A stretch of 33,010 nucleotides of DNA from Lentisphaerota bacterium (GTDB lineage Bacteria; Verrucomicrobiota; Kiritimatiellia; RFP12; UBA1067), in assembly GCA_012838435.1 (NCBI GenBank), contig DUPH01000389.1, positions 1 through 33,010 on the forward strand, given 5' to 3'. This document shows positions 1-33,010 of the stretch, piece after piece (positions within the stretch are counted from its first letter, which is position 1; each line of letters begins with the position of its first letter). Under the pieces are notes generated by a model. The model ran no database searches and had not been told where the DNA came from. It was given only the letters and a program-made list of their open reading frames with translations. A program made the translations under genes and the position numbers.

Positions 1-29
1 GACAACTAAGGGACAGGTGTTTAGACCAC

Positions 30-46
30 AAGCCCCGAAGGGGCTT
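30..46. terminator. Terminator-like hairpin at window start
   Basis: A perfect 7-bp stem (AAGCCCC / GGGGCTT, 3-nt loop) is followed by TTG rather than a long T-run. It may end transcription from a gene left of the window. Overlapping GC-rich hairpins follow at about 51-71 (CCGCG...CGCGG and GCACAG...CTGTGC), so this could also be part of a structured repeat. Only the stems are seen directly. Confidence 0.4.
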
Positions 47-132
47 TGCTCCGCGCACAGCGCGGCTGTGCCTTTGCGTGAGAAAAAAGTGTACTGCTAT
101 CTGTGGCCGGCGCGGTCGTGTCGTGAATCCGG

Positions 133-160
133 TTGACTTCAAACCGGACTGCACCATAAT
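133..160 (+). promoter_or_regulatory. Sigma70-like promoter for the first isomerase gene
   Basis: TTGACT at 133-138 and CATAAT at 155-160 are separated by 16 bp, each one base from consensus. Transcription would start near 167, leaving a leader of about 38 nt with a strong AGAGGAG ribosome site at 191-197 before the ATG at 205. The match is by eye only. Confidence 0.5.
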
Positions 161-204
161 GGGATGTCATCGTGAAGTGACAGAAGAAAAAAGAGGAGTG
201 CAGA

Positions 205-1050
205 ATGAACCTATCTCGTAGACGTTTCATGCGGCAGGCAACTGGATCGCTGGCCGCCATCGCTCTGGCATCCCACAGCAGGGCGGCAGCCGCGCAACCG
301 ACCATCCGCGTCGGCGCGTGCGTGGTTGGGCTTGAGGGCGCCAAGCAGGCGGGACTCGACGGTGTCGAGGTCGGTGCCGGTGGTGCTGCCGACACGCTCG
401 ACATCTTTCAGGCTGGAACGCGCGAGCGCCTCCACCGGCAAATGAAAGCCACGGGGCTTCCGGTCTGTTCAATCATGATGAGCCTGCTGAACCAGTATCC
501 GCTGGCGAGCGATCCGCGTGCACCGGCCTGGCTGGAGCAGTGCATCGACGCCGCACGCGAAATCGGTGCCAAAACTGTTTTGGTGGCGTTCTTCGGCAAG
601 GGCGACCTGCAGAGCGGCAAGCAGATCAAGGAGCCTGAATTCAACGCGGCCGTGGCGCGCCTCAAGGCAGCGGCACCGCGCGCCGCCGCCGCTGGAGTCA
701 CGCTAGCGGTGGAGAACATGCTCAGCGCCGAACAGAACCTGCGGCTGCTGGAAGCGGTGGGACACGACGCCGTGCGCATCTATTACGATGTGTACAACAC
801 CGGTAAATCGCAGGGCTATGACGCGGCCGCCGAGATCCGCACCCTGAAAGGGCGCATCGCTCAAATCCACTTTAAGAACGGGCCGAAGTACCTCGACGAC
901 GACAAGCCTTTCTTCGAGCGCATGGCTGACGCGATCACCGAGACCGGCTACAAAGGCTGGATCGTGCTTGAAACCTCCAGCCCCTCAAAGAACGGCGTGG
1001 CCGACGCCAAACGCAACGCGGACTATGTCCGCTCGCTGTTCAGCAGGTGA
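205..1050 (+). CDS. Tat-exported sugar phosphate isomerase/epimerase-like TIM barrel protein
   Basis: The 281-residue product belongs to the xylose isomerase-like / AP endonuclease 2 TIM-barrel superfamily. Residues 1-30 form a twin-arginine signal (SRRRF, then an Ala-rich stretch), so the protein should act in the periplasm. The four acidic/His positions expected for the divalent metal site are visible: E170 (AVEN), D195 (YYDVYN), H222 (QIHFKNG) and E256 (VLETS). The start is fixed by AGAGGAG six bases upstream of ATG. It is monocistronic, followed by a repeat element. Family members isomerise or epimerise keto-sugars, and many exported homologues in this bacterial group have no assigned substrate. 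The fold is secure; the substrate is unknown. Confidence 0.85.
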   Translation: MNLSRRRFMRQATGSLAAIALASHSRAAAAQPTIRVGACVVGLEGAKQAGLDGVEVGAGGAADTLDIFQAGTRERLHRQMKATGLPVCSIMMSLLNQYPLASDPRAPAWLEQCIDAAREIGAKTVLVAFFGKGDLQSGKQIKEPEFNAAVARLKAAAPRAAAAGVTLAVENMLSAEQNLRLLEAVGHDAVRIYYDVYNTGKSQGYDAAAEIRTLKGRIAQIHFKNGPKYLDDDKPFFERMADAITETGYKGWIVLETSSPSKNGVADAKRNADYVRSLFSR

Positions 1051-1123
1051 GTTCCCTGCTGCGCTTACGACACCCACCAAATATGGTGACTAGCACGGGT
1101 TGTCACGCATGAGATGCGCTAAA

Positions 1124-1422
1124 CCTAAAAAGAGCAGTTGAACCTTCAACTCTCTTTGGTTTCTGGTTTCAAGGTTTCATGGTTTCATGGTTTCATGGTT
1201 TCATCCAAATCGGGATCGGGATCGCTATCGGGATTGATTGTTTAACCACGGAACACACCGAACACACGGAAAGGCATGGCTCTGTTTCCGTGTATTTAGT
1301 GTGTTCCGTGGTTCCAATCAGAAATTGCGTTCTGCACCAAATAGGTGCGGCACGGATCTCAACGGAAGCCAATGTTTACGGGGCTTTGCTCAAAATCCGC
1401 ACACCCAACTGCTCTTTTTAGG
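1124..1422. repeat. 299-bp non-coding element with 17-bp perfect terminal inverted repeats
   Basis: The sequence 1124-1140 (CCTAAAAAGAGCAGTTG) is exactly inverted at 1406-1422. Between the ends lie an 8-bp tandem array (GGTTTCAT, about five units, 1165-1204), a degenerate CGGGAT array (about 1210-1235), a large palindrome (1244-1313) and a small hairpin (GCACC/GGTGC near 1337-1351). A CTAA tetranucleotide occurs just outside each end (1119-1122 and 1423-1426), a possible but weak target duplication. No credible protein is encoded; short frames here read as low-complexity Thr/His/Glu peptides. It fills the gap between genes and resembles a MITE or composite repeat. Confidence 0.55.
1244..1313. 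repeat. 70-nt near-perfect palindromic hairpin
   Basis: AACCACGGAACACAC (1244-1258) pairs with 1299-1313, and ACACGGAAA (1264-1272) pairs with 1285-1293. A 5/5-nt internal loop separates the two stems, and 12 nt form the apical loop. The stem totals 24 bp. The sequence resembles the 'accacggaacacacggaa' intergenic repeat seen in many verrucomicrobial genomes. Confidence 0.65.
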
Positions 1423-1437
1423 CTAATTTCAGCACAC

Positions 1438-3416
1438 TCAGCGGAGCGTGAACACTGAGCCGCGCGGCGGCGGCTCAGGCGGGACGACCGTCAGCGCGGC
1501 GATCTCGTCGTCCGTCAGGGCGCGATCGTAGACGCGTACCTCGTCCCAAATGCCGTTGCCTTTGGAATTGCCCTTATGCCCGCCCGCCAGATTCAGCGTC
1601 GGATCGGGATCGATCCAGCCGCTCTCCAACAGCGTACTGGTCTGCCGGACGACGCCGTCTACATACAGCCATGTCTTGCCCATGCCAAGATCCCAGACGA
1701 ACGCGATGTGATACCAGTTGTCCGGGCCGCGCAGGTTATCGAGATTATACTGGACGAAGCCGCCGCCGGTCTTGTTGCTGACGCGCGAAGCCAGCCGCCC
1801 GTCTCCATAGATCCAGCATTCCCAGTACTCCGAGTTTACGTAATTATCGAACACGGCCTGATAATTATACCAAGGACGCGCGTAGTACCACAGCGCGATC
1901 GTGCCGACCGTCGATCCCAACACGTTGGAGATCGAGGCGTTGTCGCCGCTGTTCCCCGTTGGCGTCCCGCAGCTCAGCCCCTTATAGAAAGCGCCCTGCG
2001 TCTTGACGTAGACCGGCGAGCCGCCCAGCACCACCGCGTTGCCGCCGACAACATCCACCGCCGTGCCGTCGAATGGCACGTATGCGATCAACCCGCCCTG
2101 TTGCACGCGCTTCTCGTTGAAAATCTCGGCCACACGGCTGGCCGAGAGCGGCGTCTCGAAGATCTGCAAGTCCGAGGCGCCCCGCGCGCAGGTGTATTGC
2201 CAGAATGTCCGCCGCCGATATAAAAATTTGTCCCCGGGGTCGGCCACGCCGAGCCGTTGGTGTCAGTAATGCGGCTGCGCTCAACACCGTTGACATACAG
2301 CACCATGTTGCTGGAGAGCGCGTCCCATGTGCTGACGATGTGATACCAGCAGTTGGACCCGTTACCCAGCCCGACCAGCGCCCTTTGCGACCCTGATCCC
2401 GTAGAACGGAACTGGAGATTACCTGCCCCGTCAATCCAGCATTCGTAATGGTTGGCGCCCACCGAATTGTCGAAAACCGAGTTGAAGTCGTACCACGGCC
2501 CGGGCGCGTAGTACCACAACGCCACCGAACCCGAAGTGGAGAGCCGGTACGGTATGGACGCATAGTCATCCACGCCGTCCAGCGCCAGCGCCTGACCGAG
2601 GCCGTACAGCCCGTTCGTCCAGACGGGGTCGCCGACGAGCGTCGCGTCAAACGCCGCGCCGCCCGTACCGGTGTTCGTGAGATCGGCATCAAACGACACC
2701 TTCACCGCCGGCGTTTGTTCAGCGATCAGGGCGTGCAGCGCCTGCACCTGCGTGTCTGCCAGCGTCGTCGTGTAGATGCGTACATCGTCCAGAATGCCTT
2801 CGGCCGGATCGTTGCCCTTGTGCCCGCCGAAGTAAATCTTCGCGCCGGGGACGAGCCAGTCGGTGATGTGAGTGCGCGCGCCCTCGCAACCGTTCACATA
2901 CAGACGGACGTGGTTTGTCTCGGCCCACCGATCCCAGGTCACGGCAAAGTGATACCAGACATTTGTGCCATTTTGCTTGTTGTTGAGATTGTCATAAGAG
3001 ACGATCCCTTGGCCTGCCAGCCTGAAGCGCACGACCGAGCTGCCGTAGATCCACATCTCCCATTGGTCGGGATTCATGATGTTATCGAAGAGAGAGTGGT
3101 AATTATAAAATCGGGACGGTTTGTACCAAAACGCGATGGTGCCCTGATCGCCGAGGGCATGAGACACCGCCGCATACCCCTCGCTGCCGCCAAGCAAACA
3201 AAGCCCGCCCCCGGCAATGCCGTTGGTGTACGCCACCGCGCCGGACACGTCCGCGTCATACAAGGAGCCGCCGCTACCGCAGTTGGTCGCCGCCCCGCCG
3301 TCAAAGGTCCAATGCACCAGCGGCACCGGCAGCGGATCAGCGTGCAATCCCGAGACAAACACCGCCGTCATCAGGACGCCCACGCACCACACCGCACCCT
3401 TCAAGTACCTGTCCAT
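1438..3416 (-). pseudogene. Secreted triple-LamG protein interrupted by a one-base frameshift
   Basis: The 5' frame starts at 3416 with AAGGAG upstream and a signal peptide (about residues 1-27). It encodes two LamG/concanavalin-like lectin domains of about 195 residues each, then goes out of frame near 2180-2183. The frame resumes as GASDLQIFETPLSAS and encodes a third LamG domain down to the stop at 1438. Each repeat carries the pattern FDN..., WYH...WD, LYVNG and GGHKGN...DDVRIY. Restoring one G in the GGGG run (minus strand) joins repeats two and three in a natural way, giving about 660 residues. LamG proteins usually bind glycans or mediate adhesion. It lies 135 nt downstream of a glycosidase gene, probably co-transcribed. 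The break may be a real mutation or a homopolymer sequencing error. Confidence 0.75.
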
Positions 3417-3493
3417 ATCTCCACTCCTTACGCTCTGCGTTCACCCCACGCCGGTCCTAATCAGGCTCAACACCCCAAAAGATACCTTTATAC

Positions 3494-3524
3494 TGTAAGT
3501 ATCTCGTTGGGTTCGTGTAAGTAT
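3494..3524. promoter_or_regulatory. Two direct TGTAAGTAT repeats upstream of the LamG gene
   Basis: TGTAAGTAT occurs at 3494-3502 and 3516-3524, spaced 22 bp start to start, about two helical turns. They lie 80-110 bp upstream of the LamG start (minus strand). Same-face direct repeats suggest an operator, but no cognate regulator is known here. Confidence 0.3.
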
Positions 3525-3551
3525 TCCGCTAATTTTTTGACTGATAAGGCA

Positions 3552-6500
3552 CTAAGGCGCAGGCACGACCGCAATGGTGGATATCTCGAAAGCGTGCGGC
3601 ACGTCAGCCGCCTGCGGATAGAGCCATTTACCAAAGCAGACGTTGATCGTTGCCAGGCGCGAGAGCCGTAAGTGCGGTCCAGCCCGATCAGCCATCGCGC
3701 GATCCCACTGCGTGAAGAGCCTCAGCTTGCGCAACGGGATGCGATGCGTCTGCCAGGCGGCGGTCAACGGGATATTCGTTCCCCACGCCACGCCGTCGTT
3801 TTCGATCAAAGCCAACTCGAAGGCGGTCGTCCGGGGTTGCGCCGCCCGTGCGCGGACGACCAGCACCGCGTCGGCTCCCTCGGTCTGCCACAGCCGTGCG
3901 CAGGTGCGGCCATCGCACGGCACGCGCAGCGACAGGCTGTCGCGTTCGCCGTCGAACCGTTCCGCACCCAAATGCACCGCAGGACGCCCCTCATCATCGC
4001 TCAGCCCCCAGCGCCGCAAGGGTGCCTGCCAAAGCGGTACGCGCAACCAAGCGGTAGTGTCGAACAGACTCCAAGCACCGTCGCCGGCCACTGCGTCCAA
4101 GCGTAACGCCGGCGTCAGCGCCACCCACTCCAGCACGGCGAGATCAATGCTCACGCCATTCGTCGACGTCCCCTCGGGGAACAGCCACGCACCGGTCAGC
4201 ACACTCAGGCGTTCGACCTCGCTCCAGCGGAAGGCATCGCGCGCGGGCAACCCCCACAACGGGATCAGTTCAGCAGCCGGGACGATCGTCTCGCTCCAGC
4301 CGTTGCCGACGCGCAGGTTACAGCCCAGCCCTTGGCTGTTCTTCATGCGGAAACCCAACTCAACCCGCGCACCGGGCGCGCCGCCGCGCGCGACGACACG
4401 TAAGCCCCACCCCAGTGGATCGGGCGCGCCGTTACGTTCTGCCGGTCGGAGCGTGGCGGCATCCGCCACGAATGGCAGCACATAACCTGCGGCGGCCCGG
4501 TCGGTCCCTACGTCCGCGACGCTCAACCGCAACGCGCGCCGCGCACCGTCTTGAATGCACGTAACCGATGTCTCGCCGGTACCGTTAACGATGGCACGTG
4601 GCGGTGCCTCCGGCAGTTGGATAAGCGCCGCCGTCCGCGACGGTTCCGCCGGGGACCACTTCGCGCCGGCAGTCGCGGCACGCGGATATTCGGCCACGCC
4701 GCCCGCGCCAGATGCACGGAAGGTGAGGTTCCATACGCCGGGCGTGAGCGCTTCCCCCGGCACCGTACCGGTAAAACGGCCGGATGTGCGTGTCGGCTGT
4801 TCCGCGCGCGCCAACGCCACTTCCATGCACCGACCGCCCGTCGACACCAGCCGCGCCGTGACCTGGGTGGCAAGCGCGGCTTCGGCGTGCAGTTCCAGCG
4901 GCAGACCGGCACGCCACTGCGACCGCGCGGTTGCACGCAGCAACGGCTCGACAATTTCGGGAGCGGGCGGCGGCGCGATCCAACGCGGTGCCAGCACCGC
5001 CGCGCGGCTCACACTCGCGGCGGAGGGTGCGGCCTCGTCACGAGTCAGCAGATAGTCGCCCGGAGCGACCTCGAATGTGCCGTCCCGCGCGGTCGCGAGG
5101 CGCTCCCCGACACGGCCGTCGGCGAACGCCCGTACGGCAAAGCGCGTTCCTAGATCCGGCAGGCGTAGCGTCATAACGGGACGCCCCGGCAACACCCGCA
5201 CCTTGGGTTCCGATGTACCGGTGAAGGGATCGGCTACGGTGAAGACATCGGGATAAAGTTGCAAGCGCCAGACGCCGGACTCCGCACGATCCAGGAAATA
5301 GGCTCCGCTGCCGCACGACGTAACCAGTGGCGAAATGCCGCAGCCCCACACCCGTTCCAGCCGCTCCGGGGCGGGCGGCGGCGTGCGCGTGGCATTGCTG
5401 TGGAGATAGCGCGTCTCGGTCACCAGTTCCGAAAGGTTTTCTGTCGCCGAGACACGGAACGGCGGGAAGCGCATCTCGGTATCGGCCGGCGTGAACGACG
5501 CGCCGCGCGGTACGCGGGCAAAGACCTCGGCGGCGATAGCCAGCGAAATCGCTTTGTTCGGCGTGTAAACCAGATTCAGGTGGTGGGTCTGCCAGTTGCG
5601 GTTCACATCCGCCAGCGGCATGGGGTCGTATTGAAACTGCGAGGCGACCTGTACCCCTTCGGAGCGGAACAGGAGGGCCATGGCCGGGAACATGTAGGAA
5701 CCGTTCATGTCGGCGGCGTCGAACTCGTAGACCATGCGCGACTTGCGCGCGATCGAGGCGTCGGGTTGGAGCGAAGTCGCACGGACGCGACCGAGCTGCG
5801 GGCCTTCCAACTCATATCCCGCGACCAACCCCGTGGGATAGATGGCGCAGGTGACGCCATCGACACGCGAGGCACCGGCAGCAGCGTTGCGCCCCTGCCA
5901 CGAGTTGTAATAAATCGGCTTGGTCGTGCCACTCGCACGCAGGGCATCCGCCAGCGTGTTGATGTAATCGGTCACCAGACTGTCCGGCGTACCCTTCGGA
6001 TAGAGCGGCTCGTTGATGCACTCAAAGGCGAGTACACAAGGATCGTCGGCGTAGCGGCGTCCGGTGATGCGGTTGACGTGCTCGGCGAACTGCTTGAGGA
6101 AACGGGCTTGGGCCGGCCAGGTGGCGCGGTCGGCAGTCAGTTCGCGCATCGTGTGGAAATCCGAGAAGCCCTGCGTGCGTTCGGTCCAGACGCCGCCGCC
6201 CCACCAAGCGATCGGCGTGAGCACGGTGTAGAGCCCCTGCTCGCGGCAGACGTCGATCAACTCATCCAACAACGCCAGATGCTCGTTGTCGAGCAGGTTA
6301 CCCTCGCGGTCGCTGAACTGGCGCTCAAAGCAATGGACACGGATGCAGCCCAAACCCAGACGGCGGAAATGGGCCACGTCATCGCGCATGACCTGCCGAT
6401 GGTCGAGACCCAAGCGCTTGAGTGCCGCATGATCTATGGTAAACGGCGTATAGTAGTTGACGCCCAGCAACGCGACCTCGTCGCCGGTGTCAGTCCAGCG

Positions 6501-6605
6501 CAACACGCCTTCGGCGTCGACCCGTGCCAAACGGTCGGCCCCAGCCAACAGTGTCTGCACCAGCAACAGCCCCATCACGACCATCCGCGCTCGTTTCATC
6601 ATCAC
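3552..6605 (-). CDS. Secreted GH-A clan glycoside hydrolase (GH5-like) with C-terminal beta-rich modules
   Basis: The 1017-residue product begins with a hydrophobic signal peptide (about 1-23). An (alpha/beta)8 catalytic region spans roughly 30-370. It contains GVNYYTPF at about 48, RVHCFE near 89, the acid/base motif ECINEP with E199, and a likely nucleophile E294 in MVYEFDAAD. These are the two carboxylates expected of retaining GH-A enzymes of the mannanase/cellulase type. The remaining 600 residues are beta-rich and end in a possible carbohydrate-binding fold (about 860-1017). AGAGGAG precedes the first of three consecutive methionine codons. It is likely co-transcribed with the downstream LamG gene. 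The exact GH family and substrate cannot be read from sequence alone; GH5-like is the best guess. Confidence 0.75.
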   Translation of the reverse strand: MMMKRARMVVMGLLLVQTLLAGADRLARVDAEGVLRWTDTGDEVALLGVNYYTPFTIDHAALKRLGLDHRQVMRDDVAHFRRLGLGCIRVHCFERQFSDREGNLLDNEHLALLDELIDVCREQGLYTVLTPIAWWGGGVWTERTQGFSDFHTMRELTADRATWPAQARFLKQFAEHVNRITGRRYADDPCVLAFECINEPLYPKGTPDSLVTDYINTLADALRASGTTKPIYYNSWQGRNAAAGASRVDGVTCAIYPTGLVAGYELEGPQLGRVRATSLQPDASIARKSRMVYEFDAADMNGSYMFPAMALLFRSEGVQVASQFQYDPMPLADVNRNWQTHHLNLVYTPNKAISLAIAAEVFARVPRGASFTPADTEMRFPPFRVSATENLSELVTETRYLHSNATRTPPPAPERLERVWGCGISPLVTSCGSGAYFLDRAESGVWRLQLYPDVFTVADPFTGTSEPKVRVLPGRPVMTLRLPDLGTRFAVRAFADGRVGERLATARDGTFEVAPGDYLLTRDEAAPSAASVSRAAVLAPRWIAPPPAPEIVEPLLRATARSQWRAGLPLELHAEAALATQVTARLVSTGGRCMEVALARAEQPTRTSGRFTGTVPGEALTPGVWNLTFRASGAGGVAEYPRAATAGAKWSPAEPSRTAALIQLPEAPPRAIVNGTGETSVTCIQDGARRALRLSVADVGTDRAAAGYVLPFVADAATLRPAERNGAPDPLGWGLRVVARGGAPGARVELGFRMKNSQGLGCNLRVGNGWSETIVPAAELIPLWGLPARDAFRWSEVERLSVLTGAWLFPEGTSTNGVSIDLAVLEWVALTPALRLDAVAGDGAWSLFDTTAWLRVPLWQAPLRRWGLSDDEGRPAVHLGAERFDGERDSLSLRVPCDGRTCARLWQTEGADAVLVVRARAAQPRTTAFELALIENDGVAWGTNIPLTAAWQTHRIPLRKLRLFTQWDRAMADRAGPHLRLSRLATINVCFGKWLYPQAADVPHAFEISTIAVVPAP

Positions 6606-6638
6606 TTACTCCTCTCGTCCGTCCGCGTGTATCCTCTA

Positions 6639-6667
6639 TTGTTGCGAGCGGCAGAATATTATATACT
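6639..6667 (+). promoter_or_regulatory. Probable promoter of the fabH-like operon
   Basis: TTGTTG at 6639-6644 and TATACT at 6662-6667 are separated by 17 bp in the 104-bp divergent gap between the glycosidase and the fabH-like gene. Several overlapping AT-rich hexamers are present, so the exact -10 is uncertain. Confidence 0.4.
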
Positions 6668-6709
6668 CTGACCTTCTTTTGATCAAAGACGAAACCAGTG
6701 GACACGCGC

Positions 6710-7693
6710 ATGAGTGAGCGTACATTGACAGCAAAAATAACCGGTGTCGGTAAGGCGTTGCCCGAAAAACGACTGACCAACGCCGACCTTGAGAAAATGG
6801 TCGAGACCAGCGACGCCTGGATCAGACAACGTGTAGGTATCCGCGAGCGACGCATCGCCGCGCCGGGCGAATACGCCTCCGACCTCGCCGCGCGAGCGGC
6901 CGCAGCGGCCTTGGCCCAGTCGGGTATCGCAGCCGACCAGATCGACCTGATTCTGGTCGCCACCTCCACGCCCGACACGATCTACCCGTCGGTAGCCTGC
7001 CTGGTGCAAAAGGCCATAGGCGCACTCCATGCGGGCGTGTTAGACATCAGTGCCGCCTGCACCGGCTTCGTCTACGGCGCGAATCTCGCCTGGGGCATGA
7101 TCCGCTCCGGTCTGGCGAAGCACGTTTTGGTCATCGGTGCCGAGGTGAACAGCGCGATCGTCAACTGGAAGGACCGCGACACTTGCATCCTGTTCGGCGA
7201 TGGCGCGGGTGCCGCCGTGTTCAGCGTGCATGCGTCCGACACCGAAGGCGTGCTTTCTGCAAAGCTGGGTGGCGATGGCAACCTGACCGATCTGCTGGAG
7301 ATCGCCAATAGCGGCGTCCGCCCCAATCCAGATGTGCCGGGACGCTACATCACCATGCAGGGTAACGAAGTCTTCAAGCAGGCAGTGCGTAATATGTCGG
7401 AGTGTGCCGTGTGTGCGCTCGATCGCGCCGGGCTCAGCTCGAACGATATTTCGCTGATGATTGCCCACCAAGCCAACACCCGCATCATTGATGCCGTAGC
7501 CAGACGACTCGACTTGCCCTCCGAAAAGGTCTTCGTCAACATCGCCGACTACGGTAACACCTCGGCCGCCACGATCCCGATCGCACTCTGCGAAGCACTG
7601 GAACAAGGCCGCGTCAAAAAGGGCGACGTACTGGTACTGGTCGCCTTCGGCGCGGGCTTGACGTGGGGTGCCCTGACGTTGCGTTGGGTCTAG
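6710..7693 (+). CDS. fabH: 3-oxoacyl-ACP synthase III (beta-ketoacyl-ACP synthase III)
   Basis: The 327-residue thiolase-fold enzyme condenses acetyl- or acyl-CoA with malonyl-ACP to start fatty acid synthesis in the cytoplasm. The catalytic triad is complete: C117 (SAACTGF), H253 (IAHQANTRII) and N283 (YGNTSAATIP). The family hallmark WIRQRVGIRERR is at about residues 37-48. The length matches typical FabH (about 320). The ATG at 6710 is preferred to an in-frame GTG at 6698; neither has a good ribosome site. It leads an operon with a secreted helical protein and a kinase-like gene rather than the usual plsX-fabD-fabG-acpP neighbours, so it may serve a specialised acyl chain instead of bulk lipid synthesis. 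The enzyme class is secure; the special role is inference. Confidence 0.92.
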   Translation: MSERTLTAKITGVGKALPEKRLTNADLEKMVETSDAWIRQRVGIRERRIAAPGEYASDLAARAAAAALAQSGIAADQIDLILVATSTPDTIYPSVACLVQKAIGALHAGVLDISAACTGFVYGANLAWGMIRSGLAKHVLVIGAEVNSAIVNWKDRDTCILFGDGAGAAVFSVHASDTEGVLSAKLGGDGNLTDLLEIANSGVRPNPDVPGRYITMQGNEVFKQAVRNMSECAVCALDRAGLSSNDISLMIAHQANTRIIDAVARRLDLPSEKVFVNIADYGNTSAATIPIALCEALEQGRVKKGDVLVLVAFGAGLTWGALTLRWV

Positions 7694-7737
7694 CACTGCG
7701 CAGATCTGCGCAGCGAAAAAGCTTCAGGGTTGATGTC

Positions 7738-8814
7738 ATGAAAACCGCCGTTCTATGTCTGGCACTCTGCGTCGCAGGCGTCGGCGCGATGCAGGCCGAC
7801 GACCGCGCGTCGAATGCTGCGGCGCGCCCGGCGGTTGACCGTTGCCTGCAACACATCCGCGCCTGCCAACTTGCGGACGGCGCATTCGCGCAAGTCAGCC
7901 CGCAGGGCCGCCCAGGCGCACCGGTCTGGATCGTGCCCTACTTCTCCCACCTCGCCGCGCTGGCCCTGCTGGCGAACGTCGAAGCGGGCGGTCCGGCCGA
8001 CGACCTTGCACGCGCCGGGCGCTGGCTGAACTGGTGCGTCGCGCATCAGAACGCCGCAGGTTATTGGAACGACTTCGAGGGCACGCTCAGCACTTATCGC
8101 GAGACCGACAAGGTCGATGCTTGGGACAGCGCGGCCGCCCTTTGCCTGCTGGTCGCTGACCGTTTCCGTCAAGCCGGGGGCACCCTCACGGTAGCGCATA
8201 TCGAAGTCGCCCGCCGCGCGTTCGCCTGTGTCGTGAGCGTGACCGACCCGACGGATGGCCTGACCTGGGCCAAGCCTGATTATCGCGTGAAGTATCTGAT
8301 GGACAACATTGAGGTCAGGGCCGGCCTGCTGGCCGCTGAAAGGCTCTTTGTTGCGTCCGGACGGGCGGAAGAGGCACGTGACGCACGCGAGCGGGCGGAG
8401 CGCCTTGGACGTGCGTTGGACTCATTCTGGTTGCCGGAACGGCGGCGCTACAGTCATGCCCTGTTCGCCAATGAGTCGCATGCCAAAGCGAGCGACGAGC
8501 ACTATCCGGAAGGGCTGGCGCAACTCTACGGCCTCGCTTTTATCGAACCGCGTATCGCATGCTGGGAGACGGTCTGCCGCGATTTCACCGTGAGAACGGG
8601 ACCGCGCACCTCGTTCGGTGCTGAGTGGTGGTTGATGGCAGCCACGCGCATGGGCGATGAACCGACACGCCTCTGGCGTACACGCGTGATAGAAGCAATC
8701 GCCACATTCACGGAACGCACCTACCTGCAGCGGCATGCGATTTCGGTTCTCGCGTTGCTGCAAGGCGCATCCTGTCTCGCGCCGCAAACGTCGGCACGGA
8801 TCGACCAACCGTAA
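7738..8814 (+). CDS. Secreted alpha-helical toroid-like protein of unknown function
   Basis: The start is taken at ATG 7738 because it opens a clear signal peptide (MKTAVLCLALCVAGVGAMQA) and lies 44 nt after fabH; an upstream in-frame GTG overlaps fabH and lacks these features. The 358-residue protein contains repeated amphipathic helix pairs with conserved aromatic and acidic residues (GYWNDFEGT, TDKVDAWDSAAALCLL, DEHYPEGLAQLYGL, FGAEWWLMAA). That pattern resembles the (alpha/alpha)6 toroids of glycoside hydrolases, polysaccharide lyases and squalene-cyclase-like proteins. I cannot assign a family. It sits between fabH and a lipopolysaccharide-kinase-like gene, with 11 nt to the latter, suggesting envelope glycan or glycolipid metabolism. 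Confidence 0.7.
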   Translation: MKTAVLCLALCVAGVGAMQADDRASNAAARPAVDRCLQHIRACQLADGAFAQVSPQGRPGAPVWIVPYFSHLAALALLANVEAGGPADDLARAGRWLNWCVAHQNAAGYWNDFEGTLSTYRETDKVDAWDSAAALCLLVADRFRQAGGTLTVAHIEVARRAFACVVSVTDPTDGLTWAKPDYRVKYLMDNIEVRAGLLAAERLFVASGRAEEARDARERAERLGRALDSFWLPERRRYSHALFANESHAKASDEHYPEGLAQLYGLAFIEPRIACWETVCRDFTVRTGPRTSFGAEWWLMAATRMGDEPTRLWRTRVIEAIATFTERTYLQRHAISVLALLQGASCLAPQTSARIDQP

Positions 8815-8825
8815 CAAGGAGCATC

Positions 8826-9614
8826 ATGCGGGCACTGAAAAGATGGTGGCGGCGGCGGCGTGCATGGCGTGCGGCGCAGGCGCGCCTGGAAGCCGACTAC
8901 CGGCCGGTGGCGGAACGGCTCTTCGGTGGAACGGTCACATGGCGCATGGCCGGCGGGCGCGGGCGCGATGTGGTCTGCCAGATCCTACGCGCAGGACGTC
9001 CGGTCGGCTACCTACGCATGGATGACCCCGCATGCGCGCCCTCGGCACCGGTTGCGGCGGGCCTGCCGTTCGTGTCGCTGCCGTTCGCGGAAAAGTTGGA
9101 GCGCGAATGGCAGGCGTATACGCGCGGCGCCCCGTCCGGACTCACGCCGCCGCCGCTGTGGCGCGGCGCGCGTGGCATGATTAGCGGTTACTGCGACGCC
9201 CAGCCGCTGGTTCAGGAGGCCGAGCGCGATGGAAAGTCGCACCTGACGCTCGCGGTCGAGGCGCTACCGGCTATTGCCCGCCTGCACGCTGCCGGATTGA
9301 CGCACATGGACATGAGCCTTTCGAACATCCTGCGCGACCGTACCTCGGGCGCACTGCTCTTCGTAGACTTTGAATACGGAGCAGCGCCGGGACTCTCCGT
9401 CGAACAGCAGTCACTCTACGACTATCTCAGGTTGCTGGAAAGCATCTGGAAGTTTCTGTCGGCTGATGAACGCGCGGCAGCCTACGACGTGTGGGGCGCG
9501 GCCTACAAAAGCCACGCGCCCGCCGCAGTGCGCGCAGCGGATCTAACACCGTTGCGGCCCGCGCTCGGGCGCGTGCTGGCGGCACCGGAATTGGTGCCGC
9601 TCTTTCAGCCGTAA
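8826..9614 (+). CDS. Lipopolysaccharide-kinase-like (KdkA/WaaP/RIO-type) protein
   Basis: The 262-residue protein carries a protein-kinase-like catalytic core: H160-x-D162 with N167 in HMDMSLSNIL, followed by the metal-binding D181 in FVDFEYG. This matches the HxDxxxxN...DFE pattern of the Kdo/WaaP lipopolysaccharide kinase and RIO-like families. The N-terminus is very basic (WWRRRRAWRAAQAR), consistent with membrane association. The ATP-binding lysine and the glycine loop are not obvious, as is common in divergent members. AGGAG lies just upstream of ATG, 11 nt after the previous stop, so translation is probably coupled. It likely phosphorylates a core sugar or other envelope substrate in the cytoplasm; a small-molecule kinase is an alternative. 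It converges on the next gene with a 12-nt gap. Confidence 0.65.
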   Translation: MRALKRWWRRRRAWRAAQARLEADYRPVAERLFGGTVTWRMAGGRGRDVVCQILRAGRPVGYLRMDDPACAPSAPVAAGLPFVSLPFAEKLEREWQAYTRGAPSGLTPPPLWRGARGMISGYCDAQPLVQEAERDGKSHLTLAVEALPAIARLHAAGLTHMDMSLSNILRDRTSGALLFVDFEYGAAPGLSVEQQSLYDYLRLLESIWKFLSADERAAAYDVWGAAYKSHAPAAVRAADLTPLRPALGRVLAAPELVPLFQP

Positions 9615-9626
9615 GGCAACTGCACC

Positions 9627-10478
9627 TTAGGCGCGGCCCTTGGCCTTGAGAAACTCGATGCAGCCGCGAATGTTGTTGAGCGTATTCGGGTCCGCCTCGC
9701 TTTCCACAATGTACCACTCGGTCACATCCGCCTCGGCGGCCGCGAAGACCTCGTCCCACTTCACGCCCTGCTTGCCTTCCGGCACCTGGCCCAGAATACC
9801 GGGACCGGGGTAGATCTCCTTCGCGTGCAGCGTGCGTGAACGGTTCGGAAACTTCTTGAGCCAGTAAACCGGATCTTCACCGGCCGAGACCACATGGCCG
9901 ACGTCCAGTTGCTGGCAGACATCCGGCGATGCATGACTGAAAAAGATGTCCCACTTGCAGCGGCCGTCAAACTTGTCTTTGAACTCGTGCTGGTGGTTGT
10001 GATAGCCGACAAACATGCCAGCCGCTTTGGCGGTCACTGCGGCCTCCGAGAAGATCTTCGCGAAATCGATCCAGCCTTGAGCGTCCTTGGCGTTCATGCC
10101 CGGCACGATCAAGTACTTGTTACCGATCTCCTGATTGAACTCGATGGTCTTGGCGATATTGTTCGGCTTGATCGAGTCGAGCCCCGTGTGGGTACCGCAG
10201 GCGACCAGACCGAGGTCAGACAGGATCTGCTTCAACTCTTTGGCGCTCTTGCCGTAGTAGCCCGCGAACTCGACGCCCGCGTAGCCCATCTCCTTGATCG
10301 CCCTAAGTGTGCCGATCAGATCCTTTTCACACAGCTTGCGTACAGAATAGAGCTGCACACCGGTCCGTATCTTAGCCTTTTTACCGGCCGATGCGGCGGC
10401 TTGAGACAACACCGGCGCGGTGAGCGCCAGACTAGCGGCACCGGCCTTGATGAAATCGCGGCGAGAAAACTGCATCAT
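9627..10478 (-). CDS. Tat-exported sugar phosphate isomerase/epimerase-like protein
   Basis: The 283-residue TIM-barrel protein has a twin-arginine signal (SRRDFIKAGAASLALTAP, cleavage near 30). Likely metal-site elements are the His-rich GYHNHQHEF, the aspartate of QQLDVGH, the histidine of LHAKE and the glutamate of IVESEAD, typical of the IolE/xylose-isomerase-like superfamily. GAGGAAG precedes two adjacent ATG codons; the first was used. It is transcribed away from the surface-protein gene and appears monocistronic. Compared with the isomerase at the window start it is a distant paralogue with a different metal-site wording. The substrate is unknown; keto-sugar or inosose epimerisation are possibilities known for the family. 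Confidence 0.85.
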   Translation of the reverse strand: MMQFSRRDFIKAGAASLALTAPVLSQAAASAGKKAKIRTGVQLYSVRKLCEKDLIGTLRAIKEMGYAGVEFAGYYGKSAKELKQILSDLGLVACGTHTGLDSIKPNNIAKTIEFNQEIGNKYLIVPGMNAKDAQGWIDFAKIFSEAAVTAKAAGMFVGYHNHQHEFKDKFDGRCKWDIFFSHASPDVCQQLDVGHVVSAGEDPVYWLKKFPNRSRTLHAKEIYPGPGILGQVPEGKQGVKWDEVFAAAEADVTEWYIVESEADPNTLNNIRGCIEFLKAKGRA

Positions 10479-10520
10479 GATATCTTCCTCTTTTTGTAGT
10501 CCGTGACCGTTCCCCTCCGG

Positions 10521-10578
10521 AACGTGAAATCAGACACAGTATCGCAAAAAATCCGGTTCGCCGCAATAACGTGAAATC
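10521..10578. promoter_or_regulatory. Paired AACGTGAAATC motifs
   Basis: AACGTGAAATC occurs twice (10521-10531 and 10568-10578), 47 bp apart, upstream of the Tat isomerase gene (minus strand). The core ACGTGAAAT recurs at 18048-18056 upstream of the GH109-like operon. Shared placement suggests a common transcription factor site. No palindrome is evident. Confidence 0.35.
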
Positions 10579-10648
10579 GATTGCTACCCGCCGTTTCCCG
10601 GCTGGACAATCGCGCGCGGCGTAAGGTATTACTACTGGCATGGCATTA

Positions 10649-10787
10649 GAGGCTCCTGCCAGACCCTTTGCTTGCAGGTGTAGGTGTGGCACGGGCATCT
10701 TGCCCGTGTTTCATGGGTGTGGCACGGGCATCTTGCCCGTGTTTCATGGGCGGGACGCCCATGCCACGAAGGGTTTTGCAAGACCTC
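10649..10787. repeat. Foldback repeat, copy 1 (139 bp, internal 33-bp duplication)
   Basis: The right end, GGTTTTGCAAGACCTC at 10772-10787, matches the terminal inverted repeat of the copy at 21508-21608. The left end (10649-10666) is a degenerate version. The core holds two stems, ACGGGCA/TGCCCGT and CATGGGCG/CGCCCATG. A 33-bp unit is tandemly duplicated (10684-10716, 10717-10749), which copy 2 lacks. It lies in the 363-bp gap upstream of the surface-protein gene; the rest of that gap holds the AACGTGAAATC pair and ribosome sites only. Translation of this DNA yields spurious peptides (RASCPCFMGGTPMPR), so an in-frame N-terminal extension of the next gene is rejected. Confidence 0.7.
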
Positions 10788-10841
10788 ATTATTTTTCGCC
10801 GTCATACGATACGAAACAGAAACAGAAAAGGAGCAACTGCC

Positions 10842-13800
10842 ATGAGAACGATCCGCCCATTGCTTCACATGCTTGTCATCATAGCCGCTCTCCCCTGCGT
10901 GAGTTTGGCCCAGTCGACCGAACACACCATGAAGACCAGTGACCCGATGAACACCTCGTCGTTTAATACCGGCGGACAGTGGGATGACGGGCAAGCGCCC
11001 AAAGCCGGTCACACCTATGTGGCCAACCACCAGTTGCGCACGCCGCCCTCGGGCAGCAGCCATACCTTCGCGGGTGACCTGTTGACCGTCACCGGCAACA
11101 TCCTCTGCAAAGGTCCCAACAATGGTTCGATCACGGTTCCCGCCATGATCCTGCGTGGAGCAATCAACAATGGTACGGGCCACACCACCGCAAAAGTCTA
11201 CGGTGCCATCACCATCCCGGAGGACGCGACAGCGACCTTTGGTACTGGCCATGAGGAAGACCGCCGTATTCTCCAAATTTTCGCCCCGCTCACGGGCAGT
11301 GGCGCACTAAAACTTTTCATCCCGCGCCCCACAGGTGATATGAAAGAGATTTTGTTGCAGGCTGACAACACCGCCTTCACCGGCCCCATCACGATGATCG
11401 GAACCGGCAAGTTCTCGATCTATGACGAAAACAATCTAGGCGGCAACCCGCCGACGTGGAATCCCCAACAACTGACGCTGAACGGCTCGGTCCTGCGCGC
11501 CCAGAACACCCTGACGCTCGACGATCCCAACCGCGGCATCTGGCTCAACAACGAGAACAACCCAAAATCGCACATCTATCCCGGCGGCTGCTTTGAAATT
11601 GCCAGAGACGCCACCGTGACCATCGACTGCCTGATCGGCGGCGAGGGACCGTTCAAGAAGACCGACTTCGGCACGCTGATCTTGACGGCCACCAACACCT
11701 TCACTGGGTCCACCACCGTGAGCGCCGGCACGCTACTGATCAACAGCCCCACGAACGCGAGCCCTACGCTTTCCGTCTCTACCGGCGCGGCCCTCGGCGG
11801 CACCGGCACCGTCTACAGCGCTGTCTCTTTAGCATCCGGTGTCGGGCTGACGCTCGCCGGCAACGGGTACGGCACCCTCACGCTCGCGCATGCGGCAGGC
11901 GTGACGCTTGACTCGGTCACAATGAGCTTCGACCTGCGCGCCCCGGCCGATGGTGTTTCCGACTGTCTCGCGCTGGGCGGACCGCTTGCGCTTCTCGGCG
12001 CGGGTACCCTGACCCTCACCCTGCCCGAGAGCGGACTGCCCCCCGGCAGCTACCCGCTCATCACCTATCCCTCCTACAGCGGCGACGGCACCCTCGCCCT
12101 GACGGTCGCCTACCCCAACGCCACCTTGACGATCGGTGCAACCGCCGTAACGCTGGAAGTGACCGGTTCGGGCACCGTGCCGCGCATGACTTGGCAGGGC
12201 AACGCCGCCGCCAATACCTGGGACTTCACGTCCGGCAACTGGCTGCCTGCGGACGCACTTTTCAGTGACGGCACCGATGTGCTGTTCGACGACAGTGGTG
12301 TCGCCTCCGTACCGGTGTTGCTCGCGACGGATGTGGCACCGCACGACGTGACGCTGGCCGCGACCAACAACGCCTACACGCTGGACGCCGATGTCCACAC
12401 ACTCGCCGCGCACGATGTGGTCAAACTCGGCGCCGCCGCACTGACGCTCAAGGGGCGGCATCAGTACAACACGCTGACCGTCGGGCAGATCGTCGGCAGC
12501 ACGTATGAAGGCGGCGGCGCACTGACACTGGAAGGCACGCTCGCCATCGGCACAGAGATCACCGTACGCCCCGGTGCGGGCACCTTCTCCCAATCGGCAA
12601 CGGCGATCATCGAGGGCCCCGGCGACATTACGCTCGGCAGTTCGGCCGACCTGCGCGGCACCAACACGTTTGACGGTACCGCGACGTTCGGCTATGCAGA
12701 ACAGACCAAGACCTTCACGCTTTACAGTGACCGCGCGCTCGGCTCGACGGTAGGTGGCACCGTGCTGCGCGGCGGGACGGCGGGCGGCTACAACCACTTG
12801 AAGATCGCCGACGGCGTCACCATAACCGACGAACTCCTGACCGTCACTGGCGGTAGCGGACGGCGCGCGGGCCTGTGGACGACCAGCGGCAGCACTGCCT
12901 GCTGGGACGGTGATATCCTGATCGCCTCGGACGGCCAGTTGCAGATCGGCAGTGCTGGCGGCAGCACCTTCACACTCGGCTCGCTCGGACGCACCGTCAT
13001 CACCAACGCCGGCACGGTGACTACCTCTTTCCGCGATGGAGGGATCACCATTTTGAATAGCCGTTTCGCGATGCCCACGGCAAATTTCAATCGCGACGAC
13101 AAAGGGACGTTGGTCATCCGCTCATCGGACAACACAGTGGCCGGTGTCGGTTTCCTTGAGGGCAACATCCGGCTTGAGACCGACGCGGCTTTCGCGACGC
13201 CGCCCCCGATGAACATCGGCAAAGGATACGAAAACACCGGCAACAAGGCCACGTTGGATCTCAACGGCCATACGCTCGCGCTCAAACGTATCATCGACCT
13301 GCACTGGGACGGCTTCAACGGCACACCGAACGAGGGTTACCAGCGGATCCTCTGCGCCGTACCCTCCACACTGATCGTGAACGGCGACATCGCCAGCAGC
13401 TACACGCGCGTCGGCAGCATCATGAGCGGACCGCTCACCTTCATCAAGGACGGCAGCGGCACGTTCGCCCTCGGTCAGACCAACGCCCTTTCCGGCGCCG
13501 TGATCGTCAGCAACGGCGTGCTCGCCGTCACCGCGACCGGCAGCTTCGGGCCCGATGCCGTTCAGGTCATCGTGGCGGGTGGCACGCTCTCGCTCTCCAA
13601 CAACACCGCCCTCTGCAGCGACGCGGCCGTCACCTTCGCGGCGGACGGCACGGGCGTGATCGACCTCCCGAACAACGTGAACGTTACGGTCGACACCCTC
13701 TGGTTCGGGGACAAACAGCGGCCCGGCGGCACATACGGCGCACCGGGCAGTGGCGCACAGCGTACAGACGCCACCCGCTTCTCCGGCACGGGCCTGCTGA

Positions 13801-13844
13801 TCGTGCGGCGCGGTAACGGCGGTACCGTGTTGCTCCTCAACTAA
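10842..13844 (+). CDS. Secreted autotransporter-associated beta-strand repeat surface protein
   Basis: The 1000-residue protein starts at ATG 10842, with AAAAGGAG at 10826-10833 and a signal peptide (about 1-23, ending VSLAQS). It is rich in Gly, Thr and Ser and built from parallel beta-helix-like units. Two clear autotransporter-associated repeats are FTGSTTVSAGTLLINS and, near the C-terminus, LSGAVIVSNGVLAVT, each preceded by a lone 'G.GTL.L' strand. No outer-membrane beta-barrel, transmembrane helix or PEP-CTERM tail is visible; it ends GNGGTVLLLN. Such proteins are abundant in verrucomicrobia-like bacteria and are presumed to be cell-surface or extracellular scaffolds. It ends 7 nt before the convergent hexokinase gene. 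The ligand and anchoring mode are unknown. Confidence 0.85.
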   Translation: MRTIRPLLHMLVIIAALPCVSLAQSTEHTMKTSDPMNTSSFNTGGQWDDGQAPKAGHTYVANHQLRTPPSGSSHTFAGDLLTVTGNILCKGPNNGSITVPAMILRGAINNGTGHTTAKVYGAITIPEDATATFGTGHEEDRRILQIFAPLTGSGALKLFIPRPTGDMKEILLQADNTAFTGPITMIGTGKFSIYDENNLGGNPPTWNPQQLTLNGSVLRAQNTLTLDDPNRGIWLNNENNPKSHIYPGGCFEIARDATVTIDCLIGGEGPFKKTDFGTLILTATNTFTGSTTVSAGTLLINSPTNASPTLSVSTGAALGGTGTVYSAVSLASGVGLTLAGNGYGTLTLAHAAGVTLDSVTMSFDLRAPADGVSDCLALGGPLALLGAGTLTLTLPESGLPPGSYPLITYPSYSGDGTLALTVAYPNATLTIGATAVTLEVTGSGTVPRMTWQGNAAANTWDFTSGNWLPADALFSDGTDVLFDDSGVASVPVLLATDVAPHDVTLAATNNAYTLDADVHTLAAHDVVKLGAAALTLKGRHQYNTLTVGQIVGSTYEGGGALTLEGTLAIGTEITVRPGAGTFSQSATAIIEGPGDITLGSSADLRGTNTFDGTATFGYAEQTKTFTLYSDRALGSTVGGTVLRGGTAGGYNHLKIADGVTITDELLTVTGGSGRRAGLWTTSGSTACWDGDILIASDGQLQIGSAGGSTFTLGSLGRTVITNAGTVTTSFRDGGITILNSRFAMPTANFNRDDKGTLVIRSSDNTVAGVGFLEGNIRLETDAAFATPPPMNIGKGYENTGNKATLDLNGHTLALKRIIDLHWDGFNGTPNEGYQRILCAVPSTLIVNGDIASSYTRVGSIMSGPLTFIKDGSGTFALGQTNALSGAVIVSNGVLAVTATGSFGPDAVQVIVAGGTLSLSNNTALCSDAAVTFAADGTGVIDLPNNVNVTVDTLWFGDKQRPGGTYGAPGSGAQRTDATRFSGTGLLIVRRGNGGTVLLLN

Positions 13845-13851
13845 GCGAGAG

Positions 13852-15144
13852 TCACATAAGACCGGCGACCGCCGCACCAATCACCGGCGAGTCGTCCACA
13901 CGGATCAGTTCGTAAGCGATACCGCGCGGCGTGAGCAAGGCGGCCAGTTCGCGCTGAACACGCTGCTGGAAATCCGCCGTCAACGTGCGGTAATAGGTGG
14001 AACCGTCCACGTTCACGCACACCGGGCGCGCCGGATCGCGCCCCTCACCGGTCTTGAGGATTGCCGAGGCCAAGTTCACCGCAGTCAGCACCGCCGCGCG
14101 CGCATACACGGGCGTGCAGAGACGACGCACCGACTCGCGGTCCGCCTCGCTGAAGGCTGGCGCGAGAAACGGGTTGTCCGCCAAAGGACGGCCGCCGCAA
14201 AAGTCATCGAGATGTTTGTTAGACAGTGTCTCCCACCGCTCCAACTCATCTGCGGCGGCAGCCGAGAACAGACCCGCCTGCGCCGCTTCGCGTAGCACGA
14301 TAAAGCCGAGCCACCCCAGATAGGCACCCGATATCATCTTTTCGAAGATGTAATACTCGGGGTCAATCGTCTGTGCGCCCAGAGCCTTGTCAAAGGCCGA
14401 TTGCTGCACGCGGCCGAAGTTGCCCGACTCGATATTGATCACCATAGATCCCGCAGGGTCCAGGTCCGTGCGCTTGGTGATACGGTCATTCCGTTCCACG
14501 TAAGCCGTGTTGGTGCCGGTACCGAGAATAAAACCCACGTAAGCCGAGTAGGGTTTGGCAATACCTGCGCTCTTGCCCGCCAACAGGGTCGCCACCGTGT
14601 CATTCAGAATCACCACGCGGCGCTCATATCCGCGCTGCGCCAGATGCCGCAACAGACCGGCACCGATCATCTGCCCCACCACTTCGGGCACCTCAATCTG
14701 CTTACTCCAGTGGAGCAGGCGCGCGTCACAGGTCGGCGTGATCTCTGCCGGATAGGAAAAACAAAAACCGATCGACTCCGACTCGGTAATAACCGGCATC
14801 AGAAAATCCGCAAAGGCATCAAAGAAAGCTTCTGCACTGATCTCCCCCTGCGTACCCGGCATCGCGCCTTTTGAGAACGATCCGATCTGCGCCTGTCCTG
14901 CGTCGTCAATGGTAACCACCGCAGCGCGCAGATTGGTGCCTCCCGCATCCAGCACCACCACGGGGGTTCCCGTCTTCACCGGCCGGTCGATGGAGATGAA
15001 CGACGGAATCATCATCAACGACGACGGCTTGCCGGCCAGACCGGCATCCATTTCTTCGGCAAATGCGGCCAGAAGCTTTGCGCGGTCAATCCCGTCAACG
15101 TCCAGCCCGTTCTCTTTCAAAAACAACTCTTCCCGATCTCGCAT
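13852..15144 (-). CDS. Eukaryotic-type hexokinase
   Basis: The 430-residue cytoplasmic kinase phosphorylates hexoses with ATP. It matches the eukaryotic-like hexokinase family rather than ROK or Glk: phosphate-1 motif LDAGGTNLRAAVV, sugar-binding FCFSYP, catalytic LNDTVATLLAG, GFILGTGTNTAY, NIESGNFGRV and FEKMISGAYLG occur in the expected order. The start is ATG 15144, with GGAGGAGAG upstream; an extended upstream frame is not used. It is the last gene of the GH109-like / Gfo-Idh operon (77-nt gap), so it probably phosphorylates the sugar those proteins release. The length is close to a single yeast hexokinase domain. Similar enzymes are known in some Bacteroides. The sugar preference is not determined. 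Confidence 0.88.
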   Translation of the reverse strand: MRDREELFLKENGLDVDGIDRAKLLAAFAEEMDAGLAGKPSSLMMIPSFISIDRPVKTGTPVVVLDAGGTNLRAAVVTIDDAGQAQIGSFSKGAMPGTQGEISAEAFFDAFADFLMPVITESESIGFCFSYPAEITPTCDARLLHWSKQIEVPEVVGQMIGAGLLRHLAQRGYERRVVILNDTVATLLAGKSAGIAKPYSAYVGFILGTGTNTAYVERNDRITKRTDLDPAGSMVINIESGNFGRVQQSAFDKALGAQTIDPEYYIFEKMISGAYLGWLGFIVLREAAQAGLFSAAAADELERWETLSNKHLDDFCGGRPLADNPFLAPAFSEADRESVRRLCTPVYARAAVLTAVNLASAILKTGEGRDPARPVCVNVDGSTYYRTLTADFQQRVQRELAALLTPRGIAYELIRVDDSPVIGAAVAGLM

Positions 15145-15221
15145 ACCCTCTCCTCCGTCAGTGATTGATGGTGTCACATTCTCAACACCCGCCCCCATTT
15201 TGTCAACCCCTCGGTGCTCGC

Positions 15222-16577
15222 TCATCCCAGTCCAGGGATGTTCCAGCCCTCGCGGTAGGTCCGCCTGACCAGTTTGTTGGCCTCCGGGACATTGGTAACC
15301 TTCATGTTGGCGGCGTCCCACTGTAACTCCGTGCCAGGAAGCCGCACCGCACAATTACCCAACAGGATCGCCAGACTCATCGGACCCGACTGCATGAAGT
15401 GCGATTCGGTCTTCACCTCACCGAGGCAGGCGTCCACATAGTGATGGTAGTGGCTGGGATGATCCGGCAGCTTCGGTCTAGGATAGTTGTCCAAGCGCCC
15501 GTCCGAAATCAGGCGCGGCGCGGTGCCGTGCTCCATGAACATGGCCCCCTCCGAGCCGATCACCAGCGAGCCAAATTCAGGGGGCGCGTCCCGTCCGATC
15601 TCTTTCGCGTATGTGTAGCACTCGTCGGGCAGTTTCCCCCCGCCGTCGAACCATTCCACCGTGATCGGCTTGCCGCCCGTTTTTTTGTTGCCGGGGAATG
15701 TCCAGGTTACGTGTCTGCTCTGCGGCCAAGTATCCGCACGTAGCGCAGCATCGTTTTTCCAGCGCTCATCCACCTCGGCCTTCACGGTCAACGGCGCGGT
15801 CAGCCCCACCCCTTTCCAAGACGAATCGAGCAGATGGCTCTGGTTATCCCCCATCCGCCCCGTGCCGAAATCCTGCCAGACGCGCCACATACACGGGTGA
15901 TAGATATGGGGGGCGTAATCGCGCGTCGGCGCGGTGCCCAGCCAGAGATCCCACATCAGATGGGGCGGCACCGGCGAGCCCTGAGCCGGACGCGGTGCAG
16001 TGTGGTCGGGCGCGCTGGTCTGAAAGAGGATGATACGCTTGACCTCGCCCAGAGCGCCTTCCCGCAGGTACTGCACGGCCATGCGGTCGCCGACCATGGA
16101 GGCGTACTGCGTACCGAGTTGGGTCACACATCCCGACTTCTCGGCCTCACGCATCATGGTGATGGCCTCTGCGACGTCATGGCAGAGCGGCTTCTGGCAG
16201 TAGACGTGCTTGCGCGCCCGAAGCGCCGACACGGTGATCGGCGCGTGCATGTGGTCCGGGGTCGAGACGCTGACGGAGTCGATCGCGTCGCCCTCCTTCG
16301 CCAGCAACTCGCGCCAGTCCGTGTAGGTCCGCGCACCCGGGACCTTCTCGGCGGCTACGGCCAAGTTGTTCTTGTCCACGTCGCACAGCGCGACGATCTG
16401 AAGGCGGGGATGCGAGATGAAGTTACTCAGATCGACCCCGCCCATCATGCCGCCCACGCCAATGCAGGCGTGGCAGAGCTTGGCACTGGGCGGAGGCGTC
16501 TGCGCCTTTGCCCGCCGTGTGAAATTCCCCGCCACCGACGCAGCTCCCGCTGCCATGAGGAATGATCTGCGATTCAT
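15222..16577 (-). CDS. Tat-exported Gfo/Idh/MocA family NAD(P)-dependent oxidoreductase
   Basis: The 451-residue protein has a Tat signal (NRRSFLMAAGAASVAG, to about residue 26). A Rossmann fold follows, with GVGGMMGG and the acidic VALCDVD that binds the NAD ribose. The family EKP motif appears as CQKPLCHD. The C-terminal alpha/beta domain carries the family's typical conserved pattern (DLWLGTAP, HPCMWRVWQDFGTGRMGDNQSHLLD). Members oxidise or epimerise sugars, or act as hydrolases through a redox step. ATG 16577 is 14 nt beyond the preceding gene's stop; a GTG at 16595 would overlap that stop. It lies between the GH109-like gene and hexokinase in one operon. The substrate is unknown. Confidence 0.85.
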   Translation of the reverse strand: MNRRSFLMAAGAASVAGNFTRRAKAQTPPPSAKLCHACIGVGGMMGGVDLSNFISHPRLQIVALCDVDKNNLAVAAEKVPGARTYTDWRELLAKEGDAIDSVSVSTPDHMHAPITVSALRARKHVYCQKPLCHDVAEAITMMREAEKSGCVTQLGTQYASMVGDRMAVQYLREGALGEVKRIILFQTSAPDHTAPRPAQGSPVPPHLMWDLWLGTAPTRDYAPHIYHPCMWRVWQDFGTGRMGDNQSHLLDSSWKGVGLTAPLTVKAEVDERWKNDAALRADTWPQSRHVTWTFPGNKKTGGKPITVEWFDGGGKLPDECYTYAKEIGRDAPPEFGSLVIGSEGAMFMEHGTAPRLISDGRLDNYPRPKLPDHPSHYHHYVDACLGEVKTESHFMQSGPMSLAILLGNCAVRLPGTELQWDAANMKVTNVPEANKLVRRTYREGWNIPGLG

Positions 16578-16591
16578 GCAGTCCCCCACCT

Positions 16592-17962
16592 TCACACTGT
16601 AACAATGCCAAGCGGCTCGGCGACCTTCCAGGCACCGCGCGTGAAGTCAGGCACGTCCACCGGCTTGCCGCCGCGCTCGACCGACTGCTCGGTCAACTCG
16701 ACCAACGAACTCCATAACGCCGTGTCATACACGTCGATATCAAGCGGCAGCCCGTTCTGCAGGCAGTGGCAAAGACGCAGGTCCATCAGGAAGTCCATGC
16801 CGCCGTGGCCGCCCGCCTTCTTGGCCGCCTCGCCTTTCTTATCCCAGAGCGGATGCACGTACTTGGCCTTCAGCTCTTCCAATTCGCTATCTTTCATCCA
16901 GTTATGCGTGTTGGGTGCGAGCGCCACGCGCAATGGATAGTCCGCCAGAATGCCGCGCGTGCCGGAGATCAGATTGATGCGGCTGTAGGGGCGCGGACTG
17001 GTGGTGTCGTGCTGCACCAGAATGGTGCGCCCGCGGTAGGTGCGGATCAACGTGCTATTCATATCGCCCAGCCGATAGCGCATCTTAGCCTGTGGACTGT
17101 CCTTGCCGTACTTCTCCGCAGCCGCCTGACTGATGCCGAACTGGTTGCTGCTGACCGAGGTGAGGTACTCAAAGCGATCGCCGCGGTTGATGTCCATGTA
17201 CTGGCAGACCGGACCGAGACCGTGCGTCGGATATGGGTTGCCGGTGTGTTGCTTGGACCACTCAAGCCGCCACTGACCCTGGTAGCCGTTCTCGTTATTC
17301 TCACGCAACTTGCTCATGCGCAGGTCGTGGATGTAGGCGGCTTCGCCATGCACCAGATCGCCCAACACTCCCTTCCGGCAGAGATTCAGGGCCAGCATCT
17401 CGTTGTAGCCGTAGCAACAGTTTTCCAGCATCATGCAGTGGCGGCGTGTCTCTTCTGAGGTGTTGACCAGCAGCCAGCACTGCTCCAGCGTCATAGCGGC
17501 CGGCACCTCGACCGCCGCATGTTTGCCGCACTGCATCGCATAAACCGCCATCGGCGTATGCCACAGCCAAGGCGTGCAGATGTAGACCAAATCGATCTCG
17601 TTGGATTCGCACAAATCGCGCCACCTGTCCTGCGAGCCGAAGTAAGCCTCCGGCGCAGGCAGACCCTTATCGGTCAAGGACTTGATCTGCTTCGCCACCC
17701 TGTCTTCAAACAGATCGCTGATCGCCCGGACCTCGACCCCGGGAATGCGCGAAAGCCGACCGACCGCGCCCGGTCCGCGGTGTCCAACACCAATGACACC
17801 GACGCGGACTTTTTCCAACGGTTCAGCGCGGAAGCCAACCATGCTCTTGCGCCGCTGCGCCGTCAACCCTGAAAACGTGGTACAGCCTGTCTGCCCCAAC
17901 ATGGCTGCGGCACCACCCGCGCAGACCGCGCCCTTCAAAAACTCCCTGCGATTTCTCATCAT
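16592..17962 (-). CDS. GH109-like NAD-dependent alpha-N-acetylgalactosaminidase
   Basis: The 456-residue protein has a Tat signal (NRREFLKGAVCAGG) with a cysteine at 27 that could be a lipid attachment site, although the lipobox (LGQTGC) is imperfect. The Rossmann motif is VGVIGVGHRGPGAVGR. The EKP motif is replaced by VEVPAA, and CYGYNEM and YPTHGLGPVCQYMDI match the GH109 subgroup, which cleaves alpha-GalNAc through a transient NAD oxidation. It is the first gene of a three-gene operon with a Gfo/Idh/MocA protein and hexokinase, fitting release and further use of a sugar. A neighbouring non-hydrolytic Gfo/Idh activity cannot be excluded, but the motif agreement with GH109 is good. Confidence 0.78.
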   Translation of the reverse strand: MMRNRREFLKGAVCAGGAAAMLGQTGCTTFSGLTAQRRKSMVGFRAEPLEKVRVGVIGVGHRGPGAVGRLSRIPGVEVRAISDLFEDRVAKQIKSLTDKGLPAPEAYFGSQDRWRDLCESNEIDLVYICTPWLWHTPMAVYAMQCGKHAAVEVPAAMTLEQCWLLVNTSEETRRHCMMLENCCYGYNEMLALNLCRKGVLGDLVHGEAAYIHDLRMSKLRENNENGYQGQWRLEWSKQHTGNPYPTHGLGPVCQYMDINRGDRFEYLTSVSSNQFGISQAAAEKYGKDSPQAKMRYRLGDMNSTLIRTYRGRTILVQHDTTSPRPYSRINLISGTRGILADYPLRVALAPNTHNWMKDSELEELKAKYVHPLWDKKGEAAKKAGGHGGMDFLMDLRLCHCLQNGLPLDIDVYDTALWSSLVELTEQSVERGGKPVDVPDFTRGAWKVAEPLGIVTV

Positions 17963-18047
17963 GATCTATCCTCCTAGTTCTGGCCTAACACAACCGCATC
18001 AGGATATAATACCTAGCGTCCTTAAACCATCTTAAATTACTGAAATG

Positions 18048-18056
18048 ACGTGAAAT
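18048..18056. promoter_or_regulatory. Third ACGTGAAAT motif
   Basis: ACGTGAAAT lies 86 bp upstream of the GH109-like start. It matches the motif pair upstream of the Tat isomerase at 10521-10578. A TATTATATCC stretch (minus strand, about 18003-18012) between it and the gene could hold the -10. Confidence 0.3.
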
Positions 18057-18160
18057 ACTCTTGCCCCGTTTCCCTAGACCTGCGATAGTACGAACCGCCC
18101 TGTGATTCATGTTCACGCACGTGCGCGTGGCGCTGGGGCATTATCCTACAGGCCGAAACC

Positions 18161-18688
18161 ATGATACCATCCCGAACCCCGTCCTCTCCCATCCGAGTTC
18201 TCGGTATCGACACCTCGTTACGTTCAACCGGCGTGGGCGTTCTGGATGCGGTGGGGTCGCGTCTGATGCCGGTCTATTTCGGCACCGTGAAAAATCCGGC
18301 GGGCCGACCTTTGTCAGCCTGCCTGTTGCACTTGCAGGAGAGCATCGAAAAGCTGATCCAAGAACATGAGCCACAGGCGGTCGCCATTGAAGGTGTCTTT
18401 TACGCGAAGAACGTGAAAACGATGCTGATCCTTTCCCATGCGCGCGGCGCGATCATTGCGCAGTGTGCCCGCATGGGCATTCCGGTTTACGAATACGAGC
18501 CGCGCCGCGTCAAGCTGGCGGTTGTCGGCACCGGCGGCGCACAAAAAGAGCAGGTCCAGAAGATGGTCAAAACGCTGCTCAACCTCCCCGAAGTGCCGCA
18601 GAACGACGCCGCCGACGCCCTCGCGCTGGCCATCACCCACCTGCACAACCGTTCGCCGCTCGCCGCCCTTTCAGCTTCGCCGATTTGA
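18161..18688 (+). CDS. ruvC: Holliday junction resolvase RuvC
   Basis: The 175-residue endonuclease resolves Holliday junctions with RuvAB. The four catalytic acidic residues are in place: D17 (LGIDTSL), E77 (AIEGVFYAKN), and D149 and D152 (NDAADALALAITH). The basic EYEPRRVKLAVVG segment that contacts DNA is also present. The length matches the family (about 173). It stands alone here: ruvA and ruvB are not in the window. The start ATG 18161 has only a weak ribosome site. Its 3' flank carries degenerate repeats and then the IS110 element, which leaves the gene intact. Confidence 0.94.
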   Translation: MIPSRTPSSPIRVLGIDTSLRSTGVGVLDAVGSRLMPVYFGTVKNPAGRPLSACLLHLQESIEKLIQEHEPQAVAIEGVFYAKNVKTMLILSHARGAIIAQCARMGIPVYEYEPRRVKLAVVGTGGAQKEQVQKMVKTLLNLPEVPQNDAADALALAITHLHNRSPLAALSASPI

Positions 18689-18924
18689 TAGGTAAAAGGT
18701 TCTGCGTTAAACAAACCCGAACCATGAAACACATGAAACTTCATGAAAATTGAAGGCTTCCCTTTGCGTTCTCTGCGTTCTCTGCGGCTATTTATGCGGC
18801 CATGCCTATTCGCGACAATCCGCGTCATTCGCGGTTAAAACCCGCAGCCATGCCCCCCCGAAAAACCTCTGTGCCCTCTGTGCTCTCTGTGGTTCCAAAA
18901 ACCCGAGCACAGCCACCCAAAAAT
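18689..18924. repeat. Degenerate low-complexity intergenic repeats
   Basis: No gene is seen. The stretch contains runs such as GCGTTCTCTGCGTTCTCTG (about 18766-18784), a CATGAAAC-type run (18722-18745) and CTCTGTGCCCTCTGTGCTC (about 18868-18886). The CATGAAAC run is the complement of the GGTTTCAT array at 1165-1204. They resemble intergenic simple repeats spread through verrucomicrobia-like genomes. Confidence 0.5.
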
Positions 18925-18961
18925 CTGTTGGTAATGTGGGTGGCGTTCTGAGAAGAACCGT

Positions 18962-19183
18962 GTATACGGGGCTTTAAAGACTGCCGCACGTTGAGGTATG
19001 ATGCGAAGCAGCAGGTGGTCTTGGTAACCCACTTGCTGTCCGCATGGGAGACGCTCGAAGATTACATTGGGCTCACTGCCCGCCAATCTGTTTGAGCGCC
19101 GACGGAAACCACCTGCTTGGGGCGAAAGACCCCGTATACTTGTATGCTTCATGCAGACCCGTCTGCCCCAACGTGCGACAGCG
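18962..19183 (+). ncRNA. Candidate IS110 bridge RNA (left-end non-coding region)
   Basis: Three consecutive stem-loops are visible. SL1 is 19001-19045 (ATGCG/CGCAT outer, CAGCAGGTGG/CCACTTGCTG inner). SL2 is 19052-19098: CGCTC/GAGCG outer stem, then a 9/6-nt internal loop, then ATTGG/CCAAT and GGGC/GCCC. SL3 is 19101-19163 (GACGG/CCGTC around a GGGG/CCCC hairpin). In SL2 the 5' loop side AGATTACA (19059-19066) is exactly complementary to the right terminus 20541-20548. The 3' side AATCTGTT (19085-19092) equals the left terminus 18922-18929. This is what a donor-binding loop should look like. Longer competing pairings exist (18962-18971 with 19130-19139; 18985-18993 with 19169-19177). RNA ends are approximate, and target guides were not found. 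Confidence 0.65.
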
Positions 19184-19201
19184 CCATACAGGATAAAGGA
19201 A

Positions 19202-20398
19202 ATGACCGACACAGCACAAGAGACAATTCTGGTCGGGATGGACGCGCACAGCGAAAAGATCTCCCTGTGCGTCACCCGGTGGCGGCTCGGCTCGGACCCC
19301 GTCGTCATCAAGAACATCACGACCGACCTCGACTCGCTCGAAAACACCTACAGGAAGCAGGTCCCGGCGGGGGCGCTGACCGTGCTGGAGGCGTCCACGA
19401 ACGCCTTCTCCATCGTCCGCCGCCTCGGGGCCGTCGGGCAGCGCGCGGAGGTGCTCGCCTCCGACACGCTCGCGGGGCGGGCCCGCTCCGACCGGGTCAA
19501 CGACCGCATCGACGCGCAGAACCTCGCGTTCGCCCACGCCCGGGGCGGGACGCGCCGCGTCCACGTCCCCTCCCCGCGCCACCAGCACTGGCGCGACATC
19601 TTCTTCGGCCACCGCAACGCCGTGAAGGACTCGACGCGCTGGTCCAACCGCATCTGGGCCTTCTGCAGCGGCCACGGGCTGAAGCTGCCCAGGGAGTCGT
19701 TCCACAGGAAGGCCGATGCCGTGCGCGCGGAGGTGGCCGGCTACGGCTGGACGCAGGAGGAGAAGTTCCACCTCGAGACGCTCCTGCTCGAATACGAGCA
19801 CAGCATGGATCTGCGCGGCCGCTACGAGAAGCTCATCGCACGCATCGTCTCGGAAACGCCCGGGATGACGAGGCTGATGCAGATGCTCGGCGTGCGCTTC
19901 ATCGTCGCCTTCGCCCTGTTCACCTTCGTCGAGGACGCGTCCCGCTTCGCGAACCCCAAGAAGCTGGTCAGCTACGTCGGCCTCAACCCGTCCGTCGCGG
20001 AAAGCGGGAAGGCCGGGGGGCGGCGCAAGCTCAGCAGCCATGGACGGCCCGACCTCAAGGCGCTCATGGTCGAGGCGGCGAAGAGCTTCCTGCGCCACGG
20101 CAAAGACGACATGGCGAAGTGGGCGTACCGCAAGATCGCCTCCGGGAAGCCCGCCAACGTCGTCACCTGCGCCGTGGCCCGGAAAATGGTCGTCCGCGCC
20201 TGGCACATCCTGATGGGCCACCCGGTCCCCGACCGGAAGGACGAGAAGTCCTTCCGCCGCAAGCTCGCCAAGCTCGCCACCGCCGTCGGGCGCGAACACC
20301 TCGCCGCGCTGGGCTACAAAAAGCCCGCCGAGTTCGTCGAGGCGCTCCACTCGCAGGTCTATCCCCCGGAAAGTTCCGCGCCGGCAGCCCAATCCTGA
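19202..20398 (+). CDS. IS110-family DEDD transposase
   Basis: The 398-residue recombinase has an N-terminal RuvC-like DEDD domain: D14 (VGMDAHSEK), E63 (VLEASTN), and D101 and D104 in NDRIDAQNLA. After a coiled central region comes the C-terminal Transposase_20 domain (about 215-300: PGMTRLMQMLGV, ANPKKLVSYVGLNPSV, RRKLSSHGRPDLK). S277 or S278 is the likely catalytic serine. The start ATG 19202 follows AGGA at 19190-19193; the upstream in-frame extension runs through the RNA region and is rejected. The family recombines a circular intermediate into RNA-specified targets. It looks intact, with no internal stops. It is longer than IS621-type enzymes (about 326 residues). Confidence 0.92.
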   Translation: MTDTAQETILVGMDAHSEKISLCVTRWRLGSDPVVIKNITTDLDSLENTYRKQVPAGALTVLEASTNAFSIVRRLGAVGQRAEVLASDTLAGRARSDRVNDRIDAQNLAFAHARGGTRRVHVPSPRHQHWRDIFFGHRNAVKDSTRWSNRIWAFCSGHGLKLPRESFHRKADAVRAEVAGYGWTQEEKFHLETLLLEYEHSMDLRGRYEKLIARIVSETPGMTRLMQMLGVRFIVAFALFTFVEDASRFANPKKLVSYVGLNPSVAESGKAGGRRKLSSHGRPDLKALMVEAAKSFLRHGKDDMAKWAYRKIASGKPANVVTCAVARKMVVRAWHILMGHPVPDRKDEKSFRRKLAKLATAVGREHLAALGYKKPAEFVEALHSQVYPPESSAPAAQS

Positions 20399-20593
20399 AA
20401 AAGGCGGGCTCCCGAACCGCACAGGCGCGCCTTTTGGCGTTTGCCCGCCCGGAGGCGCGTCTGTCCACAATCCACTGTCAAAGAAAAAGAAATGGACAAA
20501 ACCGACGAAAGCGACAAAGGGACTTGACTACCCACATACTTGTAATCTGTGGATAGAAAAAATCCCGCGCACTGCCAAGACAAACTAATAGGT

Positions 20594-21478
20594 TCACTCA
20601 ACATTCTGCACCTGCTCGCGTGCGGCTTCGAGTCCGGCTTTGAATGCGATCACAAGGCGCGAAATCTCCGCGTCATTGGCCTTTGATCCGGTTGTGTTGA
20701 TCTCGCGGAACATCTCTTGGCAGATGAAGTCCAGCGTACGCCCGCACGGTCCGCCAGTGTCAAAGACCTTGGTGACCTGCCCGAAGTGGCTGGCGAGTCG
20801 CGTCAGCTCTTCACTCACGTCGCAGCGATCGGCGAAAACCGCCACCTCGCGCGCGATCAAGGCGGGGTCTACCAATTGACCGTCGCCGAGCAACTCGGCC
20901 AGTCGCCGCTCCAGCATCGCCTTGTAGGCGATCGGCACCGCCGGTGCCAACTCCGCAATCTCACGGCTCAACACTTCGAGCGCGGTAAAACGCTCACGCA
21001 GATCCCGCTCCAACGCGCCGCCTTCGCGCAGCCGCATCGCCTCCAGATTCTCCAGAGCGGCCTGCACCGCCCGCTCCACCAGCGGCCAGACCTCAAGCGG
21101 ATCGTCCGGCAACACGCGCGGGCGCAGCAGGTCCGGCAGGCGCAGCAACGCGGAGGCTGTCAGGTCATCAGTGAGCCCCAGTGCCTGCGCCGCAGCGCGT
21201 ACTGCGTCGATCTGCGCCGTGAGGTGCGCAAGGTCCAGCGTATCAGCAGCACCGGCCTGCTCGGCCGCCGACACCGTCACCGATCCCTTCACGTACCCCC
21301 GCGTCACACGCGTACGCACCAGCGCCTGAATCTTGGCGTCGAGGCTTGTCAGTTCACGCGGCAATGAAACCGAACAGTCGAACTGCTTGCGGTTGACCGC
21401 GCTCAACTCGACCACCACCTTCACAGCCCCCTCACTCGCCTCGCCGCGACCGAACCCCGTCATACTTTTTATCGCCAC
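20594..21478 (-). CDS. yicC: YicC family endoribonuclease
   Basis: The 294-residue protein matches the YicC/YloC family: N-terminal KSMTGFGRGE, central NRKQFDCSV and LPRELTSLD, C-terminal FDTGGPCGRTLDFICQEMFREINTTGSKAND with the conserved acidic residues. Family members are cytoplasmic endoribonucleases. The GTG at 21478 was chosen because it gives the canonical start (MAIKSMTGF) and lies 11 nt after GAGGAG; the ATG at 21463 would remove the conserved N-terminus, and a longer frame runs through a repeat. It ends 46 bp from the IS110 right end and is intact. It is probably in the same direction as, but not tightly coupled to, the upstream membrane-protein gene. Confidence 0.88.
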   Translation of the reverse strand: MAIKSMTGFGRGEASEGAVKVVVELSAVNRKQFDCSVSLPRELTSLDAKIQALVRTRVTRGYVKGSVTVSAAEQAGAADTLDLAHLTAQIDAVRAAAQALGLTDDLTASALLRLPDLLRPRVLPDDPLEVWPLVERAVQAALENLEAMRLREGGALERDLRERFTALEVLSREIAELAPAVPIAYKAMLERRLAELLGDGQLVDPALIAREVAVFADRCDVSEELTRLASHFGQVTKVFDTGGPCGRTLDFICQEMFREINTTGSKANDAEISRLVIAFKAGLEAAREQVQNVE

Positions 21479-21507
21479 TTTTCTGCCCACTCCTCTTCTT
21501 TTCTCTG

Positions 21508-21608
21508 GAGGGTCTTGCAAAACCCCTTGCCTACAGGTGTGGCACGGGCATCTTGCCCGTGTTTCATGGGCGGGACGCCCATGCCACGAGAGGTTTTGCA
21601 AGAGCCTC
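21508..21608. repeat. Foldback repeat, copy 2 (101 bp) with 17-bp terminal inverted repeats
   Basis: GAGGGTCTTGCAAAACC (21508-21524) is inverted at 21592-21608 with one mismatch; the inner 12 bp are perfect. The interior holds the stems ACGGGCA/TGCCCGT and CATGGGCG/CGCCCATG, and a GTGGCA/TGCCAC pair encloses both. The whole unit can fold back on itself. It is a shorter relative of the repeat at 10649-10787 and separates yicC from the membrane-protein gene. It resembles a REP/MITE-type non-autonomous element. Confidence 0.75.
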
Positions 21609-21614
21609 TCTGTA

Positions 21615-22364
21615 TTAAAAAATCGCCTTTCCCTGCACGGTCCAACAGATCAACGTGCCTGCAATCGCGCCCAGACACGCCGGATAGATCACGCACAAAA
21701 CCGGCAGCCGCAATAGCCCGACACCACGCCGTACGACCAGATGGAACACCAACGGCACACCGACCGCCGCCGCGATCACGCAGAGATCCGCGCGGGTCTT
21801 CGGATACTCGTCCCACAGGTTTGTAAGCATCACCCAAAGCAAGGCGACAGCCACCACCGCGAATCCACAACGCCACCGCCAACTCATCCGTTCACGCAAC
21901 GGCGTCAGCAGTTGCTGCAAGCCAAGCACCCAGGAGCCCAGCACAAAGCCGCCCCAGAAGACCCAGTGACCTAGTTCGTCGTCCAAATACCGGAGCGATG
22001 CGAAAAGCTCGGGCAACTTCGCCTGACTACTGCGATAAAAAGACTCTATGCGATTGGTCGGATCGTGCATGCCCATGCCGCAGGCGATGAAGTAAATCGT
22101 CAGAACCATCAGTATCTCGACTGTACGGCTCGGACGTCCTTGTGCCACCGTCCGCACCAGCAGCCAGAACAGAACCCCGATCGCGGGCGCAAAGACAAAC
22201 ATGGAGAGCGCCTCGCGGATTCGCAGGACATCGCCGAACGGCCGAAGCTGCCACGCAGGCGGACACATGCGGCTGGCCCCGGCCAGCAGACTGACCACAC
22301 ACAACAACACGAACAGCCACAACAGCCGCGTCAATGTTTCATGGTCTGTACGCTCGGAAAGCAT
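21615..22364 (-). CDS. Seven-helix integral membrane protein of unknown function
   Basis: The 249-residue protein has about seven hydrophobic segments (roughly residues 12-30, 49-72, 82-100, 131-150, 165-183, 192-212 and 218-243). Conserved-looking polar residues sit at membrane faces: GMGMHDPTNRIESF after helix 3 and LDDELGHWVFWGG before helix 4. Such His/Asp/Glu clusters recall metal-dependent membrane hydrolases of the CREST/ceramidase type, but I cannot confirm membership. ATG 22364 lies 7 nt after the PL11 stop; an upstream start at 22394 would overlap it. Close coupling to the lyase gene suggests co-expression, not necessarily a shared pathway. Confidence 0.6.
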   Translation of the reverse strand: MLSERTDHETLTRLLWLFVLLCVVSLLAGASRMCPPAWQLRPFGDVLRIREALSMFVFAPAIGVLFWLLVRTVAQGRPSRTVEILMVLTIYFIACGMGMHDPTNRIESFYRSSQAKLPELFASLRYLDDELGHWVFWGGFVLGSWVLGLQQLLTPLRERMSWRWRCGFAVVAVALLWVMLTNLWDEYPKTRADLCVIAAAVGVPLVFHLVVRRGVGLLRLPVLCVIYPACLGAIAGTLICWTVQGKAIF

Positions 22365-22371
22365 CAGTATT

Positions 22372-24876
22372 TCACAATCCCAACGGTACCGCACCCTTGA
22401 GTGTAACGCCCTGCTCGATCTTCAACTCCGCACGAATCAGTTCGCCCCGCTGGCTATGACGGCCTTCATACGGGATTTCCCAAACCTTGCGACAGCCGGG
22501 AGCGAGTTCAACCGGCATCTCGACCGTCTCAAGCTTGACACCCGTCGGCGCGGAGAGCGTCACGCTGCCCTTCAAGCCGTACGCCAACGGCGCGACCACA
22601 ACCACACGGCAAACACCCCGATCCTTTTGCGCGTTCACCGACACATTCAGATTGGGCGCGAGCGCCTCCGGCACATAAGAGAGCAGCGGTATCTGTGCAT
22701 ACCCCATGGCGTTCATCATCGTGCGCATGCGGTAAGCGGAGTCCTGCATCAGGCACACGCGCCGATCCATCGCCGGAATCGGCGTGGTGTAGATGCGCAA
22801 CTCGCCGCCGACGCTCGTCAACACCTCCTCGCGCCAGTCGCCCAACACATCGGCCACCAGTATCACGTTGCCCTCGATGCGCTCGCTCACTGCGCCGCCT
22901 TCATAATCGACCATGCGCCCGCGTATCAGTTCACGCTGTAAGTCGGCATCCCACCACGCACTCGACACGCCGAAGCCGAAGTTCAGCTCCTTGCCCGATT
23001 TCAGCAGACGGCCATCCGCAGAAAACAGCCAACGCTTTTCCGTCAGCGTATGTCCGTCGGCATCCGCACCATAAATCTCCAGCCCCGGCTGGGTCGGGTC
23101 TATATCGCTGCAGATACCGAAACCGTGCACATGCCGCGTGGGCTCCTGCAACTGCCAGAGGATCGTGCCATTCGTCGGGTCCAAGAGATGGATGCCCCCC
23201 TCTTTGACCTGCCGCGTTTCAATGATGTACGCCATCTCCATACCGGGACGCACGGGATCGATATCGCCGTAATAGTGCGCGTCGGGATGTCCCTTGCCGG
23301 TAGTCCAGAGCGGCGCACCATCGTCATCCAGTGTCACCGAGCCCAGAATCACCTCATCACGGCCGTCGCCGTCCACATCGGCGCAGAGGCAATTGTGCGC
23401 GCCCTGTCCCTGATAACGGCCGGGCAGATCCTCGTTCGTATAGGACCAGAGCCGCTGCAACTGCCCATCTTTGAACTGCCAGGCATCGGCCAGCATCAGG
23501 TTGTAGGTGCCACGTAGCGCAAGCAGGCAGGGCGTCCGTCCATCCAGGTAGGCCACGGCGATCTGGTTGCGCGAGGCGTAGTTGTAACTCGGGAAAAGGT
23601 CGCGCGGCGGCCACGGCGCACGCGCGAGTTCGCGCCCGGTGAGCCCGTCAAACACCGCCATCCACTCCTCCCCCCGCTCGACCTTGCCTTCGGCGTCGCG
23701 CATGTCCTCGTCCGGACCGATCTTGGTGATTACCTCAGCGCGGCCGTCGCCATTCACATCGCACACGATCATGGGCGAGTACCACATGCCGCGCTCAATG
23801 TTCCAGCCAAGGTCCTTGATCCACAGCAACGTGCCGTCGTGCCGCCGCGCCTCAAGCTTGAAGGTCTCCGGCGACTTGTACCAGTACTTATGCCACGGAT
23901 CAACATTACCGCCCGGCTGCTTGATCACATAATCAAACTGGCCGTCACCGTCAAGATCGCCCACGCCGATTTTCTGCGCGGTCACGTTCGTCGCAGCCAG
24001 CGGGATACGCACGTACGGCGTCTGACGTCCTTGTAGCGCGATCGGCGAGACCGTCTGCGACGCGCCTTTGAAGCCGTCCGCCGGCTCGACCACGTAACTC
24101 ACTGCGGCATCGAACCCGTTCGTATCCAGAAAATCCGTCGTCTGCGTGATCGGCGTCGCATTGAGTTTGACACGGGCACCGTCTTTCTGGCGGAACACAT
24201 TGAATGCGATCTTGGGATCATCCTCACGCAGCAAGCGCCAATTTACGTAAACGCCCTCCGCCGTCTCGACCGCCAGCGCACCGCGGCCCATGGGTTCGAC
24301 CGGACGCGTCTTGGCCCAACCGTCAACCTTGGGCCCCCTGGGCATAGGCGGCTCTACTTCGGGCACGACCTGCACATCGTCCACCCAGAAGTCACTCTTT
24401 CCGGCGCCCACGACGCGCACATAGACCGTGTCGACCCCCTCCGGCACCGTGAACCACGACTTGCAACGCTGCCATCCGGCACGGCGCGGCTCGGCGGTAC
24501 GTCCGATCGACCAACTGACCAGTTCCCTCCCCTTGTTGCCCACCACTTGAACGGAGCCTCCACGGGCGTCACCGGCGCGCTTCATCCAGCAGGTGATCGC
24601 ATACGACTCACCGGGCTCGACCGGCGTGCGGCGGCTGTTGGTGGTGCACCAATCCTTCTCGCCCGTGTGAATGATCCTGAGCGAACGCTCGCCGTCATGC
24701 CGCTCATCCGACAACTCCATGCGGCCGGCACCGGGCTCGCGCGTCCACCATCCCCACTCCGCCGGTCCTCCCTTATCGTCCACCGTCTCGAAACCGGGAT
24801 TCGCGACCAGTTCCACCGCCCACGCGTGCACTCCCATCAGAACCGCGCACACACCTGCCACACCGAGCATCCTCAT
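22372..24876 (-). CDS. Secreted rhamnogalacturonan lyase, polysaccharide lyase family 11
   Basis: The 834-residue protein has a signal peptide (1-20), then an N-terminal jelly-roll carbohydrate-binding module (about 21-172: VELVANPGFET...WVDDVQVV). The PL11 region follows, starting MGRGALAVETAEGVYVNWRL, with an Fn3-like segment and an eight-bladed propeller. Calcium-binding loops typical of the family are visible (GDLDGDGQFDYV, CDVNGDGRAEVI, ADVDGDGRDEVI). The segment YQGQGAHNCLCAD lies near the active site in homologues. PL11 enzymes cleave the rhamnose-galacturonic acid backbone of pectic rhamnogalacturonan I by beta-elimination. The start at 24876 follows GGGGGATG. It is the first gene of an operon with a membrane protein. 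No unsaturated-galacturonyl hydrolase (GH105) is present here. Confidence 0.9.
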   Translation of the reverse strand: MRMLGVAGVCAVLMGVHAWAVELVANPGFETVDDKGGPAEWGWWTREPGAGRMELSDERHDGERSLRIIHTGEKDWCTTNSRRTPVEPGESYAITCWMKRAGDARGGSVQVVGNKGRELVSWSIGRTAEPRRAGWQRCKSWFTVPEGVDTVYVRVVGAGKSDFWVDDVQVVPEVEPPMPRGPKVDGWAKTRPVEPMGRGALAVETAEGVYVNWRLLREDDPKIAFNVFRQKDGARVKLNATPITQTTDFLDTNGFDAAVSYVVEPADGFKGASQTVSPIALQGRQTPYVRIPLAATNVTAQKIGVGDLDGDGQFDYVIKQPGGNVDPWHKYWYKSPETFKLEARRHDGTLLWIKDLGWNIERGMWYSPMIVCDVNGDGRAEVITKIGPDEDMRDAEGKVERGEEWMAVFDGLTGRELARAPWPPRDLFPSYNYASRNQIAVAYLDGRTPCLLALRGTYNLMLADAWQFKDGQLQRLWSYTNEDLPGRYQGQGAHNCLCADVDGDGRDEVILGSVTLDDDGAPLWTTGKGHPDAHYYGDIDPVRPGMEMAYIIETRQVKEGGIHLLDPTNGTILWQLQEPTRHVHGFGICSDIDPTQPGLEIYGADADGHTLTEKRWLFSADGRLLKSGKELNFGFGVSSAWWDADLQRELIRGRMVDYEGGAVSERIEGNVILVADVLGDWREEVLTSVGGELRIYTTPIPAMDRRVCLMQDSAYRMRTMMNAMGYAQIPLLSYVPEALAPNLNVSVNAQKDRGVCRVVVVAPLAYGLKGSVTLSAPTGVKLETVEMPVELAPGCRKVWEIPYEGRHSQRGELIRAELKIEQGVTLKGAVPLGL

Positions 24877-25153
24877 CTGTCATCCCCCATTTTTGGTCGC
24901 GCCATCCTGCGCGTTGAAACACCGAACATCAGCGTATGAGAAGCATATCCCATGCCCCCCGCGCCTGACAAGCGCATTTGGTTTCAAGTTGGTAATCGGT
25001 CAGCCCGCCGCCCGCGTTTCGCACGGGAATGTCAATCAGGATAACTTTGATCGTGTAAGTTAGGGGCAAGAAGTTTTCGACTTCTGACGTTCAGCGTTCT
25101 GAGTTAAGGCCTGAAACCAGAAACCCGAAACCTGCAACCCTTCTCATTTGGCG
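24877..25153. other. Divergent intergenic region without a gene
   Basis: This gap separates the PL11 gene from the OppF-type ATPase gene. It contains only degenerate GAAACC-type runs (CCTGAAACCAGAAACCCG near 25109-25126) and a GTTCAGCGTTCTGAG stretch similar to 30922-30935. No RNA or terminator was recognised. Confidence 0.4.
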
Positions 25154-25183
25154 TGGACATCTCCGTTTGTCCCCTTCTATAAT
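25154..25183 (+). promoter_or_regulatory. Strong sigma70-like promoter giving a leaderless start
   Basis: TGGACA (25154-25159) and a perfect TATAAT (25178-25183) are separated by 18 bp. Transcription would begin at about 25190-25191, coinciding with the ATG at 25191. No Shine-Dalgarno sequence precedes that ATG. The message may be leaderless. Confidence 0.5.
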
Positions 25184-25190
25184 GGCACCC

Positions 25191-26174
25191 ATGCAGTTTC
25201 CTAGTTCGCCCATTCAACCGTTGCTCGATATCCGAGGCTTAAAGACTTGGTATCCCGTGAAAAAGGGCGTGTTCGCCCGTACGGTCGGATACGTCCGTGC
25301 GGTGGATGGTGTCGACTTGACCTTGGCGCGCGGCGAGACGCTGGGTGTCGTTGGCGAATCGGGGTGCGGCAAATCGACGCTGGCCCGCTCGATACTCCGT
25401 CTGGAGCGTCCGCGCGAAGGCACGATCCATGTCGACGGGGTCAATGTCCTGCGTGCGCGCGGCGCGGCGCTCCATGCCTACCGCCGCACCGTGCAGGTGG
25501 TCTTCCAAGACCCCTACGCCTCGTTGAATCCGCGCCACACCGTGCTCGACATCCTGACAGAAGCCATGCTGGCGCACGGGCTGGTCACGCGCGAGAACCG
25601 TCGCGAAGCGGCCGTCCGGTTGCTCGCCGATGTCGGCATGTCTGACGATATTCTCGACCGTTATCCGCATGCCTTCTCCGGCGGCCAGCGTCAACGCCTC
25701 TGCATCGCGCGCGCGCTGGCGCTCGAACCGCAACTCCTGATCTGCGACGAGGCGGTCAGCGCACTCGATCTCTCCGTGCGTGCTCAAGTGCTGAATTTGC
25801 TTGAAGACCTGCAAGAAAAGCGCGGGTTGGCCTATCTCTTCATCACGCATGACATCGGCGTTGTGCAGCACATTGCGGACCGCATCGCCGTAATGTACTT
25901 GGGCAGCATCGTCGAGACCGGCCCGGCGCCAACGGTCCTCGGCGAACCGGCCCATCCTTACACGCAGTTGCTGTTGCGCGCTGTGCCGAAAATCGGCGTC
26001 CCGCTACCGGAAGAGACCGGCGTCCCCTCAGAGCCTACCAGCCGTCGCCCCCAGAGCGGATGCGCCTTCGCGCCGCGTTGCCCGCTGGCGGACGACACCT
26101 GCCGTGCGGCGGCGCCGATCCTGAAGCCCTCGCCTCGCGACCCGAATCACCTGACCGCCTGCTTCAAGGCGTAA
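25191..26174 (+). CDS. OppF/DppF-type peptide (or sugar) ABC transporter ATP-binding protein
   Basis: The 327-residue ATPase has Walker [10 protein letters not shown], a Q-loop in [11 protein letters not shown], signature SGGQRQR, Walker [13 protein letters not shown] and H-loop FITHD. The C-terminal oligopeptide/dipeptide extension follows ([12 protein letters not shown], then [15 protein letters not shown]). It energises import at the cytoplasmic membrane face; in this family substrates include oligopeptides, nickel and some oligosaccharides. Permease, binding-protein and OppD partners are not in the window. Possible starts are TTG 25167, ATG 25182 and ATG 25191; the last fits the promoter, and the second lies inside the -10 hexamer. 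Its stop directly abuts the stop of the convergent sialidase-like gene. Confidence 0.9.
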
Positions 26175-27401
26175 CTATGGTTTGACGCGCCACTTGGTCG
26201 CCATCAGACACGTTTGCTCGCCCTGCTTTTCCGCCTGATAGTAGATCGTAAGGATCGTGTCATCCGGAAGCTGTACCGAAGCGGGGTAGCCAAGATCACC
26301 GTTGAAATGACCGGCCAACTTGATTTCGTTGGCGACATCCCAGGTCCGCCCGTGATCGTCACTAAGACACGCATACTCGCCGAAGCCAGGACCAAGCCTG
26401 CGACCGTAGACTGTCAGCAAGCGACCGCCACGCAACTTGATCAGGTGCGGCGGATATCCCTGCATCTCGGTGGGCACCATGCGCGTCCACGTTTTGCCTC
26501 CGTCGCGGCTCTCGGCCTGCCGTAGCTTGCATTGTGCCTCGTCGCGGTGCTTCGCGCCCGGCGCGGGTTTGGCGTGGAACCGGAACTGTGCCACCAAACG
26601 ACCGTCATCGGTCTCCACCAGATGCGGCTCGTGAAACTGGCCGATCTCATCAGGCGGTGTGGGTTCGATCATCGCGATGAGTTGCCAAGAGCGGCCGTTG
26701 TCGCGTGACTCTTCGACGGTCAGTTCATGCTTACCTTCCTTCCACACGGCAGAGGTGCCGTCGCCCAGCCAGCGCCGCCCCACCATCAACAGCCGTCCGT
26801 CTTTCAACACGATCGGACCGTGATTGGCGGAACCGTGGGTCTTCACCGGCGCCTCCCACGTCTTGCCGCCGTCGCTGGAGCGCGTCGTGAAATAACCGAG
26901 CCACTCTTGCTTGACTGCGTGCGGGAGTTTCTCGTCGTGGAGCCACCAGTAGAATTGCGGAGAACCGGGCTTGAGCTTGCTCCGGTCGCGAATGCTTCCC
27001 ATGTAGGCCACCGAGGTGAACCACGCCACCACTAAATCGCCGTTGGGCAGTTCAACGATACCTGCGTCGCGGTCATCAAGCTGCGTATTGCAGATGGTTT
27101 GCGCTACGGACCACGACTCGCCGAGGTCCGTGCTGCGGATCATCTGCACCTTGCCGAACGGACAGACATGCGCATCGCGGTCCCCGGAAAAAACTGCCAG
27201 CAACTCGCCGTTTTTTCGCAGACAGGCAGTCGGCCAACCGATATACCGTCCCGGCTGTTTACAAATCGCCCGCGTCCAGAGAATCTCCGCGCGCGCCTGT
27301 TGCGCGGGCGCACCGTGAATCTCGCTGGTCGGCGTATCACCGAAGCCCAGCATCCCCGCCCCTATCCAACCGACCACCAGCATCCATCGTTTCAGTGTCA
27401 T
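26175..27401 (-). CDS. Secreted sialidase/BNR-repeat family protein
   Basis: The 408-residue protein has a signal peptide (about 1-20, MTLKRWMLVVGWIGAG) and a six-bladed propeller fold of the exo-alpha-sialidase superfamily (GH33-like). Five Asp-box-like motifs are visible: STDLGESW, SSDGGKTW, SRDNGRSW, SRDGGKTW and SDDHGRTW. A Tyr/Glu pair and the arginine triad of true sialidases cannot be confirmed by eye, so the protein may instead hydrolyse another sugar. ATG 27401 is preferred because GGTGA lies four bases upstream; a longer start at 27416 is possible. It converges end to end on the ABC ATPase gene with no intergenic bases. Exported glycan degradation is the likely role. Confidence 0.8.
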   Translation of the reverse strand: MTLKRWMLVVGWIGAGMLGFGDTPTSEIHGAPAQQARAEILWTRAICKQPGRYIGWPTACLRKNGELLAVFSGDRDAHVCPFGKVQMIRSTDLGESWSVAQTICNTQLDDRDAGIVELPNGDLVVAWFTSVAYMGSIRDRSKLKPGSPQFYWWLHDEKLPHAVKQEWLGYFTTRSSDGGKTWEAPVKTHGSANHGPIVLKDGRLLMVGRRWLGDGTSAVWKEGKHELTVEESRDNGRSWQLIAMIEPTPPDEIGQFHEPHLVETDDGRLVAQFRFHAKPAPGAKHRDEAQCKLRQAESRDGGKTWTRMVPTEMQGYPPHLIKLRGGRLLTVYGRRLGPGFGEYACLSDDHGRTWDVANEIKLAGHFNGDLGYPASVQLPDDTILTIYYQAEKQGEQTCLMATKWRVKP

Positions 27402-27563
27402 ACCGTCACCTTTCATCAAAACGTTACGTAGGAAGCATAGCATTTACTGGACTGACGTGCACTATCGCTGTTACCCAAACCGCGTCTTTTTTGTAACCCG
27501 CAGAAATGGTATCGTTTAGGGGACACAGAGACGTTGGAACGCCTGTAACCTAGGAGACGCCAG

Positions 27564-29558
27564 ATGAGCTTGTATGGACAAAAAATGCGTGAATGCGGAT
27601 TGCTTCAGAACATTCAAAACAAGGGCCGGGGACCCTCAATGAAAAAAATGATGGGGGGTGGGATTGTCATTTCAGCCCTCTTTTTGTGTGTCCGGGCAAG
27701 TGGCGCGGACTCCCCATACGGTGTCTGCTCACATGTCACGCGTGGTCAGGAGTTCCCCACGCGCACCACCGCCTTCAAGCTCATTCACGACGCGGGTATC
27801 GCCTCCGTGCGTTCAGACTTCGACTGGTCGGGCGTGCAGCCCAATGCCGATACTTGGGTCTTCGATCACCTTGACACCGTGCTGGATGACGCCGAAAAGA
27901 CCGGCATCCAGATCCTGCCGATCCTCGCCTACAACACCCGTTTCGCCAACCCCGCGCACGAACATCTCGACGCATGGAAAACTTATGTCCGCACGCTCGT
28001 CGAGCGTTATCAAACCCGCATCCCGGTCTGGGAAGTGTGGAACGAGCAGAACCATCCCGGGTTCTGGAAAGATCCCGATCCGACCGCTTACCTCAGCCTC
28101 TTGAAAGCCTCTTACGAGACGATCAAGGCCGTCAACCCCAAGCTGCAAGTCGCGGTCGGCGGGTACGCAGGCGTGCCAACCAACTACATCGACCGCCTCT
28201 ATCTGGCCGGCGCGAAACCCTACTTCGATATCATGAACGTTCACCCGTATTCGCACCCCGGCATGCCCGAAGCGACACTCGAAGCGTCGATCGCGGGGTT
28301 GCGCACCATCATGACCAAACATGGCGACGCCGATAAAAAAATCTGGTTCACCGAAATCGGCTGGCCCACCCAGAAGCACCGACTGACCGTGCCCGGCCTA
28401 CTGCGAACGGCGCTCGCGACCGCTCTTTCCGGCAAGAAAAAGGACGCGTGGCACATTCTGGTGATGGACGATCCCACCTTCTCACGGACCGCCGCACCTT
28501 CCGAAGAGCTACTGGCATCAGAACTCCCCGCGAACAGTCGCGTGCGGCGGCTTTCGCTCGATGCCTTGCTCACCGCGCTGGACGCCCATGACGTGGATGC
28601 CGTCATGCTGCCCTTTGACGAATCCTACCCGGCCACCGGCTTCGACCGTCTCTACCGCTATATGCGTGAAGGCGGCACGCTCGTCGAATTCGGCGGAGCG
28701 CCTTTTTACTACGCCCGAACACGTGCTGCCGACGGCACTTGGCAACAAGACAACACGTTCCGCCTGCCCAATTTCCGCTTCGGCCTCGAAGCGTGGTGGA
28801 TGGACAAGCCGCGCATTCCAGAGAAGATGCAGGTACATCTCACTGGCTCTGCCCAAGCGCTGGACGCCCCCAAGGAGGGCTTTACGGCCACGCGCTTTAT
28901 CGCGCCCCGCGGTTTGAAGGAAGGTGATCGATTCATTCCGCTCGCGGCCGGTGTCCATAACGGTTACACCGGCACTGCGGCCGCTGTCATCGCGTACAAC
29001 TCAGACCTCAAAGGCTCACTGGTCCTCTCCGCTTTTATGGAAACGGGGTTGCGCGGTTCCAGCGAGCAGGTACAGTCCGAAGTCATGCCCCGCGCCGCCC
29101 TGATTTCGTTTCAGCACGGCATCGAGCGTTTCTACTGGTATGAGTTTCAGGCACCCGAGACCGATGATCGCGACCCGGAAAGCCACTTCGGCCTGGTACA
29201 CCGCGACTTTTCGCCCAAGCCCGCCTACCTCGCCTACAAGACACTTGCCGCGCAGCGCCCCGCAGGCTCGACCGTGCTAAACCGCCCGTGGAAATCAGAA
29301 AACGGTACACTCTACCATCCACAGTGGCAACGGCCCGATGGCCGTCCCGCAGGCGCAATCTGGTCATTCGGCACCTCCCGAGAGCTTGCCTTGACCTTCT
29401 CATCCAAGGCGATCACCTTCACCACGCATACCGGCGGTGCATTGGCCCCCCGGTGGCGTGACAACACGACCACTTGCGTCCTGCCGGTCTCCGAGGCCCC
29501 GATCTACTTCACCGGCGGTACACTGGAAAGGATTACCCCGGCCGACGCACAGCAGTGA
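27564..29558 (+). CDS. Secreted GH39-like clan GH-A glycosidase with a large inserted domain
   Basis: The 664-residue product starts at ATG 27564, supported by AGGAG seven bases upstream; a second start at 27639 would place the hydrophobic signal (IVISALFLCV) directly at the N-terminus but has a weak ribosome site. The TIM barrel contains the acid/base E161 (VWEVWNEQNHPGFW) and nucleophile E264 (WFTEIGWPTQ). After beta-strand 7 the barrel is interrupted by about 210 residues (roughly 290-500), including a GATase/ThuA-like stretch (LDALLTALDAHDVDAVMLP, YMREGGTLVEFGGAPF). Strand 8 resumes at ERFYWYEFQ...HFGLVHRDFSPKPAY. A beta-rich tail follows. The substrate is unknown; xylosidase- or arabinosidase-like activity is typical of such barrels. 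Confidence 0.75.
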   Translation: MSLYGQKMRECGLLQNIQNKGRGPSMKKMMGGGIVISALFLCVRASGADSPYGVCSHVTRGQEFPTRTTAFKLIHDAGIASVRSDFDWSGVQPNADTWVFDHLDTVLDDAEKTGIQILPILAYNTRFANPAHEHLDAWKTYVRTLVERYQTRIPVWEVWNEQNHPGFWKDPDPTAYLSLLKASYETIKAVNPKLQVAVGGYAGVPTNYIDRLYLAGAKPYFDIMNVHPYSHPGMPEATLEASIAGLRTIMTKHGDADKKIWFTEIGWPTQKHRLTVPGLLRTALATALSGKKKDAWHILVMDDPTFSRTAAPSEELLASELPANSRVRRLSLDALLTALDAHDVDAVMLPFDESYPATGFDRLYRYMREGGTLVEFGGAPFYYARTRAADGTWQQDNTFRLPNFRFGLEAWWMDKPRIPEKMQVHLTGSAQALDAPKEGFTATRFIAPRGLKEGDRFIPLAAGVHNGYTGTAAAVIAYNSDLKGSLVLSAFMETGLRGSSEQVQSEVMPRAALISFQHGIERFYWYEFQAPETDDRDPESHFGLVHRDFSPKPAYLAYKTLAAQRPAGSTVLNRPWKSENGTLYHPQWQRPDGRPAGAIWSFGTSRELALTFSSKAITFTTHTGGALAPRWRDNTTTCVLPVSEAPIYFTGGTLERITPADAQQ

Positions 29559-29591
29559 AACCAATGACCGTCAACTATGACCATTGGCCGC

Positions 29592-29621
29592 TTGCGTTTC
29601 GAGTGACTTTTTCAGTACACT
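29592..29621 (+). promoter_or_regulatory. Possible promoter of the superoxide reductase gene
   Basis: TTGCGT (29592-29597) and TACACT (29616-29621) are 18 bp apart. They lie 32 bp upstream of the superoxide reductase ATG at 29653. The hexamers match consensus only moderately. Confidence 0.35.
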
Positions 29622-29652
29622 GGCGATTCATTCAAACAGAAAGGACTTAGCC

Positions 29653-30042
29653 ATGTTGTCAGAATTTGTCAGAAGTGCGGATTGGAAAAACGAGAAGCAC
29701 GTGCCGGTAATCGAGTGTGCCGACACGGTGAAGACGGGCGAGGCGCTTGCCATCAAGATTTCGGTGGGCAGCGAGATTCCGCACCCGAACACCACAGCGC
29801 ACCACATTGTCTGGATCGCCCTCCACTACGTGCCGGAAGGGACCAAGGTCTCTTTCGAGATCGCACGCTGCGAATTCAGCGCGCACGGTGCTGGCGCGGA
29901 AGGCGCTGACAAAGGCCCGGCCTCCACATGCAGCACGGTAGCCGTCAGCGCGAAGCTCGCCGCCTCCGGCAAGCTCTACGCCACGGCCTACTGTAACATT
30001 CACGGCCTCTGGGCCTCCGAGCGCGCCATCACGGTCGCGTAA
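29653..30042 (+). CDS. Superoxide reductase (neelaredoxin-type, one iron centre)
   Basis: The 129-residue cytoplasmic protein reduces superoxide to hydrogen peroxide without making oxygen, a defence of anaerobes. All five ligands of the Fe(His)4Cys centre can be placed: H16 in the EKHVP motif (with E14 and K15), H44, H50 in AHHIVW, C114 and H117 in YCNIHGLW. There is no N-terminal desulforedoxin domain, so it is the one-iron class. AAAGGA lies upstream of ATG 29653; an in-frame upstream start at 29584 is rejected because it adds residues without homology. It is monocistronic and converges on rlmB. Its presence supports an anaerobic or microaerobic host. Confidence 0.92.
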   Translation: MLSEFVRSADWKNEKHVPVIECADTVKTGEALAIKISVGSEIPHPNTTAHHIVWIALHYVPEGTKVSFEIARCEFSAHGAGAEGADKGPASTCSTVAVSAKLAASGKLYATAYCNIHGLWASERAITVA

Positions 30043-30059
30043 TTTCTGGCGCAATCGGT

Positions 30060-30097
30060 AGAATCGAGGGAATCGAGAAAATCGATCACTCGATTCT
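30060..30097. terminator. Probable bidirectional terminator between superoxide reductase and rlmB
   Basis: AGAATCGAG (30060-30068) is perfectly inverted at 30089-30097, with one more pair possible beyond a mismatch. The loop is 20 nt and contains further GAATCGAG-like repeats. The right arm overlaps the rlmB stop codon. There is no T-run, so its strength is uncertain. Confidence 0.4.
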
Positions 30098-30899
30098 ATC
30101 GAGCCCGCTGCCGTACAATTTCGTACAACGCGACGGCACCGGCGACACCGGCGTTGAGCGAGGCGACGCTGCCTTTCATGGGCAGGCAAGCGATAAAGTC
30201 ACAAGTCTCGCTGACAAGGCGTGAAAGACCGCGTCCCTCACTGCCGACTACGAGCCCCGTCCGTCCCGTGAAATCGAGCGCGGTGTAGGGCTTGGCCTGC
30301 GGCCGCATGTCGAGCCCCGTCATCCAAACGCCTAGCTCTTTCAGTTCCTGCATGGCGCGCACCAGATTCACGACCTTGGCCACGCGCAGATGCTCAGAAG
30401 CTCCTGCCGAAGCGCGTACAGCGGCGGGCGTGACGCCAGCCGCGCGGTCTTCCGGCAATACGACAGCAGTCACGCCGGTCGCATCCGCCGTGCGCAACAG
30501 CGAGCCGACATTCTGCGGGTCTTCAATGTGGTCAAGGAACAGCACCACGGCATCGGCATTCGCCTTGACATCGTGCACCACCTGATCAAACGAAATATAA
30601 GGGAAACCGCCAGTGCGAAGCGCCACGCCCTGATGGTTGCCGCCCGCGCAACGCTCGTCCAACTCGACGCGCTCCGCCGCACGAAACGGCACACCCTGAG
30701 TCTGTAACAGCGTGCGCAGTTCGGCAATCTCGGGCGCATCGCGTCCGGGTGGCGGCAACAGTGCCTCGTAAAGGTGGCGCTTGCCCGCCTTCACCACCTC
30801 CATCACCGGCCGACGACCGTAAATCCAGTCGCCGCGCTCTGCTGACGGCACACCGCGTTTCTGCTTCTGCGGATGACGAACTGACCGTTCTCGTCTCAT
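30096..30899 (-). CDS. rlmB: 23S rRNA 2'-O-ribose methyltransferase RlmB (TrmH/SpoU family)
   Basis: The 267-residue protein has an N-terminal L7Ae-like substrate domain (from WIYGRRPVMEVV) and a SPOUT methyltransferase domain. The three knot motifs are present: LDHIEDPQNVGSLLRTAD, LVVGSEGRGLSRLV and LPMKGSVASLNAGVAGAVALYE. RlmB methylates G2251 (E. coli numbering) of 23S rRNA, using S-adenosylmethionine. GGGAG lies just upstream of ATG 30899. The N-terminus has a basic extension (RRERSVRHPQKQKR). It follows the flavoprotein gene by 49 nt in the same direction. A different TrmH-family target is possible. Confidence 0.9.
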   Translation of the reverse strand: MRRERSVRHPQKQKRGVPSAERGDWIYGRRPVMEVVKAGKRHLYEALLPPPGRDAPEIAELRTLLQTQGVPFRAAERVELDERCAGGNHQGVALRTGGFPYISFDQVVHDVKANADAVVLFLDHIEDPQNVGSLLRTADATGVTAVVLPEDRAAGVTPAAVRASAGASEHLRVAKVVNLVRAMQELKELGVWMTGLDMRPQAKPYTALDFTGRTGLVVGSEGRGLSRLVSETCDFIACLPMKGSVASLNAGVAGAVALYEIVRQRAR

Positions 30900-30948
30900 G
30901 GTCTCCCGTTCCGAGTTCGAAGTTCTGAGTTCTACGTTCTGCGCTGCC

Positions 30949-32337
30949 TCACCAGTACCCCGGAATCATTCCATAGAAATAGAGCGGCTTGAGCACGTAG
31001 ACCTTCAGAAACCAGGCTATCCGCCTTTCCCGCGACATGTCGAGCAGCGAAAGCGGGAAACTGATTTTCGGCTTTTTGTCGTAGTCAAATTCCGCCATCA
31101 GCACATGACCGTAGTCAGTCACGATCGGGCAAGCGGCGTAGCCGTCATAAATTGCCTCAGGCTCACGCCCTTCGATAAGCGCAATCAAGTTACGGACTGC
31201 AACCGGAATTTGTTTGCGCACGGCAGCCGATGTTTTGCTGGTCGGGATACCGGCCACATCGCCAAGGCTCACAATGTTGGCGAATTTCTTATGGACCAGC
31301 GTTCCTTTGTCGACCATCACCCAAGCCTCGGCGGCCAGACTGCCTTCAGTCCAGCCCAAACCGGCCTGACGCACAAAATCCGGCGCGCTTTGTGGCGGAG
31401 CGAGATGCAGGAAATCGTACTCCTCCACAACGGGGGTCGTGACGACCTCATCCACCGCTTTCACCGCGCCGAGGGTCTGCGGGTCGGGCACCTCTCTCTT
31501 GATAGTCTCGGTTCGGATGAAGTGTACCTTTTTGGCGGCAGTGTCCACACCCTTGATCCGCATACGCGTGTTTATGCTGACGGAGCGCTCTTTATAGATC
31601 TGCTCCAGACGCGGCGTGAAAAGCGGCACATCATAAAGCTGTTTGGAAGCCGTGAAGAAATCGAACTTCAGGCTGTCACGCATGCCGCGCTTTCGCGAAA
31701 GGTGTTCGGTCAACAGGCAGATCTTCTTGGGCGCGCCACCGCATTTGTGTTTGGTGTAGGTATCGGCAAACACGCCGCGCCCGCCCTTTTCAACGAACGC
31801 CTGCACAGCCTTCCACGTTTTCTGGGCCCCTTCAAAATCGTAGATGCTGTGCACATTTCCTTCACCCAACGTCTTGTAAGAAAGCCCTTCAATCGCTTCC
31901 CAATTGCACTGGATGCCGGGCGTGAGCACCAGAAAATCGTAGGGATATACCGCTCCGCCCGCGACGGTCACCGTGTTCTTGGCCGGATCAAGCTCCGTGA
32001 CGGCCTGCTTGACCCACTTCACGCCCTCCGGAATGCAGTCCGCTTGTCGACGCCACACCTTATTCGGGTTACGGTACACACCGGAGCCGATCAGGGTGAA
32101 GCCGGGCTGATAGAACTGACGCTCCGCCGGATCGATCAACGTGATCTGCGCATTCTTCAGCAGCCGCACCAACCGCGCCGACATGCCGAGGCCCGCCGCG
32201 CCGCCGCCGACCACCACGATCTTGACCGCGCGGTCGCTGCCTTTCATCCCGCACCCTCCCGTGCCCATCAACGCCAACGCCGCAGCGGCCGAAGACGCCT
32301 GCACAAACCTGCGACGTGTGATCTGTATATCTTTCAT
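30949..32337 (-). CDS. Tat-exported sulfide:quinone oxidoreductase-like flavoprotein
   Basis: The 462-residue protein begins with a Tat signal (TRRRFVQASSAAAALALMG) followed by GGC, a possible lipid attachment site. The FAD-binding GGGAAGL and the conserved KHKCGGAPKK motif with one redox cysteine match type II-like SQRs. The C-terminal RERRIAWFLKVYVLKPLYFYG resembles their membrane-associating amphipathic segment. The second cysteine found in the human enzyme (GDC) is replaced by valine in GDVAGIPTSKT, so activity may differ. Such enzymes pass electrons from sulfide to quinone. The ATG at 32337 is preferred to a much longer frame that overlaps lepB. An alternative role is a flavocytochrome c-like dehydrogenase. 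Confidence 0.78.
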   Translation of the reverse strand: MKDIQITRRRFVQASSAAAALALMGTGGCGMKGSDRAVKIVVVGGGAAGLGMSARLVRLLKNAQITLIDPAERQFYQPGFTLIGSGVYRNPNKVWRRQADCIPEGVKWVKQAVTELDPAKNTVTVAGGAVYPYDFLVLTPGIQCNWEAIEGLSYKTLGEGNVHSIYDFEGAQKTWKAVQAFVEKGGRGVFADTYTKHKCGGAPKKICLLTEHLSRKRGMRDSLKFDFFTASKQLYDVPLFTPRLEQIYKERSVSINTRMRIKGVDTAAKKVHFIRTETIKREVPDPQTLGAVKAVDEVVTTPVVEEYDFLHLAPPQSAPDFVRQAGLGWTEGSLAAEAWVMVDKGTLVHKKFANIVSLGDVAGIPTSKTSAAVRKQIPVAVRNLIALIEGREPEAIYDGYAACPIVTDYGHVLMAEFDYDKKPKISFPLSLLDMSRERRIAWFLKVYVLKPLYFYGMIPGYW

Positions 32338-32417
32338 GTTGACTCTTTCGCTATGGGGCATTGGTTTTGATTTCAACACCGATCCCGATTCCGGTGCCGG
32401 TGCGCCACCCCGACTGG

Positions 32418-33010
32418 TCACCGGATCCGGCCGAAGCGCGGCGATGTGAACGGCCAGTACACGATCGTGGCCGGTCCCAGCAGGTTGCGCTCCGGCACCG
32501 GCCCCCAATAGCGGCTATCGTAGCTGTTGAACGAATTGTCGCCCATGGCGTAATACTCATCCGCCTTGAGCGTCACACTGTCTTGTTCCGAGGCTAGCGA
32601 CTGCCCCGGGAAATAGACCTGACGCGTGCCGCTCGGATTGAATCCTGCGTAAGCCGGATGCCCCGGCCAGACCGTCTCACGGCGCGCGATCTGCCCTATG
32701 CGCGGCGGCTCGGTGACCACCTCGCCGTTGATCAGCAGATTGGGCGCTTTGATCTGAAGCGTCTCATTGGGCAGTCCAGTCATGCGCTTGATGTAGTGCG
32801 TGCCCTGCATCAGCGCTTGGATGCCAGTTGTGGAGAAGACCATGATCTCGCCGCGCGTCGGATGCGAGAAGTTCCATTTCCAGCGGTTGACAAAAACGAA
32901 ATCGCCGGAGATCACCACGCCGGACCACAGCACCTCACCGGCTCTAACGCTGGCACCGTTGGCGACGCCGCCCGCGAGCCGTACAGGACGACGATAGGCG
33001 TCGATCTCGA
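32418..33010 (-). CDS. lepB: Signal peptidase I, 5' end beyond the window
   Basis: The frame stays open to the window edge; at least 197 codons are visible and the N-terminus is missing. The catalytic lysine lies in THYIKRMTGLP, and the family box GDNSFNSYDSRYWGPVP is complete. The upstream GDFVFVNRWKWNFSHPTRGEIMVF is typical of the enzyme. The catalytic serine (S-M-x-P-T) must lie further upstream and is not in view. An insertion-like stretch rich in Gly and Val (about GGVANGASVRAG) precedes GDFVFV. The protein would cleave signal peptides of the many exported proteins here. It is followed by the flavoprotein gene 80 nt downstream. Confidence 0.88.
   Translation of the reverse strand, partial: EIDAYRRPVRLAGGVANGASVRAGEVLWSGVVISGDFVFVNRWKWNFSHPTRGEIMVFSTTGIQALMQGTHYIKRMTGLPNETLQIKAPNLLINGEVVTEPPRIGQIARRETVWPGHPAYAGFNPSGTRQVYFPGQSLASEQDSVTLKADEYYAMGDNSFNSYDSRYWGPVPERNLLGPATIVYWPFTSPRFGRIR

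What the first reader, a model, noticed from the sequence alone, without database searches (positions are those of the whole stretch)
18925..20548. IS110 element with a readable bridge-RNA donor-binding loop
Seen: SL2 (19052-19098) is a stem with a 9/6-nt internal loop. Its 5' side, AGATTACA (19059-19066), is exactly complementary to the right terminus 20541-20548. Its 3' side, AATCTGTT (19085-19092), equals the left terminus 18922-18929. Both are centred on CT. Known: IS110/IS621 bridge RNAs carry donor guides (LDG, RDG) that pair with opposite strands of the donor, with a CT core. Inference: this is an intact, reprogrammable-type recombinase and guide RNA in a PVC-like host, with a longer transposase (398 residues) than IS621. 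It is not clear which loop holds the target guides, so the architecture may differ.
Basis: partly seen in the sequence, partly recalled or inferred. Interest (0 to 1): 0.8.

Follow-up and report, generated by a model that had tools for sequence, protein, structure and literature searches.

The report
Repeat-targeting transposon with reversed guide RNA

Summary
The sequence matches reported at 19059-19066/20541-20548 and 19085-19092/18922-18929 are real, and the element is an apparently intact IS110-family element with an upstream structured RNA. The matched "termini", however, are mostly host DNA: a sister genome holds this locus without the element, the joined flank AATC-TG-TAATCTGTGG occurs uninterrupted twice elsewhere in the host, and 13 right ends and 8 left ends of one relative show where element sequence stops. 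So SL2 is a target-binding loop, not a donor-binding loop, and the core is TG, not CT. Across 22 related elements the loop's 3' arm equals the left target; in 11 of 11 its 5' arm is complementary to the right target. No shuffle reached these scores. A separate donor guide, ATACT-TG at 19136-19142, matches the right element end in 11 of 11 families; with the 5' guide it predicted right ends in another genome before they were seen. Guide order is opposite to IS621 and like IS1111/IS4321, as are the sub-terminal inverted repeats, yet the RNA lies upstream as in IS110, and the transposase forms its own clade. Verdict: new variant of a known kind. No transcript or activity was measured.

The parts
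18928..20540 (+). the insertion element without its flanking TG cores
   Evidence: sister genome lacks it; ends fixed by comparison with the multi-copy relative in G463
18922..18925 (+). left target AATC (host DNA)
   Evidence: part of a dispersed host repeat; present in the empty site; the corresponding bases vary between copies in G463
18926..18927 (+). TG core at left joint
   Evidence: TG precedes the element in all 22 left joints used in the test
18928..18936 (+). right-donor end TTGGTAATG; overlaps the weak -10 TAATGT (18932-18937) of the predicted circle-junction promoter
   Evidence: conserved in relatives; TTGACT-17-TAATGT when the ends are joined through one TG
18934..18941 (+). left sub-terminal inverted repeat ATGTGGGT, 6 nt inside the core
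   Evidence: inverted repeats match their own partner across 11 elements, 0 of 50,000 shuffles
18973..19002 (+). candidate internal sigma-70-like promoter TTTAAA-18-TATGAT
   Evidence: only promoter-like site in 18850-20650, 0.2 expected; similar sequence in close relatives, absent in distant ones
18981..18993 (+). 5' half of outer stem CTGCCGCACGTTG
   Evidence: complement of 19169-19181; complementarity of the outer flanks holds element by element, 0 of 50,000 shuffles
19009..19156 (+). conserved guide RNA core
   Evidence: covariance model R1; hits in 20 of 346 genomes of the class
   Evidence: helices 3 and 4 of the model covary
19059..19066 (+). right-target guide AGATTA plus core CA; pairs with top strand TG-TAATCT
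   Evidence: 60 of 66 positions in 11 elements, 0 of 200,000 shuffles
19085..19092 (+). left-target guide AATC, core TG, 2-nt handshake-like segment TT
   Evidence: last four target positions match in 15, 21, 21, 22 of 22 elements; the two nt after the core equal the element's first two in 18 of 22
19136..19142 (+). left-donor guide ATACT-TG
   Evidence: ATACT equals the element's right end; so in 11 of 11 families, six sequence types, 55 of 55 positions
19169..19181 (+). 3' half of outer stem CAACGTGCGACAG
   Evidence: complement of 18981-18993
19202..20398 (+). transposase, 398 aa, DEDD plus Ser
   Evidence: Pfam Transposase_20 8.7e-17; NCBIfam NF033542 6.4e-50; D14 E63 D101 D104 S268 align with IS621 D11 E60 D102 D105 S241
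20524..20529 (+). TTGACT, -35 of the predicted junction promoter
   Evidence: TTGA 17-18 nt from a -10-like hexamer in the 11 reconstructed junctions; -10 matches weak
20530..20537 (+). right sub-terminal inverted repeat ACCCACAT, 3 nt inside the core
20536..20540 (+). left-donor end ATACT
   Evidence: matches the donor guide at 19136-19140
20541..20542 (+). TG core at right joint
   Evidence: TG in 8, CG in 3 of 11 right joints
20543..20549 (+). right target TAATCTG (host DNA)
   Evidence: TAATCTGTGGATAG present in the sister genome without the element

Best explanation
An apparently functional IS110-family element whose upstream RNA guides insertion into a short dispersed host repeat. The two arms of SL2 read the target: the 5' arm pairs with core plus right target on the top strand, the 3' arm with left target plus core on the bottom strand. 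Two nucleotides after the 3' core match the incoming element end, like the handshake guides of IS621. A second segment (19136-19142) reads the element's right end in the circular form. The transposase presumably exchanges strands at the TG core between the circle junction ACATACT-TG-TTGGTAATG and the target AATC-TG-TAATCT. Shown by comparison: ends, core, target guides, donor guide, RNA structure. Inferred: transcription, circle formation, strand order, and protein recognition of the other donor half (TTGGTAATG). The guide order is IS1111-like although the RNA lies upstream.
For: Element absent from the orthologous locus of a sister genome. Exact joined target uninterrupted at two other host sites, control 0. 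Guide/target matches follow the element: left target 95 identities against 41.6 for shuffled pairs, 0 of 100,000; right target 60 of 66 against 23.6, 0 of 200,000; donor guide 55 of 55, 0 of 100,000; handshake 18 of 22, 1 of 100,000. Forward predictions: the G463 right end CCACATGCC-TG-CAATC, written down from its RNA and left repeat, gave 15 sites with 0-2 mismatches, 13 of them right ends with identical upstream sequence; the one apparent failure (L029) has a duplicated right end, and the outer copy reads the predicted CG-TAGCCG exactly. RNA structure covaries. Catalytic residues intact. Controls: IS621 has the opposite guide order, IS4321 the same order.
Against: No transcript, circle or recombination was observed. 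No guide for the right-donor half was found. The sister genome's site carries 12 bp more of the same repeat (CGTAATCTGTGC), so it is not letter for letter the site that the window's element entered. The core's first base is T or C at right joints and does not always agree with the guide. The host holds only one full copy. The anchors (TG core) were set by eye before the shuffles, although the same anchors were kept in the shuffles.
Confidence: 0.88

Rival explanations
1. One reading: SL2 is a donor-binding loop that pairs with the element's own termini, with a CT core.
For: Both arms match sequence at the two joints of the element; the last two nucleotides of the 3' arm match do lie in the element itself.
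Against: The matched bases are host sequence: empty site, uninterrupted joined target, variable flanks of identical copies. A donor guide is found elsewhere in the RNA. CT is not conserved at the joints of relatives; TG (or CG at some right joints) is.
Confidence: 0.04
2. The matches act at DNA level (binding sites copied from target into element, or recombination scars) and no guide RNA is involved.
For: No RNA was measured. The ends also carry inverted repeats that follow the element.
Against: The matching segments lie in the two arms of an internal loop of a covarying RNA fold, an architecture shown experimentally to be a guide RNA in IS1111 and IS110 elements (PMC11187229, PMC11208160).
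Confidence: 0.04
3. The window copy is a dead remnant that keeps readable guides from past activity.
For: A single full copy in the host and one left-end remnant on another contig.
Against: Open 398-codon frame, all five catalytic residues, intact RNA fold and both ends. A relative in G463 has at least 13 insertions with identical ends.
Confidence: 0.15

Closest known systems
IS1111 group / seekRNA (ISEc11, IS4321, IS5075; PMC11187229)
   Same: Sub-terminal inverted repeats with 6 nt outside them on the left and 3 nt on the right; top-strand guide 5' of the bottom-strand guide; target-binding loop built as stem, guide, hairpin, guide, stem. The IS4321 locus read in the same way gives the same order.
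   Different: RNA upstream of the transposase gene instead of downstream; transposase 398 aa instead of 330-350; separate clade in the tree.
IS110 group / IS621 bridge RNA (PMC11208160, PMC11208158)
   Same: RNA in the left end upstream of the transposase gene; target guides and a donor guide; handshake-like nucleotides; DEDD plus Ser active site.
   Different: Guide order and strand use reversed (IS621 checked); TG core instead of CT; 8-bp sub-terminal inverted repeats instead of 2-3 bp; transposase about 70 residues longer; no right-donor guide found.
IS elements that enter REP or other dispersed repeats (IS621, ISPa11)
   Same: Insertion into a short dispersed host repeat.
   Different: The repeat here is an AATCTG-type repeat of this PVC-like host; relatives are programmed for other sequences, some of them dispersed repeats too.

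Membership tests
IS110 family (DEDD RNA-guided transposases) | DEDD RuvC-like catalytic residues and C-terminal serine | tested here: met
   D14, E63, D101, D104, S268 aligned to IS621; NF033542 above its cut-off; Transposase_20 above cut-off, DEDD_Tnp_IS110 below its cut-off
IS110 family (DEDD RNA-guided transposases) | Non-coding end with an RNA carrying guides for the target | tested here: met
   by comparative sequence evidence:
IS110 family (DEDD RNA-guided transposases) | Circular intermediate and RNA-dependent recombination | not testable with these tools
   junction predicted only
IS110 group in the narrow sense (IS621 type) | Long non-coding region with RNA upstream of the transposase gene | tested here: met
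   RNA core at 19009-19156, gene from 19202
IS110 group in the narrow sense (IS621 type) | 5' loop arm pairs with bottom strand, 3' arm with top strand | tested here: not met
   order is reversed in the elements tested; IS621 control reads as published
IS1111 group | Sub-terminal inverted repeats with about 7/3 or 6/3 outer nucleotides | tested here: met
   ATGTGGGT / ACCCACAT, 6 and 3 nt from the cores; 6-9 bp longest exact match in relatives
IS1111 group | Top-strand guide 5' of bottom-strand guide | tested here: met
IS1111 group | RNA downstream of the transposase gene | tested here: not met
   RNA is upstream in the window and in relatives with an adjoining gene; a few exceptions within IS1111 are reported (PMC11187229)
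IS1111 group | Transposase in the IS1111 clade, 330-350 aa | tested here: inconclusive
   398 aa; window clade supported 98/97 and apart from IS4321/IS5075, but deep branches are unresolved and only a few references were included
IS621-type donor-binding loop | Guides for both halves of the donor | tested here: inconclusive
   left-donor guide met; no right-donor guide found by eye

The most novel reading that the evidence does not exclude
A third lineage of bridge-RNA elements in PVC-like bacteria that combines IS1111 geometry (reversed guides, sub-terminal inverted repeats) with an upstream IS110-type RNA, reads only one donor half by RNA, and leaves the other to the protein plus a two-nucleotide handshake. 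Published work says the RNA's location closely predicts the IS110/IS1111 split (PMC11208160); this lineage would show that location and strand geometry are separable.
Probability: 0.5. Interest if true: 0.6.

Novelty: new variant of a known kind. Interest (0 to 1): 0.5.

Why it matters
The strand geometry of guide RNAs in this family has been tied to where the RNA sits in the element. A coherent set of more than 20 elements that breaks this link gives a natural test of what fixes the order of strand exchange, and its guides can be read off directly. The lineage also offers a longer recombinase with a TG core and clear natural reprogramming (copies in one genome with different right-target guides), useful for comparison with IS621. 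In this lineage the guides can be read from sequence alone well enough to predict element ends before they are seen.

Tried and rejected
Viral contigs: no relative found. Rfam: no family matched. Donor-loop reading of SL2: rejected, see rivals. CT core: rejected, because relatives share TG (CG at some right joints). Right-donor guide: reverse complements of TTGGTAATG and of its variants in L022, L025, L029 and G463 were looked for by eye in the RNA and in the upstream part of the left end; nothing that follows the element was found. SL1 hairpin loop as a donor guide: rejected, its GGTAA does not change with the element's right-donor end. L029 as counter-example: resolved by its duplicated right end. 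AlphaFold2 with a two-row alignment: mean pLDDT 42, not used. Outer stem (18981-18993 with 19169-19181): complementarity follows the element, but its role is unclear; the internal promoter-like site lies across it, so a transcript from there would lack the 5' half.

Full report
What is there. The window (G000:C286) holds an IS110-family element at 18928-20540, inserted between ruvC (18161-18688) and a yicC-like gene (20594-21601, minus strand). The transposase is 398 aa. It matches NCBIfam NF033542, 'IS110 family RNA-guided transposase' (E 6.4e-50), and keeps the five residues that form the composite active site in IS621: D14, E63, D101, D104, S268 (IS621 residues from PMC11208158). The host has one full copy and one left-end remnant on another contig, also preceded by AAAAATCTG.

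The loop. A covariance model built from ten relatives finds the RNA in 13 of 388 genomes drawn from the phylum and 20 of 346 of the class, with distant members in another class. In 18 aligned sequences 94.6% of cells pair, 21 of 38 pairs show changes on both sides (10.4 in shuffles), and sliding the partners destroys the signal. That alignment was fitted to the structure, so the counts lean towards it.

Which side of the joint is host. In the sister genome G002 the same intergenic region is present without the element and reads AAAAAAATCTGCGTAATCTGTGCTAATCTGTGGATAG. TAATCTGTGGATAG and AAAAATCTG are therefore host repeat sequence. The sister site has 12 bp more of the repeat than the window's joined flanks, so a shorter variant was probably the actual target; exactly that variant, AATCTGTAATCTGTGG, is present uninterrupted at two other host places, with none in the control. 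The left flank is itself part of a dispersed repeat with some 40 partial matches in the genome.

Copies with identical element sequence. G463 carries at least eight left ends and 13 right ends of one relative. Left flanks read ..ATCAG-TG or ..ATCCG-TG before TCGGTAATGTGG. Right ends read ..TTGACAGACCACATGCC and are followed by TG-TAATCCGTGG, TG-CAATCCGTGA, TG-TTATCCGTGA or TG-TAATCCGCGG and then by unrelated host sequence. The right end had been predicted before it was seen: the RNA gave donor guide ATGCC-TG and right-target guide GGATTG-CA, and the left inverted repeat gave CCACAT. The resulting 16-mer CCACATGCCTGCAATC had one exact, twelve one-mismatch and two two-mismatch matches; 13 of these 15 are right ends with the same upstream sequence, eleven of them with T for C at the first target position, which would be an rG:dT pair. 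The other two (L098, L110) are not element ends.

Statistics. For 22 elements the seven bases before the core at the left joint were compared with the seven bases before TG in the loop's 3' arm: 95 identities against a shuffled mean of 41.6, never reached in 100,000 shuffles; matches concentrate in the last four positions (15, 21, 21, 22 of 22). For 11 elements the first six right-target bases were compared with the reverse complement of the 5' arm: 60 of 66, shuffled mean 23.6, never reached in 200,000. The donor guide equals the right element end in 55 of 55 positions over 11 families and six sequence types (0 of 100,000). The two bases after the core in the 3' arm equal the element's first two in 18 of 22 (1 of 100,000). 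The strings were read off by eye with TG as anchor, and the left-joint and loop strings were checked to occur in the loci; the shuffles keep the anchors.

Geometry. In the IS621 locus fetched here the 5' arm resembles the left target (ATCGGGCCT against ATCAGGCCT) and the 3' arm complements the right target (CGTAG), as published (PMC11208160). In the IS4321 locus, an IS1111-type element, the downstream region has AAAACGGAAA, complementary to the right target, followed by TATTTTC with identity to the target. The window family follows the IS4321 order, which is the order reported for IS1111 seekRNAs (PMC11187229). It also has sub-terminal inverted repeats (ATGTGGGT/ACCCACAT, 6 and 3 nt from the cores) that match their own partner across 11 elements (0 of 50,000 shuffles), as in IS1111 (7/3 or 6/3 extensions, PMC11187229). 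But the RNA is upstream, as in IS110, and the transposases form their own clade (98/97) apart from IS621, IS4321/IS5075 and ISEc45, with deep branches unresolved.

How it most likely works (inferred). Ends joined through one TG give TTGACT-17-TAATGT in the window and TTGA at 17-18 nt from a -10-like hexamer in the 11 reconstructed junctions; the -10 matches are weak. Transcription from the circle would yield RNA and transposase message, as proposed for relatives (PMC11187229). The RNA reads the target with SL2 and the right element end with 19136-19142. The right-donor half, GGTAATG or GGTATG in most relatives, is conserved and has no visible guide, so the protein probably reads it. The handshake-like pair is on the bottom strand, so the order of strand exchange may be mirrored relative to IS621.

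Natural reprogramming. Copies in one genome differ in the 5' guide while sharing, or nearly sharing, the 3' guide: L030 and L084 in G091, L031 and L144 in G082.

Limits. No transcript, circle or activity was measured. Genomes are MAGs without names. Published surveys mention a few IS1111 members with upstream regions and a deep IS110 branch with inverted repeats (PMC11187229), so single members of this lineage may already be listed without their guides having been read.

Noticed in passing
window 10683-10783 and 21508-21603: Palindromic repeat of about 95 bp (GTGTGGCACGGGCATCTTGCCCGTGTTTCATGGGCGGGACGCCCATGCCACGA...) with dozens of places at about 90-99% identity in the host and in the sister genome G002; it overlaps the listed start of the yicC-like ORF.
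   Followed up: partly
window 18800-18927: Dispersed host repeat family (AATCTGCGTAATCTGTG / CTCTGTGCCCTCTGTG types) with some 40 partial matches genome-wide; it supplies the element's target.
   Followed up: partly
L020:1499-1533 (G000:C97): Solo left end of about 33 bp of the same element, again preceded by AAAAATCTG, with no transposase beside it.
   Followed up: partly
L029 (G056:C64): Element whose right part (3' end of the transposase gene plus right end) is tandemly duplicated; the outer right end carries the predicted target.
   Followed up: yes
L141 (G011:C130) and L074 (G110:C70): Left end plus guide RNA apparently without a full transposase gene behind it; possibly truncated or non-autonomous copies.
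   Followed up: no
L030/L084 (G091) and L031/L144 (G082): Copies in one genome with different right-target guides, that is, natural reprogramming.
   Followed up: partly
window 19009-19116: The 5' strand GCAGGTGG can pair either with CCACTTGC (local hairpin) or with CCACCTGC further on; both options seem kept in relatives, which may mean a conformational switch.
   Followed up: no
L021: The record is titled Candidatus Neomarinimicrobiota but appears to be the same contig as G138:C175, which the genome set places in the window's class.
   Followed up: no
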